DNA from: Thermosipho africanus Ob7
Lineage (GTDB): Bacteria > Thermotogota > Thermotogae > Thermotogales > Fervidobacteriaceae
Direction: 5' to 3'
DNA: 64,000 bases
Assembly: GCF_003351105.1 (NCBI RefSeq)
Contig: NZ_NKRG01000009.1
Location: 1 to 64,000, forward strand
Part shown: one piece after another, positions 1 to 64,000 of the stretch
Position numbering within the stretch: position 1 is the first letter of the stretch
Layout of the letters: each line of letters opens with the position of its first letter
Made by a program: the position numbers and the translations under genes
The notes under the pieces: generated by a model
What the model was told of the DNA's origin: nothing
Database searches by the model: none
Seen by the model: the letters and a program-made list of their open reading frames with translations, nothing else

Positions 1-10
1 AATTAATTAA

Positions 11-36
11 CCTCTCCTTATCCGGAGAGGTTTTTT
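11..36 (+). terminator. Rho-independent terminator of a gene left of the window
   Basis: CCTCTCC (11-17) pairs with GGAGAGG (24-30) around a six-base loop and is followed by six T. It ends transcription of a gene outside the window, so the sufC-like gene probably has its own promoter in 37-120. Confidence 0.8.
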
Positions 37-133
37 GTTTGTTTGTTTAATTTTTGTAATTTTTTGTTACTTTTCTTATTTTATAAGTGTGATAAAATTG
101 ATTAGAGATTCTAAATTGGGAGTGTTGAATGTC

Positions 134-877
134 ATGCTTGAATTGAGAAATGTTTCACATGAAGTTTCTGGTAAGAAGATTTTAAATAATATTTCTATGA
201 AATTTATTTCAGGACGCAAATATGCAATCTTAGGAACAAATGGTGCTGGTAAAAGCACGATAGGATATGTTATGATGGGACTTGATGGTTATAAACCTAC
301 TTCAGGTCAAATTTTTTTGAATGGTAATGATATTACCAATTTTAATGTTTTTGAACGTGCTAAAGCTGGAATAACTTTGATGTGGCAAGAGCCCGCAAGA
401 TATGATGGACTTACCATTTACACTTATTTAACTCTTGGTGGAAAGTTGGATGTTACAAAAGATGAGGTTGAAGAAGCTTTGGAAAAGGTAGGGCTTTCTC
501 CAAAGATTTATTTGAATCGTTTTGTTGATAAAAGTCTTAGTGGTGGAGAAAGAAAAAGAGTTGAACTTGCTTCAATTATTTTGTTAAAACCAAAATTTGT
601 TATTTTGGATGAACCCGATTCTGGTATCGACCTTATGAGTCTTGATATGATAAATCAAGTTATAGATTTTATTGCAGATTATGGTGGAACACCAATTGTA
701 ATTACTCACAGAGAAGAAATGGCTTACAATACTGAAGAAGCTTATTTGTTATGTGCTGGAAAGATTTTAGCTAACGGTGAAACAAAGCAAGTTATCCAGA
801 TTTTTAAAAATATTTGCGATACTTGTGATCATCCAAATTCGCCTGTTAGTAAGGAGTTGAAAATCGATGGACGTTAA
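134..877 (+). CDS. sufC: SufC-like ABC ATPase of a minimal Fe-S assembly system
   Basis: Cytoplasmic ABC ATPase that powers the SufB-type scaffold during iron-sulfur cluster assembly. In the 247-residue protein the Walker A motif GTNGAGKST is at 34-42, the Q-loop region MWQEP near 83-87, the signature LSGGERKR at 135-142, Walker B with DEPDSGID at 159-166 and the H-loop His at 192. The DEPDSGID form and the WQEPAR stretch are typical of SufC rather than transporter ATPases. The open frame extends up to 35, but an ATG at 134 preceded by GGGAG and giving the usual MLEL.NVS start is preferred. The C-terminus carries CDTCDH, a possible extra metal site. It overlaps the next gene by 11 bases, so the two are co-expressed. 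No sufS, sufU or second sufB/D copy lies nearby. Confidence 0.88.
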   Translation: MLELRNVSHEVSGKKILNNISMKFISGRKYAILGTNGAGKSTIGYVMMGLDGYKPTSGQIFLNGNDITNFNVFERAKAGITLMWQEPARYDGLTIYTYLTLGGKLDVTKDEVEEALEKVGLSPKIYLNRFVDKSLSGGERKRVELASIILLKPKFVILDEPDSGIDLMSLDMINQVIDFIADYGGTPIVITHREEMAYNTEEAYLLCAGKILANGETKQVIQIFKNICDTCDHPNSPVSKELKIDGR

Positions 878-1814
878 AAGAGAATATGAAGCTATTGTTA
901 AAGCTGTTGAAAAACTTGGAACTGATGCTTCAAAATTTTTGGATAAAAAAATAGCTTCAATAATAATTAGTGGTGATAAAGTTTTAGGATTAAATAATGT
1001 TGAAGGTATAAAACTTGTTCCTACTCAAATAGAAAATGGTGTACAGGTTGATATGGAAATTTTAGAAAATGCACATATTCCACGTCCTATACATGTTTGT
1101 ACGGGTTATGTTGAAAAAAAAGGATTTCAAAAGGTTATTTTTAACATTAAAGTAAGAAAGGGAGCTAGAGTAAAATTTCTTGCCCATTGTGTTTTTCCCC
1201 AGGCAGAAGAATTTGAACACAACGCTATTTCAAATGTTATAGTTGAAGAAGGCGCTTATATGGAATATGAAGATGAACATTATCATAGTGATAAAGGAAC
1301 TATAAAACTTATAACCAAAACAAATGCGGTTGTAAAAGAAGGTGGAGTTTATAAAAATGTTTTCTCTCTTACCAAAACAAGGGTAGGAAAATTAGATATA
1401 GTCATGGATTTAACACTTGAAAAACAAGCCGTTGGAGAGTTATTTTCAAAGATTAAAGCAAGCAAAACTGATGAGGTAAATATAAATGAAATTTTAAGGT
1501 TAGAAGGAGAACATTCGAGAGGAATTGCTAAAACTGTTGTAGTAGCGTTAGATAGTTCTAAAGCAAAAGTATTAAATGAAGCATATGGAAGTGCACCATA
1601 TTCAAAAGGACATATTTCGTGTGAAGAAATCACAAAAGGTTCAAATGTAGATGTTTCAACAATCCCAGTTTTAAAAATTGATAACGATTTATCTGAGTTA
1701 ACTCATGAAGCCTCAATTGGAAGGGTAAATCAAAAACAACTTGAAATGTTGATGGCCAAAGGTCTAACTGAAGATGAAGCAACGGAATTAATAATAAAAG
1801 GTCTTTTACATTAG
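867..1814 (+). CDS. SufB/SufD-like Fe-S scaffold protein, short form
   Basis: A 315-residue member of the SufB/SufD beta-helix family, translated from ATG 867 with AAGGAG upstream and overlapping the sufC-like stop. Family features seen are the region near FNIKVRKGARVKFLAHCVF, the EDEHYHSDKG segment, and the C-terminal stretch with LTHEASIGRV..KQLEMLMAKGL.EDEA, which matches the conserved end of SufB/SufD. E. coli SufB is about 495 and SufD about 423 residues, so this is a minimal version in which one protein must form the scaffold, probably as a homodimer. The two-gene set resembles the SUF-like minimal system (SmsCB) proposed as an ancestral Fe-S machinery. The function as scaffold is inference from family and partner. 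Confidence 0.85.
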   Translation: MDVKREYEAIVKAVEKLGTDASKFLDKKIASIIISGDKVLGLNNVEGIKLVPTQIENGVQVDMEILENAHIPRPIHVCTGYVEKKGFQKVIFNIKVRKGARVKFLAHCVFPQAEEFEHNAISNVIVEEGAYMEYEDEHYHSDKGTIKLITKTNAVVKEGGVYKNVFSLTKTRVGKLDIVMDLTLEKQAVGELFSKIKASKTDEVNINEILRLEGEHSRGIAKTVVVALDSSKAKVLNEAYGSAPYSKGHISCEEITKGSNVDVSTIPVLKIDNDLSELTHEASIGRVNQKQLEMLMAKGLTEDEATELIIKGLLH

Positions 1815-1826
1815 AATTTGTATTAA

Positions 1827-1866
1827 AAAACATGACCTACGATAGTTGCAGGTCATGTTTTTATTT
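1827..1866. terminator. Bidirectional terminator between convergent genes
   Basis: AAACATGACCT (1828-1838) pairs with AGGTCATGTTT (1850-1860), flanked by A-run and T-run. It can serve both the Fe-S operon (plus) and the NifX-like gene (minus). Confidence 0.85.
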
Positions 1867-2223
1867 TTAATGATTATGAAATTTTTCTTTGACTTGATAT
1901 TCTTTGTCTTCTATCTTGTTTTCAAGGAATGCATTAATTATATCTTTTACACTACCACTTGCTCCTCTTATAACTTTAATTCCTAATTGTTCAAAAAATG
2001 AAATAGCTCTTTGACCAATTCCTCTAACAATTATGACGTTAACCCCTTTTGAGTATAGGAAATTAGGAACATCTCCTGGACCGTGTTCTTCAAGCGAATT
2101 GTTTTCAATTCTTAATTTCTCTTTTTCTGTGTCATAGAATGCAAAAAATGGTGAATGACCAAAGTGTTCCGAAATTTGTGAATTTTCTCTGTTATTTTCA
2201 ATAACTGGTATTGCAATAATCAT
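1867..2223 (-). CDS. NifX/NifB C-terminal-like (dinitrogenase Fe-Mo cofactor family) protein
   Basis: Small cytoplasmic protein of 118 residues of the family that binds Fe-Mo cofactor precursors in nitrogen fixers but is widespread in anaerobes without nitrogenase. The pattern MIIAIPVIEN..NSQISEHFGHSPFFAFYD at the start and GVNVIIVRGIGQRAISFFEQLGIKVIRG in the middle is characteristic. The C-terminus has extra His (KFHNH) that could bind metal. It lies next to the Fe-S scaffold genes but on the other strand. No nif genes are visible, so a role in general Fe-S or metal-cluster handling is likelier than nitrogen fixation. Confidence 0.85.
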   Translation of the reverse strand: MIIAIPVIENNRENSQISEHFGHSPFFAFYDTEKEKLRIENNSLEEHGPGDVPNFLYSKGVNVIIVRGIGQRAISFFEQLGIKVIRGASGSVKDIINAFLENKIEDKEYQVKEKFHNH

Positions 2224-2295
2224 TATTTCTCCATCCTTTAATTATTCTTCAATGTTAATTTTATAACAATATTTATTATATGTCAATATCTTTAT

Positions 2296-2958
2296 TTAGT
2301 AATTTTTCTTTATATTTGAAAAGCTAATTCCATCAATTATATTATGAATTATTATAGGATAGATGAGACTTTTAGAATAAACAAGAGAAAAACCTAAAAT
2401 GATAGATATAATAAATCTTGTAGGTAATAAATTGAAGAATAATTTCCAAGATTCATTTTTGGTTAAAACATTTAATAAATGAAATAAGGCAAATAATAGA
2501 CTTGATAGTAATATTGCTGTTATAGATGAGTATTTTAATTTTAAATAACTTTGAATTAATCCTCTAAATAAAAATTCTTCAGTAGGACCTACTAAAATCC
2601 AGAAATAAATTATCTGCCATTTGCTTTTAAAGTAAAGATATCTAAAATTGTAAATTTTTGCATTTTTTGATGTTATATATGCAATAATGAATAAAGGAAT
2701 TCCTATAAATGTAAGAATTAACAATCCTTTTTTTGTATCTCCAAAACTAATTCCCATATCAACCAGTTTTAAATTTAATACTCTTGCTGAAAGTATGGAG
2801 TATAATATAGTTAGGATAGCAAATAATGAATGCAATTTAAATGGATCTGATATTCTTACTACTTTTACAAATATTTTTGAAAGCAAAATGTAAAAGAGTA
2901 ATATAAATATCGAAATAGTTATATGCAAAATTATCACCTCAAAACTATTATATATCAA
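2296..2958 (-). CDS. CPBP-family intramembrane glutamic endopeptidase
   Basis: Multi-pass membrane protein of 220 residues from the CPBP (CAAX protease and bacteriocin-processing) family. The three family motifs are present: EExxxR as E127-E128...R132, FxxxH as F156...H160 and the HN pair at 205-206 followed by IID. About six to seven hydrophobic segments are seen. Substrates of bacterial members are mostly unknown; some give self-immunity to bacteriocins. It is transcribed alone and divergently from iadA, with about 20 bases between the two starts. Confidence 0.85.
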   Translation of the reverse strand: MIYNSFEVIILHITISIFILLFYILLSKIFVKVVRISDPFKLHSLFAILTILYSILSARVLNLKLVDMGISFGDTKKGLLILTFIGIPLFIIAYITSKNAKIYNFRYLYFKSKWQIIYFWILVGPTEEFLFRGLIQSYLKLKYSSITAILLSSLLFALFHLLNVLTKNESWKLFFNLLPTRFIISIILGFSLVYSKSLIYPIIIHNIIDGISFSNIKKNY

Positions 2959-2978
2959 ATTAAGTAAGGAGGCGTTTT

Positions 2979-4076
2979 ATGTTAACACTTTTAAAGAATT
3001 TAAAGGTCTTTACACCATATTATATTGGGAAAAAAGATATTTTAATAGCAAATGGAAAGATAGAATTAATTGAGGAGAATTTAGTAGTACCATTTAGTAA
3101 AGTTTTGGATTTAAATGGAAAGATTGCAGTTCCAGGTTTTATAGATGCTCATGTTCATATTATAGGCGGTGGTGGGGAGGGTGGTTTTCAAACAAGAACA
3201 CCTGAAATTACTATAGAAGAACTTGTTGATTCTGGTATAACAACGGTTATTGGATGTCTTGGTACAGATGATGTTACAAGAAGCATGGAAGATTTATATG
3301 CAAAATCAAAACAACTTGAGGAACTTGGAATAACTAGTTTTATTTATACTGGTTCATATAGTGTGCCAGTAAAGACAATTACTGGAGATATTAAGAAAGA
3401 TTTAGTACTAATAGATAAGGTAATAGGAGTGGGAGAGATAGCAATATCGGATCATAGATCTTCTCAACCTACACTTGAAGAGATTAAAAGAATAGTTGCT
3501 CAAGCTAGAGTTGGAGGCTTAATATCTAATAAGGCAGGTGTTGTAAATTTCCATGTTGGAAATGGAAAAAACGGTATAGATTATTTGTTTGAAATAGCAG
3601 AAAATACAGAAATACCTATTTATCATATGTATCCAACTCATGTAGGAAGGAGCAAAGAGCTGTTTCATAGGGCAATAGAATTTGCAAAGAAAGGTGGATT
3701 TATAGATCTGACAGCTTCTGAAAGTGTAGTGGATTATTTAGAGATTGCAATTAATGAAGGAGTAATTGATAATTTAACTATGACTTCTGATGGGCATGGA
3801 AGTTTACCAAAGTTTGATGAAAATGGCAGGTTAATAAAGCTTGATGTTGCAAGCACAACCGTATTGTTTGAAAGTGTAAAAAAAGCTGTTGAAAGAGATT
3901 TAAATTTTGAAGAGGTTTTAAAAACTATAACGATTAACCCTGCAAAAGTTTTAAAATTAAAGTCTAAAGGTAGAATAGAAAAGGAAACTGATGGAGATAT
4001 CGTTGTTTTGGATAGAAATTTAAACATTGAAAAAGTAATAGCAAGAGGTAAGTTATTGAAGGAGGTGCAGAGTTAA
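2979..4076 (+). CDS. iadA: Beta-aspartyl (isoaspartyl) dipeptidase
   Basis: Zinc amidohydrolase that cleaves beta-aspartyl dipeptides arising from protein damage and turnover. The metal-binding HVH is at residues 58-60, followed by the family-specific GGGGEGG loop (63-69) and [15 protein letters not shown] lies mid-protein and a TSDGHGS stretch with the catalytic Asp is near residue 270. Length 365 is slightly below the roughly 390 of E. coli IadA. The ATG follows GGAGG at 2968-2972. The stop overlaps the start of the downstream Clp gene by one base, suggesting coupling of isopeptide repair with protein quality control, which is sensible in a thermophile. Confidence 0.9.
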
Positions 4077-6283
4077 TGTTTGATATGAATGAATATACGG
4101 AAAATGGGCAAAGAATCCTTATGGCTGTTTCTGATATTTTGACAAGGTACAAACAAAATCAGATGTCATCTGAGCATATTTTACTTTCTATTTTGGAAGA
4201 CGATGAAAATGCAGCAAAGGATATTTTAAAACACTTAAAAGTTGATATTACAGAGCTAAAAAGAGAATTAGAGTCATTTATTTCAAGGTATGGTGTTAAA
4301 ACAAATGCACCAACAGGTCAGATATATATAACCCCAGAGGCACGTCATGTTCTTGAAGAAGCAAAAAAAGAAGCAAAGAGAATGGGAGATGAAAAGATTG
4401 GATCGGATCATTTATTACTTGCTATGACATTGATTCCAGAAAGTATGACTTTTAGAATTTTATCAAGGTATGGAGTAACACAGGATAAAGTTTATCAAGC
4501 AATAAAAGAATTGAGAACATCTGGAGTAACATCAGAGGATGAAAATGTAGATGTTTTAACAAAGTTTACAGAAGACTTAACTGAACTTGCAAGAAAAAAT
4601 AAATTACTTCCAGTTATTGGTAGGGATAATGAAATTTTCAGAGTAATGGAAATATTGGGAAGAAAATTAAAGAACAATCCAGTTATAATAGGTGATCCTG
4701 GGGTTGGTAAAACTGCAATTGTTGAAGGACTTGCGCAAAAAATTGTAGAAGAAAAGGTCCCAGACTTTTTGAAAAATAAAAAGATTTTAAAGCTTGATCT
4801 TGCAAGAGTAATAGCTGGGACAAAGTTTAGAGGGGAATTTGAAGAAAGGCTAAAAAAAATAATTGATGTTGTAAAAAAATCACCTGATGTAATTTTGTTT
4901 ATTGACGAAATCCATACGGTTGTAGGTGCCGGTGCAAGTGAAGGTTCAGTTGATGCAGCAAATATTTTAAAACCTGAGCTTGCAAGAGGAGAACTCAGAT
5001 GTATAGGTGCAACAACTGTTGAAGAATATAGAAGATATATAGAAAAGGATAAAGCACTTGAAAGAAGATTTCAACCTATATACGTAACTGAACCAAGTAT
5101 AGAGGAGACTATAGAGATTTTAAGGGGATTAAAAAAATCATTTGAAGAATTTCACAATGTTAGGATAACTGATAAAGCTATAGAATATGCTGCCAAACTT
5201 GCCGCAAGATATATTACGGAGAGATTCCTGCCTGATAAAGCAGTAGATTTGCTTGATGAATCAGCATCGAGAATAAAAATTTTGGGTAAAAAAGAGGTAA
5301 CTGAAGAAGATATTGCAAAAACTGTAGAAATGTGGACAAAAATACCAGTTGGAAAGATGCTTGAAGGTGAAAAAGAGAAGTTAAAGAATCTAGAGAAAAT
5401 AATACACGAAAAATTTGTAGATCAAGAGGAAGCAGTAAAAGTTGTTTCAAGTGCAATAAGAATGTCGAGAACTGGGATAAGAAACTTAAAAAGACCTGCA
5501 GGCGTATTTTTGTTTTTGGGTCCAACTGGAGTAGGTAAAACTGAACTTGCGAAGAGACTTTCAGAAATATTATTTGGTTCAAGTCAGAGTTTAATTAGAA
5601 TCGACATGAGTGAATATATGGAAAAGCATTCAGTTGCAAGACTTATAGGTGCACCTCCAGGATATGTTGGACATGAACAAGGTGGGCAATTAACAGAAGC
5701 GGTGAGAAGAAGACCGTACAGTGTGATATTATTTGATGAAATTGAGAAGGCAAATCCAGAAGTTTTTAATGTTCTTTTACAGGTGTTTGATGATGGAAGA
5801 CTTACTGATGGAAAAGGTAATACAGTAGATTTTAGAAATACAATAATAATTATGACAAGTAACCTTGCAAGTGAGGAGATTGTTAGAGCAATAGAGCAAA
5901 ATAGAGAGGATGAAATTTCTACAACTGTAGAAAAAATAGTTAAAAACAAACTTAAACCAGAGTTTTTAAACAGACTTGATGCTATAGTAATTTTTAAACC
6001 TTTGAAAAAAGAAGATGTCAAAAAAATTGTGGATATATATTTGGAGGAATTAAATGAAAGGTTAAAAGAAAAGAGTATAAAGGTAATTCTTGAAGAATCT
6101 GTAAAAGACTATTTAGCAGAAGTTGGGTATATTCCTTCAATGGGAGCAAGACCTCTTAGAAGGTTATTTGAAAATACAATTGAATTCACTATTTCAAATC
6201 TCATTATTGATGAAAAATTAAATGAAGGAAATACAATTACATTTAAAAATACTGAAAAAGGTATAACTTATGATATAATATAA
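4076..6283 (+). CDS. Clp-family AAA+ ATPase without middle domain
   Basis: 735-residue two-ring Hsp100 ATPase that unfolds or disaggregates proteins. There is an N-terminal Clp repeat domain (1-145), a first AAA+ domain with GDPGVGKT near residue 205 and IDEIHT, then a direct junction to the second AAA+ domain with GPTGVGKT near 482, and a C-terminal D2-small domain with GARPLRR. The middle coiled-coil domain is absent: only a short linker separates DLLDESA and TKIPVGKM. The loop between MTSN and the LKPEFLNR stretch has ClpB-like length and shows no IGL/IGF/VGF tripeptide, so docking to ClpP is doubtful. It could be labelled ClpA, ClpB or ClpC; I leave the symbol open. A second paralogue lies at 32270. 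Confidence 0.85.
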
Positions 6284-6285
6284 TG

Positions 6286-6331
6286 TTGGAAACTGTTCCA
6301 ATTTGAAGAAATTTAGGAAGGGTTTTATAGT
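6286..6331 (+). promoter_or_regulatory. mal promoter with adjacent palindrome (candidate operator)
   Basis: TTGAAG (6303-6308) and TATAGT (6326-6331) are separated by 17 bases, a good sigma-70-type promoter for malE. Directly upstream, TTGGAA-ACTG-TTCCAA (6286-6301) is a six-base inverted repeat touching the -35 box. Its position fits a sugar-responsive repressor or activator site; the protein is unknown. Confidence 0.55.
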
Positions 6332-6374
6332 AAAATTATTATTGTAATACTTTAAATAAAGGAGGGGAAAGTGT

Positions 6375-7547
6375 ATGAAAAAGCTTTTAGTAGCTTTATT
6401 AATGGTAGTCATGGTTTTTAGCGTTTTTGCTGTGAAAATTACTATTTGGACTTCAGAAGCACAAGCTCCAATTTTGACAAAACTTGCTGATGAATTCAAA
6501 TCAATTTATGGTATTGACGTAGAAGTTGTGCAGGTTAATTTTAACGATATAAAATCTAAATTTTTAACAGCAGCACCAGCAGGTGAAGGTGCAGATATTA
6601 TTGTTGGTGCACATGACTGGGTTGGAGAACTTGCAGCAAATGGTCTTCTTGAACCAATCCCTGTTCTTCCTGAAAAAGATCAATATTTACCAACACCTCT
6701 TCAAGCATTTACCTACAATGGAAAGTTGTATGGTATTCCATATGCATTTGATGGACCAGCTTTGATTTACAACAAGGATTATGTTGAAGAACCACCAAAG
6801 ACTTTCGATGAGCTTATAGAACTTGCAAAACAAATTCAAGAAGAATATGAAGGTGAAGTAAGAGGTCTTGTGTACGACTTTAAAAACTTCTATTTCAGCA
6901 GTTATGCAATTTTCGGATTCGGTGGATACGTATTTGGTGAAAAAGATGGGAAAATAAATGTAAAAGATGTAGGTCTTGCAAATGAAGGAGCAATAAAAGG
7001 TATGAAACTTTTAAAGAGACTTGTTGATGAAGGACTTCTTGAATCAGGTGACAACTACAATGTGATGGACAACTTGTTCAAAGACGGACAAGCAGCAATG
7101 ATTATTAATGGACCATGGGCCGTTCCTGGATGGAAAGAAGCAGGTATAGACTTTGGTGTTGCACCAATTCCTGATCTAGAAAATGGTGTTAAACCAAAAC
7201 CATTCTTTGGTGCACAAGGTTTCATGGTTAATGCAAAATCACCAAATAAACTTTATGCTATTGAATTTTTGACAAAATTCATTGCAACTAAAGATGTAAT
7301 GTACAGAATTTACCTTGCAGACCCAAGAGTTCCATCAAGAAAAGATATTCTTCCAATGGTTGATGATGTAACAAGAGCATTTGCAGAATTCCTTGGAAAC
7401 TATGGTCTTCCAATGCCAAATGTTCCAGAAATGGCTGGCGTATGGGGAGCAATGGGAGATGCACTTTCAAAGGTTCTTGACCAAGGTGTTCCAGTTGAAC
7501 AAGCATTGAAAGAAGCAGTAGATACTATATTGGCAGGAATTAAATAA
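6375..7547 (+). CDS. malE: Maltose/maltodextrin ABC transporter substrate-binding protein
   Basis: Periplasmic sugar-binding protein of 390 residues. A signal peptide (Lys-Lys then a hydrophobic stretch ending about residue 18, FSVFAV) precedes KITIWTSEAQAPILTKLADEF, the usual start of a mature MalE. Aromatic and acidic sugar-binding segments such as GAHDWVGELAANGLLEPI, YGIPYAFDGPALIYNKD and AAMIINGPWAVPGWKEAGIDFGVAPIP follow in family order. The ATG has a strong AGGAGGGG. A terminator between malE and malF should make the binding protein more abundant than the permease. No malK is in the window, so the ATPase must be encoded elsewhere. Confidence 0.93.
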   Translation: MKKLLVALLMVVMVFSVFAVKITIWTSEAQAPILTKLADEFKSIYGIDVEVVQVNFNDIKSKFLTAAPAGEGADIIVGAHDWVGELAANGLLEPIPVLPEKDQYLPTPLQAFTYNGKLYGIPYAFDGPALIYNKDYVEEPPKTFDELIELAKQIQEEYEGEVRGLVYDFKNFYFSSYAIFGFGGYVFGEKDGKINVKDVGLANEGAIKGMKLLKRLVDEGLLESGDNYNVMDNLFKDGQAAMIINGPWAVPGWKEAGIDFGVAPIPDLENGVKPKPFFGAQGFMVNAKSPNKLYAIEFLTKFIATKDVMYRIYLADPRVPSRKDILPMVDDVTRAFAEFLGNYGLPMPNVPEMAGVWGAMGDALSKVLDQGVPVEQALKEAVDTILAGIK

Positions 7548-7567
7548 TTTGAAAACTGAATAAAATT

Positions 7568-7595
7568 CGGGGGGAGTGTATTCCCCCCGTTTTTA
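7568..7595 (+). terminator. Intra-operon terminator between malE and malF
   Basis: CGGGGGGA (7568-7575) pairs with TTCCCCCCG (7581-7589) and is followed by five T. Such partial terminators set a higher level of the binding protein than of the permeases. Confidence 0.85.
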
Positions 7596-7610
7596 TCGGG
7601 AGGAGATGTA

Positions 7611-9317
7611 ATGGCAAAGTTCTGGAAGTTAATAGGCTATTTGTTGTTGGCATTGTTTAATGCTTTTTCAATTTGGGGAGCATTATTTTTATTTTCAAGA
7701 GGTTTTTATGAGCTTTCTATAACATTTTTTGTTTTGATAGTTTTAATAGATTATTTTGTGTTAAATAGTAGGGCATATCCTTATAGATACATGATACCTG
7801 CAGTAATTTTATTGTTTATTCTAGTTTTATATCCAATAGCATTTACCATAAAGACTGCATTTACTAATTATGGAACAGGGCATATTATGACTCGACAGGA
7901 AGTTTTGGATAGATTACTTACAGATCCAGTTTATACATACGTACCTGATAACGCAAAAAGCTACGATTATCAGATTTTTGTAAGATACAATGGTATAGAT
8001 CCAACTGAAGATTTTAAAATGATAGTTGTGAATGAAAATGGAGAAAAATACATTGTTGGAAATATAAAACCTGTTAGAATGCAAGCAGGAAAAATGATTC
8101 TTGGAGAAGCTGAATTAATAGATATGGAAAAAGTTCAAACTATTATGGAAAATGGTAAATTAATTGCAATAGTTGAAGATGGTAAAACATATAATTATTT
8201 TTATTCGCCAAGTGATAAGGAGACCGCTATTAATGAAGTTTTCTTTAAATCAAAAATAGCATTTCCTATTTTAAGTAAGGTAGAAATAGTTGATAATCAA
8301 AGAAATAGATTATCACTTAGGTTCAGCAGTGATGGAAGTTTAAAACTTGTTCAAATAAAGCATCTTTATAGAATGGCACTTTCCGAAGTTGTTGAAAATG
8401 GAAAGACTGTTGTAAAAACTACCCTTGTAAATGATAGAACCAATAAGCCATTATTGGAAGAAGAAGGAATGTTTTATGACTTTGATGAAAAAGGTGAAAA
8501 GGTTCCAGTTCTTGGATATATTTCATATGTAGGTTCAAAGAATTTTACAAAGATATTTACAGATCCTACTGTTTCTGGACCATTTACAAAGATATTCTTG
8601 TGGAATTTTACATATGCGGCACTTAGTGTGTTATTTACTTTTGTAATTGGTCTCTCATTTGCACTTGTTTTGAACAATAACACACTGCGTGGAAGAACTA
8701 TATATAGAACCTTGTTAATTATTCCTTGGGCAATTCCAGCATTTATTTCTGTTCTTATATGGAAAAATGGATTTTTCAATGAAACATATGGGGTATTTAA
8801 TAGATTTATTGTTACCAACTTGTTTAACGGAGATCCAGTTAAGTGGATGACAAATCCATTCTGGGCAAAAGTTGCTGTTTTAATAGTTAATACCTGGCTT
8901 GGATTTCCATACATGATGACGGTTAGTTTAGGAGCACTCCAGAGTATCCCTGATGAACTTTATGAAGCTGCATCTATAGATGGTGCATCAAAACCAAAAA
9001 GATTCTGGAAAATAACATTTCCATTGTTAATGACAACAATTGCACCACTTCTTGTAGGAAGCTTTGCATTTAATTTCAATAACTTTGTAAATATTTATCT
9101 TTTAACAGCAGGTGGCCCTGCTATTCCAAATACAACAACACCAGCAGGCGCAACTGATATATTGATTTCGTATACTTATAAGCTTGCGTTTGAAGCAGGA
9201 CGTGGGCAGGACTTTGGTTTTGCAAGTGCAATATCAATACTGATTTTCTTCATAGTTGCGGGTATAAGTTTTGTTAACTTTAGAATATCAGGCTCCTTCG
9301 AAGAGGTGAATAGATAA
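7611..9317 (+). CDS. malF: Maltose/maltodextrin ABC transporter permease MalF
   Basis: Inner-membrane permease of 568 residues. Two or three membrane segments occupy residues 1-80, then an extracytoplasmic domain at about 85-320 (the MalF P2-type loop), then six membrane segments. The cytoplasmic EAA loop reads YEAASIDGASKPKRFWKITFPLL near residue 450 and contacts the ATPase. The ATG follows GGAGGAG. The stop overlaps the start of malG by one base. It forms the channel with MalG; the matching ATPase gene is not nearby. Confidence 0.92.
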   Translation: MAKFWKLIGYLLLALFNAFSIWGALFLFSRGFYELSITFFVLIVLIDYFVLNSRAYPYRYMIPAVILLFILVLYPIAFTIKTAFTNYGTGHIMTRQEVLDRLLTDPVYTYVPDNAKSYDYQIFVRYNGIDPTEDFKMIVVNENGEKYIVGNIKPVRMQAGKMILGEAELIDMEKVQTIMENGKLIAIVEDGKTYNYFYSPSDKETAINEVFFKSKIAFPILSKVEIVDNQRNRLSLRFSSDGSLKLVQIKHLYRMALSEVVENGKTVVKTTLVNDRTNKPLLEEEGMFYDFDEKGEKVPVLGYISYVGSKNFTKIFTDPTVSGPFTKIFLWNFTYAALSVLFTFVIGLSFALVLNNNTLRGRTIYRTLLIIPWAIPAFISVLIWKNGFFNETYGVFNRFIVTNLFNGDPVKWMTNPFWAKVAVLIVNTWLGFPYMMTVSLGALQSIPDELYEAASIDGASKPKRFWKITFPLLMTTIAPLLVGSFAFNFNNFVNIYLLTAGGPAIPNTTTPAGATDILISYTYKLAFEAGRGQDFGFASAISILIFFIVAGISFVNFRISGSFEEVNR

Positions 9318-11728
9318 TGGTTGTAAGAAAAAGAAATTGGCTAACACATGCAATTTTAATAATTTTAATAGTTGCAATATTGTTTCCTGTAGTATGGGTT
9401 GTATCTACATCACTAAGGCGAGATAATGCAGCTTTTTCATCAAAATTGTTTTCATCGAGGATGAGTCTTCAAAACTATAAAGATTTGCTATTTCCCGAAG
9501 ACAATGTTTTAAGGCTTTTAAGTGATATAGAGTCAATTACAACTAATTCAAGACCTTATGATGAAAAGCCAGTTGAATTTTTGGTAGAAAAGTTTGATAA
9601 AGATATGGAAGCTTTAAAGGTGTATTCAAAAGAGTCGAAAGAATTAATAAGTGTAGTAGACAATGAGTATGAAACAATAAAAAGCTATTTGTCTGAAAAT
9701 TCAGATAATTTAATTCAAACAGTTGTTGAGCAAGTAAATAAACTAAATGAAAAGATAAATATTGAAAAATCTGATAATAACCAATTAATTGGCGTTGCAA
9801 TAATATCTTTGTTGGAAGAAGGAAGGATAAATGAGAAAGATGTTCAGGAATTAAGTTTAGGGTTTGACTATAAAGATTATGAAGATGTGTATGTAGAAGA
9901 GCTAAAAACAAAACTTGATAATATTGAAAGTCTAAAAAGACAATTGCAAGAAGATCAAGCAAAATTAAATCAAATAAAGAAAGAGCTTGATTTTTATCAA
10001 GAGGAATATGCAAGACTTTCTTTAATAATTGATAACTCCATTATTCCACAGTTTGAAAGTTTTAATAAAACCCTGCAGGTTGCATATGATTTACTAAATA
10101 ATTTATCAAATCAGATAAAGGCAGTTGTTTCAGAAAAAGATGCTGTTGAAAATTTTGAAGAAGTTTATAGCATAGTAGAAAATATGCTTGGAATAAATTT
10201 AAGCAAGGAAAGAAAAGCAGTTATAGACAAAATGTATGAGAATATGACAAAGGTAAAGACGTTATGGGATAATTTTACATTGAAAAATTCTGCAAATTAT
10301 GCTGATTTTATTTCATTAATTAACCAGTTTAATTTAAAAGCGCTTAAACAGGTTAGAGAATCATATAATTTGTTAAAAAACTTTGCTGAAATTGAAAGAG
10401 AATATTTAAAACTTTCAAATGAGTATATACTTTTTGCCAACAAAATTGACAGTAAAAATCAAGATTTAGAAGAACTAATTAGAAAATATTTAGAGGAAGA
10501 AGGAAAATATCTACCAGCTAAAGCATATATCATGTCTTTATTATTAAAAGATGACATTGAAAGCTTTATAAATAAAGTTGAAAAATATACCTTACCAAAA
10601 GATATTAATAAATTGTACCTTGCAGTAAAAATTCTTTCAAGAAACGTAAATGACTTTTTAGGTTATGTAAGTGATGATAGCTTAAAGAAAGATGTAAGAT
10701 CTAATATTAGAAAACTTGATTGGATAGCGACTTTGAATGACTTTATGAAAAAGTATGAGAAATTTGCAAAAGATGTAAAGGTATTTATCGATGAGTTTGA
10801 TAAATATGTTAGCTCTATAGAAAGTGCGGGAAAAGCTGCAATCTACTCATCAAAGAATGGGGTTAAGGTTAGAATAGCGGCACTTCTTCAGTTGTTTACA
10901 AAAGTTCAATCAGAATATCCTGCAAATATTGCATCAAGTATGAGTATCGCTTCTAAAGCGGCAGCTGATCTTGTTGACCAATTTCCTGTAAATGATCTTG
11001 ATAAATCATTTAAAAATGTTGATAAGAAACTGTTCAGGTTTGACCAAATTTGGAAACAGAAGCAAAAGTATTATCTTTGGAGATGGATCTTTAATAGTGT
11101 TATAGTTGCGGGCATTGTTGCAATAATTACTACGATTGTAAATGCACTTGCAGCATATCCGTTTAGCAGGATGAGATTTAGGGGAAGAAAATATGGAATA
11201 ATGTCACTTCTTTTAATTCAGATGTTCCCAGCTATTATGTACATGATTGCTTTGTACGGATTTTTAAGCTTTATTGGAAGATATATTCCATCAATAGGGC
11301 TCAATACATTAGGTGGACTTATATTTGTGTATCTTGGAAATATTGCATTTAATATGTATCTTATTAAAGGGTTCTATGATACAATTCCAAGTTCTCTTGA
11401 AGAGGCTGCAATGATTGATGGTGCAACAAGGTGGCAAACATTCTGGAGAATAGTAATACCACTTGCATCTCCTATTCTTTCAGTTGTAGTTATTCTAACG
11501 TTCATGGGCACATTTAACGAATTTGTTCTTGCAAAGATTATTCTCCAAGATGTTGAAAAGTATACATATGCGGTTGGACTTTGGACATTCTCCAGCGGGC
11601 CATTTGAAACTGAGTGGGGTCTATTTTCAGCAGCTGCACTTGTTGGAATGCTTCCAATGGTTATATTGTTCCTTTCAATGCAAAAATATCTTGTTGGTGG
11701 CTTAACCAAAGGTTCTGTTAAAGGTTAA
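9317..11728 (+). CDS. malG: MalG-type permease with giant coiled-coil insertion
   Basis: 803-residue permease, against roughly 280-300 for ordinary MalG. Residues about 10-30 form the first membrane helix, and the last five helices with the EAA loop LEEAAMIDGATRWQTFWRIVIPL lie in about 585-800. Between them, residues about 55-575 are a hydrophilic region rich in Glu, Lys, Asn and Leu with heptad-like stretches, which should lie outside the membrane as a long coiled coil. Thermotogales MalG proteins are known to be long, so the insertion is a lineage feature rather than a fusion error. It may tether the binding protein or span toward the toga. It is the last gene of the operon. Confidence 0.9.
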   Translation: MVVRKRNWLTHAILIILIVAILFPVVWVVSTSLRRDNAAFSSKLFSSRMSLQNYKDLLFPEDNVLRLLSDIESITTNSRPYDEKPVEFLVEKFDKDMEALKVYSKESKELISVVDNEYETIKSYLSENSDNLIQTVVEQVNKLNEKINIEKSDNNQLIGVAIISLLEEGRINEKDVQELSLGFDYKDYEDVYVEELKTKLDNIESLKRQLQEDQAKLNQIKKELDFYQEEYARLSLIIDNSIIPQFESFNKTLQVAYDLLNNLSNQIKAVVSEKDAVENFEEVYSIVENMLGINLSKERKAVIDKMYENMTKVKTLWDNFTLKNSANYADFISLINQFNLKALKQVRESYNLLKNFAEIEREYLKLSNEYILFANKIDSKNQDLEELIRKYLEEEGKYLPAKAYIMSLLLKDDIESFINKVEKYTLPKDINKLYLAVKILSRNVNDFLGYVSDDSLKKDVRSNIRKLDWIATLNDFMKKYEKFAKDVKVFIDEFDKYVSSIESAGKAAIYSSKNGVKVRIAALLQLFTKVQSEYPANIASSMSIASKAAADLVDQFPVNDLDKSFKNVDKKLFRFDQIWKQKQKYYLWRWIFNSVIVAGIVAIITTIVNALAAYPFSRMRFRGRKYGIMSLLLIQMFPAIMYMIALYGFLSFIGRYIPSIGLNTLGGLIFVYLGNIAFNMYLIKGFYDTIPSSLEEAAMIDGATRWQTFWRIVIPLASPILSVVVILTFMGTFNEFVLAKIILQDVEKYTYAVGLWTFSSGPFETEWGLFSAAALVGMLPMVILFLSMQKYLVGGLTKGSVKG

Positions 11729-11753
11729 TACTTATATATAAAATAGAATGTTT

Positions 11754-11800
11754 AAAAAAGTCCTCGGATGTTGTACAATATAATATCCGAGGACTTTTTT
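11754..11800 (+). terminator. Terminator of the mal operon
   Basis: A 16-base perfect stem, A6-GTCCTCGGAT (11754-11769) with ATCCGAGGAC-T6 (11785-11800), closes malEFG. It can also act in the reverse direction. Confidence 0.85.
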
Positions 11801-11815
11801 CTAGGGAGGGATTAT

Positions 11816-12943
11816 GTGGATAAGCCAGTATATGAAAAAAGCATAGTTTCATTTATTAATGTACTTTTGAAGCATTTTAAAGTTGAAACAAAATATAGAT
11901 TCGATGAAATGGAGGATATTATTCTTCCACAAATAGTTGGAAAGGAAAAAATAGTAGTAATTATCTTGGATAGTTTAGGATACAAAAAGTTCAAGGAATT
12001 AAATGTTGAATTTGAGAAGAGCATAAAGTTAAGTAGTGTTTTTCCAACAACGACTGTGGCTGCAGTTACCAGTTTACTTACTGCGATGTCTCCTCAAGAA
12101 CATGGACTTTTAGGATATATTCAGTTTATTCGTGAAATTGGAAGTATCATGAATATGATAGATTTTAGTTATCCAGGATTGCCAAATAGTAGTTTTGAAA
12201 CTATCGTAAAGAAAAAGATAAAAAGGTTGCCGAATGTGTTTCAAAGTTTAAAAAAGGAAGGTTATTTTGGAGGAATACTAACTTCACATGATATTGTAAA
12301 TTCGGGCTTGTCATTTTTAATTCAAAAGGATGCAAACATATTTTCTTACTATTCAACTATTGATATGTTTGCAAATTTACAAAAGCTGCTTGAAAGTGAT
12401 TTTAAAGGCCTTCTTTACGTTTATTATGGAGTGTTAGATGGTATTGGTCACAAAAAAGGACCTGATAGCAGATCTTACGAAAGAGAAGCAAAGTTTTTGC
12501 TTGAAGAAATAAAAAAATTAAAATATGACAAAAAGACGCAGATTTTTGTTGTGGCAGATCATGGAATGATTACAACTCCTAGGGAAAAGAACGTATTTCT
12601 AGGAGAAGAGTTATTAAAATATCTAAAATTTCCGCCAACTGGAGAAATGCGTATGATGTATTTTTATACTAAAGAGAAAAAAGCCAAAGAATTAATTGAT
12701 TATTTAAACGATATATACAGCAAAAGATTTGAAATATATCCTTCAAAGCAACTTTTGAGCGAAGGATATTTTGGATTTGGGCATAAGAATCTTGAAATGG
12801 AACATAGGATTGGAGATTATGTTCTTTTAGCTAAAGATAACTATTCTTTTACATATACATATACTGGAGGAGAGCAAAAGCTTTTGGGAATGCATGGTTC
12901 ACTTACATATGAAGAATTGTATGTCCCGCTTATTTTTGTATAA
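11816..12943 (+). CDS. Alkaline-phosphatase-superfamily phosphodiesterase/nucleotide pyrophosphatase
   Basis: 375-residue metalloenzyme of the type I phosphodiesterase/nucleotide pyrophosphatase group. Metal and nucleophile residues are in VVIILDSLGYKKF (Asp), the FPTTTVAAVTSLLT segment (nucleophile Thr), YGVLDGIGHKKGPDS (Asp, His), VVADHGMI (Asp-His) and GMHGSLTYEELYVPLIF (His). The frame is open from 11768, but that ATG lies inside the upstream terminator; GTG 11816 with GGGAGGG at 11804-11810 is the better start. No signal peptide is seen, so it is probably cytoplasmic. The substrate is not predictable from the sequence. Confidence 0.8.
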   Translation: MDKPVYEKSIVSFINVLLKHFKVETKYRFDEMEDIILPQIVGKEKIVVIILDSLGYKKFKELNVEFEKSIKLSSVFPTTTVAAVTSLLTAMSPQEHGLLGYIQFIREIGSIMNMIDFSYPGLPNSSFETIVKKKIKRLPNVFQSLKKEGYFGGILTSHDIVNSGLSFLIQKDANIFSYYSTIDMFANLQKLLESDFKGLLYVYYGVLDGIGHKKGPDSRSYEREAKFLLEEIKKLKYDKKTQIFVVADHGMITTPREKNVFLGEELLKYLKFPPTGEMRMMYFYTKEKKAKELIDYLNDIYSKRFEIYPSKQLLSEGYFGFGHKNLEMEHRIGDYVLLAKDNYSFTYTYTGGEQKLLGMHGSLTYEELYVPLIFV

Positions 12944-12970
12944 ATTTTTTCAAAGCAATATAATTAATAA

Positions 12971-13010
12971 AATCCCATTCTTGAATAGCCAAGGATGGGA
13001 TTATTTTTTA
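12971..13010 (+). terminator. Terminator after the phosphodiesterase gene
   Basis: AATCCCAT and ATGGGATT arms (12971-13002) with an interior TTGAATAGCCAA, followed by a T-rich tract. Confidence 0.7.
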
Positions 13011-13556
13011 TATAAAGATTTATTCAAAATTTTATTGATTCTCAATTGCAATTGAAAAATTATAAAATATTAATAATATGTTAAATATTTATTTTTAAAT
13101 AAAGAAAATAGCAAATAATTGGGTTTGTTTTCTTTATATTTTTTTATTAAAATTAAAAATAGCTTTAAAGAATAATATCGTAAATATGGTATATTAGGAG
13201 TCTTTATATCGGAAAATGATATTTGTATGAAATTAAAAATAATTTAGTATTTGGAAAAATATAATATTGTTTTTAATAAACAAAATTAATAAAAATAGTA
13301 TAAAAATTATTAAATATTAACATGTTAGTAAAATAAACAGGAATGTTTTTAGTCTATATTAAAAAGATAATGTTTATATGTTTTACACTTTTTAATAATA
13401 CTAAAATGGTTGAGATAAAAAAATGTACCACGTGTTTTATTGAATGTAAGCTAAACAAATAAAAAATAGGGAAGATCATAGGATTAATAGTGTAAATTGG
13501 TAAAAGAGATAAGAATTTAGTAAGATAAAGAATTTTAATTAATTCTAAATTTTCTG
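13011..13556. other. Very AT-rich gene-free stretch
   Basis: About 545 bases with hardly any G or C, no reading frame with coding character on either strand, and many short A/T homopolymers. A weak promoter (TTGGTA near 13497, then TAAGAT 18 bases later) can be drawn before the Cys-rich gene. I see no RNA gene, repeat or known site. Confidence 0.5.
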
Positions 13557-13570
13557 AAAGGAGGGTTAGT

Positions 13571-13936
13571 ATAAGATTTACTATAAGATTGTTAATTACT
13601 TTTTTGCTGGTTACTTTTGTTTTCCTTTCGTTTGCAGGAGAGATAGTTTCTTTGATTGAAGATCCAGGATGTAGTGTTAACTACTGTTCATGGTTTTATG
13701 TTGGTGATTTAAGATGGCAGGCGTTTGGTGAGGCAGAGCACTACAGTTCAAATGGAACACCACTTAGTGTAACATTGGAAGTTGATTTTACATGTAAAAG
13801 CCCCTACTTTGGTGTAACATTATGCCGTGGAAAAGCTGTTGTATCAAAAATTGGTACAGTAAGAGCCACATGTTATTGCACTCCTGCAGGAGAGGCTGCT
13901 ATTTGTCTAGCTTCGTGCAGTTGTAGGGGTAGGTAA
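13571..13936 (+). CDS. Small secreted Cys-rich protein, unknown function
   Basis: Unrecognised protein of about 115-121 residues. A signal peptide (hydrophobic LLITFLLVTFVFLSFAG) leads to a mature part with nine Cys: GC, NYC, FTC, LC, ATCYC and ICLASCSC, the last four packed near the C-terminus. This suggests disulfides or metal ligands outside the cell. Start choice is unusual. The strong AAAGGAGGG at 13557-13565 is followed five bases later by an ATA at 13571, which would add MRFTIR and give the positive N-region a signal peptide needs. The first standard codon, TTG 13589, is 23 bases from the ribosome site. It probably forms a unit with the thioredoxin-like gene 19 bases downstream. Confidence 0.65.
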   Translation: MRFTIRLLITFLLVTFVFLSFAGEIVSLIEDPGCSVNYCSWFYVGDLRWQAFGEAEHYSSNGTPLSVTLEVDFTCKSPYFGVTLCRGKAVVSKIGTVRATCYCTPAGEAAICLASCSCRGR

Positions 13937-13955
13937 AATTTTTGGAGGTGAAAAA

Positions 13956-15155
13956 ATGCTTGTTAATTTTTTTAACACACGTGTTGGATTTATAATGTTA
14001 TTAATTGTATTTCTGACCATCTCATGTTTTGCACAACAATCTACAATTAGTGGTCAGTTCACAGAAACAAAAGCTGGCATGTTTTACACTTTTACACGTG
14101 TGGTTCAGCTTCATGATACTCCATTAACCTCTGTTTATGTACCATTTGATCTTTACGATGCAAGATTTGGTCAGATAACATTAAAAGGCGAAACTTTTGA
14201 TGTTATAACCGGATTAAAAGATGGAGAAGAAATAATATTGGTAGATGGGAATAGAAATAAAAATTTTTCAGATGATGAAATCTATGCTCAAACATTGTCA
14301 GGAATGAACGTTAATACATATATTGTAAAACTTATATTCAGCGATGGAAGTGGTTATTATATTGCCTTGTGGCGTATAGAAGACAAATTATACTATTGTG
14401 GTATTACCAGAAGAGAAGGCATACTTTACGTGGGAGAGAAAAGCTATAAAGCAGCGATTGCTGAGACAGATTCAGATGGATGGTACACAAAAGATGCAAT
14501 ATTACTTATGGTAGATTTAAATGAAAATGGTAAATTTGATGGCCCGGAGTTTTTCAGAAAGTACTTAAAGATAGGAGAAGAATATTTTACGATAGAGAGT
14601 GTTACTAAAAACGGAGAAGCTATAGTCCTTGAAAAGTCTTCAACCTCTGTGCTTGTTCCATTTATAGGTGAAACATTTCCAGATATCTCTTTCGAAGAGG
14701 TAAGTGGAAAAACTATAAATCTAGGAGAAAAAGTGGGAGAGTGGAAAGTAATTTACTTTAATTTCTTAACCGCTTCAAAAGTGTCGAAGATAAATATGTG
14801 GCTTGATGCGTTTTCAGAATTTTTGAAAATGGGAGTAAGATCCTACGTACTACTTGTAGCTCCATCCTCTTGTAATTGCACATCATGTGAAGAGTGTTCA
14901 TTGGATTTAGAATCTTTGGCAAAAAAGTATAAAGATATTACAATTGTTCCAATATCACGTGAGAAACTTGATGAGATAACAATTAGATTGAGATTGTTAT
15001 ATCCTGAAACTTTGATGGTAATATCTCCAGACAATGTGCTTGTTTATAGGACAAGTGCTGGAGTAGTAACAGAAGGAGTTATATGGAAACATACAATTAC
15101 TATGCCAACAGTTGAACAAATTTCTAATTTGATAGAAGTGTTGGTAAAGAATTAA
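13956..15155 (+). CDS. Secreted protein with Ca-binding loops and thioredoxin-like C-terminal domain
   Basis: 399-residue exported protein, ATG with GGAGGTG at 13944-13950. A signal peptide covers about residues 1-26 (ISCFAQQ; Cys could also be read as a weak lipobox). Two EF-hand-like 12-residue loops are visible: DGNRNKNFSDDE near residue 93 and DLNENGKFDGPE near 187. Residues about 240-399 look like a TlpA/peroxiredoxin-type thioredoxin fold (GEWKVIYFNFLTASKVSKINMW), but the normal CxxC position has no Cys. Instead a cluster CNCTSCEECS sits after the next strand. It may act on the Cys-rich protein encoded just upstream. Function is not assigned. Confidence 0.65.
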   Translation: MLVNFFNTRVGFIMLLIVFLTISCFAQQSTISGQFTETKAGMFYTFTRVVQLHDTPLTSVYVPFDLYDARFGQITLKGETFDVITGLKDGEEIILVDGNRNKNFSDDEIYAQTLSGMNVNTYIVKLIFSDGSGYYIALWRIEDKLYYCGITRREGILYVGEKSYKAAIAETDSDGWYTKDAILLMVDLNENGKFDGPEFFRKYLKIGEEYFTIESVTKNGEAIVLEKSSTSVLVPFIGETFPDISFEEVSGKTINLGEKVGEWKVIYFNFLTASKVSKINMWLDAFSEFLKMGVRSYVLLVAPSSCNCTSCEECSLDLESLAKKYKDITIVPISREKLDEITIRLRLLYPETLMVISPDNVLVYRTSAGVVTEGVIWKHTITMPTVEQISNLIEVLVKN

Positions 15156-15259
15156 AATGAATTTGGAGTATTTTTGTTTTATAGTTTAGCTACCTAGCCA
15201 AAGTAAAGAGTAAGTTAATTTAGAATAAAAAAGGCTATACCTGCTAAAATTATTTTGTC

Positions 15260-15546
15260 TTAACATAGCAACCAGGAGATGCATATCCTGAAGAATATTA
15301 ATCACTCTTAGCAGATAGAGGATACCAGCAATGGGAGTTTGTTTAAAAAATGAAAGGTAAAAATATTTGGAGAGAGAAATAGATAGGTTAATATATAGCA
15401 AAAGATTTGAAATAGAATTGTATATAGAAAGGCTGAAGCAGAGGATAAAGGTAAAGAAAATGTATGAAAAGACACTAAAGACACAAATTACATAAATAGC
15501 ACTAGGGCAATAGTTAACAATGTTAACACATTTTCTGCTCATTCTA
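15260..15546 (+). pseudogene. Decayed transposase C-terminus
   Basis: Reading the plus strand in two frames gives transposase-like pieces broken by stops. In one frame (15305-15343) the run LLADRGYQQWEFV resembles the DDE transposase segment ADRGYDS. In the neighbouring frame (15376-15486) the run YSKRFEIELYIERLKQRIKV resembles the ExxxxRLK end region, followed by remnants IALGQ and LTMLTHFLL after stops. At least one frameshift and four stops mean it is dead. No terminal inverted repeats were found. Confidence 0.55.
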
Positions 15547-15619
15547 AAATGATTTGATTAATTGACAAATGATTTTTACATTGGCCGGGGCATAAGTAGA
15601 AAATTAAAGAACTAGCAAA

Positions 15620-15660
15620 ACAAAAAGGATGGAATAACTACTATTCCGTCCTTTTTGTTC
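15620..15660. terminator. Terminator downstream of tRNA-Asn (minus)
   Basis: AACAAAAAGGA-GGAATA pairs with TATTCC-TCCTTTTTGTT (15620-15659). It works in both directions and most likely ends the tRNA-Asn transcript on the minus strand. Confidence 0.75.
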
Positions 15661-15676
15661 TATAAATTTTATTTAT

Positions 15677-15752
15677 TGGCTCCGGCGGAGGGACTCGAAC
15701 CCCCAACCTAGTGGTTAACAGCCACCCGCTCTGCCTATTGAGCTACGCCGGA
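15677..15752 (-). tRNA. tRNA-Asn (anticodon GTT), copy 1
   Basis: Seven-base acceptor stem TCCGGCG/CGCCGGA, D-arm, anticodon loop CTGTTAA with GTT, T-arm with GGTTCGAGTCC and encoded CCA. An identical copy lies at 57882-57957. Confidence 0.96.
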
Positions 15753-15772
15753 ACTTATCAAAACCATTATAT

Positions 15773-15801
15773 ATTATACCATATTTCTCTTTTTTTGTCA
15801 A
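15773..15801 (-). promoter_or_regulatory. tRNA-Asn proximal promoter
   Basis: On the minus strand TTGACA (15801-15796), a 17-base spacer and TATAAT (15778-15773): a consensus promoter about 20 bases before the tRNA. The same element precedes the second copy. Confidence 0.85.
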
Positions 15802-15846
15802 TAATCCTTTTATTTAAGAGGGGTTAGCTTTTTTCATACAATAGAA

Positions 15847-15874
15847 AATATATCATATAATATGAAAAAGTCAA
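15847..15874 (-). promoter_or_regulatory. tRNA-Asn distal promoter
   Basis: TTGACT (15874-15869), 16-base spacer, TATATT (15852-15847) on the minus strand. The second tRNA-Asn copy has the equivalent TTGACA/TATATT pair with the same spacing, so tandem promoters are conserved. Confidence 0.55.
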
Positions 15875-15888
15875 TATTTGTATTTTGC

Positions 15889-16338
15889 TTAATCGAATAA
15901 AACTTTTTTTATTTTTTCAGGATCTAGTCTAAATTTTGATCCTTTTCCCTGTAAAAAGTGATGCTTTTCAAGAAGGTGTATTGATAAATCACTATACATT
16001 ATAGTTTCATTATTTTTGAGATTTTTAACGACTGCTACTTTTTTTCTAAAGATACCGTCTTCAAAGGGGCATGCAAGGAATCCTCTTGCTTCATATACAA
16101 AAATTTCGAAGTTTTCGTAAGTTATTGGTTCTCCCAGTCCTTTTTCTCCAACTTCAAGTAGTTTTTTCAATTTTTGTGCTACTTTATCAAAGTCGAGTTT
16201 TAAAGCAGCCATTTCTTGTTCATCCTGTAAAATTATATCAACCAGATTTCTATCATCTTCGCCCAAAAATCCTTCTGCTGTTATTACTCCAGGTTTCATA
16301 TTTTCTTGAGCTTTAATCATTTCGGGAGACATTTTCAT
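15889..16338 (-). CDS. Conserved hypothetical protein at the end of the nqr operon
   Basis: Unrecognised 149-residue cytoplasmic protein. The frame is open to 16377, but ATG 16338 after AGGAAGGTG fits best and avoids overlap with nqrF. It is highly charged, has an acidic N-terminal half (LDFDKVAQKLKKLLEVGEKG) and one Cys in FLACPFEDG, with no membrane segment or known motif. It starts 13 bases after the nqrF stop, as last gene of the nqrBCDEF transcript. This suggests a role in assembly, regulation or electron input of the complex, possibly compensating for the absent NqrA; that is inference from position only. Confidence 0.7.
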   Translation of the reverse strand: MKMSPEMIKAQENMKPGVITAEGFLGEDDRNLVDIILQDEQEMAALKLDFDKVAQKLKKLLEVGEKGLGEPITYENFEIFVYEARGFLACPFEDGIFRKKVAVVKNLKNNETIMYSDLSIHLLEKHHFLQGKGSKFRLDPEKIKKVLFD

Positions 16339-16351
16339 GATTTTCACCTTC

Positions 16352-17455
16352 CTATGCGAATTTATCGTAATACACATCTTTTATTCCATGTTCATTAAGT
16401 AATTTTTCACAGGCATTTATCATTCCAGGGCTACCACATAGATATCCCTCTTTTTTAGTGTTTTTGTCGACGACATTTTCTAAGTATTTAACCATTACAT
16501 CAGTTATAAGGCCGACTTCACCGTTCCATTTTTCTGGTTCCATTGGTTCAGAAAGAGCAGGAATAAAATGGAAGTTGCTCCACTTTTTTTCTAAATCTTT
16601 AAAAAGTTCAACATAGAAAAGGTCTTTTTCAGTTCTTGCGCCAAAAAAGTACCATACGTTTCTATTTGTAATACCTCGTTCATACATATCAAGAACAATA
16701 GACTTAATAGGTGCCATACCAGAACCTCCTGCAACACAGATCATATCAGCATCCGTATCTCTCATGTAAAATTCACCGAATGGACCTATAACTTCAAGGT
16801 TGTCTCCTTCTTTTAGATAATTGTGTACGTAAGTTGTTGCTATACCACCTGGAACTAATCTAATTAGCAAATCTATTTCATCTTTTTTACTTGGAGTAGA
16901 TGCAATTGAATATGCTCTTTGTGTAGGTTGCTTTATTTTATCATATGGCGGTACAACGATTTGAACGTATTGTCCTGCTTTAAAGTTTATCTCTTCTGGA
17001 AGTTTTATTCTTACTTCTTTTATATCATGTGTCACATCTTTGATTGAGACAACTTTACCTGTAAGCTTTTTAACATTAAAAAGTTCTTCTGGAAGCTGTA
17101 TTTTTATGTCTTTTTTAACCTTTATCTGACAAGAAAGTCTTATGTTTTCTTTTATTTCTTCCTCTGACATATAAGGAAGTTCTGTTGGAAGGTATTCTCC
17201 AACATCACTTAATACTTTAACTTTACATGCTCCACAACTTCCTCTGCCTCCACAGGCAGATGGAACAAAGATATTTTCAGAAGCAAGTGTAAAAAGTAAA
17301 GGTGAACCACCCTTTACTTTTAATTTTTTCTTTCCATTATTTATATCAATTTCTACTTCTCCATAGTTGTTTACTATTGAATCGACTATAACGATTAGAG
17401 CAGATAAAACAGATGAAACAATTCCAACGATTAATGGTGCAAGCCAAATATTCAT
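16352..17455 (-). CDS. nqrF: Na+-translocating NADH dehydrogenase subunit F
   Basis: Electron-input subunit that takes electrons from NADH. One N-terminal membrane helix (residues 5-25) anchors it. A plant-type 2Fe-2S domain has Cys 68, 74, 77 and 109 (ACGGRGSCGAC...LSC). The FAD domain has RAYSIAS and the NAD domain GGSGMAPIKSI. Length 367 is a little short of the roughly 407 of Vibrio NqrF. The frame opens at 17476, but ATG 17455 after GGGGTGAT is preferred. Presence of NqrF and lack of RnfB/RnfC identify this as Nqr type rather than Rnf. Confidence 0.9.
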   Translation of the reverse strand: MNIWLAPLIVGIVSSVLSALIVIVDSIVNNYGEVEIDINNGKKKLKVKGGSPLLFTLASENIFVPSACGGRGSCGACKVKVLSDVGEYLPTELPYMSEEEIKENIRLSCQIKVKKDIKIQLPEELFNVKKLTGKVVSIKDVTHDIKEVRIKLPEEINFKAGQYVQIVVPPYDKIKQPTQRAYSIASTPSKKDEIDLLIRLVPGGIATTYVHNYLKEGDNLEVIGPFGEFYMRDTDADMICVAGGSGMAPIKSIVLDMYERGITNRNVWYFFGARTEKDLFYVELFKDLEKKWSNFHFIPALSEPMEPEKWNGEVGLITDVMVKYLENVVDKNTKKEGYLCGSPGMINACEKLLNEHGIKDVYYDKFA

Positions 17456-17465
17456 ACGATCACCC

Positions 17466-18059
17466 CTATTGAACATTTATCATTCCAGCAAAACCCATAA
17501 AGGCCATTGCCATTATTCCTATTGTAATGAGTGTAATTCCAACGCCTTTAAGAGGTGCAGGAACAGGTGCTTTATCAACTTTAATTCTGATAGCAGCTAG
17601 TAAAACTATTGCAAGCCACCATCCAAGACCTGAACCAAGGCCAAAAAAGATTGATTGTAAAAATGTATAGTTTCTAAGCTGCATAAATAGTGCAACACCT
17701 AAAATAGCACAGTTGACAGTTATTAATGGCAAAAAGATACCAAGACTAATGTACAAATTTGGTGCAGTTCGATCTATTACCATTTCAAGTATTTGGACAA
17801 CTGCAGCTATGACAATAATATATATGATGTATCTTAGGTATTCTATTTGAAATGGTACTATGATGTATTTTTCAACTAACCAGTTAATAGCAGTTGTTAT
17901 TGTCATAACCATCGTAACTGCCATACCAAGACCGTTAGATGACTTTAGACTTTTTGAGATAGATATAAACGAGCACATTCCAAGAAAGTTGGAAAGTAAT
18001 ATATTACTAGTAAAGATTGAAGCAAAAAATAGAACCAGAGGATTTATATTAGGATTCAT
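17466..18059 (-). CDS. nqrE: Nqr/Rnf membrane subunit E (RnfA homologue)
   Basis: 197-residue protein with six membrane helices that forms, with subunit D, the sodium-linked electron path through the membrane. The conserved intramembrane Cys are present in NFLGMCSF (about residue 29) and VNCAILG (about 115); in the family they bind a 2Fe-2S cluster between subunits D and E. It overlaps nqrD by four bases. RnfA is the closest homologue, so the name depends on the neighbouring nqrF. Confidence 0.9.
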   Translation of the reverse strand: MNPNINPLVLFFASIFTSNILLSNFLGMCSFISISKSLKSSNGLGMAVTMVMTITTAINWLVEKYIIVPFQIEYLRYIIYIIVIAAVVQILEMVIDRTAPNLYISLGIFLPLITVNCAILGVALFMQLRNYTFLQSIFFGLGSGLGWWLAIVLLAAIRIKVDKAPVPAPLKGVGITLITIGIMAMAFMGFAGMINVQ

Positions 18060-18664
18060 TTGGCTCCCTCCTTTTTAAACCCTTTTACTATCCATATAAA
18101 TAGTGCGAGCATGAAGAAAGCACTTGGCGGCATAATCATTATTGTCCAGTTTACAAAGTTCTCTGGCATAACTTTATAGCCAAAAATGGTTCCAAAACCA
18201 AGAAGTTCTCTAAAGAATGCAATTGCCACCAGTACTATCATATAACCAAAACCGCTTGTAATACCATCCCAAAATGAGATAAGTGGAGGATTTGATTGAG
18301 CAAATGCTTCGGCACGTCCCATGATGATACAGTTTGTTATTATAAGCCCGACATATGGTCCGAGTGCTTTACTTACATCTGGAAGGTATGCCTTTAAGAT
18401 TATATCCACTATGATAACATAGAAAGATATTATTAATACCTGTGTAATCATTCTCACCTTAGATGGGATAAGATTTTTTAAAAGAGATACAGTAAGGTTT
18501 GAAAAACCTGTGACAAGCATTACGCCTATTGTCATGATAAATGTATTTTTTAAATTGTTAGTAACTGCAAGAGTCGAACAAATTCCAAGCACCAGTACAA
18601 AAACAGGATTTTCATACCAAGTATTTTTCAAAAATACTTCTTTAAATTTTCCCATACTACTCAC
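18056..18664 (-). CDS. nqrD: Nqr/Rnf membrane subunit D (RnfE homologue)
   Basis: 202-residue six-helix membrane subunit, inverted-topology partner of NqrE. Cluster Cys are in LGICSTLAV and ITNCIIMGRAEAFA, the second being a diagnostic family stretch. It overlaps its neighbours on both sides by a few bases, as expected for a co-translated complex. It contributes to sodium transport coupled to electron flow. Confidence 0.9.
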   Translation of the reverse strand: MSSMGKFKEVFLKNTWYENPVFVLVLGICSTLAVTNNLKNTFIMTIGVMLVTGFSNLTVSLLKNLIPSKVRMITQVLIISFYVIIVDIILKAYLPDVSKALGPYVGLIITNCIIMGRAEAFAQSNPPLISFWDGITSGFGYMIVLVAIAFFRELLGFGTIFGYKVMPENFVNWTIMIMPPSAFFMLALFIWIVKGFKKEGAK

Positions 18665-19259
18665 TCCTTAGAGCGTTTCTAATTTTTTCAAGTGAATCGT
18701 TGATGATGTTTATAAAAAATCTCGAGGTAAGTGTAGCTCCGGTTATAGCATCTACAGAAGAATTTTCTTTGTTAAAATCACTGGAAGCTCCAGAGACTTT
18801 GATTTTGATTTTATCTTTCACAAGTTCTCCTTTAAATTGTTGTTTAAACCAATCTTCTTCAATTCTTCCTCCAAGACCAGGTGTTTCATTTTGTGAAATT
18901 ATGTCTATTCCAACAATTCTATCTATACTTTCGTTAACTGAAATGACGCCGGTTATTGTTCCCCAAAGGCCGCTCCCAGAAAAAATATATGAATATATTT
19001 TTTCTCCATTTAGAGTGGTTGTATAAAATTTTAATCCTCCTATTTCTATTTGATCAATCTTAGAATTGAAAATTTTAATTGCATCCTTTTCGTCTTTGTA
19101 TTCAATTCCCATTGAGTTTAATATTGCACGTATTTTTGAAAAGTTTTGATTTTCAAGTATTTTGTCATAAGTCATTGAGTTTATGATTGAAAGGATCAAG
19201 ACGAACAAAAACGAAATAACAAAAGTAAATATTATAGTGTATATCTTATTTTCTTTCAT
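18657..19259 (-). CDS. nqrC: Nqr/Rnf subunit C (RnfG homologue), covalent-FMN protein
   Basis: 200 residues: one N-terminal membrane helix (8-28) and an FMN-binding domain outside. The flavinylation site is AITGATLTS with Thr 176, and QNETPGLGGRI precedes it as in other NqrC/RnfG proteins. FMN attachment needs an ApbE-type flavin transferase, which is not in this window. Start ATG 19259 overlaps the nqrB stop. Confidence 0.9.
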   Translation of the reverse strand: MKENKIYTIIFTFVISFLFVLILSIINSMTYDKILENQNFSKIRAILNSMGIEYKDEKDAIKIFNSKIDQIEIGGLKFYTTTLNGEKIYSYIFSGSGLWGTITGVISVNESIDRIVGIDIISQNETPGLGGRIEEDWFKQQFKGELVKDKIKIKVSGASSDFNKENSSVDAITGATLTSRFFINIINDSLEKIRNALRSE

Positions 19260-20146
19260 TTTTTCACCTTCTTTGTTACGTGATCCAAAAATGGTGCAAA
19301 GGTATTGCCTAAAAGTACTGCAAAGCTTGTTCCTTCTGCAAAGAGTGAAAATGTTCTGATAATCACAATTGAAACTCCAATAATTATTCCATATATAACT
19401 TGTGCCTTTGAATTTTTTGGGGCAGTGATTGGATCTGTTGCAATGAATACTGATACAAACAATAAGCTTCCAGATAGAAGTGCAAAAATAGTAGGTGGTG
19501 CAGAAGGAATAAATATGTCAAAAACAGCGGTTAAAATAAATGCACTTAAAATTGTAGAAACTATTATTTTCCAACTAGCAGTTTTTGTAAAAATTAAATA
19601 AATTGCGCCAATAATTATTAAAAATATTGCACTTTCACCAATAGATCCTGCTCTAAACCCTAAAAATAGATCTTTTAAACTTAATGTTTGTGATTCTTTT
19701 AAAAGTGCAAGTGGAGTTGCGGATGTTGTTACATCAAGACCAAACGAGCCAAATTTTGGGATCATCCAACCATTTGTCATATATGATGGAAAGGCAATAT
19801 AGACAAATAATCTTGCTGTGATTGCAGGATTAAAGATGTTTCTTCCAAATCCACCGTATGCCTCTTTTGCAAATACTATACCAAATATGATACCTATTGT
19901 TGCAATCCACCATGGTGTAAGTGGTGGCAGAGAAAGGGTATATAGCATACAGGTTACTAAGACTGCTTCTGAAACTTTTTTTCCTTTCTTTTTTTCAAAG
20001 ATATATTCAGAAAGAATTCCAAAGGTAAAAACAAATAAACTTAGCCAAATAAGTCTAACGCCATAGAAAAAAAGCGAGTAAATATATATTGGAATTAAAG
20101 CATATAAAACTTTTCGCATCATTGGCTGTTTTTGAAATAAAGCCAT
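19256..20146 (-). CDS. nqrB: Nqr/Rnf subunit B (RnfD homologue), covalent-FMN membrane protein
   Basis: 296-residue polytopic membrane subunit, first gene of the operon. The FMN attachment motif TTSATPLA has Thr 144, and EAYGGFGRNIFNPAITARLF is the family segment before it. It is shorter than NqrB (about 410) and RnfD (about 350), lacking N-terminal extension. In Nqr this subunit with NqrA forms the quinone site; no nqrA is present here and the neighbouring gene upstream is a ferritin-like protein, so the electron acceptor or donor must differ. The promoter is unclear and may lie upstream of the ferritin-like gene. Confidence 0.87.
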   Translation of the reverse strand: MALFQKQPMMRKVLYALIPIYIYSLFFYGVRLIWLSLFVFTFGILSEYIFEKKKGKKVSEAVLVTCMLYTLSLPPLTPWWIATIGIIFGIVFAKEAYGGFGRNIFNPAITARLFVYIAFPSYMTNGWMIPKFGSFGLDVTTSATPLALLKESQTLSLKDLFLGFRAGSIGESAIFLIIIGAIYLIFTKTASWKIIVSTILSAFILTAVFDIFIPSAPPTIFALLSGSLLFVSVFIATDPITAPKNSKAQVIYGIIIGVSIVIIRTFSLFAEGTSFAVLLGNTFAPFLDHVTKKVKK

Positions 20147-20178
20147 TTTCTATCACTCCTTGTACGTTTTTTCAAGAA

Positions 20179-20210
20179 GAAAAGTCCAGGTTTTAACCTG
20201 GACTTTTAAA
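20179..20210. terminator. Terminator between ferritin-like gene and nqrB
   Basis: AAAAGTCCAGGTT (20180-20192) pairs with AACCTGGACTTTT (20195-20207), flanked by A and T runs. It ends the ferritin-like transcript, but partial read-through into nqrB is plausible since no strong promoter is seen between them. Confidence 0.8.
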
Positions 20211-20224
20211 AGAATTTATAAGTC

Positions 20225-20701
20225 TTATATTTTGCTGCCCTCACTGTAAATATCAAATTCATCGTCTTCTCTTAATCTAAGAGTGAGTTTTTTCATGTGC
20301 TTTTTTTCTTCTTCAATAACTTTTTCAATTGCGCTATTGTCAGGAACAAGCATTTTAATATCGTTGTAGAATATTATAGAGTCTTTTTCAACCTCAATTG
20401 CAAGTTTAATCGCTTCTTTTACACTTGTTGGAATTTTTTCAATTGTAAGTTTTGGGAAAATTACATCTTCAGCAAATGCCTTTAAATAGCCAACTTCTTC
20501 TTCATTGAGGTTTAAGTTTTTTTCATCTTTAAAGCCTGATAGGATTTCTTCAAATATCCTTGCATGTTCTCTTTCTTCATTTGCAAGTTCAAGGAATAAA
20601 TCCTTTAGAGCCCCACTTGATACATTTGAAAGTTTTTCATAATAGGAATAGCCTGCACCTTCAATTTTTAATGCAACACCTAAAAGTTCATTGATTGTCA
20701 T
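20225..20701 (-). CDS. Ferritin-like (rubrerythrin-type) diiron protein
   Basis: 158-residue four-helix protein with the diiron ligand pattern: E in KIEGAGYSYYEKL, EEREH at about 42-46, E in IEVEKDSIIFYNDI, and EEEKKH near 131-136. It has the rubrerythrin helix domain without the C-terminal rubredoxin domain. Members reduce peroxide or handle iron and oxidative stress in anaerobes. A minus-strand promoter (TATAAT at 20741-20736) lies back-to-back with that of the flavodoxin gene, so the two units are divergent and may share control. Confidence 0.85.
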   Translation of the reverse strand: MTINELLGVALKIEGAGYSYYEKLSNVSSGALKDLFLELANEEREHARIFEEILSGFKDEKNLNLNEEEVGYLKAFAEDVIFPKLTIEKIPTSVKEAIKLAIEVEKDSIIFYNDIKMLVPDNSAIEKVIEEEKKHMKKLTLRLREDDEFDIYSEGSKI

Positions 20702-20779
20702 AATATCCCCTCCTTGAGTCTACTCTACAGTATATATTATACAACTTTTTTTCAAAAATAAAAATGCTGTTAAATATGT

Positions 20780-20804
20780 TATAATTATTTTAGGGGTAGA
20801 TTAA
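20780..20804 (+). promoter_or_regulatory. Promoter of the ten-gene 20805-30525 unit
   Basis: TATAAT at 20780-20785 with a plausible start near 20792, giving a leader of only about 13 bases containing AGGGG. The -35 region is weak (GCTGTT area), so an activator is possible. Confidence 0.5.
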
Positions 20805-21614
20805 ATGGTTAAAATAGCTTATTTTTCGGGAACAGGAAATACTGAATTTGTTGCAAAAAAGTTGGCAGAAAAATTAAAAAGTAACAATAAAACTGTGGAA
20901 TTAGAAGAAATTGTATTAAAGAATTTAAAGGTTATTTCTTTAAAAAATATAAATTTATTAATTTTACTCTCTCCTGTTCACTCTTTTGATCTTCCTTGGC
21001 CTGTATATAGTTGGGTTAAAAAAATTAATGATTGTTTAGGGCTTAATACCGCTATAGTCTTAGTTTCTGCAGGTGGCTTTATTCCTGAAAATAGTGCTGC
21101 TCATTTAAAATTGAAACATCTTCTATTAAAAAAAGGTTGTAATATTTTATATGAAGATATGGTAACGATGCCGTTAAATTGTTTCTCAGGAATGAAAGAG
21201 CAAGAGATAAAAGAAATTTTGCGAAATTTACCTAATAAAATTGATGATATTGTTGACAATTTACTAAAAGGAAAAAGAAAAGTTTTAAAACCTACATTTA
21301 AGGGACTAATTTTATCTAAATTTTCAATATTTGAAAAATTTTTTTCAAAGATTTTTGCAAAAGGCTATAAAGTTAATGATAATTGCAATCTATGTGGTTT
21401 TTGTATTAAAAATTGCCCGACAAATAATATTTCAATAAAAAACGGTAAGGTACATTTTGGTTTTAATTGTGCGCTTTGTTTGAAGTGCATATATGATTGC
21501 CCTCAAGGAGCAATCATTCAAAGAATGTTTCCATTTATGATTATTAAAGATGGATACAAACTTGAAAATTATTTAAATAAGTTTGGAGGAGATTTAAATG
21601 GCAAAGAAGATTAA
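20805..21614 (+). CDS. EFR1-family flavodoxin/ferredoxin fusion protein
   Basis: 269-residue electron carrier: an N-terminal flavodoxin fold (YFSGTGNTEFVAKKL, the phosphate-binding loop) and a C-terminal 2x[4Fe-4S] ferredoxin with CNLCGFCIKNCP and CALCLKCIYDCP near residues 195-230. It is cytoplasmic and moves single electrons between flavin and clusters. As the first gene of the run that includes a Rieske oxygenase and two flavoprotein desaturases, it is a natural candidate for their reductase or electron carrier. The MsrBA start overlaps its end by 17 bases. Confidence 0.88.
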   Translation: MVKIAYFSGTGNTEFVAKKLAEKLKSNNKTVELEEIVLKNLKVISLKNINLLILLSPVHSFDLPWPVYSWVKKINDCLGLNTAIVLVSAGGFIPENSAAHLKLKHLLLKKGCNILYEDMVTMPLNCFSGMKEQEIKEILRNLPNKIDDIVDNLLKGKRKVLKPTFKGLILSKFSIFEKFFSKIFAKGYKVNDNCNLCGFCIKNCPTNNISIKNGKVHFGFNCALCLKCIYDCPQGAIIQRMFPFMIIKDGYKLENYLNKFGGDLNGKED

Positions 21615-22476
21615 TAAAAATCTTAGCGAATTTGAAAAATTTGTTTTGTTTGAAAAAGGTACGGAAAGACCTTTTAGTGGAAAATTTGAAGATCACTTTG
21701 AAAAGGGAATATACGTTTGTAAAAATTGTGGAATTCCCCTTTACAATTCATCTTCAAAATTTAATTCAGGGTGTGGGTGGCCTGCATTTGACGATGAAAT
21801 ACCTGGTGCGATAAAAAAGCAAGTGGATAGAGATGGAATTAGAGAAGAGATAGTGTGTTCATATTGTGGAGCACATTTAGGCCACGTTTTTTATGGAGAA
21901 GGTTTTACTGAGAAAAATGTAAGACATTGTGTTAATTCAGTATCACTTGATTTTGTACCGGAAGGGGAAAAGCCGTTAATAGATAGAATATTTTTTGCAG
22001 GTGGATGTTTTTGGGGAGTAGAATATTTATTTAGGAAACTTGAGGGAGTTGTTGATACAAGGGTAGGTTACATGGGTGGAAGAAGAAAAAATCCTACATA
22101 CGAACAAGTTTGTACAGGTGTAACAGGTCATCTTGAAACGGTAGAAGTAATTTTTGACCCAAAAAAGTTAGATGAAGAGACTTTGATAAAGTATTTTTTT
22201 GAAATACATGATTTTACACAAGAAAATGGTCAAGGTCCAGATATTGGGGAGCAGTATAAAAGTGCTATTTTTTATACAAATGATCTTCAAAAAAAGATTT
22301 CTGAAAAATTGATAAAAGCATTAACGAAAAAGTATGATGTTGTAACACAACTTAAAAAGGCAAGTGATTTTTGGGTAGCAGAAGATTATCATCAGCAATA
22401 TTACGAAAAGACAGGAAAAACTCCTTATTGTCACGTAAGATTTAAGTTATTAAAAACATGGGATGGAATAATTTGA
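21598..22476 (+). CDS. msrBA: Bifunctional methionine sulfoxide reductase MsrB-MsrA
   Basis: 292-residue fusion that repairs both diastereomers of methionine sulfoxide. Residues 1-125 are MsrB with structural-zinc CxxC pairs (CKNCG, CSYCG) and the catalytic Cys in RHCVNSVSLDF. Residues 130-292 are MsrA with the nucleophile in GGCFWGVEYLF and later GYMGG and EVIFDP. The domain order B then A is the reverse of the MsrA-MsrB order in many bacteria. The ATG follows GGAGGAG. No signal peptide, so cytoplasmic. Confidence 0.93.
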   Translation: MAKKINKNLSEFEKFVLFEKGTERPFSGKFEDHFEKGIYVCKNCGIPLYNSSSKFNSGCGWPAFDDEIPGAIKKQVDRDGIREEIVCSYCGAHLGHVFYGEGFTEKNVRHCVNSVSLDFVPEGEKPLIDRIFFAGGCFWGVEYLFRKLEGVVDTRVGYMGGRRKNPTYEQVCTGVTGHLETVEVIFDPKKLDEETLIKYFFEIHDFTQENGQGPDIGEQYKSAIFYTNDLQKKISEKLIKALTKKYDVVTQLKKASDFWVAEDYHQQYYEKTGKTPYCHVRFKLLKTWDGII

Positions 22477-22491
22477 ACTTGGAGGTAAAAT

Positions 22492-23550
22492 ATGCTTTTT
22501 TACATAGCCTTTTTGATTATCTCTTTATATTTTCTTTTAAATAAGAATAATGCTTTGCTTAAAAGTAATAAAAAGATTGGTTCTAATTACAAAATCTCTG
22601 TAATCATTCCTGCTAGAAATGAAGAAAAAAATATTGAAAAGATTTTAAATAGCGTTAGAAATCAGACATTAAAGGTACATGAAATTATAGTTGTAGATGA
22701 TGCATCAGAAGATAATACAGCAAAGGTTGCAGAAAAATTCCAAGAGGTTAAATTGATACAACTTGAAGATTCTCCAAAGCAAGGTTGGAATGGAAAATCA
22801 TGGGCTATATGGAATGGATATATTAATTCATCAGGTGAATTGCTTTTATTTGTTGACGCTGATGTTGAACTTGAAAGAGAAGCTATTGAAACTTTAGTTG
22901 AAAAGTTTATCAAATACAAAGGACTTATTTCTGTATGGCCTTATCAAAGATTTGAGAAATTCCATGAACACTTTACTTTAGTTTTCAATCTTGTGATTAT
23001 TTATTTGAGTAATCTTATTGGTACTTTTTCAAGAAAACCAAAAGGAGCATTTGGACCAGTAATTTTAACAAGTAGAAAAGATTATGAATTTGTTGGAGGA
23101 CATAAGGCAATAAGAGATAGTGTTTTAGATGATATAAAGCTTGGAAAACTTTATTCAAAGAGTAATATAAATGTGAAAAATTTTCTTGGAGGAAGATACA
23201 TAAAATTTAGAATGTATCCACAAAATCTTAGGCAACTTTATGAAGGATTTAGTAAAAATATGGCGTCTGGTTCAATTAGTGGAGGTTTTTTTAATTTAAT
23301 AATAGCGATTTTATGGACCTTTGGAATTTTTAGTGCGCTTTTTACATTTGATAGATATTTTGTCTACAGGTATTTCTCTGTTGTTGTTTTTTTGTATTTG
23401 CTTTCAAAGAACTTAGGTGATTATAAATGGTATGATTACATCTTTTTTCCTATACATCTTTTGTTTTTTGCTGTTACTTTTTTTAACTCTCTATATAGAA
23501 AGCTTTTTTTACATAGTGTTGTTTGGAAAGGAAGAAAGATAAATGTTTGA
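22492..23550 (+). CDS. Membrane glycosyltransferase, GT2 family (CrtQ/CruC-like)
   Basis: 352-residue enzyme: one N-terminal membrane helix (1-18), a GT-A domain with ISVIIPARNEEKNIEKIL, VDDASEDNT and the DxD motif FVDADVE near residue 122, a QxxRW-like region (YPQNLRQLYEGFSKN) and three C-terminal membrane helices. The layout matches glycosyltransferases that add sugar to lipid carriers or carotenoid acids such as CrtQ. Acceptor unknown. It starts 15 bases after msrBA and its stop overlaps the PlsY-like gene by eight bases. Confidence 0.8.
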   Translation: MLFYIAFLIISLYFLLNKNNALLKSNKKIGSNYKISVIIPARNEEKNIEKILNSVRNQTLKVHEIIVVDDASEDNTAKVAEKFQEVKLIQLEDSPKQGWNGKSWAIWNGYINSSGELLLFVDADVELEREAIETLVEKFIKYKGLISVWPYQRFEKFHEHFTLVFNLVIIYLSNLIGTFSRKPKGAFGPVILTSRKDYEFVGGHKAIRDSVLDDIKLGKLYSKSNINVKNFLGGRYIKFRMYPQNLRQLYEGFSKNMASGSISGGFFNLIIAILWTFGIFSALFTFDRYFVYRYFSVVVFLYLLSKNLGDYKWYDYIFFPIHLLFFAVTFFNSLYRKLFLHSVVWKGRKINV

Positions 23551-24133
23551 ATTTTTTATTGTCATTTTACAATTTTTATCAGGTTCAATGATGTATTCTT
23601 ATCTTTTGGGGAAAATTTGTGGTGTTGACATTAGAGTTTTAGGTGACGGAAATCCAGGCGTTTCAAATTTATGGAAAATGAAAGGATGGAAATTTGGACT
23701 CATTGGACTTTTTTTAGATTTTTCAAAAGGTTTTTTCCCTGTTATTTTATTTAAAGATCATTTAAATTACTGGGTTTATATTATTGCTTTATCTTTTTCT
23801 GTTTTAGGGCATGCATTTAGTCCATTTTTAAACTTTAAAGGTGGTAAAGCAATAACTACTAGTTTTGGTGTTTGGACTGCTGCAACTATTTGGAAAGCAC
23901 CAATTATAATGGGGAGCGTATTAGTTATTTTAAAGACCATTTTTAAAAATAAAAAGTCTTCTGATTTTGACTTTTTGATTTTTTTGTTTGGATTTTTATC
24001 TTTAATTCCTTATATTATGTATGAAAAGAGTTTGTATTTATATTATTTGTATTTTTTTAATTTTTTTGTTGTTATTTTAAAGCATAGAAAGGAGATAAAA
24101 AATATTTGGAGGGATTTACTTGGAAGAATATAG
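23543..24133 (+). CDS. PlsY-like glycerol-3-phosphate acyltransferase family protein
   Basis: 196-residue membrane protein resembling PlsY, which acylates glycerol-3-phosphate from acyl-phosphate. Motif 1 appears as LGDGNPGVSNLWKMKGW (usual form GSGNPGATN) and motif 2 as LGHAFSPFLNFKGGKAITT (usual GHxFPxFLxFKGGKGVAT). The changed Ser to Asp in the first motif and the tail of three hydrophobic segments mark it as a divergent paralogue, not necessarily the housekeeping enzyme. Within this operon it may acylate the pathway product. Overlaps genes on both sides. Confidence 0.75.
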   Translation: MFEFFIVILQFLSGSMMYSYLLGKICGVDIRVLGDGNPGVSNLWKMKGWKFGLIGLFLDFSKGFFPVILFKDHLNYWVYIIALSFSVLGHAFSPFLNFKGGKAITTSFGVWTAATIWKAPIIMGSVLVILKTIFKNKKSSDFDFLIFLFGFLSLIPYIMYEKSLYLYYLYFFNFFVVILKHRKEIKNIWRDLLGRI

Positions 24134-24563
24134 AATAAGAGATTTAGAACATCTAAAGCAATTATGGGAAAAAACTTACAATACTGATGGGAAACCTGAT
24201 TGGTCACATCTTTTACCTTATTATGATGACAATATTCATTTTAGAGATTCAATTCAGGAAATATATGGATTGAAAGATTTTAGTGAGATGGTAAAGAGGT
24301 TAACAAAGCGTTCCAAAAAACTTGAAATGAAAATAGTAAATGCTGTTCAAAATGGCAATATTATGTTTCTAGAATGGGAAATGACTATACTTTTTAAAAA
24401 AACAAAAACATCGGTAGTCTACGGTGCAAGTAGGGTAAAGTTAAACGATACAGGAAAGATAATTGATCAAAGAGATTATTATGATCTTTGGGGAGATATA
24501 TTTGATAATATACCATTTCTTGGAAAATTATATCGAAAATTTATGAGGAAGGTGTTTGGATAG
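24120..24563 (+). CDS. NTF2/SnoaL-like fold protein
   Basis: 147-residue protein, started by TTG 24120 with GGAGGGA at 24108-24114. The pattern WEKTYNTDGKPDWSHLLPYYDDNIHFRDSIQEIYG and NGNIMFLEWEMTILFK is that of nuclear-transport-factor-2/SnoaL-like domains, small alpha+beta cones that act as cyclases, isomerases or binding proteins for hydrophobic ligands. No catalytic residues can be named. It ends immediately before the SDR start, with no gap. Confidence 0.7.
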   Translation: MEEYRIRDLEHLKQLWEKTYNTDGKPDWSHLLPYYDDNIHFRDSIQEIYGLKDFSEMVKRLTKRSKKLEMKIVNAVQNGNIMFLEWEMTILFKKTKTSVVYGASRVKLNDTGKIIDQRDYYDLWGDIFDNIPFLGKLYRKFMRKVFG

Positions 24564-25559
24564 ATGAATAAAATAAGGCAGTATTGGAAAGAGTACAAGT
24601 GGTCCAATGTTTTTCAAATGATTAGGAATATGAAACAAGAGGTTAAAAAATGCGAAAAAAGAGCCGATGGTAAATTTGTAGTAATTACAGGTGCAACTTC
24701 TGGAATAGGTTATCATGCTGCTATGAAATTTGCTTCAATGGGGGCAAATTTGTTAACAATTAATAGAAACAAAGAAAAATCAGAAAGATTAAAAGAAGAA
24801 ATTTTAAATAAATATCCTGTAGAATTTGATTATTATATATCAGATTTGAGCATTTTGGAGGATATTTACAGAGTTGGAGAATTTTTAAACAAATTGGATA
24901 AGGATATTGATATTTTGATACACAATGCTGGTGTTTACAATACAAAGAAAAGGATAACAAAAGATGGTTTTGAAGAAACTTTTGTGGTCCATTTTATTGC
25001 ACCGTTTATAATAAATAACATGCTTTTGGAAAAATTTAATAGGCAAGGAAAAGGAAGAATAATTTTTGTAAGTTCAGAGGGTTATAGATTTGCTGTTTGG
25101 GGTCCGAACCTTGATGATTTGATGTTTAAAAGGACAAAATATTCTGGTTTGAAGGCATATGGTTCTGCAAAAATATGTCAGATTTTAACCATGCATATTT
25201 ATGCAAAGTTGTTGAAAGGCCCTACCATAATAGCGATGCATCCAGGTATGGTGAGGAGTAACACTGGGCGTGACAACGGAAAGTTATATAAAATTTTTAA
25301 GAAAACTTTAGATAAGCTTTCCGATTCGCCTGAAATTTCAGCTGAGGCTTTATATTATCTTGGAGTTTCTGAAGAGCTTGAGAATGTTACTGATAAATTT
25401 TATCATCTTACAGTTGAGGAGGAATTAACTCCTCCCGCAAGGGATATGGAAGTTGCTGTAGAATTATGGAAAAAAACTTTGGAATTAGTAAAATTTTGCG
25501 AGGTGGTAACATGCAAGAACGAGAAGTTATTGTTGTTGGAGGAGGAATTTCAGGTTTAA
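24564..25559 (+). CDS. Short-chain dehydrogenase/reductase (retinol-dehydrogenase-like)
   Basis: 331-residue NAD(P)-dependent SDR. The nucleotide motif is TGATSGIG at about residues 39-46, with NAG in [11 protein letters not shown], the catalytic Ser in FVSSEGYRF and YGSAK as the YxxxK pair. The sequence style around [12 protein letters not shown] is that of the retinol dehydrogenase/protochlorophyllide reductase branch, which acts on hydrophobic alcohols or aldehydes. It overlaps the first CrtI-like gene by 49 bases, strong evidence for co-translation. Confidence 0.83.
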
Positions 25560-27067
25560 CTTCTGCAGTGTATCTTGCAAAAGCTGGAAAAGACGTCTTA
25601 CTTATAGAGAAAAATGAGAAATGTGGAGGTTTATTTAACTCTTTTGAAAGAGAAGGTTTTAGATTTGATGGTGGAGCAAAAGCAGTTGTTAATTCTGGGC
25701 TTATAAAACCTATGATAGAGGAGCTAGGTATTGATTTAAAATTTTTAAAAAATCCTATAACTTTGAGAGTTGAAGACAGACAAGTGATTGTTAATGATGA
25801 AGAGAGCATTAACGAATATTCAAATATATTAAAAGAACTTTATCCTCAAAGTTCGATTTACGTGGACAATATAATAAATGAAATAAAAAAGATTATATCT
25901 TACATGAAAATTTTATATGGTGTTGATAATCCACTTTTTAAGAAAGAAAATGTATTTTTGAAAATTCCTGGATTTTTGATATATATCTTTAAATTTTTAA
26001 ATACAATTTTTAAGATAAATGCCCTTCAAATGCCGTATGAAGATTTATTAAATAAATTATCAAAAGATCAATCATTAAATGATATAATTGGACAACACTT
26101 TTTTAAAAACACACCTGCATTTTTTGCATTAAGTTATTTTGCGCTTTTTAACGATTATTTATATCCTGAAGGAGGAATGGGGAATTTAAGTTGTAAAATA
26201 GCTCAGAAAATTTTAGAGCTTAATGGAGAAATTAAATACAATACAAAGATTGTAAAGATTATACCTGATATGAATCTAATTGTTGATGAAGAAGGTAATG
26301 TGTACAAATACAAGTATTTGGTATGGGCAGGAGATTTGAAGTATTTTTATAAAAACATAGAGGGCAACGATAATAAAATCAGAAAGTTAAAAGAAAAAAT
26401 TCTAAATTCAAAAGGAGCAGAGTCAGTATATAATGTATATCTGGCCGTTGACAAATCTCCTTTAGAATTTTCAAAAATTGCCTCGGGCCATATTTTTTAT
26501 ACTCCTGAAAGAAAAGGGCTTGGAATTTTAAGAAATACGTCTGAAATATTAAATAATTGGGATAATCTTAGCAAAGAAGAGAAAATTAATTGGATTGAAA
26601 AATATTGTAGATATAATACCTTTGAAATTTCAATACCATCTCTCAGAGACAAAACAGCATCGCCTGAAAGTAAAACGGGTATAAATGTAAGCTTCCTTTT
26701 TGATTATGAGATTACTAAGAAAATATCTGAGGAAGGTTGGTATGAAGAGTTTAAAGAAAAAGTTGAGGATATCGTTTTAGAAATTTTAGAAAAACTTTAT
26801 GGAGATTTGAGAAATAATCTCATATTTAAATTTTCAGCAACTCCTTTAACTTTTGAAAAATATGCACTTACTTCTGAAGGATCAATTGTAGGTTGGTCTT
26901 TTGAAAATGAAATTCCCGTGGAAAATAAGATTATAAATCTTTCAAGATCGGTAAAAACACCTTTTAAAAATATTTTTACAGTAGGAAAGTGGGTAATTAG
27001 TCCTGCCGGTGGTCCTACTGCTATAATGACTGGAAGAATTGTTGCAAAAATAATAAGTAAAAGGTGA
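25511..27067 (+). CDS. CrtI/phytoene-desaturase-like FAD oxidoreductase 1
   Basis: 518-residue flavoprotein of the phytoene desaturase/carotenoid isomerase superfamily. The FAD motif is [35 protein letters not shown] at the N-terminus and the family C-terminal segment is [27 protein letters not shown]. The frame extends to 25466, but ATG 25511 with AGGTGG gives the normal start. Related enzymes desaturate, isomerise or saturate polyprenoid chains. It is followed after four bases by a paralogue of similar length, clearly a tandem duplication. No phytoene synthase is in the window, so the substrate is open. Confidence 0.8.
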
Positions 27068-27071
27068 TAAA

Positions 27072-28598
27072 ATGAAAAAAGTTGTAATTGTGGGTGGAGG
27101 TATCTCGGGTTTAACTGCGGGGTGTTTTTCACAAGGAGATATTACAATTATAGAAAAAAATGAAAAATGTGGTGGCCTCGTTAATTCTTTTGTAAAAGAT
27201 GGATTTAGATTTGAGGGAGGAGTTAGAGCACTTTTAAACTCAGGTATAATTTTTCCAATGCTAGAAAAATTAAACTTGGCATTAGATGTTTTGCCTAACT
27301 ATGTTTCTGTAGGTGTTGAAGATAAAATTATTGATGTTAAGTCTAAAGAAAATATAAAAGACTATGAAATAATGTTAAAATCACTTTATCCAGAAAATAC
27401 AAATGAGATTTCTAATTTTATAAAAGTTGTTAAAAAAATGGTGGATTATATTGAAATACTTTATAGTGTAAAAAATCCTCTTTTTGCAGACAAAAGTGAA
27501 TACTTCAAATATCTCCCTTGGATTTTAAAAGCGTTAAAAGTTTTTATGGCAATGAAAAATATGAACATTCCTGTAGAAAAATATCTGAAAAAATTTTTCG
27601 AAAATAATTCTTTGATAGATATCATAAGCCAGCATTTTTTCAAAAATATTCCAGCTTTTTATGCATTGAGTTATTTTTACATATATACGGATTATTTTTA
27701 TTTAAAAGGTGGTCTTGGGACTTTTCCAAAAAAACTAGAAGAATATTTTTTGAAGGAAAAGGGAGAGATACTTTACAATACAAAGGTTGTTTCGGTTGAT
27801 GTAGAAAAAAAGGTTGTTTTAGATCAAAACGGGAAAAAATATCCATACGATATATTAATTTGGGCGGCTGATTTAAAAGAGTTATATAAGATGGTTAATT
27901 TGACAAGCAGAAAGTTTTTGAAAGAAAAAGAAAAAATTTTAAATGGAAAACCGGCAGAATCTGTTTATACGCTTTATTTAGCAGTTGATGTTCCACCTGA
28001 AGAATTTAAAAGAATTTCTCATGGTCATTTTTTCTATGCACCTTGCAAAAAAGGTTTAGGAGATATTCATAGAAAAGAGATAAAAAATTTAATATCATAT
28101 GGTACAAAAAAGGATATATTAAATTGGATAAAAAGATTTGTAAAGTATAATACATTTGAAATATCAATTCCAGTTTTGAAGGATGAAACTGCTGCCCCAA
28201 AAGGTAAGACTGGAGTTATTGTAAGTGTGCTTCTTGATTATGAAATAGTAAAAAAAGTTTATGATGAAGGTTGGTATGAAGAATTCAAAGAGAAAATGGA
28301 TGAAGCTTTTATAGATGTCCTTTCAGATTCAATATATCCGTTTTTAAAAAACAATATACTCTTTAAATTTTCATCTAGTCCAATTTCAATACAAAATTAT
28401 GCTAATACAAGTGATGGTTCTATTATAGGTTGGGGGTTTGAAGAAAAAGCGCCTATAAAGAATAATTTTCAAAAAGCTGCCTTAACATCTATTCCACATG
28501 TTTACAAAGCGGGAAAATGGGCCTATACTCCATCTGGAGTTCCAATGGCTATTTTAACTGGAAAGATAGCCAGCAAGTATACTTGGGGGGTATATTAG
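27072..28598 (+). CDS. CrtI/phytoene-desaturase-like FAD oxidoreductase 2
   Basis: 508-residue paralogue of the preceding protein. Shared landmarks include [19 protein letters not shown], the NSG stretch (ALLNSGI versus AVVNSGL), NPLF, QHFFKNIPAFYALSYF, FEISIP and a closing AGKWAYTPSGVPMAILTGKIA. The N-terminal loop after GGGISGLT is several residues shorter than in copy 1, yet the FAD-binding Glu is kept. Retention of two copies side by side suggests different steps on one substrate or a heterodimer, as for CrtI/CrtN-type pairs. Confidence 0.8.
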   Translation: MKKVVIVGGGISGLTAGCFSQGDITIIEKNEKCGGLVNSFVKDGFRFEGGVRALLNSGIIFPMLEKLNLALDVLPNYVSVGVEDKIIDVKSKENIKDYEIMLKSLYPENTNEISNFIKVVKKMVDYIEILYSVKNPLFADKSEYFKYLPWILKALKVFMAMKNMNIPVEKYLKKFFENNSLIDIISQHFFKNIPAFYALSYFYIYTDYFYLKGGLGTFPKKLEEYFLKEKGEILYNTKVVSVDVEKKVVLDQNGKKYPYDILIWAADLKELYKMVNLTSRKFLKEKEKILNGKPAESVYTLYLAVDVPPEEFKRISHGHFFYAPCKKGLGDIHRKEIKNLISYGTKKDILNWIKRFVKYNTFEISIPVLKDETAAPKGKTGVIVSVLLDYEIVKKVYDEGWYEEFKEKMDEAFIDVLSDSIYPFLKNNILFKFSSSPISIQNYANTSDGSIIGWGFEEKAPIKNNFQKAALTSIPHVYKAGKWAYTPSGVPMAILTGKIASKYTWGVY

Positions 28599-29579
28599 AT
28601 GATTAAAAATCAATGGTATATAGTTATGTCTTCAAAAGAATTAAAAAAAGGAAAATTAGTTGGAGTTACAAGATTTGGCGAAAAATTGGTGTTTTGGAGA
28701 AGTAAAGATGGTAGAGTAAACTGTATTTCAGATATTTGTTGTCACAGGGGAGCTTCTTTATCCCATGGGAGATTATTAGAGAATGATAGAATAATGTGTC
28801 CTTTCCATGGATTTGAATATGATACAGATGGTAAAGTAAAAGTGATTCCAGCCTTTGGAAGAAATGTTGAAGTTCCTGAAAGGTACAAAGTGAAAAAATA
28901 TTACACCTATGAAATAGCTGATTTTATTTGGGTTTGGTATGGTGATGGAGAACCAACTCATATTCCAAAATATTTTGATGATATATCTGAAGAATTTTCA
29001 TATAGTGAATTTACACAAGTTTGGAATGTTAATTATACCCGTGCGATTGAAAATCAACTAGATGTTGTTCATGTTCCTATAGTTCATTACAATACTATTG
29101 GAAAAGGCAATAGAACAGTTGTTGATGGCCCAATAGTGAAATGGCAAAATGAAACAATGTTTTACTTTTACGTTCACAACCGGGTAGATGATGGAACACC
29201 TGCAAAGAAACCTGATGAGATTGATATAAATGATATTAGTAAAGTTTATTTAGAATTTAAATTTCCAAACTTTTGGCAAAATCATATTCTTGATAAATTG
29301 AGAGTTACTGCTGCTTTTGTTCCAATTGATGAAGAGCACACAAAAATTTACTTGAGATTTTATGTTGCTTTTACAAAAATAAGGTTTATTAACAAAATTA
29401 TAAGCTCCATTGGTAATATTTTCAATAGAATAGTATTGAATCAAGATAGAAGAGTTGTAGAAACTCAAATTCCTAAAAAGACGGAGTTAAAAATGAATGA
29501 AAAGCTTATTTTAGGAGATTTGCCTATAATTGAGTATAGAAAGAAAAGGGAAGAATTAAAACTGGGAAATGGGGATTGA
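28599..29579 (+). CDS. Rieske non-heme iron oxygenase, alpha-subunit-like
   Basis: 326 residues. The Rieske 2Fe-2S ligands are Cys-His in ICCHRGASLSHG and Cys-His in IMCPFHGFEYD (about 47-70). The catalytic domain keeps the mononuclear iron triad: Asp-x2-His-x4-His in QLDVVHVPIVH near residue 153-161 and an Asp in VLNQDRRVVETQ near 290. All ligands look intact, so it should be an active monooxygenase or desaturase-like enzyme of the type acting on sterols, chlorophylls or carotenoid-like substrates. No reductase partner sits beside it; the flavodoxin/ferredoxin protein at the operon start may serve. Overlaps the next gene by 11 bases. Confidence 0.85.
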   Translation: MIKNQWYIVMSSKELKKGKLVGVTRFGEKLVFWRSKDGRVNCISDICCHRGASLSHGRLLENDRIMCPFHGFEYDTDGKVKVIPAFGRNVEVPERYKVKKYYTYEIADFIWVWYGDGEPTHIPKYFDDISEEFSYSEFTQVWNVNYTRAIENQLDVVHVPIVHYNTIGKGNRTVVDGPIVKWQNETMFYFYVHNRVDDGTPAKKPDEIDINDISKVYLEFKFPNFWQNHILDKLRVTAAFVPIDEEHTKIYLRFYVAFTKIRFINKIISSIGNIFNRIVLNQDRRVVETQIPKKTELKMNEKLILGDLPIIEYRKKREELKLGNGD

Positions 29580-30525
29580 TAATATTTTAATTTATCATCC
29601 AGAAAGTTACCATGGAGAAGGTAAAAAAAATTTTTTTGAAGGTTGGTATTTTAAAAACACAAGCTCAAATGGCTCATATGTCTTTGCTATTATACCTGGA
29701 ATATCAATTGGAAGTGATTCCCATTCTTTTATCCAGGTAATTGACAATAGAGGTTATTCAAAATATTTCAGATTTGAATTTAGTGATTTTAAATTTTCGA
29801 ATAAACCGTTTTGGGTTAAGATAAAGGACAATTATTTTTCACTTGAGAAAATAAAGATCAATCTTGAAAACTTTGAAGGGCAATTAATATTTAAAGGTTT
29901 AAAACCATGGCCTGTAAGTATATTTAGCCCAGGAGTGATGGGGCCTTTTGGATTTTTAAATTTTCTTGAGTGCTATCACGGAATTCTTAGTTTTAATCAT
30001 AAGGTGAGAGGGTATTTAAAAGTAAATGGAAAAGAGATAGATTTTAATAATGGAAAAGGTTATATTGAAAAAGATTGGGGAATTTCTTTTCCAAAATCAT
30101 GGATTTGGAGTGCATCAAATGATTTTGAGAAAGATGAATCAATAAGTATATCAATAGCAACCGTACCTTTTTTTAGAAATTATTTTGTGGGATTTATTAT
30201 TGGATTGTATGTTAGAGGTAAATTGTATAAGTTTACTACTTACAATGGTTCAAAAATTAAAAATTTAGAAATATTTGAAGATAGAATTTTCTTAACTGTA
30301 CAAAAGAGAAAATATAAGATGAATGTTGAAATTATTAAATCAGAAGGAAATATTTTAATAGCTCCAAGACAAGGAGAAATGGTTGAAAGAATAAGTGAAA
30401 GTTTGAACGCAAAAGTTAAAGTAAAACTTTACAAAGGCAATGAGCTTTTATTTGCCGGAATTGGAAAAAACGCAGGTTTGGAGGTAGTTGGGAATATAAT
30501 TGATGATATGAAAATTAGGTTATAA
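29569..30525 (+). CDS. Tocopherol-cyclase-family (lipocalin-like) protein
   Basis: 318-residue protein whose N-terminus YHPESYHGEGKKNFFEGWYFKNT and the HSFIQVIDN, YIEKDWGISFPKSWIWSASNDF and PRQGEMVERISESLNAKVKVKL segments match the tocopherol cyclase family, a relative of CrtC carotenoid hydratases and AttH with a double lipocalin-like barrel. Plant members close the chromanol ring of tocopherol; bacterial homologues are mostly uncharacterised. No signal peptide. As last gene of the operon it probably performs a cyclisation or hydration on the lipid product. Family call is firm, activity is inference. Confidence 0.75.
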   Translation: MGIDNILIYHPESYHGEGKKNFFEGWYFKNTSSNGSYVFAIIPGISIGSDSHSFIQVIDNRGYSKYFRFEFSDFKFSNKPFWVKIKDNYFSLEKIKINLENFEGQLIFKGLKPWPVSIFSPGVMGPFGFLNFLECYHGILSFNHKVRGYLKVNGKEIDFNNGKGYIEKDWGISFPKSWIWSASNDFEKDESISISIATVPFFRNYFVGFIIGLYVRGKLYKFTTYNGSKIKNLEIFEDRIFLTVQKRKYKMNVEIIKSEGNILIAPRQGEMVERISESLNAKVKVKLYKGNELLFAGIGKNAGLEVVGNIIDDMKIRL

Positions 30526-30621
30526 GGTTATAAAAAATTTCCAAGATGTTTTTTTATATTTAAATTAAACTTGATAGCATATACAATTGGTAAAGTTGTT
30601 TTTATTTGTAAACTTTATATC

Positions 30622-32046
30622 CTAGAGATTTAGTTTTTTCTTCTTAGATTTCATTTCATACATTTTTTTATCAACAATTTTAATATTTTCTTCTAAACTT
30701 TTTTCATGATCAAAATACATTAGGCCGTAAGAAAAATCAACTTTAAACTCAGAATTTAAAATCATTTTTCTTATTCTTTGAATTACACTTTCAGCGTTTT
30801 CAATATTTAAATCATATAGTAATATTAAAAATTCATCTCCGCCGTATCTTATTATAATGTCATCCTTTCTTAAAACCATTTTTGCAGTTTTTACAAAGTT
30901 TTTGAGTACTTTGTCTCCGTATACGTATCCATATTTATCGTTTAAGTATTTAAAATTATCTAAATCAAGAAAAATTACAATTTTATATTTTGACTTTTCT
31001 TTAGAAAATTTAATGTTTTTATTAAGAGCATCAAATAAATAATTTCTATTATATGCTTTTGTTAGTGGATCAATTATTGCTTTTTTGAATTTTTCTTTGC
31101 TTGATTTATAGAGGATTTGATATTCATTTTTGAGTTTAATACTAATTGAAATTAAGAATGCAAGTATTTCAAATAGATGAAAGTCTTTTAAGCAGAACTT
31201 ATTATTCCCTTCCTTTTCAAATAAGACAGCCCCAAAGACATTTTCTCCTATCCTTAAAGGTATCCCATATATTGAGTAAGGTTTGTTAATCACTTTCATT
31301 AATTTATATTCTTCGGGTAATTTTAATTCCTCTGAGTTATTTACGTACAACTTTTCTCCAGTATCTGATATGTATGAAATTAATGTTTTATCCTTAATTG
31401 TGAAGTTTTTAAATTTTTTATCTCCTATTTTTCCATAAATTATATTAATTGAGCCATCAATCTTTCTAATTCCAACGACTAATGAGTCAATTATATTTTG
31501 ACTGGAAAGAAAATTAAAGAAATAATCTACAAGTTCATATGTTGAAGTATCCGAGGTTGTTAAATTAAAAAATTCTTCAGGAATTTTATAAATAGAACTT
31601 ATTAATTCATCTGTATATTCCTTAATATTTAATATTACGTTTGTTATCAATAACACAGAATAAACAGTTGTCTTATTCTTTTCTCTTCTAAATTTGATTT
31701 TATAAAATTCATTTGAAAGGAAAATGGTAGTTTCATATTCAAAGAGTTTTTCTTCAAAGTTTACTCTAAACTTTTCAAAAAATTCTTTTAAAAAAGGATA
31801 TTTATTAATGTAGAAATTTATCTTTTCAAAAGAAAAATTTCTAAAATCATTTACATCTATTCCATGCTTTTTTAATAGTTCCATTAATGGCTTGTCACAG
31901 TATAAAATTCTGGAATTTTTCCAGATTATAACGTTAGAATCTTTCCTTGCAGTATTATAAATAAGTTTTGTTAATTTTATAATTCTAACAATATAAAATA
32001 GTAATGAAATTAAAACGAAGGTTAAAATAAACAAAAAGATCAACAT
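30622..32046 (-). CDS. Membrane-anchored GAF-GGDEF diguanylate cyclase
   Basis: 474 residues: an N-terminal membrane helix (1-24), a long middle region with a GAF-like sensor (about 165-300) and a GGDEF domain with RYGGDEFLILLYD near residue 400. The I-site RKDD sits five residues before GGDEF, so product inhibition is expected. It makes cyclic-di-GMP. It is transcribed divergently from the second Clp gene; a minus-strand extended -10 (TGATATAAT near 32139-32131) is visible in the shared intergenic region. Confidence 0.87.
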   Translation of the reverse strand: MLIFLFILTFVLISLLFYIVRIIKLTKLIYNTARKDSNVIIWKNSRILYCDKPLMELLKKHGIDVNDFRNFSFEKINFYINKYPFLKEFFEKFRVNFEEKLFEYETTIFLSNEFYKIKFRREKNKTTVYSVLLITNVILNIKEYTDELISSIYKIPEEFFNLTTSDTSTYELVDYFFNFLSSQNIIDSLVVGIRKIDGSINIIYGKIGDKKFKNFTIKDKTLISYISDTGEKLYVNNSEELKLPEEYKLMKVINKPYSIYGIPLRIGENVFGAVLFEKEGNNKFCLKDFHLFEILAFLISISIKLKNEYQILYKSSKEKFKKAIIDPLTKAYNRNYLFDALNKNIKFSKEKSKYKIVIFLDLDNFKYLNDKYGYVYGDKVLKNFVKTAKMVLRKDDIIIRYGGDEFLILLYDLNIENAESVIQRIRKMILNSEFKVDFSYGLMYFDHEKSLEENIKIVDKKMYEMKSKKKKLNL

Positions 32047-32215
32047 TATTCTTTCCCCTTTTAATATATAATATTGATCCTTCCCAATAATTTTTATTTA
32101 CCTTTTAAGTTATAGTTATTTACTCAATTAATATTATATCACAAAAACCATATTTTTCTTGTTGTTACTTTTGTTAACAAAAAATTTACATTAAAATTTT
32201 GAACTCCTCCATATG

Positions 32216-32242
32216 TTATCAGTCTAAATATATGACTGATAA
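32216..32242. promoter_or_regulatory. CIRCE-shaped inverted repeat before the second Clp gene
   Basis: TTATCAGTC, nine bases, GACTGATAA: a perfect 9-N9-9 repeat of 27 bases, the exact geometry of the HrcA operator CIRCE (TTAGCACTC-N9-GAGTGCTAA) with a different core. It lies 28 bases before the ATG, in the expected start region of the transcript, so it likely binds a heat-shock repressor. Confidence 0.7.
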
Positions 32243-32269
32243 AAGAAAAATTTTTCGGAGGTGAGATAT

Positions 32270-34636
32270 ATGAGATATTTAGATGAAAGGATGCAAGAAT
32301 TAGTCCAGCAAGCAGCAGAACGCTTATCTCAAAGAAGGCAGAACCTGTTAAAACCCGAGCATGTACTATATGAAATTCTTCAAGATGAAAACATTCAAAA
32401 AATATTTGAAGCTTTAAATGTACCTACTGAAGAAATCGAAGATAGGTTAGAAGAATTAATTGAAAGCCAATATGGGGTTTACTACGGTTCATCTTCTGGT
32501 GTTTATATGTCAAATGAGCTATCTAGGATTTTTGAACTTTCAAGAAAAGAAGGTAAGTTATTAGGTTCAAGCAAAGTATCACCAGTTCACTTTTTGTTAG
32601 CTGTTCTTAAGGATGCTTCAACTCAATGTGCAGCTATATTATCAAAGTACAATGTAACTTATGATTCGGTTTTAAAAGCGGTTAAAGAGCTAGCAGACTC
32701 TGGAGAAATTGATGGTGAAGGAAATGTATTAGCAAAGTATACCACTGATTTAACAAAGCTTGCAAAAGAAGGTAAACTTTCACCAGTTATTGGAAGGGAA
32801 AAAGAAATTGAAAGGGTAATTGAAATTCTTTCAAGAAAAACAAAGAACAACCCAGTCCTTATTGGAGATCCAGGTGTTGGAAAAACTGCAATTGTTGAAG
32901 GCCTTGCTCAAAGAATTGTTGAAGGTAAAGTTCCTGAGAAGCTGAAGAATAAAAAAATATTAATGCTTGATTTAGGGAAAATGCTTGCAGGAAGCAAGTA
33001 CAGAGGAGAATTTGAAGAGCGTTTAAAGAAAGTAATGGAAGAGATTAAGAAAATGAAAGATAATGTTATTCTTTTCATTGATGAGTTACATACCATTGTT
33101 GGAGCAGGTGCAGCAGAAGGTGCAATGGATGCATCAAATATGCTTAAACCAGCACTTGCAAGAGGAGAACTTCATGCCATAGGTGCAACTACACTTGAAG
33201 AATATAGAAAACACATTGAAAAAGACAAGGCTCTTGCAAGAAGGTTCCAACCAGTACTTGTTGAAGAACCAAGTGTAGAGGAAACTATAGAGATATTAAA
33301 AGGATTGCGCGAAACATATGAAAAACATCATGATATTAAGATAACAGACGATGCTATTGAAGCTGCTGCAAAGCTTTCAGCAAAGTATATCCAGGACAGA
33401 TTTATGCCAGACAAGGCAATAGATTTAATAGATGAGGCAGCTGCAAAAGTAAGTTTGAAAAATAGTGATCCAAAATTGACTGAGTTGAAAGAAAAAATAA
33501 AATCTTTGAGTGAAAAAATAGATGAACTTACGATTAATTCACAGTATAAAGAAGCTGCAGAGATGAAGCAGCAAATGTACAAAATGCAGCAGCAATACGA
33601 AGAACTCGAGAAAAAGTATGGTTCAAGAGAAGTAACACCTGAAACTGTCGCAAAGGTTGTAGAATCTTGGACTGGAATTCCAGCTACAAAGATGATGGAG
33701 TCTGAAAAAGAAAAATTATTAAAATTTGAAGAACTAGTCCATCAGAGAATGGTAGACCAAGAAGAGGCTGTAAAAGTAGTTGCTGATGCAATAAGAAAAG
33801 CAAGAGCTGGTATAAAAGATCCAAATAGACCAATAGGAACATTCTTATTCCTAGGACCAAGTGGTGTTGGCAAAACTGAACTTGCAAAAACAATTGCTGA
33901 ATTACTCTTTGGCTCTGAAAACGCACTCATAAGGATTGATATGAGTGAATACATGGAGAAACACTCAGTTGCAAGACTTATAGGTGCACCTCCAGGATAT
34001 GTTGGTTATGATCAAGGTGGTCAATTAACCGAAGCTGTTAGAAGAAAACCATATAGTGTGATACTCCTTGATGAAGTAGAAAAGGCACATCCTGAGGTAT
34101 TCAATGTACTCTTACAAGTCTTTGATGATGGTAGACTTACTGATGGTAAAGGTAACACAGTTGATTTTAGAAATACAATAATAATCATGACAAGTAACCT
34201 TGCAAGTGATAAGATATTGAGAAAAGTAGAAGCTGGAGTTGATTTTGAAAAGATAGAAGAATCTGTACGTGAAGATTTAAAACACTACTTTAGACCAGAG
34301 TTCATAAATAGAATAGACCATGTAGTGATATTCAAGCCATTGACAAAAGAGCATATGAAAGAAATTGTAGAAAAATTAGTTGCAAGGCTTGAAAATAGAT
34401 TAAAAGAAAAGAATTTAAAGATAAAACTTACAGAGAAAGCAAAAGAATATCTAGCAGAAAAAGGTTACGATCCAGCATTTGGTGCAAGACCACTTAGAAG
34501 GTTAATAGAGAGAGAAATTGAAACACCACTTTCGGTAAAAATAATTGCTGGAGAAATTGCAGAAGGAGATATTGTTCTAGTTGATGAAGAAAATGGAAAA
34601 TTGATTGTAGAAAAAGAAAAAGAATTGACAAAATAG
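32270..34636 (+). CDS. Clp-family AAA+ chaperone, ClpB/ClpC-like with short middle domain
   Basis: 788 residues from ATG 32270 (GGAGGTG at 32257-32263; the in-frame GTG 32261 lies inside that site). N-terminal Clp repeats, D1 with GDPGVGKT near 201, a short coiled middle segment (about 405-450, [15 protein letters not shown]...KKYG), then D2 with GPSGVGKT near 528 and [14 protein letters not shown] at the end. The middle part is ClpC-sized, far shorter than in ClpB, but the region between MTSN and [10 protein letters not shown] is ClpB-like and has no VGF/IGF loop. It is therefore likely a ClpP-independent unfoldase or disaggregase. Control by the upstream inverted repeat suggests heat-shock regulation. 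Confidence 0.87.
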
Positions 34637-34638
34637 AA

Positions 34639-34668
34639 TGTGGCTCCAAGTAGGAGCCACTTTTTTTT
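34639..34668 (+). terminator. Terminator of the second Clp gene
   Basis: GTGGCTCC (34640-34647) pairs with GGAGCCAC (34653-34660), followed by eight T. Confidence 0.88.
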
Positions 34669-34712
34669 ATTTTAAAATTGAAAGTGGTATAATAATTTCA
34701 GGAGGCGAAAGT

Positions 34713-35165
34713 ATGGAAAAAGCAAAGAATTTTTGTCTTCCTGACAAAAATGGTAAAATGCATTGTTTGGAAGATTTTAAAGGCAAATGGGTTGTATTGT
34801 ATTTTTATCCAAAGGATAATACTTCAGGTTGCACAAGAGAGGCAAAAGATTTTTCGCAGCTAAAAGAAGAATTTGAAAAGTTAGGAGCAGTTATTATTGG
34901 TATAAGTAAAGACAGTCCAAAATCACATCAAAAATTTGTTGAAAAACATTCTCTTTCTATTCTTCTTTTAAGTGATGAAGCTCACAAAGTTATTGAAGAT
35001 TATCAGGCTTGGGGTAAGAAAAAGATGTATGGAAAAGAATATTTTGGAGTCATTCGTAGTACCTTTTTAATTAATCCAGACGGAAATATAGTAAAGGTTT
35101 GGAGAAATGTGAAAGTAAAGGATCACGCAAATGAAGTTTTAAAAACTTTAAAAGAACTTTTATAA
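34713..35165 (+). CDS. Peroxiredoxin, BCP/PrxQ type
   Basis: 150-residue thiol peroxidase that reduces peroxides in the cytoplasm. The active site is YPKDNTSGCTREAKDF with the peroxidatic Cys near residue 46; GISKDSPKSHQKFVEKHSL and RSTFLINPDG are family stretches. The usual PrxQ resolving Cys five residues later is missing, so another Cys (NFCLP or MHCLED at the N-terminus) or an external thiol must resolve. The frame is open upstream through the terminator, but ATG 34713 after AGGAGGCG is correct. A TATAAT at 34688-34693 gives a very short leader. Confidence 0.87.
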   Translation: MEKAKNFCLPDKNGKMHCLEDFKGKWVVLYFYPKDNTSGCTREAKDFSQLKEEFEKLGAVIIGISKDSPKSHQKFVEKHSLSILLLSDEAHKVIEDYQAWGKKKMYGKEYFGVIRSTFLINPDGNIVKVWRNVKVKDHANEVLKTLKELL

Positions 35166-35247
35166 TGGTATAATATTATTGATAAATAAAATAACGTGTA
35201 TTTTGATTAATTTTGTGAATTTTTGCACTAAAAAAGGGGGTGTTTTT

Positions 35248-35517
35248 ATGACAGATATTACTGTAAGAACTGTTATGGCAATTTTAATTGATAACAGGGA
35301 AAAGGCAGCAACAAAAGTTCAAGAACTTTTGACAGAATATGGATGCTATATTAAAACAAGATTGGGATTACATGAAGGTGTTCCACAATATTGTTCAAAC
35401 TCAGGACTTATCATATTAGAACTTGTTGATGATGAATCAAAACATGAAGAACTCAAAGAAAAGTTAAATCAAATTCCAGGCGTAAAATGTGATTTAATGA
35501 GATTAAGGTTTAACTAA
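35248..35517 (+). CDS. TM1266-like ACT-domain protein (putative hydrogenase-system regulator)
   Basis: 89-residue single ACT-fold protein: VRTVMAILIDNREKAATKVQELLTEYGCYIKTRLGLHE...NSGLIILELVDDE...LNQIPGVKCDLMRLRF. The style matches the small TM1266-like family described as putative regulators of iron-only hydrogenase systems, related to the C-terminal half of NikR. ATG 35248 follows AGGGGG TG. No hydrogenase gene is close, so the role is uncertain. Own terminator follows. Confidence 0.75.
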   Translation: MTDITVRTVMAILIDNREKAATKVQELLTEYGCYIKTRLGLHEGVPQYCSNSGLIILELVDDESKHEELKEKLNQIPGVKCDLMRLRFN

Positions 35518-35520
35518 AAT

Positions 35521-35550
35521 TTAAGCCTCGGGTTTTCCGAGGCTTAAAAT
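35521..35550. terminator. Bidirectional terminator between convergent genes
   Basis: TTAAGCCTCGG (35521-35531) pairs with CCGAGGCTTAA (35537-35547). It serves the ACT gene (plus) and the DUF445 gene (minus). Confidence 0.8.
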
Positions 35551-36657
35551 ATTATTTGAAAGACGCTTATAAGCATTCCAAGTGGTATTCCAAAAATTTC
35601 TACGTATCTTAATTCTCTTCTTGCAAGTTTTAGTGTGACTTCTTCCATTTCTTCCAAAGAATAGCTTTCTATCTTTTCCTTTATTATTTCTTTGAAAGAT
35701 ATTTTTTCAAAGAATTTTTCAACTAAACAAATTATTCTATTTTCATATTTTGTAAAAATATCTACTAACAATTTTTCTATGTCTAGACCAAGATAGTTTA
35801 ATAGTTCTTTTATGTCTATTTTTCTTTCTAATATATTTGAAACTTTTTTAACTGTGAAATCAAAGATATTGCTTTTTAGGTTGTGGATAAGATTTTTAAA
35901 TTGCTCAAATGTTAAAAGATCTTCTATCTTTTTATTGTTAATCTTTTGTTTTATAATTTGCTTTAAACTGTTATAGATTTCACCTTTTTGTTGTATGTCG
36001 TTTTTAACATCATTAAAGAATTTATCAATCAATGGTTCAACAAAAGAACCTATAGGAATAAGTGGAATTTTAATTTTTGAAATTAGAAATTCTTTAACTT
36101 TTTCCTTCAAAGAATCATCTATAAAATTATCAATGTTGTTAATTAAAATCTCTGATGTGTCAATATTGAGTTCAGATAAACTTTTTTCCTTTATTAAATT
36201 CCAGAGCTTTTCCTCGTCAATTTTTTCAAAAATGGCTTTTGTTATCTTTTTTTTCTAATTCTCTGTCGTTTGTTATATTCTTTAGTGGTGGTATTACTAG
36301 TTCTTTTGAGTTTGGAAATTCAATTATAGAATTTAAAAAGTTTTCTTTGTTTTTTTCTATAAACTCACGCAATGACTTTGGATTTATAAACTCTTCTTCT
36401 ATTATCTTTGAGGTGCTATTTGCTATTTCATCCCTTTTTTTTGGGATAACTCCTTGAAGTCCAAGAATTTTTCTTTTCGGATTAAAAAGCATCCATATTG
36501 CAAGGATATTTGTAATATACCCAACAAGCCCTCCTATTGACAAAAGTCCAATTATTTTAAAGGCAAAGATATTAGAATTTGTATATATATTGTAACTTAC
36601 TATGTAAGTTAAAAGTAGAATCCAAAATAAAATATCTTTTGCAAGCTTTTTAATCAT
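35544..36657 (-). pseudogene. DUF445 membrane protein interrupted by a frameshift at an A8 run
   Basis: One DUF445-type gene split in two frames. The 5' part (36657-36226) has two membrane helices and the family stretch GGLVGYITNILAIWMLFNPKR. The 3' part (to 35544) ends in the typical hydrophobic GIPLGMLISVFQIIF. Reading through 36247-36254, where eight A stand on the coding strand, removal of one A joins the frames into a continuous protein of about 370 residues, the normal family size, with no other defect. It may be a real mutation, a sequencing error or a slippage site that still yields full-length protein. Function of the family is poorly known, with envelope-related roles suspected. Confidence 0.8.
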
Positions 36658-36724
36658 ATAATTCCTCCTTTCAAATAAATTTTAGTGTATATTTAATTTT
36701 TTTCAAGTCTTTAATGATAAAATA

Positions 36725-37468
36725 ATGTTGAAGGGAGATGAAATTATTAAATTACAAAAGTATTTGCAAATGTGTGGATTTGCAAGGCGAAAGGCGGATC
36801 AATACATAATTGCGGGTAGAGTGACAGTTAATGGAAAAGTTGTTGACAAACCTTGGTTTGATGTAAAAGATGATGATATTGTAATGCTTGATAATAAAAA
36901 ATTAAAGATAAATCAGAAATTTGAATATTACGTTCTTCATAAGCCAAAAGGCTATGCAACAACTTTATATGATCCAAAGCAGAAAAAGACAATTAAAGAA
37001 TTGATAAAACATATAAAAACACCAGTCAAGCCCGCTGGAAGGCTTGATAAAGACGCGACGGGAGTTTTGATTTTAACAAACGATGGTAAATTAATAGATA
37101 TTCTCACAAATGCAAAGTATGGAGTAAAAAAAGAATATATAGTTAAAGTTTCTGGCAGTGTAAGTTTTAATGATTTGTTGAAGTTAAAGAAAGGAATATA
37201 CGATGAAAGGGATTTTTTAAAACTTGAATATTTCGATATTTTAGAAAAAGGTTTTGATTATTCAATTATAAAAGTAGTGCTTATTAAAGGTAAAAAACAT
37301 GAGATAAAGAGACTTTTTAAATCAATAGGTCATAAAGTGCTTGAGCTAAAAAGGATAGCACATGGACCTATATCTATTTCAATTGTTCCAAATGAAGGAG
37401 ATTTAACTAAATTAAAGGGAAAAGATCTAGAAAGACTTTTAAAGCTAAAAAAGGGGGAGGAAAAATAA
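36725..37468 (+). CDS. RsuA/RluB-family pseudouridine synthase
   Basis: Cytoplasmic rRNA-modifying enzyme, about 240 residues. An N-terminal S4 RNA-binding domain (KLQKYLQMCGFARRKADQYIIAGRVTVNG) is followed by the catalytic domain with GRLDKDATGVLILTNDG, which holds the catalytic Asp, and KKEYIVKVSG. The start is uncertain. ATG 36725 has no ribosome site and may lie upstream of the transcript start if TAAAAT at 36717-36722 is the -10. AAGGGAG at 36731-36737 points to the in-frame ATT at 36743 or 36746, giving the usual family start just before KLQKYL. The stop abuts galE. Confidence 0.88.
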   Translation: MLKGDEIIKLQKYLQMCGFARRKADQYIIAGRVTVNGKVVDKPWFDVKDDDIVMLDNKKLKINQKFEYYVLHKPKGYATTLYDPKQKKTIKELIKHIKTPVKPAGRLDKDATGVLILTNDGKLIDILTNAKYGVKKEYIVKVSGSVSFNDLLKLKKGIYDERDFLKLEYFDILEKGFDYSIIKVVLIKGKKHEIKRLFKSIGHKVLELKRIAHGPISISIVPNEGDLTKLKGKDLERLLKLKKGEEK

Positions 37469-38443
37469 ATGACAGTACTAGTTGCAGGTGGAGCAGGCTA
37501 CATAGGTTCACACGTTTGTAAGATGTTAAGAGAAAGGGGATATGATGTTGTAGTAATTGATAATCTTTCTCATGGGTATAAAAGTTTTACAAGGTATGGA
37601 GAATTTGTTCTTGGAGATATTTCAGATGAAAATTTATTGGACCTTGTATTTAAGACGTATAAAATAGATGCGGTAATGCATTTTTGTGCATATATAGAAG
37701 TGGGAGAGTCTGTTGTTGATCCTAATAAATATTACCAAAACAACGTTTCAAATACTCTTACTTTATTAAATTCAATGTTAAAGCATGATGTTAAGTACTT
37801 TATTTTTTCTTCTACTGCTGCTGTATATGGAATGCCACAAAGAATACCAATTAAAGAGGATGATCCAAAAATGCCAATTAATCCATATGGTAAAAGTAAA
37901 TATATGGTTGAACAGATCTTGGATGATTTTGATAGAGCATACGGTTTAAAAAGTATAAGGTTTAGATATTTTAACGCAGCGGGTGCAGATGAATCATTAG
38001 AAATTGGAGAAGCCCATGAACCAGAGACTCACCTAATTCCTTTAATTTTAGATGCTGCACTTTCTGTAAGAGATAGTATAAAGATTTTTGGAACGGACTA
38101 TGAAACAAAAGATGGAACTTGTATAAGGGATTTTGTTCATGTAAATGACTTGGCCGATGCACACATTAAAGGCCTTGAGTATTTGATTAGTGAAAAGAAA
38201 ACCGATTATTTTAATCTTGGAAGTGGTTCTGGATTCTCAGTTCGTGAAGTTATTGAAAAAGTAAAAGAAGTTACAAACGTAGATTTTAAAGTTGAAGAAG
38301 TTGATAGAAGACCAGGAGATCCAGCATACCTTATTGCAGACAACACAAAAGCAAGAAAAATACTTGGATGGGAGCCAAAATACGATCTTGAAAAGATTAT
38401 TCAAACTGCATGGAATTGGCATAAAGTTTTAAGGAAAAAGTGA
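37469..38443 (+). CDS. galE: UDP-glucose 4-epimerase
   Basis: 324-residue NAD-dependent epimerase interconverting UDP-glucose and UDP-galactose. The Rossmann motif is GGAGYIGSH at residues 7-15, the catalytic Ser/Thr is in IFSSTAAVYG and YGKSK supplies the Tyr-Lys pair. FRYFNAAGA and RPGDPAYLIAD are diagnostic. ATG immediately follows the pseudouridine synthase stop, with GGGGGAGG upstream. It supplies galactosyl donors for envelope glycans or feeds galactose into glycolysis. Confidence 0.92.
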   Translation: MTVLVAGGAGYIGSHVCKMLRERGYDVVVIDNLSHGYKSFTRYGEFVLGDISDENLLDLVFKTYKIDAVMHFCAYIEVGESVVDPNKYYQNNVSNTLTLLNSMLKHDVKYFIFSSTAAVYGMPQRIPIKEDDPKMPINPYGKSKYMVEQILDDFDRAYGLKSIRFRYFNAAGADESLEIGEAHEPETHLIPLILDAALSVRDSIKIFGTDYETKDGTCIRDFVHVNDLADAHIKGLEYLISEKKTDYFNLGSGSGFSVREVIEKVKEVTNVDFKVEEVDRRPGDPAYLIADNTKARKILGWEPKYDLEKIIQTAWNWHKVLRKK

Positions 38444-38453
38444 GGCGATATTT

Positions 38454-41400
38454 ATGTCTGTATTAGAAGAAATTAGAAAGGATATAAATAAAAATTATTT
38501 TATATCCGCATCAGCAGGAACTGGAAAGACATTTACAATAACAAATTATTATGTGGAGATACTGAAAAAATATGAAAAAGAAAATTATCCAGAGATAGTT
38601 GATGAAATTGTAGTTGTTACTTTTACAAGAAAAGCGGCAGCAGAAATGAAAGAAAGGATTGTGAAACTTGTCAACGAAGAATTTTCACAGTCTAAAAATA
38701 AAGAGTATTGGTCAAAAGTGAAAAATAATTTGTCAAGAGCCATAATCTCTACAATAGATAGTTTTTGCCAGAGAATTTTAAGAGAGGAAAATATTAATGC
38801 AAAGATTGATCCAAGCTTTTCTATAATAAGCAATGCAAAGATGGAAAAATACATTGAAAGAGCTGTTTTTTTAACGTTGAGATATGTATTTCAGTTGTTT
38901 GATTTTGATGAAGTTAGTATAACTTGCAATATACCTAGTGAAAGAAAAAAGCAGATTAAAAATTATCTTGAAATTTTAAAAAGATACAAAGATGAGATAA
39001 GAAAATTGTTTGTAAATGAATATAAAGATCTTAACAAATTTATGGAAACTTTGAAAGATGTTCTTAAACATTGGAGAGCTGAGATGAAAAGGGCCTCTGT
39101 GCCTGAAAAGTTGTTTAGTATTGATGAAATAAGGTCAAAGAGTCTTGAAGTATTTAAGTACATGCTTCTTATTTCAAAAGAGATATATGAAGGATATACA
39201 ATAGATAATTTTGAATTTGATTTTAAGGCGGTCCTAGAAAAGACATTGGATTTTCTTGAACAAGATGAGATGAGAAAAAAATATCAAAAGAAATTTAAGT
39301 ACATCATTGTTGATGAATTTCAGGATACAAATTATCTACAAAAAGAGCTTTTTGATAAACTTCATGGGGAGGATAATTATTTATTCTATGTTGGTGATAG
39401 AAAACAATCAATTTATAGGTTCAGAAATGCAGATGTCTCTGTGTTTTTAGAAACTCAAAATGAATTTGAAAAGCGTGGAGAAAAAGTCCTTGCACTCAAG
39501 GAAAATTACAGATCTAATTATATCTTAGTAAAATACTTTAACTTTATATCCGAAAAAAAGATATTTAGCAAGACTATAATAAAAAATTCTAAAAATGAGG
39601 AAGTAGATGAATTTGAAGTGTTTAAGACGATCTCTCCAGATTTATACAACAAACTTTGGTATAACAAAGAATTTGATGAATCAATTCCTATGAGAGTATA
39701 TGATGGAGAGATTCCAGCTTTAAAGGATAAAAATTCAAGAATAAAATACGTGTTGGTTGATAATGGTGGTAAAAATAAAAAAGAAAGAGAAAAAAGTGAA
39801 GCATTGGTTGCAGCGTATATAATAAAAAATCTTGTTGGTAAAACTATGACTGTAAAAGAAAAAGATAATTATGTAAAGAGAAAGATAAAGTATTCAGATT
39901 TTGTTATTCTTAGATCAACTCTTAGTAATCAAGAAGAGGTATACAAGAATGTTTTTAAAAAATTTAATATTCCACTTCACGTTGTTTCAAGCAAAGGTTT
40001 TTTCGAAAGGCTTGAAATAAAGGCGCTTTTAAATGCTTTGTATGCTGTACAAAACCCAAATAATGATTTTTACTTTACACAATTTTTCTTTTCACCACTG
40101 GTTCTTGGAAAGTTTGGAGATTATGTAAAGATTGTTTCAAAAAATACTCAATTAAAAAAAGAGGGAATTTCAGATGAATCTCTTTTTCAAACAGCTAAAA
40201 AGATTAAATTTGATGATGAAAAAGTAAATAAAGCAATTGAAGTGCTAGCGAAATACTCACAACTTAAATACTTTATTAGGCCTGCTGAAGTTTTAAAAGG
40301 GCTTGTAAGAGAGCTAAACTACTTTGAAAAACTAGTCTATTTTGAAGATTTTCAAAACGCAATATTAAATGTAAAAAAGCTTATTTTAGATGCATCAGCT
40401 ATTGATCAGATGGCAGAATCGTTTTCACAACTTGTAAAGTTAATTGAAAAACTTTCTTTGGAGAATGAATCTGAAGCAGCAACGGAAGATGAAAATTCAG
40501 ATAGTGTAAAACTTATGACAATACATGCATCAAAGGGACTTGAATTTAAGATAGTGATTTTGGGGGATATTTATTCAGAAGAGAAAAAATCTAATAGAAA
40601 TGTAATGTTTTCAAAGGAAAGAGAAACGACATATTACATTTTAAGAAAATTTTTTGATGATTTAAAACAAGAAACAAAGCATGATGAAAGAATCTTTGAG
40701 GCAATAAAGGAATTTTACAAAGATGGAGTATACGACAAAACAGAAGATAGAAGAAAGCTGTATGTTGCTATTACAAGAGCCTCTGAAATGTTTATACCGA
40801 TTATATTTAAGGACTCTAAAGATAATACATTGGCAAATTATCTGAAACTTTCAGATCAGGAAAAAGAAGAATTAAAGGGGTTAATTGGTGATTTTGAGGA
40901 AGTAGAAATTGACGTTGAAAAAGATATAAATTTTGATGAAGAAAGTACAAAGCAAGTATTTGAAAAGAAGGATATACCGCAAGTGCACCTTAAAGACTTA
41001 AATGGACTGGCGTATAAGTCTTATATTTCACCGACTACTTTGTATGGATATCTTGGAAATGAGAAAGAGGCAAAAGAAGAAGATATTTTACTTTTATTTG
41101 ATGAAAAAACTTCTGAAGGTTCAGATATACACAGAAAACTTTCTTCGGTAAATACTATTTCTCAATTAAGATACCTTGAAGAGGAAAAGATTTTAAAAGT
41201 GAAAATTTCAGATAAGTTGGAATCACTTTTTAAAGGAGCAAATGTTATTTCTGAATGGAGAGTTGTAAAGCCATTTTTTGTAAATGATAGAAGATACATG
41301 CTTTTTGGAATTCCTGATAAGGTTTTATTTAAAGGCAATAAGATATATGTTCTTGATTTTAAAAACGTTGACTTTAAAAATTCAAAAAATATTGAAAAAT

Positions 41401-41579
41401 ACAAATTTCAAATAAAGTTTTATATGTATCTTTTAAGAGATTTTGGCGCACCAGAAAAAGGATATATTATTTCTACAAAAACGGGAGAATTTATAGAAGT
41501 TAGCCTTGAAGAAAATTTTGAAGAAAAAATAAAAGCTGCAATTGAAAATTTTGAATCTTGCAAGAAGGTGAAAGCATGA
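38454..41579 (+). CDS. addA: AddA/RecB-like UvrD-type helicase-nuclease
   Basis: 1041-residue ATP-dependent exonuclease subunit for double-strand break repair. Helicase motif I is ISASAGTGKTFT at residues 17-28, motif II VDEFQDTN near 283, motif III VGDRKQSIYRFR, motif V KLMTIHASKGLEFKIV and motif VI KLYVAITRASE. The C-terminal PD-(D/E)xK nuclease has YVLDFKNVDF with the Asp-Lys pair near residue 970. It is smaller than B. subtilis AddA (about 1230). It overlaps addB by four bases (ATGA), as expected for a heterodimer. Confidence 0.88.
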   Translation: MSVLEEIRKDINKNYFISASAGTGKTFTITNYYVEILKKYEKENYPEIVDEIVVVTFTRKAAAEMKERIVKLVNEEFSQSKNKEYWSKVKNNLSRAIISTIDSFCQRILREENINAKIDPSFSIISNAKMEKYIERAVFLTLRYVFQLFDFDEVSITCNIPSERKKQIKNYLEILKRYKDEIRKLFVNEYKDLNKFMETLKDVLKHWRAEMKRASVPEKLFSIDEIRSKSLEVFKYMLLISKEIYEGYTIDNFEFDFKAVLEKTLDFLEQDEMRKKYQKKFKYIIVDEFQDTNYLQKELFDKLHGEDNYLFYVGDRKQSIYRFRNADVSVFLETQNEFEKRGEKVLALKENYRSNYILVKYFNFISEKKIFSKTIIKNSKNEEVDEFEVFKTISPDLYNKLWYNKEFDESIPMRVYDGEIPALKDKNSRIKYVLVDNGGKNKKEREKSEALVAAYIIKNLVGKTMTVKEKDNYVKRKIKYSDFVILRSTLSNQEEVYKNVFKKFNIPLHVVSSKGFFERLEIKALLNALYAVQNPNNDFYFTQFFFSPLVLGKFGDYVKIVSKNTQLKKEGISDESLFQTAKKIKFDDEKVNKAIEVLAKYSQLKYFIRPAEVLKGLVRELNYFEKLVYFEDFQNAILNVKKLILDASAIDQMAESFSQLVKLIEKLSLENESEAATEDENSDSVKLMTIHASKGLEFKIVILGDIYSEEKKSNRNVMFSKERETTYYILRKFFDDLKQETKHDERIFEAIKEFYKDGVYDKTEDRRKLYVAITRASEMFIPIIFKDSKDNTLANYLKLSDQEKEELKGLIGDFEEVEIDVEKDINFDEESTKQVFEKKDIPQVHLKDLNGLAYKSYISPTTLYGYLGNEKEAKEEDILLLFDEKTSEGSDIHRKLSSVNTISQLRYLEEEKILKVKISDKLESLFKGANVISEWRVVKPFFVNDRRYMLFGIPDKVLFKGNKIYVLDFKNVDFKNSKNIEKYKFQIKFYMYLLRDFGAPEKGYIISTKTGEFIEVSLEENFEEKIKAAIENFESCKKVKA

Positions 41580-44500
41580 AAAAGGCCATAGTTGTTAATA
41601 TAGATAAGGGTCATTTTGATTATATGGCTAATGAAATGCTAAATTATTATGATCCATTTTCATTTTTATTCATTGGCCCCACCGGATATTATGTTAGACA
41701 GATATCAGATAAATTTTCTCAGAAATTTGGTAAAGCTATTAACAGAGATGCTTTTAGAGTTATAAATCAGTACGTTGTAGAAACCCTTCTTAGAAATAAT
41801 ATGGATGCGGTATTCTTTGATAGGGATTTCTTTAAAGCTTTTATAGCACAAAAGATAGAAGAGTATGAAAATTCAGCCATTGATGATGATAGTTACAGAG
41901 AGTTTATAAAAATTGTTTCAAAGTCAAAGGGAATTTTAGAATACATTCTTGATTTATTTGAAAAGGCATGGGAAATGCGAAACTCAACTTTTGAAAAATT
42001 ACCGCCCTATTATATGGAGATTAATGAGCTTTTAAATGTTGAAAGTAACGTTTCAAGACTTGTTAATGAGTTGTTAAAGGATATAAGTTTAACTCTTCAA
42101 AAGAGTGAAATAGTATATGACTCAATTACTTCGTATAAATGGTACGTTGAAAATGCAAAGTTTGTTGAATCAAAACGAAAAACACTTGTTGTAAGTGGTT
42201 TTTTTGATATAACACCTATCTTGAGACAGGTTTTAAAGGAAATGTTTAATCATTTTGAAGATGTTTATTTTTATGTATGGAGAAAAATAGATGATAGAGC
42301 TTTTAGTCAACTTGATATGATATATGAATTTTTAATCGAAAATGGATTTGAGATTGAAGATTGGAAAACAGAAAAATTAAATTTAAAGGAGAAAACAGAA
42401 GTAGTTGGATACAAGAATGTTATAAGTGAAATTGTTAATGTTAGTGGAAAAGTGAAAAAACTGATTCTTTCCGGGGTAAATCCTTCCGATATTGCTATAG
42501 TTGCTCCTAATATTCAAATAGCAAAACAAATTGCAGAAAAATTAGATGAAATGAAAGTTCCATTTAATCTTTCGATGAATGTAAAACTTTCAGAGAGTAA
42601 AGTAGTTAAGATGATTCTACAACCATTTAAGACAAAATATTTCGGGTATGATTTAGAAAATATCTTTGCAACTTTAGAAACACCATTTGTAGATACATTA
42701 GGGCTTACAATGGATGAAATTGAATCATTGTTTAAGGAATTTTCTATTGAAGAGGGAGATTTTTCAAAAAGTATAATAGAAAAAATAAATGAAAGAATTA
42801 AAGAATTGGAAAATGTTGAAGATGAAGATGTAATGCAGCAAGTAGAAGAAAAGAAAGAAGAGTATTTAAAGTTTTCAAAGGTATTAGAGAATTTATTTGG
42901 TTTGTTTGAAGAGATAGATAAAAATATAAATGGTGATTTTCTTGTCTTTCTTAAAAAATTTATTAAAGAAAAATTTTTGGATAAATTTGAGGTTTTTAAT
43001 AATGAGGAATATATAAGCATAATCCAAGAGGAAATTAGTGCTCTGTACAAATTTTCTGAAGTTATAGATAACCTCTTGCAGTACAACATGGGTAAAACCT
43101 CGTGGAGGAATATGTTTAAAATTTTAACAAGTATTGTAAATGCTGAAAACTACAGGCTTTCTCCAAGAAAGGAAAATGCAGTTGATATAGTGGATGTTCA
43201 AATTGCCCGATTTGTAGAAAAAGAATACAAATTCTTTGTAAGTGCGGTAGATGGTGTTTATCCTAGCTTTAATGTTAATCCGCTTATCTTGCAAACACTT
43301 TCAGAACCAAACAAATTGAAATCTTTTAATGAAGAAGTAGAAAGGCGAAATTTTGTACTTTCACTTATATTTTCTTCTCATAACTATATTTCGTATCCTA
43401 AGGCTACACTCTCAGGTGATCCTGTTGTCCCATCTATATACGCAGCAGAATTTGGAGAAATTAAAGAAGAAAGTGATGAAAGATATATTTTGATTGATCC
43501 AGAGATGATCTTTTCTGAAGAGGATAAAAGGATATATGAGGCATATTTTGGAGAAAATAAATTGATATTAAATGAAAAATTTAAAAGTGATGCGGAGATA
43601 AAAAGGTTAAGTCATAGCAGAATTTCAGATTATGTAAGCTGTCCATTATATTATTATTTTAAACATGTTGCAGGAATAAGGTATTATAGCCAAGATAAAT
43701 CAAATCTTTATAAAGGAATATTGTATCATAGGGTGCTGAAAAATTACTTTGAAAAAGAGATTTCATTTAATAAAGAAAAGATAAAAAATTATGTAGAAGA
43801 AGCATATGATGAAATATATAAAGAGGAATTTGATAGGTATAAAATTCCAAGAGAAATAAATATAGAAGAGTTTACTCAAAAATTAGAAGAATTTATCGAA
43901 GGACTTTTCAGTGAAAGTTATCTAAAGATTGGAAGAAAAATTTTAGAGATTAAGGCAATAAAGTCTTTGGAAGAGGTGTATAAGACTCATAGTTTATTTA
44001 ATAGAACTGTGGAGTTTGAAGCAAGGATTGATAGGATAGATGAACTTAAAGAAAATTATACAAATTTTGTTGGTAAAAAAAGTTCTGAAGTTAGTGATAA
44101 TATGGAAAAAATTGACAAAAAAGCTTATGCAATAGTTGATTATAAAACAAAAGTTATCGATTATAAATTAATTGAACAATTATTATTGTATGATTATGTA
44201 ATAAGAGAAAATAAAGGTTCTTATATTAGCCTAGGTGAAGCAGATTTTGATACTTATCTAGTATTTTTAGGTATAGATGATAAAAAATCTTACTTTTTAA
44301 AGAGAGAAGACAATAGTTTGTATATTAAAAGAAAAGGTAAGGCAGCTGGCTTTGATAAAGTAGATTATAGCTTTTTTAAAGAGTGGGTAGAAAGTATATT
44401 GGATAAGATTCTTTCTGGCGAATTTAAACCAATTTTTGTAGAAAGAGAATTAGAACCATTTTTGAATTATTTGGTAAAGAATAATTTTGAAGTTAATACA

Positions 44501-44596
44501 AGTAAAGAAAAAACATGTACAGGGTATTATAAGTGCGAATATTCTGAGGCTTGTGGGGGATTTGAAGTATATAAAGATATAAAATTAGCCAAGTAG
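41576..44596 (+). CDS. addB: AddB-like helicase-nuclease with Fe-S staple
   Basis: 1006 residues from ATG 41576 (AAGGTG upstream); an earlier in-frame ATG exists at 41558. The N-terminal part is a diverged, probably inactive helicase; a Walker-A-like GPTGYYVRQ is degenerate. The C-terminal nuclease has AYAIVDYKTKV as the Asp-x-Lys core. One Cys in ISDYVSCPLYYYFKHVAG and three in CTGYYKCEYSEAC near the end form the four-Cys iron-sulfur staple typical of AddB and Cas4-type nucleases. It pairs with the AddA-like protein; low sequence conservation is normal for AddB. Confidence 0.83.
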   Translation: MKKAIVVNIDKGHFDYMANEMLNYYDPFSFLFIGPTGYYVRQISDKFSQKFGKAINRDAFRVINQYVVETLLRNNMDAVFFDRDFFKAFIAQKIEEYENSAIDDDSYREFIKIVSKSKGILEYILDLFEKAWEMRNSTFEKLPPYYMEINELLNVESNVSRLVNELLKDISLTLQKSEIVYDSITSYKWYVENAKFVESKRKTLVVSGFFDITPILRQVLKEMFNHFEDVYFYVWRKIDDRAFSQLDMIYEFLIENGFEIEDWKTEKLNLKEKTEVVGYKNVISEIVNVSGKVKKLILSGVNPSDIAIVAPNIQIAKQIAEKLDEMKVPFNLSMNVKLSESKVVKMILQPFKTKYFGYDLENIFATLETPFVDTLGLTMDEIESLFKEFSIEEGDFSKSIIEKINERIKELENVEDEDVMQQVEEKKEEYLKFSKVLENLFGLFEEIDKNINGDFLVFLKKFIKEKFLDKFEVFNNEEYISIIQEEISALYKFSEVIDNLLQYNMGKTSWRNMFKILTSIVNAENYRLSPRKENAVDIVDVQIARFVEKEYKFFVSAVDGVYPSFNVNPLILQTLSEPNKLKSFNEEVERRNFVLSLIFSSHNYISYPKATLSGDPVVPSIYAAEFGEIKEESDERYILIDPEMIFSEEDKRIYEAYFGENKLILNEKFKSDAEIKRLSHSRISDYVSCPLYYYFKHVAGIRYYSQDKSNLYKGILYHRVLKNYFEKEISFNKEKIKNYVEEAYDEIYKEEFDRYKIPREINIEEFTQKLEEFIEGLFSESYLKIGRKILEIKAIKSLEEVYKTHSLFNRTVEFEARIDRIDELKENYTNFVGKKSSEVSDNMEKIDKKAYAIVDYKTKVIDYKLIEQLLLYDYVIRENKGSYISLGEADFDTYLVFLGIDDKKSYFLKREDNSLYIKRKGKAAGFDKVDYSFFKEWVESILDKILSGEFKPIFVERELEPFLNYLVKNNFEVNTSKEKTCTGYYKCEYSEACGGFEVYKDIKLAK

Positions 44597-44641
44597 TTTT
44601 TTTCTTTATTGTTAACAAAAAAGCACAAAAAAATTAAATTA

Positions 44642-44688
44642 TTGTTGTTTATGTGTTTTGTTGTTATAATTTAATGTAACAGTTACAT
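44642..44688 (+). promoter_or_regulatory. Promoter with palindromic operator before gene 44707
   Basis: TTGTTG (44642-44647), 17 bases, TATAAT (44665-44670), followed at once by the perfect palindrome ATGTAAC-A-GTTACAT (44674-44688) over the expected transcription start. The position fits a repressor site; the regulator is unknown. Confidence 0.6.
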
Positions 44689-44706
44689 ATAATAGGGGGG
44701 GTATAA

Positions 44707-45258
44707 ATGGAAGAACTTTTATGTGCGGAAAATGTTGCAAGAATTATTACAAGGCTTAAACCTATTGATTTTAAGTATGAGGAGCAATATAAGAACTTTT
44801 TTGACGTAATAAACATTTATCTTACAACAAAAGATGAGGAACTTGCAAGATACATTCTTGATGAAGAATTTGAAGACTTATTTGAAATTTTTAAAAAAAT
44901 TATTTGTAAAACGAAATTTTTTAATTTTATAAATCCGACAAAAAGGGTATTTTATAAAACATTTGATATTGGTGAGAGAAAAGTGAAGATATACTTGAAT
45001 ACTCATTTTCATGTAAAACACAGAAATAAAGTCTTTTATTATTACATACTACCTGATATGAGAGAATGGAATGAAAAGACTTTAAAACATTTTCATAGGC
45101 TGGGTAATGATATATTAAATAGTAATCTTCCGCCTGATCAATCAGAATTTAGGATAGTAAATGTTATTAAGGGAAAGATTATTAAAGGTTGTAATGTGAG
45201 CTATAAGTATCATAGGGCGATTTCATCAGTTGTATATGAATCTTTTTCTAATGTCTGA
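44707..45258 (+). CDS. Hypothetical protein, unknown function
   Basis: 183-residue protein I do not recognise. ATG 44707 follows a seven-G ribosome site. No signal peptide or membrane helix. It is rich in aromatic residues and Lys, with a two-part look: a helical N-terminal half (EEQYKNFFDVINIYLTTKDEELARYIL) and a half with beta character (KVKIYLNTHFHVKHRNKVFYYYILPDM, RIVNVIKGKIIKGCNVSYKYH). Several His (HFHVKH, HFHR) could bind metal. It has a strong promoter with a palindrome at the start site and is followed 23 bases later by degV. Confidence 0.7.
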   Translation: MEELLCAENVARIITRLKPIDFKYEEQYKNFFDVINIYLTTKDEELARYILDEEFEDLFEIFKKIICKTKFFNFINPTKRVFYKTFDIGERKVKIYLNTHFHVKHRNKVFYYYILPDMREWNEKTLKHFHRLGNDILNSNLPPDQSEFRIVNVIKGKIIKGCNVSYKYHRAISSVVYESFSNV

Positions 45259-45281
45259 GAGATAGAAAGTAGGTGAATTTT

Positions 45282-46136
45282 ATGGAAAAAATAGGAATTG
45301 TAGTTGATTCTGGATGTGATGTGGGAAATGTTGATTATCCCTTAAAGGTGGTTCCATTAAGAATATTTGTAAATGGAAAAGAATATAACGATGGAGAAAT
45401 TGATGAAGAATTTTTGTTTGAAAACTTAGATGGAGAAGTAAAAACTTCACTTCCAAATCCAGAAGCTATTAGGCAGGTTATGCTTGATTTTATAAATGAA
45501 GGTTATAAAAAGATAATAACTTTTAACATTTCAAGTAATTTAAGTGGTACATTTAATCTTTTTAGATTGATTAGCCAAGAGCTAATGGAAAAATTTGATG
45601 ATGTAAAAATAGTAAATATAGACACACTTAATATTTCAGTAGGTTCTGGCCTTATTGTGAGAAAATGTATTGAATACATACATTCTGGTAGCTTATTTGA
45701 AGATGTTGTAGAAAAATCAAAAGAAGATATTGAAAAATCAAAAGTTTTTTATGTTATTCCAACACTTAAATATCTTGCAAGAGGTGGACGAATAGGTAAA
45801 GTTAAGGCAATGCTCGGAGAATTTTTAAAAATGAAACCAGTTATATCTGTAAATAAAGAAGGAGAATATTATACGGTTACAAAGGCTCATGGTTTTAAAA
45901 AATCTATTAATGCAATGTACGAAGAGTTTTTAAAATTTGTTTCAAACAAAAAATTTATTTCGATTGTTGCTACAACTGGTAATAGCGAAAGTGTAAGGCG
46001 AATAAAAGAAAGTTTACTTGAAAAAATTAGGGATATCGAAAATTGTGTTAGAGCTTTTGAATCAGAAGTTTCAACAGTGCTTTCAGCTCATACGGGACCT
46101 GATTTGGTTGGAGTTGCGGCTTTAATATTAGATTAA
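45282..46136 (+). CDS. DegV-family fatty-acid-binding protein
   Basis: 284-residue DegV protein. Family members bind a fatty acid; in Firmicutes the FakB type presents it to the FakA kinase. VDSGCDVG at the start, NISSNLSGTFN with the headgroup-binding Ser, YLARGGRIGK in the middle and SAHTGPDLVGVA at the end are diagnostic. GTG 45273 is in frame, but ATG 45282 has AGGTG at a better distance. Probably co-transcribed with the unknown gene upstream. Confidence 0.88.
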   Translation: MEKIGIVVDSGCDVGNVDYPLKVVPLRIFVNGKEYNDGEIDEEFLFENLDGEVKTSLPNPEAIRQVMLDFINEGYKKIITFNISSNLSGTFNLFRLISQELMEKFDDVKIVNIDTLNISVGSGLIVRKCIEYIHSGSLFEDVVEKSKEDIEKSKVFYVIPTLKYLARGGRIGKVKAMLGEFLKMKPVISVNKEGEYYTVTKAHGFKKSINAMYEEFLKFVSNKKFISIVATTGNSESVRRIKESLLEKIRDIENCVRAFESEVSTVLSAHTGPDLVGVAALILD

Positions 46137-46168
46137 AAAAAGGTGCCCTTCTTGGGGCACCTTTTTTC
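46133..46168. terminator. Bidirectional terminator between degV and hup
   Basis: AAAAGGTGCCC pairs with GGGCACCTTTT across 46138-46164, flanked by A and T runs, between convergent genes. Confidence 0.88.
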
Positions 46169-46169
46169 A

Positions 46170-46448
46170 TTATTTGTTTACTTTTTCTTTTAATTCTTTT
46201 CCAGGTTTGAATTTTGGAACTTTTCTTGCAGGAATTTTAATTTTTTCTCTTGTTCTTGGGTTTACACCTGTTCTTTCTTCTGCTTTTCTTACTTCAAATG
46301 TTCCAAATCCGATAAGTTGAACTTTTTCCCCTTTTGCTAATGCATCGGAAATTGATTCAAATACTGCATCAACAACTGCTTTGATGTCTTTTTTCTTTAA
46401 TTCAGGAATCTTTTCAGCGATCATGTTAACAAGTTCCTTTTTACTCAT
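46170..46448 (-). CDS. hup: HU-family nucleoid DNA-binding protein
   Basis: 92-residue histone-like protein with the HU/IHF pattern: KKELVNMIAEK at the start, GEKVQLIGFGTFEVR in the saddle and RTGVNPRTREKIKIPARKVPKFKPGKELK in the DNA-binding arm, including the Pro that intercalates. It bends and compacts DNA. A minus-strand promoter, TTGCAA, 18 bases, TATATT, lies in the upstream gap. Monocistronic. Confidence 0.96.
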   Translation of the reverse strand: MSKKELVNMIAEKIPELKKKDIKAVVDAVFESISDALAKGEKVQLIGFGTFEVRKAEERTGVNPRTREKIKIPARKVPKFKPGKELKEKVNK

Positions 46449-46583
46449 ACCTTTTCCCTCCTCTTAGTTAATGGTGATAAGTACGATAATAATATATCAT
46501 TTTTGGTGTATCAATTGCAAATAGTTTATTTATAAGGCTTTGTGAAACATTATAATGAAAAAACGAGAAATAAGACAAAATAA

Positions 46584-47063
46584 TCATTTTTTTAAGTTTT
46601 TTCTGTAAAAATCGTCAATAATCTTTGAAATATCGAATTTTGTCTTATTCTCGGAAGAAATTACCAAATCTGCCTTTTGTGAAAATATAGAATGCATCTC
46701 TTCAAAGATTATATCTAGTTCTTTATCACTGTATTTTTTATTGATCTTTTTTAGTCTTTTAACGAATTTTTCTTTTGGAATTTTTATGTATATTATCTTT
46801 CCGTTAAAAAGCTCAAGGTTTGAGATAGTTCCAAGAGTAACTACAATTTTTTCTTCAAATTTTTTAAAACGCTTTAGAAATTTTCCTTCAAGTGATTTTA
46901 TTGTTTGAAGACCATTATTTCTAATTATATCGTTGAAAGATTTTCCTGTTTCTATTTTTAATATTTCATCAAAATCAACTACATCGTATCCAAAATCTTC
47001 TTTTAAAATTCTTCCCACAGCAGATTTGCCGCTTCCAGGGAGTCCAACTATATACAAAGGCAA
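46584..47063 (-). CDS. Shikimate-kinase-like P-loop kinase, divergent
   Basis: 159 residues with Walker A GLPGSGKSAVG at 6-16 and the shikimate-kinase-type segment VVDFDEILKIETGKSFNDIIRNNGLQTIKSLEGKFL. The usual shikimate-binding Arg of the ExxFRxxE motif and the GGG of the central loop (here TLGTISN) are not preserved. It may thus be a degenerate shikimate kinase or a kinase of another small substrate. No other aromatic-pathway gene is nearby. The start lies 11 bases after the YjbQ stop, in one transcript. Confidence 0.7.
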   Translation of the reverse strand: MPLYIVGLPGSGKSAVGRILKEDFGYDVVDFDEILKIETGKSFNDIIRNNGLQTIKSLEGKFLKRFKKFEEKIVVTLGTISNLELFNGKIIYIKIPKEKFVKRLKKINKKYSDKELDIIFEEMHSIFSQKADLVISSENKTKFDISKIIDDFYRKNLKK

Positions 47064-47074
47064 TTAAATCCCCC

Positions 47075-47473
47075 CTAATCAGATAATATTTTAATAAAAA
47101 CTTTTCTCCTCCTTGGACCATCAAACTCGCAGAAGTATACACCTTGCCATGTTCCAAGAACTAATTTTCCATTTTCTATTATTAAAGTAATACTTGGAGA
47201 TACAAGTGTAGATTTTATATGTGAATCAGAGTTTCCTTCAATATGGGTATAATCCCAATTAGCAGGTATAACCTTGTTTAAAGTTTTAACTATGTCACTT
47301 TTCACTGAAGGATCAGCATTTTCATTTATAGTAACAGCTGCAGTTGTATGTGGAACAAACACCACACAAATGCCTGATTTAATACCAGATTTACTTATCG
47401 TTTCTTCTATTTTATGAGTTATGTCTATGAACTCATTTCTTGTTTTTGTAGGAACTTCTAAGCTGTAAAGCAT
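47075..47473 (-). CDS. YjbQ/UPF0047 family protein
   Basis: 132-residue trimeric family protein. [18 protein letters not shown] with its metal-binding His, [18 protein letters not shown] and [19 protein letters not shown] are hallmark stretches. Family members show weak thiamine-phosphate synthase activity, but the true role is unsettled. Its promoter region faces the zur promoter across about 90 bases. Confidence 0.9.
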
Positions 47474-47533
47474 CTTTATTCCCCCTTTTCAAAGCCTATT
47501 ATATCATAAAAACTGTTTTACTTGCAATTTTAC

Positions 47534-47583
47534 TTGATTTTTATAACTTTTTTTATTATAATATAAATGCAAATGATTTGCAT
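47534..47583 (+). promoter_or_regulatory. zur-znuACB promoter with Zur-type box
   Basis: TTGATT (47534-47539), 17 bases, TATAAT (47557-47562), then the palindrome ATGCAAAT-G-ATTTGCAT (47567-47583), a 7-1-7-type Fur-family operator over the transcription start. Zinc-loaded Zur bound there would shut off its own gene and the transporter. Confidence 0.75.
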
Positions 47584-47608
47584 TTGCAATTACTTGGAGG
47601 GGAATGAA

Positions 47609-47989
47609 GTGCTGACAAAATGGAGGAAATTGGTTTTAGATGTTATAAATTCAAGTGAGAAGCCACTTAATGCGGAAGATATTTATAGATTGAATAATTT
47701 CAAACCCAATTTGTCAACTGTATATAGAGCTTTAAATTATCTTGAGAAAAAAAGCTATATTTCTTCAGTATCTTTTGATGGTGGAACTAAGTATTATTTT
47801 TCAAAAGATAAGCATTTCCACTTTTTATATTGCACAAATTGTGGAAAAATAGAAGTTTTTGAAGAGTGTATGGCAAGTGAACTTGAAAAGAAAATTAAGA
47901 GTAAATTTGGTTATCTTATAACAGATCACGTATTTTATTTTAAAGGATTGTGTAAAAAATGTAGGAAGGAGGTAAAAGGGAATGAATAA
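47609..47989 (+). CDS. zur: Fur-family metal regulator, probably Zur
   Basis: 126 residues from GTG 47609 (GGAGGGG at 47596-47602); the in-frame upstream ATG falls inside the operator. Winged-helix part with LNAEDIYRLNNFKPNLSTVYRALNYLEK, then the dimerisation part with HFHFLYCTNCGKIEVFEEC and a second CxxC in GLCKKCRKE, forming the structural zinc site. Being first gene in an operon with a zinc-type ABC transporter argues for Zur rather than Fur or PerR. It overlaps the next gene by eight bases. Confidence 0.87.
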   Translation: MLTKWRKLVLDVINSSEKPLNAEDIYRLNNFKPNLSTVYRALNYLEKKSYISSVSFDGGTKYYFSKDKHFHFLYCTNCGKIEVFEECMASELEKKIKSKFGYLITDHVFYFKGLCKKCRKEVKGNE

Positions 47990-48773
47990 TAAAATATTAC
48001 TTACAGTCTTTTTAATTTTTGTTTCATCCCTTTCATTTTCTTTGATAGTTACAACTATCAATCCATACTATTTGATTGTTAAACAAATTGTAGGTGAAAA
48101 AGATGAGGTATATTTGTTGCTTAGCCCTAATGTAAATCCCCATACTTATTCACTAAGAGTAAGTGATGTAAAAATACTTTCAAAAGCAAATATTATTTTT
48201 GCAAATGGTGGGATAGAACCAGATTTAAGCAAATTTTATGTTGTATATTTAAGAGATTATATTCCTTCTTTGTTTGTTGAATACAACAACCCACATTTTT
48301 GGCTTGATCCTTACTTTGTCAAGTTTTATATAATTCCAACAATCGTTGAGAAATTAAGTAAAGTTTATCCTCAGTACAGGAGTGATTTTGAAGCAAATGC
48401 AAAAATTCTTTTGGGTGAAATTGATGAATTTTTGAGAGATTATAAAGCGTTAAATTTAAGTGGGACTGTGCTTGTTCATCATCCAAGTTTTTACTACTTT
48501 TTTAAAGAATTAAATTTAAAGGTGAAGTGGGTTGAGCAAGGGCACAATGTTTCAGTTGGTATGAAGAAGTTAATAGAAACTATAAAATCTGAAAATATTA
48601 TTGCAATATTTTCTGAGGTTCAACAATCAAAGGATGAAATAAAAATTATATCAAAACAACTGAACAAAAAGTATTACACTTTAGATCCTCTTGGAGTAAA
48701 TGCTAAAAAGTTCATAGATATTTACTATCAAAATTTTGAAGAGATAAGGAAGGCGTTAAATGATGACAAATGA
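47982..48773 (+). CDS. znuA: Zinc ABC transporter substrate-binding protein
   Basis: 263-residue exported protein of the cluster A-I metal-binding family; signal peptide about residues 1-20, no clear lipobox. Metal-ligand His are in NPHTYSL, NPHFWLDPY and LVHHPSFYYFF, with an Asp in TLDPLG. The His-rich loop common in ZnuA is missing, so manganese is possible, but the Zur-like regulator and box favour zinc. Confidence 0.85.
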   Translation: MNNKILLTVFLIFVSSLSFSLIVTTINPYYLIVKQIVGEKDEVYLLLSPNVNPHTYSLRVSDVKILSKANIIFANGGIEPDLSKFYVVYLRDYIPSLFVEYNNPHFWLDPYFVKFYIIPTIVEKLSKVYPQYRSDFEANAKILLGEIDEFLRDYKALNLSGTVLVHHPSFYYFFKELNLKVKWVEQGHNVSVGMKKLIETIKSENIIAIFSEVQQSKDEIKIISKQLNKKYYTLDPLGVNAKKFIDIYYQNFEEIRKALNDDK

Positions 48774-49488
48774 TATAGCTGTAATGGTTAAAGATTTAAA
48801 CTATCTAATAGGGGAAAAATATATTCTAAAAAATATCAACTTTTCAATTAAAAAAGGTGAGTTTGTAGGAATTGTAGGTCCTAATGGGGCGGGTAAATCT
48901 ACTTTGATAAAGATTCTAATTGGTGAAATAGATAATTACGTTGGAGAAGTTATGATAGAAGGGAAAATAGGATACCTTCCACAAGTTCAAACGTTTAATA
49001 GGGAGGTACCTATTAACGCTTATCAATTTGTAAAAATGGGAAGCTACAGAAATAAGAAAAATGTAAAACTTATTGAAAAGCTAATTGAAGAAGTAGGACT
49101 TTCAGGAAAAGAAAAGCAACTTATAGGGACAATGTCAGGTGGAGAGATTCAAAGACTTTCACTTGCAAGAGCGTTGGTTTCTGAACCAGATATTTTGATT
49201 TTAGATGAACCAGAAGCTGGTGTTGATCAAATGGGTAAAGCAAGATTTTATGAGCTTTTAGAAGAGTTTCAAAAACGACTTAATTTAACGATTATAATGG
49301 TTTCTCACGATATAGGTATGGTTTTTGAAAAGTGTACAACGGTGATGTGTTTGAATAAAACTCTTCATTGCCATGGGCCAACAGAAAAAATAAAGCCCGA
49401 TGAATTAAAATTGTTATTTCCTGATTTTGATTTGTGGATAAGATCTAAAAACCATTATGAAAGGGAGCATGAACATGGAGATATTTGA
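48760..49488 (+). CDS. znuC: Zinc ABC transporter ATP-binding protein
   Basis: 242-residue ABC ATPase: Walker A GPNGAGKST near residues 39-47, Q-loop in YLPQVQTFNREVP, signature MSGGEIQRLSLARAL, Walker B ILILDEPEAGVD and switch His in VSHDIG. It overlaps znuA by 14 bases and the permease gene by 14, showing translational coupling. Confidence 0.92.
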   Translation: MMTNDIAVMVKDLNYLIGEKYILKNINFSIKKGEFVGIVGPNGAGKSTLIKILIGEIDNYVGEVMIEGKIGYLPQVQTFNREVPINAYQFVKMGSYRNKKNVKLIEKLIEEVGLSGKEKQLIGTMSGGEIQRLSLARALVSEPDILILDEPEAGVDQMGKARFYELLEEFQKRLNLTIIMVSHDIGMVFEKCTTVMCLNKTLHCHGPTEKIKPDELKLLFPDFDLWIRSKNHYEREHEHGDI

Positions 49489-50272
49489 ATTTGACTTTTT
49501 AAGGATAGCATTTTTGGCTACAATTTTAGCTTCAATATCTTCAGCACTCATATCACCAATAGTTGTTTACAAGAGGATGGAGTTTATTGGTGATGGTACT
49601 GCCCATGCTGCTTTTGCGGGCCTTGCGTTTGGGCTTTTGTTTGGAATTAATTATAGGCTTATGGCAGTTTTAACTGCTATAGTATTTTCGATTATAATAA
49701 GCTATTTTACCAATAAAAGTAAGATTCATGAAAATAGTGCTATAGGTATGTTGCTTCCCGTATTTATGTCTGTGGGTGTTATTTTGCTTTCAAAAAGTTC
49801 TACATACGTTCAGGACATAACAAGTTATTTGTTTGGAGACATATTGCTGGTTAATATATCTGATTTTTATTTTCTAATGTTTATAATAACATTGATAATC
49901 GTTTTTTTAGCTATTTTTAGAGAAGAAATACTTTACTTTCTTGCAGATGAAAAGATGGCTTCTTTTTATGGAGTAAAAACTTCTTTGCTTCGAGCATTGC
50001 TTTTGGGAGTAATTTCTGTAATGGTAGTAGGTATAGTAAAGATTTCCGGAGTTATTTTACTTGGGGCACTTTTAATAATTCCAGGACTTGTTTCAAAAAG
50101 TTTTGCAAAATCGTATAAAAGTGTGTTTTTTATTTCGGTTGTTTATAATGTCCTTGTATCTATTATAGGATTTTACATTGCATATATTCTTGATATTTCA
50201 CCAGGCCCTTCAATCGTTTTAACATCTTTTACAGCTTTTGTTTTTTTGCTCTTTTTCAAAAAAAGTAAATAG
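49475..50272 (+). CDS. znuB: Zinc ABC transporter permease
   Basis: 265-residue permease from ATG 49475 (GGGAG at 49463-49467; earlier in-frame ATGs are too close to or before that site). Seven to eight membrane helices and the family stretches RMEFIGDGTAHAAFAGLAFG, VKISGVILLGALLIIPGL and SPGPSIVL are seen. It transports the ion delivered by ZnuA. End of the zur operon. Confidence 0.9.
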   Translation: MEIFEFDFLRIAFLATILASISSALISPIVVYKRMEFIGDGTAHAAFAGLAFGLLFGINYRLMAVLTAIVFSIIISYFTNKSKIHENSAIGMLLPVFMSVGVILLSKSSTYVQDITSYLFGDILLVNISDFYFLMFIITLIIVFLAIFREEILYFLADEKMASFYGVKTSLLRALLLGVISVMVVGIVKISGVILLGALLIIPGLVSKSFAKSYKSVFFISVVYNVLVSIIGFYIAYILDISPGPSIVLTSFTAFVFLLFFKKSK

Positions 50273-50287
50273 TCATAAATCTTATTA

Positions 50288-50316
50288 TTGACATCAAAAA
50301 TAAATTATGATATTAT
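50288..50316 (+). promoter_or_regulatory. tRNA-Met promoter
   Basis: TTGACA (50288-50293), 17 bases, TATTAT (50311-50316), ending ten bases before the tRNA. Confidence 0.8.
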
Positions 50317-50325
50317 ATTAGACGC

Positions 50326-50401
50326 GGCGGCGTAGCTCAGTGGCTAGAGCAACTGATTCATAATCAGTGAGTCATGGGTTCGAGTCCCATCGCCGCCACC
50401 A
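50326..50401 (+). tRNA. tRNA-Met (anticodon CAT, elongator type)
   Basis: Acceptor stem GGCGGCG/CGCCGCC, anticodon arm ACTGA-TTCATAA-TCAGT, T-arm GGTTCGAGTCC, encoded CCA. The paired first acceptor base excludes initiator tRNA. A CAT anticodon could also be tRNA-Ile2 after lysidine modification, but the overall form resembles elongator Met. Confidence 0.9.
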
Positions 50402-50419
50402 AAATAGAAAAGTTAAGAG

Positions 50420-50452
50420 AATGGAGCCGATAAGGCTCCGTTTTTTTTTTTA
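50420..50452 (+). terminator. Terminator of tRNA-Met
   Basis: TGGAGCC (50422-50428) pairs with GGCTCCG (50434-50440), then at least ten T. Confidence 0.88.
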
Positions 50453-50602
50453 CAATATTGAATTTTTTTCCTTAGTGAGTATAATGAATAAATTATTAGA
50501 GAATTTTTCTTTTTGAAATATGAATTTGCCTAAGTAACTTTTAATGTTAATGATGATTGACTATATAGTTATGTGTGAAAAATTTTTCTATTAAGATATT
50601 AA

Positions 50603-50704
50603 ATGTCTCCACAAACATTTAAAAATGTTACCTACCTCTATGAAGCTTTATACGCTACTATAGAAAATTTCTTTATTCCAGAAATTATAGAAAGTATAAA
50701 ATAG
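50603..50704 (+). CDS. Short ORF or gene fragment, unknown
   Basis: 33 codons from ATG 50603, reading MSPQTFKNVTYLYEALYAT and ending TAG. The composition looks protein-like and a terminator follows directly, but no ribosome site precedes it. It may be the 3' end of a deleted gene or a small peptide. The rest of 50453-50800 shows nothing I can name. Confidence 0.3.
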   Translation: MSPQTFKNVTYLYEALYATIENFFIPEIIESIK

Positions 50705-50707
50705 TAA

Positions 50708-50737
50708 AATTCCCAGGTTTTCCTGGGAATTTTTTAT
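50708..50737 (+). terminator. Terminator after the short ORF
   Basis: AATTCCCAGG (50708-50717) pairs with CCTGGGAATT (50722-50731), then a T run. Confidence 0.8.
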
Positions 50738-50813
50738 TAGTTAGATTTGATGTGATTTTTTTAGCTTTATACTATTTAAAGCTTTCAAATGAATATATTG
50801 CCTTTTAATCTTA

Positions 50814-50863
50814 ATCGTGAAAAATTTCATGATTTTTGATTTGATGTTAAAATATTAATAGAT
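50814..50863 (+). promoter_or_regulatory. Rex-like box and promoter of acd-etfBA
   Basis: TCGTGAAAAATTTCATGA (50814-50831) is nearly symmetric and, by my alignment, matches the classic Rex operator TTGTGAAATATTTCACAA at 14 of 18 positions. TTGATT (50835-50840), 17 bases, TAGATA (50858-50863) is a plausible promoter right after it. Confidence 0.45.
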
Positions 50864-50903
50864 AATGTTAAAAAAATCACAAATCAAAAAGGGGGAACTT
50901 GCG

Positions 50904-52043
50904 TTGGAATTTCAACTTACGAAACTTCAAAAATGGATAAAAAAAGCAGCAAGAGAGATAACTGAAAAAGAGTTTAAGAATCTTGCAGCAAAGGTTGATG
51001 AGGAAGGTTATTTTCCTATTGAAAATGTTGAAAAGTTAAGGAAATACGGTTTTTTAGGAATGAATATTCCAAGAGAATACGGTGGAGCAGGAGCTGATGA
51101 TCTATCTTATGTTATAGCAGTTGAAGAGATTTCAAGATATTGTGCTACTACAGGGGTTATTCTCTCAGCACATAATTCTTTAGCTTGTTGGCCAATATAC
51201 TACTATGGAACGGATTATCAGAAAGAAAAATTTTTGAGACCTCTTGCAACTGGTGAAAAACTTGGTGCATTTGCATTGACTGAACCAAATGCTGGAAGTG
51301 ATGCTTCAAATCAATCTACATATGCAGTTAAAGATGGAAATAATTGGATTATAAATGGAACAAAGATATTTATAACAAATGGTGGGGTTGCAGATATTTA
51401 TATAATTTTTGCTTCCACTAATAAGGAATTGGGAGCAAAAGGTATAAGTGCGTTTATAGTCGAAAGAGATACACCCGGATTTAGCATAGGAAAGATTGAA
51501 GAAAAGATGGGAATCAGAGGTTCAGCAACGGCAGAGCTAATTTTAAATAACGTTGTAGTTCCTGGAGAAAATTTGCTTGGCAAAGAAGGGCAAGGGTTTA
51601 AAATTGCTTTAAAAACTCTAGATGGCGGACGTATCGGTATTGCAGCCCAAGCCCTTGGGATTGCACAAGGTGCTTTTGATGAAACAGTAAAGTACATTAA
51701 GCAAAGGGAACAATTTGGAAGGCCAATTGCAAAATTTCAATCGGTCCAGTTTATGATTGCAGAAATGAAAACAAAGATTGAGGCAGCAAGATGTCTTGTT
51801 TATAATGCTGCTTTAAAGAAGATGAAATGTTCTGATTATTCTTTGGAAGCTGCAATGGCAAAGTATTATGCTTCAGATGTTGCAATGGAGGTTACAAGAA
51901 TGGCTGTTCAATTGCATGGAGGTTACGGCTATACAAAGGAATATCCAGTAGAAAGAATGATGAGAGATGCAAAAATAACGGAAATATATGAAGGGACCAC
52001 AGAAGTTCAAAAGATTGTAATATCATCAAACATACTAAAGTAA
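50904..52043 (+). CDS. acd: Acyl-CoA dehydrogenase
   Basis: 379-residue FAD enzyme oxidising or reducing short-chain acyl-CoA at the alpha-beta bond. Family stretches include GAFALTEPNAGSDASN, KIFITNGGVADIYI, MGIRGSATAELILNNVVVP, LHGGYGYTKEYPVERMMRDAKI and the catalytic Glu in EIYEGTTEVQ. The frame opens at 50865, but TTG 50904 (GGGGG 50891-50895) gives the usual start; the earlier ATG may precede the transcript. Followed by etfB and etfA, so electrons pass to that flavoprotein; a bifurcating Bcd/Etf-type complex is possible. Confidence 0.9.
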   Translation: MEFQLTKLQKWIKKAAREITEKEFKNLAAKVDEEGYFPIENVEKLRKYGFLGMNIPREYGGAGADDLSYVIAVEEISRYCATTGVILSAHNSLACWPIYYYGTDYQKEKFLRPLATGEKLGAFALTEPNAGSDASNQSTYAVKDGNNWIINGTKIFITNGGVADIYIIFASTNKELGAKGISAFIVERDTPGFSIGKIEEKMGIRGSATAELILNNVVVPGENLLGKEGQGFKIALKTLDGGRIGIAAQALGIAQGAFDETVKYIKQREQFGRPIAKFQSVQFMIAEMKTKIEAARCLVYNAALKKMKCSDYSLEAAMAKYYASDVAMEVTRMAVQLHGGYGYTKEYPVERMMRDAKITEIYEGTTEVQKIVISSNILK

Positions 52044-52055
52044 GGGGGAAACAAT

Positions 52056-52838
52056 ATGAATATTGTGGTTTGTATAAAGCAAGTTCCGGATACTACAGAG
52101 TTAAAGATAGATCCAATAACTGGAACACTTATTAGAAAAGGTGTGCCTTCCATTATGAACTATGATGATAAAGCTGCCCTTGAAGAAGCCTTGAAGTTAA
52201 AAGATCAAATAGGGGCTAAAGTTACTGCTATTTCTATGGGACCTGAACAAGCAAAAGAAGTACTTGAAGAAGCTTTAGCTATGGGAGCAGATGATGCGAT
52301 TTTGATTAGTGATAAGGTTTTTAGCGGCTCTGATACATGGGCTACTTCTAATGTTTTAAGTGAAGCAATTAAGAAAATTGGATTCGACGTAATATTTACT
52401 GGAAGACAAGCTATAGATGGAGATACTGCTCAAGTTGGACCTCAGATTGCACAAAAACTTGGTATACCTCAGGTAACTTATGTAAGAAAGCTTTCATATA
52501 AAGAAGGGAAATTTTTAATTGAAAGAGAGATGGATGATTATATTGAGATTATGGAAGCAAGGCCGCCTGTTTTATTTTCCGTTGTTAAAGAAGCTAACAA
52601 TCCAAGGTATCTGGATGTAAGAAGGTTAGTTGATATTTGTCAAAAAGATCCAATACAAATCTGGAATAACAATGATTTAAAAATTGATGAAAGCATAATT
52701 GGATTGAAAGGTTCACCTACAAAAGTAAAGAAAACATTTACCCCGACGTTTGAAAAAGAAACTAAGGTAATTGAAGGAAGTACAGATGAAAAAGTTCAAA
52801 CTCTCATTAAAGAACTCAAGGAAAAGCATTTAATATAA
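52056..52838 (+). CDS. etfB: Electron transfer flavoprotein beta subunit
   Basis: 260 residues starting IVVCIKQVPDTTELKIDPITGTLIR, the hallmark EtfB N-terminus, with AISMGPEQAKEVLEEALAMGADDAILISD and DVIFTGRQAIDGDTAQVGPQIAQ. This form is close to clostridial EtfB of butyryl-CoA dehydrogenase complexes, some of which bifurcate electrons between crotonyl-CoA and ferredoxin; bifurcation here is inference. ATG after AGGGGGAA; 12 bases from acd. Confidence 0.93.
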   Translation: MNIVVCIKQVPDTTELKIDPITGTLIRKGVPSIMNYDDKAALEEALKLKDQIGAKVTAISMGPEQAKEVLEEALAMGADDAILISDKVFSGSDTWATSNVLSEAIKKIGFDVIFTGRQAIDGDTAQVGPQIAQKLGIPQVTYVRKLSYKEGKFLIEREMDDYIEIMEARPPVLFSVVKEANNPRYLDVRRLVDICQKDPIQIWNNNDLKIDESIIGLKGSPTKVKKTFTPTFEKETKVIEGSTDEKVQTLIKELKEKHLI

Positions 52839-52852
52839 GGAGGAAAATAAAG

Positions 52853-53824
52853 ATGAAAGAAATATGGGTTTATATAGAAACGTTTAATAAAAAGGTGAAA
52901 AAAGTTAGTCTTGAGCTTTTGACAAAAGCAAATGAACTTTCACAAAAATTGAGTGCAAAGGTTGTAGCAGTTTACATTGATAAAGACGATTTGGATGATA
53001 CTATTTCAAAGTATGGAGCAGATAAAATAGTTCATTTGTACAATAAAGATTTGCAATTTTACGACAGCCAGGTATATACAAATGCATTGTATAATTTGAT
53101 AAAAGATAACAGACCTCATATATTGTTAATTGGTGCAACGTCAGTTGGTAGAGATTTAGCTCCAAGACTTGCAGCAAAGTTAAATACCGGTCTTACCGCA
53201 GATTGTACACAGCTTGATTTAGATGAGGATGGCTTATTGCTTCAAACACGACCTGCCTTCGGCGGAAATATAATGGCAACTATTATTTGTCCTGAACATA
53301 TTCCTCAGATGGCAACTGTAAGACCGGGTATTTTTGAGGCAAAAAAATTAGAAAAGATTCCAGAAATAGAAAAAATTGAATTTGAACTTGAAAAGAATTG
53401 TACAACAAAAACTTTAGAAATTATGAAAAAAAACTCTCTTTTAAAAGATATCACCGAAAGTGATGTTATAGTTGCAGGGGGGAGAGGACTTTCAAAGAAG
53501 GAAGGATTTGATCTTTTAAGAGACCTTGCAAAAGAATTAAATGGTACAATTGCGGCTTCACGTGCAGCGGTTGAGGCAGGTTGGGCACCTCAAGAAATCC
53601 AAGTTGGCCAAACTGGGAAAACGGTAAAACCGAAAATATATATAGCTTGTGGTATTTCAGGAGCAATACAGCATATTGCAGGAATGAAAGATTCAAAATG
53701 TATAATAGCTATTAATAAAGATAAAAATGCTCCTATATTTAAAATAGCAGATTATGCAATAGTTGGAGATATATACGAAGTTGTTCCAAAGTTGATTGAA
53801 AAATTAAGGTTTTTAAAACAATAA
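52853..53824 (+). CDS. etfA: Electron transfer flavoprotein alpha subunit
   Basis: 323 residues. The C-terminal FAD domain has VVAGGRGLSKKEGFDLL..LAKELNGTIAASRAAVEAGW and VKPKIYIACGISGAIQHIAGMKDSK; the N-terminal half has LIGATSVGRDLAPRLAAKLNTGLTADCTQL. No N-terminal ferredoxin domain. ATG follows AGGAGGAAAA. With EtfB it carries electrons between the acyl-CoA dehydrogenase and NADH, ferredoxin or a membrane acceptor. Confidence 0.94.
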   Translation: MKEIWVYIETFNKKVKKVSLELLTKANELSQKLSAKVVAVYIDKDDLDDTISKYGADKIVHLYNKDLQFYDSQVYTNALYNLIKDNRPHILLIGATSVGRDLAPRLAAKLNTGLTADCTQLDLDEDGLLLQTRPAFGGNIMATIICPEHIPQMATVRPGIFEAKKLEKIPEIEKIEFELEKNCTTKTLEIMKKNSLLKDITESDVIVAGGRGLSKKEGFDLLRDLAKELNGTIAASRAAVEAGWAPQEIQVGQTGKTVKPKIYIACGISGAIQHIAGMKDSKCIIAINKDKNAPIFKIADYAIVGDIYEVVPKLIEKLRFLKQ

Positions 53825-53826
53825 TT

Positions 53827-53854
53827 TTGAAAAAGTTAGAAAAATATGTATAAT
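53827..53854 (+). promoter_or_regulatory. Promoter before the MATE gene
   Basis: TTGAAA (53827-53832), 16 bases, TATAAT (53849-53854). The expected start near 53861 lies just before the hairpin at 53871. Confidence 0.65.
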
Positions 53855-53870
53855 ATAAATGAAGTTGTTT

Positions 53871-53900
53871 GCCTCTTCAATGTGAAGAGGCACTTTTTTT
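53871..53900 (+). terminator. Terminator or attenuator between etfA and the MATE gene
   Basis: GCCTCTTCA (53871-53879) pairs with TGAAGAGGC (53883-53891) around three bases, followed by ACTTTTTTT. It ends the etf transcript, but since the MATE promoter is upstream of it, MATE transcripts must read through it. Confidence 0.85.
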
Positions 53901-53920
53901 ATCTTTGGAGGTGAACTTTT

Positions 53921-55294
53921 GTGGAAACAAAGGGTGTTAAATTACTTCAAGGTGATCCAAAAAGAGCAATAGTAAAACTTTCTATCCCTATGATATTTGC
54001 AATGTTAGTTCAAACTATGTATAACTTGGTCGATGGTATATGGGTTGCAGGACTTGGTCCAGCAGCGCTTGCAGCTATTGGTGCATTCTTCCCAATATTT
54101 ATGATAATAATTTCTCTTGCATCTGGGCTTGGAGTTGGTGCAAGTTCAGTTATAGCAAGAAAAATTGGAGAAAGAAATAAACATGAAGCTGATAAAGCTG
54201 CTGTAAATTCGCTGGCAATAGCTGTTATCTTTGGAATTACCTTTATGATTGTATCTTTAGCCCTTATTAAACCTGTTTTAGAAGTATTAGGAATAAGCAA
54301 AAAAGTCTTGGATGAAACTCTAAAATATTCTTATATAATTATATTTTCCATTCCGCTATTAATGTTTAATAACGTTTCAAATGGAATTTTGCGTGGAGAA
54401 GGTGACGCAAAAAAAGCAATGTATGCAATCTCGATCGGGTCGATACTTAATATCTTTTTGGATCCACTTTTTATTTATACATTTAAACTTGGAATAAAAG
54501 GTGCAGCTTATGCAACAGTCTTTTCAATACTTGTTTCTGCTATTTTAATTGTTTTTTGGTTGTTTATAAAAAAAGATACATATGTTTCAATACATATTAA
54601 AGGAATGAAACTTGAAGCAAAGATAATAAATGATATATTAAGGGTTGGTATTCCTTCTTCGATAGCGCAGATTGCAATGTCTGCTGCAATGTTCGTATTG
54701 AACGTTTTTGCGGTTAAAGCGGGAAAAGATTTAGGAATAGCTGTCTTTACTAGCGCCTGGAGGATTATAAACTTTGGGACAGTACCGTTGATTGGGATAG
54801 CAACTGCTGTTACTTCTGTGACTGGTGCAGCGTTTGGACAAAGGGATGCTAAAAAATTGAAAACAGCTTATTTGTATGCTATTAGATTTGGAGAAATAAT
54901 TTCGTTGATTGTTATGAGCTCTATTTTAATTTTTGCAAATTACATTGCAAAGGCTTTTACGTATTCAGAAAATGGTGCACAAATTTACAGTGAACTTGTA
55001 AATGCACTTAGAATTTTATCGTTGTTTTTGCCAGGAGTACCATTTGGAATGTTTACTTCCTCCATGTTTCAAGGAACAGGTTATGGAATAAGGAGTATGA
55101 TTGTTTCAATAAATAGAACGATAATCATGCAAGTTTTATTCTCCTATTTGTATGTTTTTGTATTTAATATCGGTTTAAATGGAGTCTGGTGGGGGATTGT
55201 AACAGGGAATGCGATTTCCGCAGCTATTACATTTACATGGGGAATTTTTACGGTAAAATCTATAGATAGAAAATTTTTTTATCAAAATAGATAG
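53921..55294 (+). CDS. MATE-family multidrug/Na+ antiporter
   Basis: 457-residue twelve-helix efflux pump, GTG start with GGAGGTG. DPKRAIVKLSIPMIFAMLVQTMYNLVDGIWVAGLGPAALAA, GVGASSVIARKIGE and the second-half repeat FGTVPLIGIATAVTSVTGAAFGQRD are typical. It exports cationic drugs or metabolites with sodium or proton. Substrate unknown. It converges with and overlaps the MTase gene by 13 bases. Confidence 0.92.
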   Translation: METKGVKLLQGDPKRAIVKLSIPMIFAMLVQTMYNLVDGIWVAGLGPAALAAIGAFFPIFMIIISLASGLGVGASSVIARKIGERNKHEADKAAVNSLAIAVIFGITFMIVSLALIKPVLEVLGISKKVLDETLKYSYIIIFSIPLLMFNNVSNGILRGEGDAKKAMYAISIGSILNIFLDPLFIYTFKLGIKGAAYATVFSILVSAILIVFWLFIKKDTYVSIHIKGMKLEAKIINDILRVGIPSSIAQIAMSAAMFVLNVFAVKAGKDLGIAVFTSAWRIINFGTVPLIGIATAVTSVTGAAFGQRDAKKLKTAYLYAIRFGEIISLIVMSSILIFANYIAKAFTYSENGAQIYSELVNALRILSLFLPGVPFGMFTSSMFQGTGYGIRSMIVSINRTIIMQVLFSYLYVFVFNIGLNGVWWGIVTGNAISAAITFTWGIFTVKSIDRKFFYQNR

Positions 55295-56067
55295 TTTGTG
55301 CTAAATTTTATAGGAGATAAATTTTCATTTTTAGAAGGTTTTCGAAATATGAATAAATGTTCGTGCATAATAAGATGAAAATTGTATTTTTTAACTTGTT
55401 TTTCCCAGTATGGAGTTGATTTGCAATTGTGTTGAACTTTTATTATATCTTCTTTTAATACAAAGCCATTATTTAAAAATGCTTTTAAGACATAATAAGA
55501 TAATGGTACATAGTGCCCACGTTTTCTTGTATCGCCTATTAAAATTGCACAATATTTATTTTCTTTTAGGACTCTAAACAATTCTTTTGCAATTTTATCT
55601 ATTTCTTTAATAAACTTTTCAACATTTGAAATATTTGAAAGATCCCCTTCAATCGTTCCTTCTGAATACTTAATAATATTTAGATATGGGGGATGAGTAA
55701 TAATTAAATCAATTGTATTGTCTTCTATTTCGCTTAGATTTCTTGCATCTCCTACTTTTACAATAGGTTCGTATTTATAATCTCCTTGAAATTCTAAATT
55801 TTGCTTTGTTATTTCGACAGATTTAGGATTGATATCGTATCCTAAAGATTTTCTATTTAATATTTTTGCTTCAATTAAGGTAGTGCCACTTCCAACCATT
55901 GGGTCTAAAATAACTTCTCCTTCTTTTGAATATTTGAGAATTAAGTTTCTTGGGATCTGAGGAGCAAAATTTCCTCTATATTTTGAATTATGAGTTTCCC
56001 ATTTTCCCCTTTCTGGAAATGACCATACTGTAGTTATTTCTAATTTATTATTTATTTCCATTTTCAC
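55282..56067 (-). CDS. DNA methyltransferase of an R-M system (N4/N6 amino type)
   Basis: 261 residues. Motif I LDPMVGSGTTLIEA comes first (about residues 54-67), followed by motif IV THPPYLNII near 126, the order of site-specific amino methylases that read motif I before IV. It is the third gene of the R-M set and overlaps the endonuclease gene by four bases. It may protect the same GATC site in another form (as DpnA does) or a different site. Its coding end overlaps the convergent MATE gene. Confidence 0.82.
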   Translation of the reverse strand: MKMEINNKLEITTVWSFPERGKWETHNSKYRGNFAPQIPRNLILKYSKEGEVILDPMVGSGTTLIEAKILNRKSLGYDINPKSVEITKQNLEFQGDYKYEPIVKVGDARNLSEIEDNTIDLIITHPPYLNIIKYSEGTIEGDLSNISNVEKFIKEIDKIAKELFRVLKENKYCAILIGDTRKRGHYVPLSYYVLKAFLNNGFVLKEDIIKVQHNCKSTPYWEKQVKKYNFHLIMHEHLFIFRKPSKNENLSPIKFSTNYLF

Positions 56068-56882
56068 AACTCCATTTTTAGAAGCTGTATAAATTTGCTT
56101 AGTGTATTTAAATTATATATCTTTTCAATATATTCAAAAGCTTCTTGGATTTTATTTTTTGCGCGCAGCCATCCTTTTCCATCTGTTATCCATACAAATT
56201 CGTAATTTTTATATGATTTCAATTTTCTAGAAATTTCTATATATGACCTTGTAATTTCGTTAAGTTTTGAGCCTCCCACATTGTAAAAGTTTATCTCAAT
56301 CAAGTAAGTCTTTTTGTTTGTTTTGATGAGAAAGTCAAATTTTTTTATGTCGCGACCTAAGTTTTTTATTTCTTTTAATGAATTGCTAGGTACTTCTTTT
56401 TTGTATTTTATTTTGTTTTGAATTAATAAATTTTCTACCATTTTTGACATTATTTTTCCATATCTGTTTTTTCTTGAATTGGAATCAAGTCCAACTTCAA
56501 TTCCAAAAACATAATCTACAAGATTTTTAATGTTTTTATTTTTAAAAATTTCTTCTAGTCCGGTTTCTTTTATATACTCATAGATTTGTTCTGGGCTTTG
56601 AAAATAATCGCTTAGTTTATTTATTTTTCCGTTTTTGTCAATAACTTTAATATTAGAATTTCGAATAGCAACTAAGATATTTAATATTTCGAAAGACTTT
56701 GGATTTTCTTCAAATATTTCTTTTATAGCTTCTTTAAGATTCTTTTTTCCAATTAAATAATTAAGTTGATTTAATTTTAATTCTAATTTTGATACATTTT
56801 TAATAACTTTTTGAAAATCTGTTATTGAATCTAAAGCTATATTTGTGTCAGATAGAGTGTTTATAAATTCATCAAAATTCAT
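56064..56882 (-). CDS. DpnII/MboI-family type II restriction endonuclease
   Basis: 272-residue nuclease. The family signature GLDSNSRKNRYGKIMSKMVE is followed by the active-site region FDFLIKTNKKTYLIEINFYNVGGSKLNEI, which keeps the Asp, Glu and NFY..GGSKLNE block of DpnII/MboI enzymes, and WITDGKGWLRA. Family members cut unmethylated GATC. It stands between two methylase genes that would protect the host. Site specificity is inferred from family. Confidence 0.87.
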   Translation of the reverse strand: MNFDEFINTLSDTNIALDSITDFQKVIKNVSKLELKLNQLNYLIGKKNLKEAIKEIFEENPKSFEILNILVAIRNSNIKVIDKNGKINKLSDYFQSPEQIYEYIKETGLEEIFKNKNIKNLVDYVFGIEVGLDSNSRKNRYGKIMSKMVENLLIQNKIKYKKEVPSNSLKEIKNLGRDIKKFDFLIKTNKKTYLIEINFYNVGGSKLNEITRSYIEISRKLKSYKNYEFVWITDGKGWLRAKNKIQEAFEYIEKIYNLNTLSKFIQLLKMEL

Positions 56883-56891
56883 TTTATCACC

Positions 56892-57806
56892 TTAATTTTC
56901 ATAGTTTCTAATCAAAATTTCTCTTATATACCCTCTTTTCTCACTATTAGAATTAATAGATCTTTTTGCAAAAATTCTTTCTATTATATAGTTTTTGTAT
57001 AAATTATCAAAAAAACTGTCGTTTGGATCGAAATTTTTTGGATCAGAATTACTAAGTATTGCTTTGGCCCCTTTTGACGTTACATAGTCAAAAAATTTTT
57101 TAAGTCTTATTTGTTCGTTGTCATCAAAATCGTTTGCTGAATATGATGTGAAGCTTGAAGTTTTACTAATAGGCCTATATGGAGGATCAAAGTATATTAA
57201 AGTTTCTTCATCAAGGGGAAAATTTTTGCTTATTTCAAAGTCCCCAGAATATATATTTACATTTTTCAGTTTATTTGCAACGGCTATTAAATTTTCTTGA
57301 TCAAGAATTTTTGGATTTTTGTATTTCCCAAAGGGAACGTTAAATTCGCCTTTTTTATTTGTTCTGTATAGCCCATTAAAGCAAGTTTTGTTTAAAAATA
57401 TTAGTAGTGCAGCTTTTTTGATTTTATCTTCTTTTTCTTGATTGTATTCTTCTCTTTTTAAGTAGTAGTATTCTTTTCTTTTATTTTCTGAAAGACTTTT
57501 GTACTCATCGGCGAATGACTTTAATTGTTCGATGAGCTCAAATACATTGTTTTTGATAACAAGATATAAATTTATCAAATTTTCGTTTATATCAATAATA
57601 TATGCTTCTTTAATTTTATAATTATTTAAAAGATGGAATAATAAGGCGCCGCTTCCTACAAATGGTTCAATGTATCTCATAGGTTTTCCTTTTTTAAGCA
57701 TTGAAGGTAATCTTTTATCAATTTCTTTTATTAACTGTGTTTTTCCACCAGCCCATTTAAGAAAAGGCTTTGCTTTTTTTTCATATGTAAATAAATTTAA
57801 TTGCAA
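56892..57806 (-). CDS. Dam-type DNA adenine methylase (DpnM-like)
   Basis: 304 residues from TTG 57806 with AAGGGA at 57821-57816; the frame runs on into the tRNA but a minus-strand TATAAT (57836-57831) starts transcription just upstream. FLKWAGGKTQLI, YIEPFVGSGALLF and YFDPPYRPISKTSSFTSY are the SAM and DPPY motifs; the RPISKTSSFTSY run is a DpnM trademark. It methylates adenine in GATC, protecting against the neighbouring endonuclease. Confidence 0.9.
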   Translation of the reverse strand: MQLNLFTYEKKAKPFLKWAGGKTQLIKEIDKRLPSMLKKGKPMRYIEPFVGSGALLFHLLNNYKIKEAYIIDINENLINLYLVIKNNVFELIEQLKSFADEYKSLSENKRKEYYYLKREEYNQEKEDKIKKAALLIFLNKTCFNGLYRTNKKGEFNVPFGKYKNPKILDQENLIAVANKLKNVNIYSGDFEISKNFPLDEETLIYFDPPYRPISKTSSFTSYSANDFDDNEQIRLKKFFDYVTSKGAKAILSNSDPKNFDPNDSFFDNLYKNYIIERIFAKRSINSNSEKRGYIREILIRNYEN

Positions 57807-57850
57807 TATATCACATCCCTTGCTTTTTATATTATAACATCTATTAAAAT

Positions 57851-57881
57851 AAAAAAAAGTGGAGTTTAACACTCCACTTTT
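57851..57881. terminator. Terminator downstream of tRNA-Asn copy 2
   Basis: AAAAAGTGGAGT (about 57854-57865) pairs with ACTCCACTTTTT (57871-57882). On the minus strand it ends the tRNA transcript and insulates the R-M genes. Confidence 0.85.
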
Positions 57882-57957
57882 TGGCTCCGGCGGAGGGACT
57901 CGAACCCCCAACCTAGTGGTTAACAGCCACCCGCTCTGCCTATTGAGCTACGCCGGA
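57882..57957 (-). tRNA. tRNA-Asn (anticodon GTT), copy 2
   Basis: Identical over 76 bases to the gene at 15677-15752, including encoded CCA. The R-M genes begin directly downstream of its 3' end. Confidence 0.96.
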
Positions 57958-57977
57958 ATCCATCGTTATCACTTTAT

Positions 57978-58006
57978 ATTATACCATATTTCCTGTTTTT
58001 TGTCAA
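57978..58006 (-). promoter_or_regulatory. tRNA-Asn copy 2 proximal promoter
   Basis: TTGACA (58006-58001), 17 bases, TATAAT (57983-57978) on the minus strand. A distal TTGACA/TATATT pair with 16-base spacing lies at 58075-58048. Confidence 0.85.
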
Positions 58007-58130
58007 TAATCACTTTTTATGGGATATATACTTATAACACTAATAAAAATATATCATAAGTTGTGAAAATGTCAACTTTCAATTTCCCTTTTTAATATTT
58101 TTAAGCAACATAAATTTTAACTTTTTACTC

Positions 58131-58159
58131 TTTACAAAATTTTATTTTAGATTTAAAAT
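58131..58159 (+). promoter_or_regulatory. Promoter of the pur operon
   Basis: TTTACA (58131-58136), 17 bases, TAAAAT (58154-58159), just before the leader ORF. Confidence 0.5.
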
Positions 58160-58180
58160 CAAGATGTAGGAGGGGGATAC

Positions 58181-58255
58181 ATGAAAGACAAAAAACTTTT
58201 AAAAATAAAATCATTATCATTTATTTATTATATATTCCCGCAAAGGGAACTTTGA
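58181..58255 (+). CDS. Leader peptide ORF upstream of purF
   Basis: 24-codon ORF starting MKDKKLLKIKSL with a very strong AGGAGGGGG (58168-58175 region) and ending before a terminator-like hairpin. Size, ribosome site and place suggest a translated leader that controls the hairpin rather than a functional protein. Two alternative small hairpins overlap its end: TTCCC/GGGAA (58235-58249) and CAAAG-GGAA-CTTTG (58241-58254). Confidence 0.45.
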   Translation: MKDKKLLKIKSLSFIYYIFPQREL

Positions 58256-58263
58256 TTGTGCAA

Positions 58264-58294
58264 AAATGAGGAGCCTAATGCTCCTCATTTTCAT
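58264..58294 (+). terminator. Terminator-like hairpin before purF (attenuator candidate)
   Basis: AAATGAGGAGC (58264-58274) pairs with GCTCCTCATTT (58280-58290), followed by a T-rich tract. It lies between the promoter and purF, so it can only act as an attenuator for this operon. Confidence 0.7.
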
Positions 58295-58314
58295 TTTAAA
58301 TGTGGAGGGGTGTT

Positions 58315-59610
58315 ATGTGCGGAATAGCAGGGGTTTGGAACGTTGAAAAATCTTATAACGTTTTACATGATTTATTGCTTGGATTACAACACAGAGGACA
58401 AGAAAGTGTTGGAATAGTTCTTGAAGATTTTAAAATGATAAAAAACAAGGGACTAGTTTCTCAAGTTTTGAATGAGTCAAACTTTTTACCAGGAAATAGT
58501 GGTATAGGCCATGTTAGGTATTCTACATACGGCTCAAACACAGAGATTCAGCCGCTTATAGGTATTACATCAAAAGGAAAATTTGCAATAGCACACAATG
58601 GTAACATTCCTGATGCAGAATCTAGAATTAACTCACTTGTGGAAAAAGGTTCTGTCTTTAATTCAACTCTTGATACTGAAATTTTCCTTCATTATATTTC
58701 TCTTGCCCCGTACTCTGATCCAATACTATCAATTCAATGGGCATTTTCAAGAATTCCTTCGGCTTATTCTGTTGTTATACTTGGAAAAGACAAGTTAATA
58801 GCAGCAAGAGATAGGTTTGGATTTAGACCTCTTTTTTATGGAAAGTACAAAAACGGTTATGTTATAGCATCAGAAGACTCAGTTCTTTATTCAATAGGTG
58901 CAAATAAAATTGTTGAGGTATTGCCTGGAGAAATAGTAATTTTTTCTGATAGTGGAATTGAAAAGGTAAAGTATGCAAACACTGATGTTAAATTTTGCTC
59001 TTTTGAATATATCTATTTTTCAAGACCAGATAGTAACTTTTTGTATGGAAATGTACACAGAGCAAGATATAGAATGGGAGAAATTTTATTTGAAGAAAGC
59101 AACATGAGGGGAGATATAGTTATTCCAATTCTAGATTCAGGATTTTCAGGAGCACTCGGTTTTTCAGCAGCATCAAGGATTCCGATAGAACTTGGTCTTA
59201 TGAGAAACAGGTATCTTGGAAGAAGCTTTATTATGCCTGAAAATCGTGAAGAGATAATAAAAAGAAAGCTTGTTCCAATACCAGAAGTTATAAAGGATAA
59301 AGAAGTTATAATAATTGATGATTCTATTGTTCGTGGAACAACGATGAAGCAGATAGTTAAGATGTTAAAAGAAAATGGTGCAAGGAAAGTAAAAGTTGGT
59401 ATACATTCACCACCTGTTATTGGACCATGCCCTTATGGCATTGATACTTCAAGAAAAAATGAGCTTATAGCAAATCAAAAGAGCATAGATGAAATTTTAA
59501 GTGAAATTAATGCTGACGAACTTCATTATTTATCTGTTGAAGGATTAAAAAAAGCAATTGGGGGAGATAATTTATGCCTGGGATGTCTCAATCTAAATTA
59601 CCCCGTATAG
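58315..59610 (+). CDS. purF: Amidophosphoribosyltransferase
   Basis: First committed enzyme of purine synthesis, making phosphoribosylamine from PRPP and glutamine; 431 residues. Start ATG 58315 (GGAGGGG 58303-58309) puts the nucleophile Cys at residue 2 (MCGIAGVWN), an Ntn-amidotransferase. LGLQHRGQES and HVRYSTYGS follow; the PRPP loop is VIIIDDSIVRGTT. Cys in GPCPYGIDTS and NLCLGCLN match the iron-sulfur ligands of Bacillus-type PurF. Overlaps purN by 37 bases. Confidence 0.94.
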   Translation: MCGIAGVWNVEKSYNVLHDLLLGLQHRGQESVGIVLEDFKMIKNKGLVSQVLNESNFLPGNSGIGHVRYSTYGSNTEIQPLIGITSKGKFAIAHNGNIPDAESRINSLVEKGSVFNSTLDTEIFLHYISLAPYSDPILSIQWAFSRIPSAYSVVILGKDKLIAARDRFGFRPLFYGKYKNGYVIASEDSVLYSIGANKIVEVLPGEIVIFSDSGIEKVKYANTDVKFCSFEYIYFSRPDSNFLYGNVHRARYRMGEILFEESNMRGDIVIPILDSGFSGALGFSAASRIPIELGLMRNRYLGRSFIMPENREEIIKRKLVPIPEVIKDKEVIIIDDSIVRGTTMKQIVKMLKENGARKVKVGIHSPPVIGPCPYGIDTSRKNELIANQKSIDEILSEINADELHYLSVEGLKKAIGGDNLCLGCLNLNYPV

Positions 59611-60131
59611 TCGTGCTTGCATCAGGAAATGGTTCAAATTTTGAAGCAATTGTGAAAGCACAAAGAGAGGGAAAATTAAGAGCAGAGATTTTGATGTTAG
59701 TAGTAAACAAAGAATGTTTTGCAATTGAGAGAGCAAAAAGATTGGGGATTTCCTATAAGAAACTTTCAAAGGATTGGAAGGAAGAATTATTTTCGCTTTT
59801 AGAAGAATTAAATCCGGATTTAGTTGTTCTAGCAGGATTTATGAAAATTTTGCCTCCAAATATAGTAAATAAATGGAAGATAGTTAACATACATCCATCA
59901 CTTTTGCCTGCTTTTAAGGGAAAAGATGCGATAAAGCAGGCATATGAATATGGAGTTAAAGTTACTGGAATTACAATACATTATGTAGATGAAGGTGTTG
60001 ATACAGGTCCAATAATATTTCAGCACGCAATTAATATAGATGGAATGTCTTTGGAAAGGGTTGAAGAAGAAATACATAAAATAGAGCATAAATATTATCC
60101 TATCATTATTGATAAAATTTTGAATGATTAA
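59574..60131 (+). CDS. purN: Phosphoribosylglycinamide formyltransferase
   Basis: 185-residue folate-dependent GAR formyltransferase. RIVVLASGNGSNFEAIV at the N-terminus, the catalytic Asn-His in VNIHPSLLPAFKG and Asp in HYVDEGVDTGPIIFQ are intact. ATG 59574 follows GGGGGAG within the purF 3' end. Confidence 0.93.
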   Translation: MPGMSQSKLPRIVVLASGNGSNFEAIVKAQREGKLRAEILMLVVNKECFAIERAKRLGISYKKLSKDWKEELFSLLEELNPDLVVLAGFMKILPPNIVNKWKIVNIHPSLLPAFKGKDAIKQAYEYGVKVTGITIHYVDEGVDTGPIIFQHAINIDGMSLERVEEEIHKIEHKYYPIIIDKILND

Positions 60132-60154
60132 TTTCTTGAAAGGAGTGAGCGGGG

Positions 60155-61048
60155 GTGTATCTGGAAAAATTTAATTTGGATTTAAGGTATGGGGAAAATT
60201 CACATGAAAAAGCAGAAATTTTTGGAAAACCTGCGTTTGAGATTTTACATGAAGGCAAGCAACTTTCGTACAACAACATATTGGATGCCGAAGCTGCCTA
60301 TGTAATAGCAAATAATCTAAAAAAACTAAAAGGCTATGCAAGTGTAGTAGTAAAACACCAAACACCATGCGGAGCATCTATAAAGAATGATAAGATTGAA
60401 TCAATTCTTTCTGCAATAGCAGCAGATGAAGAATCAAGTTTTGGAGGCATATTAGCCGTTAACTTTGAATTTGATCAAGAATGTGCAATGGCAATTAAGA
60501 AAAAATATCTAGAAGTTGTCGTTGCAGAAAGTTTTACTCAAGAAGCAATTGAAGCTCTTTCAAAGAAAAAGGTTAGAATTTTAAAGATAAATGATTATGA
60601 ACCAAAGGTAGGAAAACCTGCATTTGGAGCATTTTTAATAGGCGAGAGAAAGCTTCCAGATTTAAAATTCACCCACGTTGCAGGTCCACAATTGGATGTT
60701 GAAGAATTAAACGAATTATTATTTGCTTTTATTGTAGTTGAAGGTGTAAAGTCTAATGCGATTTTAATTTCAAAAGATATGACTACCGTAGGTATAGGAA
60801 CCGGTCAGCCTTCCAGAAAAAGAGCTGCATGGATAGCAACAGAGCTAGCAGGCGAAAAAGCAAAAGATGCATATGCTGCCTCTGATGCTTTCTTTCCTTT
60901 CCCCGACGGTCTTGAAATTCTTGCAAAGGCTGGGGTAAAAGCAGTTGTTTCACCAATGGGTTCAATTAGAGATGAGGAAGTAATTAATGCTGCTGAAAAA
61001 ATGGGCTTGTCATTTTACAAGGCAGAAGGAAGAGTTTTTAGACATTGA
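60155..61048 (+). CDS. purH: AICAR transformylase domain protein (PurH without IMP cyclohydrolase)
   Basis: 297 residues covering only the formyltransferase half of PurH: it begins with LDLRYGENSHEKA, the start of that domain, and contains VVVKHQTPCGAS, SSFGGILAVN, GTGQPSRKRAAWIA, ASDAFFPFPDGLE and closes SFYKAEGRVFRH. The N-terminal IMP cyclohydrolase (MGS-like) domain of about 150-200 residues is absent, and only 23 bases separate this gene from purN. GTG 60155 is the likely start. Ring closure to IMP must come from another gene. Confidence 0.88.
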   Translation: MYLEKFNLDLRYGENSHEKAEIFGKPAFEILHEGKQLSYNNILDAEAAYVIANNLKKLKGYASVVVKHQTPCGASIKNDKIESILSAIAADEESSFGGILAVNFEFDQECAMAIKKKYLEVVVAESFTQEAIEALSKKKVRILKINDYEPKVGKPAFGAFLIGERKLPDLKFTHVAGPQLDVEELNELLFAFIVVEGVKSNAILISKDMTTVGIGTGQPSRKRAAWIATELAGEKAKDAYAASDAFFPFPDGLEILAKAGVKAVVSPMGSIRDEEVINAAEKMGLSFYKAEGRVFRH

Positions 61049-61057
61049 GGTGATAAT

Positions 61058-62251
61058 ATGAAAGTTTGTATAGTAGGTTCTGGTGGAAGAGAACATGCTA
61101 TGGGATATGCTTTTGAAAAAGCTGGTTTTGAAGTTTTTTATACGCCAGGCAATGGATTAACTGAAAATAATATCGATTTTGAAAGCCTTAAAGATTTTAA
61201 TGGATTAATAATTCCTGGCTCAGAAGAATACCTTGCAAATGGAATTGCTGAAAAGTATGCTAATGTTTTTGGACCTGACAGTAGAGCTTCAAGACTTGAA
61301 AGCTCAAAAATCTATGCAAAACAATTTATGAGTATTTACAATTTAACTACTCCAAGGTTTGAAATTGCATCCAATAGGGAGGAACTTTTAGAAAAAATTG
61401 AAAAATTTTATCCGCCATATGTTTTAAAAGCAGATGGGCTTGCAAAAGGGAAAGGTGTATTGATTGTTGAAAATAAAGATGAAGCAGTTGAGCTTGGGAG
61501 TAAGCTAATAAGTGGAGAGTTGATTGCGGGAGTTTCTGGCCCAATAGTTATTGATGAATTTTTACCTGGAAGAGAGCTTTCAGCTATGGCTGTTGTTAAT
61601 GGAGACAATTTTTCACTGTTTCCGTTTATACAGGATTATAAGAAGATTAATACTGGGAACACTGGTCCTAACACTGGTGGAATGGGGAGCTTTGGACCTA
61701 TTGAAATTGATGGTGAATTAAAAACAAAGATCGAGGAATTGTTTGCAAAAACACTTTATGGTTTAAAAAAAGAAGGGGTTTTTTACAGGGGATTTTTATA
61801 CCTTGGGTTAATGATATACGAAAAAACTCCATATATCCTGGAATATAACGTAAGGTTGGGTGATCCTGAAACTGAAGTTATTGTGGCAACAAACCCAGAC
61901 AATTTTGTAGAGTGCGTTTTAAAGGCTTATAACAAAGAAAATATTCCTGAATTTAACCCCAAATACTATGCTCTTGATGTTGTACTTGCAAGCAAAGGTT
62001 ATCCGGGAAAATATGAAAAGGGAAAAGAGATAAGAAATCTCTTTCCACTTCAAGGAGAAGATTTTGTAATATTTGGTGCAGGAGTAAAAAAGGAAAACGA
62101 TAAATATTATACAAATGGTGGAAGAGTTTTGCATTGTGTTGCTTTTTCCGAGAATAAGGAAGAAGCAAAAAAAAGAGCATATGAAATTTCAGAAAAAATA
62201 GATTTTGATGGTAAGATATTTAGAAAAGATATTGGGGTGATCTATGCATGA
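61058..62251 (+). CDS. purD: Phosphoribosylamine-glycine ligase
   Basis: 397-residue ATP-grasp enzyme. MKVCIVGSGGREHAMGYAFEKAG at the start, PPYVLKADGLAKGKGVLIVEN in the ATP-grasp fold, GPNTGGMGSFGP and YNVRLGDPETEVI are diagnostic. ATG after AGGTGAT; its stop overlaps purM by four bases (ATGA). Confidence 0.94.
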   Translation: MKVCIVGSGGREHAMGYAFEKAGFEVFYTPGNGLTENNIDFESLKDFNGLIIPGSEEYLANGIAEKYANVFGPDSRASRLESSKIYAKQFMSIYNLTTPRFEIASNREELLEKIEKFYPPYVLKADGLAKGKGVLIVENKDEAVELGSKLISGELIAGVSGPIVIDEFLPGRELSAMAVVNGDNFSLFPFIQDYKKINTGNTGPNTGGMGSFGPIEIDGELKTKIEELFAKTLYGLKKEGVFYRGFLYLGLMIYEKTPYILEYNVRLGDPETEVIVATNPDNFVECVLKAYNKENIPEFNPKYYALDVVLASKGYPGKYEKGKEIRNLFPLQGEDFVIFGAGVKKENDKYYTNGGRVLHCVAFSENKEEAKKRAYEISEKIDFDGKIFRKDIGVIYA

Positions 62252-63153
62252 AGTATACATATAAACAGGCGGGGGTAGATGTAAAAAAAGGAGATGAATT
62301 TGCAAAAATTATAAAGGAAAATGTAAATATTCCAGAGTGGATTTTAAAAGAACCTACTGGATATGCAACTGTTTTGCTTTTTACTACACCCCCAATTGCA
62401 GTTACTGCTGATGGTATAGGAACTAAGATTTTACTTCACATTGAGCATGGAACATTCAAGGAGGCAGCAAAAGATTTAATAGCTATGAATTATAATGATC
62501 TGATATGTGTTGGAGCAAAACCAATAGCATTCTTAGATTATATAGGCACACACAAGATTGGTGAAATTGAAAAGAAATTTATTGATGCACTTATTAAAGA
62601 GCTAAAAAATTGTGATATGTATTTGGTTGCAGGTGAAACAGCTGAGATGCCAGATATGTATCAAGAAAATCATTTTGATGTTGCAGGTTTTGCAATTGGC
62701 ACACTTATAAAGAAATTTGAGCATTCTCATATAAAACCTGGTGATTATATTATGGCTTTAGATTCATCTGGTTTTCACTCAAATGGTTGGAGTCTTATTA
62801 GAAAGATAATTAGTGAAGAAAAGATAAACATAAAAGATTTACCTTTTGATATACTAAAAGGAACAAGAATTTATAAGGAAATTATACCTTATTTTGATAA
62901 AATAAAAGCAATGGCTCATGTTACTGGTGGAGGAATTACTAGAGCGTTGAGAAGGTTGCTTGGAAATTTAGGATATGAAATAAATATTGAAAAAAAGGAA
63001 TTTGTAGATTGGATTTTAAAATACGTAGAATTTGACGAAGCTATTAATACCTTTAACATGGGATATGGTTTGTTATATGTCTCAGAAACAGATGAACTTC
63101 CTGGAAAAGTAGTTGGACGAGTAAAGGAAAGCGAAAGAGTAATAAAGTTTTAA
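62248..63153 (+). CDS. purM: Phosphoribosylformylglycinamidine cyclo-ligase
   Basis: 301-residue AIR synthetase. YKQAGVDVKKGDEF at the start, VTADGIGTKILLH, MNYNDLICVGAKPIAFLDYIG, GETAEMPDMYQ, LDSSGFHSNGWSLIRK and HVTGGGITRALRRLL are family blocks. It is somewhat shorter than the usual 340-350. Last gene of the operon; purS, Q, L, E, C and B are not in the window. Confidence 0.93.
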   Translation: MKYTYKQAGVDVKKGDEFAKIIKENVNIPEWILKEPTGYATVLLFTTPPIAVTADGIGTKILLHIEHGTFKEAAKDLIAMNYNDLICVGAKPIAFLDYIGTHKIGEIEKKFIDALIKELKNCDMYLVAGETAEMPDMYQENHFDVAGFAIGTLIKKFEHSHIKPGDYIMALDSSGFHSNGWSLIRKIISEEKINIKDLPFDILKGTRIYKEIIPYFDKIKAMAHVTGGGITRALRRLLGNLGYEINIEKKEFVDWILKYVEFDEAINTFNMGYGLLYVSETDELPGKVVGRVKESERVIKF

Positions 63154-63168
63154 TTTATTCCATTCAAA

Positions 63169-63204
63169 AAAACATGGCTCTAGACGAGCCATGTTTTTTT
63201 TATA
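63169..63204 (+). terminator. Terminator of the pur operon
   Basis: ACATGGCTC (about 63172-63180) pairs with GAGCCATGT (63186-63194), then a run of T. Confidence 0.88.
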
Positions 63205-63289
63205 TTAAATTGTAAGAATATGATTTTGTATTTTATCTTTGAAGACTTGACTCTTCATTTTTTGATTTATCCAGAATCTTCCACATATT

Positions 63290-63463
63290 AAATTTCGACA
63301 ATTCCTATCCTTTATATTGCATTACAAATAGTGAAAAATAAACCGGTCTTTGATCTACATATTCTTGAACCTTTTAAACAATTTAAAAAATATAAATTTT
63401 TTGAAAACTATATCAAAAACAAATACTCGTTTAAAGAAATAATTATTTATTTTTCATAGGTAG
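63290..63463 (+). pseudogene. Possible gene remnant beside the CRISPR array
   Basis: After a stop, an open stretch reads ISTIPILYIALQIV then KNKPVFDLHILEPFKQF and ends in the first degenerate repeat (TCATAG). It has no convincing start or ribosome site; it may be the end of an old gene cut by the array. Not identified. Confidence 0.25.
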
Positions 63464-64000
63464 ATTCTAAACACCAAATCCTTCCATTGAAAGGCCGGTG
63501 ATGTAAATTGTGTTTTTTTCTCATAGGTAGATTCTAAACTCTGGAGAGGCATTAAAACCGGTTTTTGTCAAAACAAGAGGACATGTTTTCATTCCTCATA
63601 GGTAGATTCTAAACGGGTATGAACCAGAAGAAGAGGGTCACAGTCCTCGCTCGCAGAATTGTTTTCATTCCTCATAGGTAGATTCTAAACTATATTATCT
63701 CTATCAAAAGAAGACAAAAGCTCTGTAATTACATGTTTTCATTCCTCATAGGTAGATTCTAAACTGAACCTGTGTTATATGCCCAACTCACTGGTAAATG
63801 TTTTCATTCCTCATAGGTAGATTCTAAACATGCAAATGAGAAATATTAAAAAAGAAATTGAAAAGAAGTATGGGTTTTCATTCCTCATAGGTATATTCTA
63901 AACGAAGGTATGTTAAAGTTACATGATAAATTACAAAACACAGTTTTCATTCCTCATAGGTAGATTCTAAACTGTTTTTTCTTCTCATGTGCTATTCCTT
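63443..64000 (-). CRISPR. CRISPR array, trailer end, continuing beyond the window
   Basis: Eight repeat copies of 30 bases, beginning GTTTTCATTC and ending GATTCTAAAC on the plus strand, at about 63443, 63510, 63585, 63661, 63735, 63800, 63874 and 63943, with spacers of 35-46 bases. The two leftmost copies are degenerate and the seventh has one change (GTATATTC). On the minus strand the repeat starts GTTTAGAATC and ends ATGAAAAC, resembling the 5' handle of Thermotogales type I-B/III repeats. The array is therefore read leftwards, with leader and newest spacers to the right of the window. No cas gene is in the window. Confidence 0.95.

Follow-up and report, generated by a model that had tools for sequence, protein, structure and literature searches.

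A sequence-diverged CIRCE-type inverted repeat, predicted to be an HrcA operator, upstream of a clpB-type gene

An inverted repeat with the layout of the CIRCE operator, and with arms of another sequence, stands before a Clp-family chaperone gene in the stretch of DNA analyzed here (64 kb, hereafter the window). Is it an operator of HrcA, and if so, what accounts for its sequence? A preliminary description of the locus had left two options: an HrcA with a shifted recognition sequence, or another repressor that copies the layout.

The region 32216-32242 reads exactly TTATCAGTC TAAATATAT GACTGATAA (left arm, spacer, right arm), a 9-bp inverted repeat with a 9-bp spacer, and both this sequence and its CIRCE-like 9-9-9 layout are as first described. 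The pattern is unique within the window, even when up to three mismatches are allowed. The canonical CIRCE/HrcA operator is TTAGCACTC-N9-GAGTGCTAA (Zuber and Schumann 1994, as quoted by PMC4245973; PMC545781). Each arm departs from TTAGCACTC, as had also been noted, by two changes, G to T at position 4 and C to G at position 7. The site lies beyond about two mismatches from TTAGCACTC-N9-GAGTGCTAA: 14 of its 18 arm bases match and four do not, and for this reason we call it a diverged CIRCE variant rather than a canonical CIRCE. The features at the locus are:

32216-32242, + strand: inverted repeat of the CIRCE type and presumed operator of HrcA, with its arms at 32216-32224 and 32234-32242 and its spacer at 32225-32233
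32257-32263, + strand: ribosome-binding site GGAGGTG, read directly and similar in relatives
32270-34636, + strand: clpB-type gene, 788 aa, AAA+ disaggregase family, with a short middle region

The repeat ends 27 bases before the ATG of the clpB-type gene, and GGAGGTG lies in between. The preliminary description had placed the repeat over the probable start of a chaperone gene; the next gene is indeed of the ClpB type, but the position is that of a promoter or leader and not of the start codon. The 788-aa protein has the domains Clp_N, AAA, AAA_lid_9, AAA_2 and ClpB_D2-small, its matches among solved structures are ClpC and ClpB, and NCBIfam ranks ClpB first with 1052 bits, below the cut-off of 1232; we name it ‘ClpB-type’ because its middle region is short (788 aa compared to 853 profile positions). 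A second Clp ATPase gene in the window (735 aa, 4076-6283) directly follows an isoaspartyl-dipeptidase-like gene, and no CIRCE was found before it.

Related sites in the genome and in relatives

Perfect 9-9-9 repeats are not rare in this DNA, which has a G+C content of 30%: the window holds six, compared to a mean of 1.2 in simulated windows. The geometry alone is therefore weak evidence, and the identity of the repeat rests on comparison; perfect palindromy as proof of function was dropped. The relaxed arm TTA[GT]CA[CG]TC is matched at 18/18 positions by 32216-32242, with a maximum of 16/18 in 40 simulated windows, but since this arm was defined after the site was known, the score is not a fair test by itself. 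The fair test of non-randomness is the location of such sites in the whole genome.

The genome searched has a size of 1.93 Mb at 99.9% completeness. The window’s own pattern occurs in it at six places with up to three mismatches. A relaxed pattern, TTANCANTC-N9-GANTGNTAA, was found at five places with at most one mismatch, compared to none for the reversed control, whereas two mismatches brought the search to noise level (12 matches, nine in the control). Of the five best relaxed matches genome-wide, four precede hrcA-grpE-dnaJ, groESL, dnaK and clpB. The three that accompany the clpB site are:

C1:259463: relaxed site before hrcA (hrcA-grpE-dnaJ), TTATCAGAC-N9-GAGTGATAA, two mismatches to the window pattern
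C1:297581: relaxed site before groES (groES-groEL), TTAGCAGTC-N9-GAGTGACAA, three mismatches to the window pattern
C3:149563: relaxed site before dnaK, TTATCACTC-N9-GACTGCTAA, two mismatches to the window pattern

The same type of site thus precedes hrcA, groES and dnaK of one genome, and an exact canonical CIRCE was found nowhere in that genome. The scan before groESL, dnaK and hrcA that the preliminary description had proposed yielded related, non-canonical sites at all three. It had also named a contrary picture, with canonical CIRCE before groES and dnaK and a pattern unconserved in related genomes; groES and dnaK were instead without canonical CIRCE, and relatives have kept the pattern.

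Nine genomes of the source genome’s own family (f1; genera g1, g4 and g5) have a clpB ortholog, as do family f3 and one genome of family f2. The site is conserved before these orthologs: in 9/9 of the f1 genomes it lies at -54 to -61 relative to the start codon and matches the relaxed arm at 18/18 positions, while the clpB sites of f3 and f2 have diverged to 15-18/18 (one f3 locus, L051, was left unscored, as its contig ends early and the start codon could not be placed). Among the clpB upstream regions of f1 the arms are 94-95% identical, the spacer 79%, and the 100 bases upstream 37%.

Conservation of this kind bears directly on whether the repeat is a product of chance that has no function. 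About one perfect 9-9-9 repeat per window is expected anyway, but chance would not keep the arms while the region upstream becomes near-random across relatives, nor would it place relaxed sites before the chaperone operons of the genome, and we regard this explanation as practically negligible. By its genome-wide location and its conservation, the site is clearly non-random.

The half-sites before hrcA, groES, dnaK and clpB form a series that leads from TTAGCACTC through TTAGCAGTC and TTATCACTC to TTATCAGTC, and sister lineages carry the single changes: the groES site reads TTAGCAGTC/TTAGCACTC in f3 and TTAGCACTC/TTATCACTC in f2. Among the 35 sites of genera g1, g4 and g5, left-arm position 7 is G in 25 and right-arm position 4 is T in 27, and none (0/35) is exactly canonical. 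Several f3 genomes have exact canonical CIRCE before hrcA, and it also occurs elsewhere in the phylum; the exact arms of the window site occur in three of 103 phylum genomes, all of the source genome’s genus. The asymmetric form TTAGCACTC-N9-GAGTGATAA is widespread. The site itself, its genome-wide company, its conservation and the chain of intermediates to canonical CIRCE are established directly.

Further variation was seen among the relatives. The form TTAGCACTC-N9-GAGTGATAA, with T at position 4 of one arm, accounts for nearly all hrcA and groES sites of f2, and it stands in flipped orientation before dnaK in f1; unlike in f1, the CIRCE-like matches of dnaK in f3 and one f2 genome are no more than weak and lie 90-190 bases upstream. 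Genera g2 and g3, which form one sister genus group, are missing the clpB ortholog and carry CIRCE before another Clp gene and before hsp20. The Clp gene concerned is the match of the 735-aa paralog, and its CIRCE is canonical or near-canonical (G013:C2:110694, G016:C1:2002538). The hsp20 sites belong to genus g3 (L020 in G016, L164 in G013), and G013 has a second site, TAATCAGTC-N9-GACTGATAA, nearly the sequence of the window, 76 bases from the first hsp20 site.

HrcA, and the alternatives of another repressor or an RNA hairpin

HrcA is encoded in this genome by a single copy, with one gene above the Pfam and TIGR00331 cut-offs, and the protein matches T. maritima HrcA (1STZ) at 5e-72. In all HrcA compared, the winged-helix region shares 59-100% identity with its counterpart in this genome’s HrcA, the helix AT[V/I]RND[M/L] and the wing QPHTSAGR are kept, and no lineage-specific change in the winged helix tracks the change in the operator. 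A shift of specificity through the recognition helix was accordingly rejected. Drift at two tolerated operator positions (4 and 7) appears more likely than a re-tuned HrcA, because no change in HrcA follows the operator change. Of the first option in the preliminary description, the operator half stands, with a set that has drifted at positions 4 and 7 across all four operons, but the DNA-binding domain of HrcA has no matching change.

We consider it very probable, on comparative sequence grounds, that the repeat is a sequence-diverged CIRCE, the predicted operator of the genome’s single HrcA, controlling clpB together with hrcA-grpE-dnaJ, groESL and dnaK. Going by what is known of the HrcA family, from which we infer binding, repression and release by heat, an HrcA dimer would occupy both 9-bp half-sites, which lie over the clpB promoter, and block RNA polymerase; under heat stress HrcA would become inactive, and clpB would be induced together with hrcA-grpE-dnaJ, groESL and dnaK. 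Binding is not to be assumed, because the site carries four mismatches while functional CIRCE sites of Mycoplasma gallisepticum carry at most two (PMC5138195). The g2/g3 group, in which the clpB ortholog is missing and other genes stand behind CIRCE, also counts against the reading.

The second option, another repressor with a recognition sequence of its own that uses the 9-9-9 layout before clpB, would fit the 4/18 bases that differ from canonical CIRCE. It does not fit the presence of the same relaxed sequence before hrcA, groES and dnaK in this genome, nor the mixed arms in relatives, which bridge the window and canonical sequences. CtsR controls clp genes in many Firmicutes, and its operator is a direct heptad repeat, unlike the 9-9-9 inverted repeat of the window. 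No CtsR was found in the genome, by a search whose sensitivity is doubtful because its control was positive only in Lactococcus lactis and missed B. subtilis, which we take to have CtsR. With HrcA present as a single copy and CtsR not found under this weak control, the option of a copied layout gained no support, and we judge a different repressor to be very unlikely.

The repeat could also act as RNA, as a hairpin in the clpB leader that serves as a thermometer or stability element. The window strand does fold better than shuffles (z = -2.6), but 10 of 16 distinct relatives cannot form pairs 4-24 and 7-21, compensatory changes are not in excess of shuffles, and each arm keeps its CIRCE half-site instead; furthermore, the left arm would be untranscribed if the ECF-type promoter proposed below holds. 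The constraint acts on the half-sites, as in a DNA operator, and the RNA hairpin is disfavored, as a most improbable explanation.

A possible ECF-sigma promoter overlapping the operator

A promoter scan of the clpB upstream region found no sigma-70-type promoter, and two further elements are proposed there:

32201-32204, + strand: GAAC, proposed -35 of an ECF-type promoter
32222-32227, + strand: GTCTAA, proposed -10, overlapping the operator at positions 7-9 of the arm and 1-3 of the spacer (ECF -10 comparison from PMC2893595)

On this proposal the site would be an HrcA operator and a promoter core in one, with GAAC-N17-GTCTAA as an ECF-sigma (sigma-E-like) promoter, and clpB would need both ECF sigma activity and the release of HrcA. 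This would refine the diverged-CIRCE explanation and not replace it, and we put it forward tentatively, as possible rather than probable.

GTCTA precedes clpB in ten genomes, the nine of f1 and G039. In all ten, GAAC lies 17-18 bases upstream of it, whereas none of the eight genomes without GTCTA has GAAC there (10/10 versus 0/8). GAAC, at -15/-16 from the site, is the sole 4-mer common (within one base) to the ten GTCTA-bearing clpB upstreams, and 0/2000 random rotations gave a comparable invariant 4-mer with at least two G/C. The two elements thus keep a fixed spacing. Published sigma-E-type elements are similar: GGAACTT and TCAAA in E. coli, and TCTAA as the -10 in the meningococcus (PMC3397946, PMC2893595, PMC12153292). 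The genome encodes an RpoE-like ECF sigma, a candidate for the cognate factor (C12:13726-14355; PF04542 and PF08281). Furthermore, the negative scan for a sigma-70-type promoter sets clpB apart from the other operons, as the family’s sites at dnaK, hrcA and groES, read by eye, sit on or beside sigma-70-like hexamers: dnaK has TTGACA in the operator spacer with TATAAT behind, hrcA has TTGACT...TATACT and groES has TTCACA...TAAACT before the gene.

Against these points, GAAC-N16-18-GTCTA occurs 13 times genome-wide and just two of the 13 matches are intergenic and upstream of a gene, so no ECF regulon is visible; the region just before the ECF sigma gene itself is without such a promoter; and only two lineages are represented among the ten genomes. 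If the proposed -10 does use arm positions 7-9, the promoter would keep the left arm’s C-to-G change. However, the groES left arm also reads CAGTC without any GAAC, which means that other causes can change position 7 as well. That operator and ECF-sigma -10 share bases before clpB in the source branch and one genus of a sister family, with the promoter holding the C-to-G change at position 7 and clpB placed under heat (through HrcA) and a second stress (through the ECF sigma), unlike dnaK, groESL and hrcA, is an idea that we hold to be doubtful, though it may be true.

The only other intergenic match, whose motif ends at 190004 of G000:C3, is followed after 139 bases by a glutaredoxin-like gene and then by thioredoxin reductase; this gene cluster also has a TATAAT-like sequence.

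Comparison with known systems

The proposed promoter resembles ECF sigma-E promoters in the GAAC of its -35, its TCTAA-like -10, a similar spacing and the presence of an RpoE-like sigma in the genome. It differs from known ECF promoters in that the -10 would sit inside an HrcA operator and no regulon is visible genome-wide. If it holds, the locus may be a case of a promoter steering the evolution of an operator.

CIRCE is counted among the most conserved bacterial operators (PMC545781, PMC5138195). The window site shares with the CIRCE/HrcA system the 9-9-9 layout, the arm frame TTA-CA-TC, the company of the hrcA-grpE-dnaJ, groESL and dnaK promoters and the presence of hrcA itself; unlike in canonical CIRCE, position 4 is T and position 7 is G in both of its arms. 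A genome search that allows two mismatches, as in PMC4245973, would miss the clpB site, and the drift across all four operons is such that the dnaK site alone would be found in this way. HrcA and its regulon nevertheless appear intact despite the drift of the operators, and the half-sites offer a natural series for testing which bases of CIRCE are needed by HrcA. The closest parallel for the target gene lies in the Mollicutes, where HrcA controls clpB and CIRCE precedes clpB, dnaK and other chaperone genes (PMC4245973, PMC5138195). The window site is like these in standing before clpB and unlike them in carrying the same two changes in both arms, compared to at most two changes in total there.
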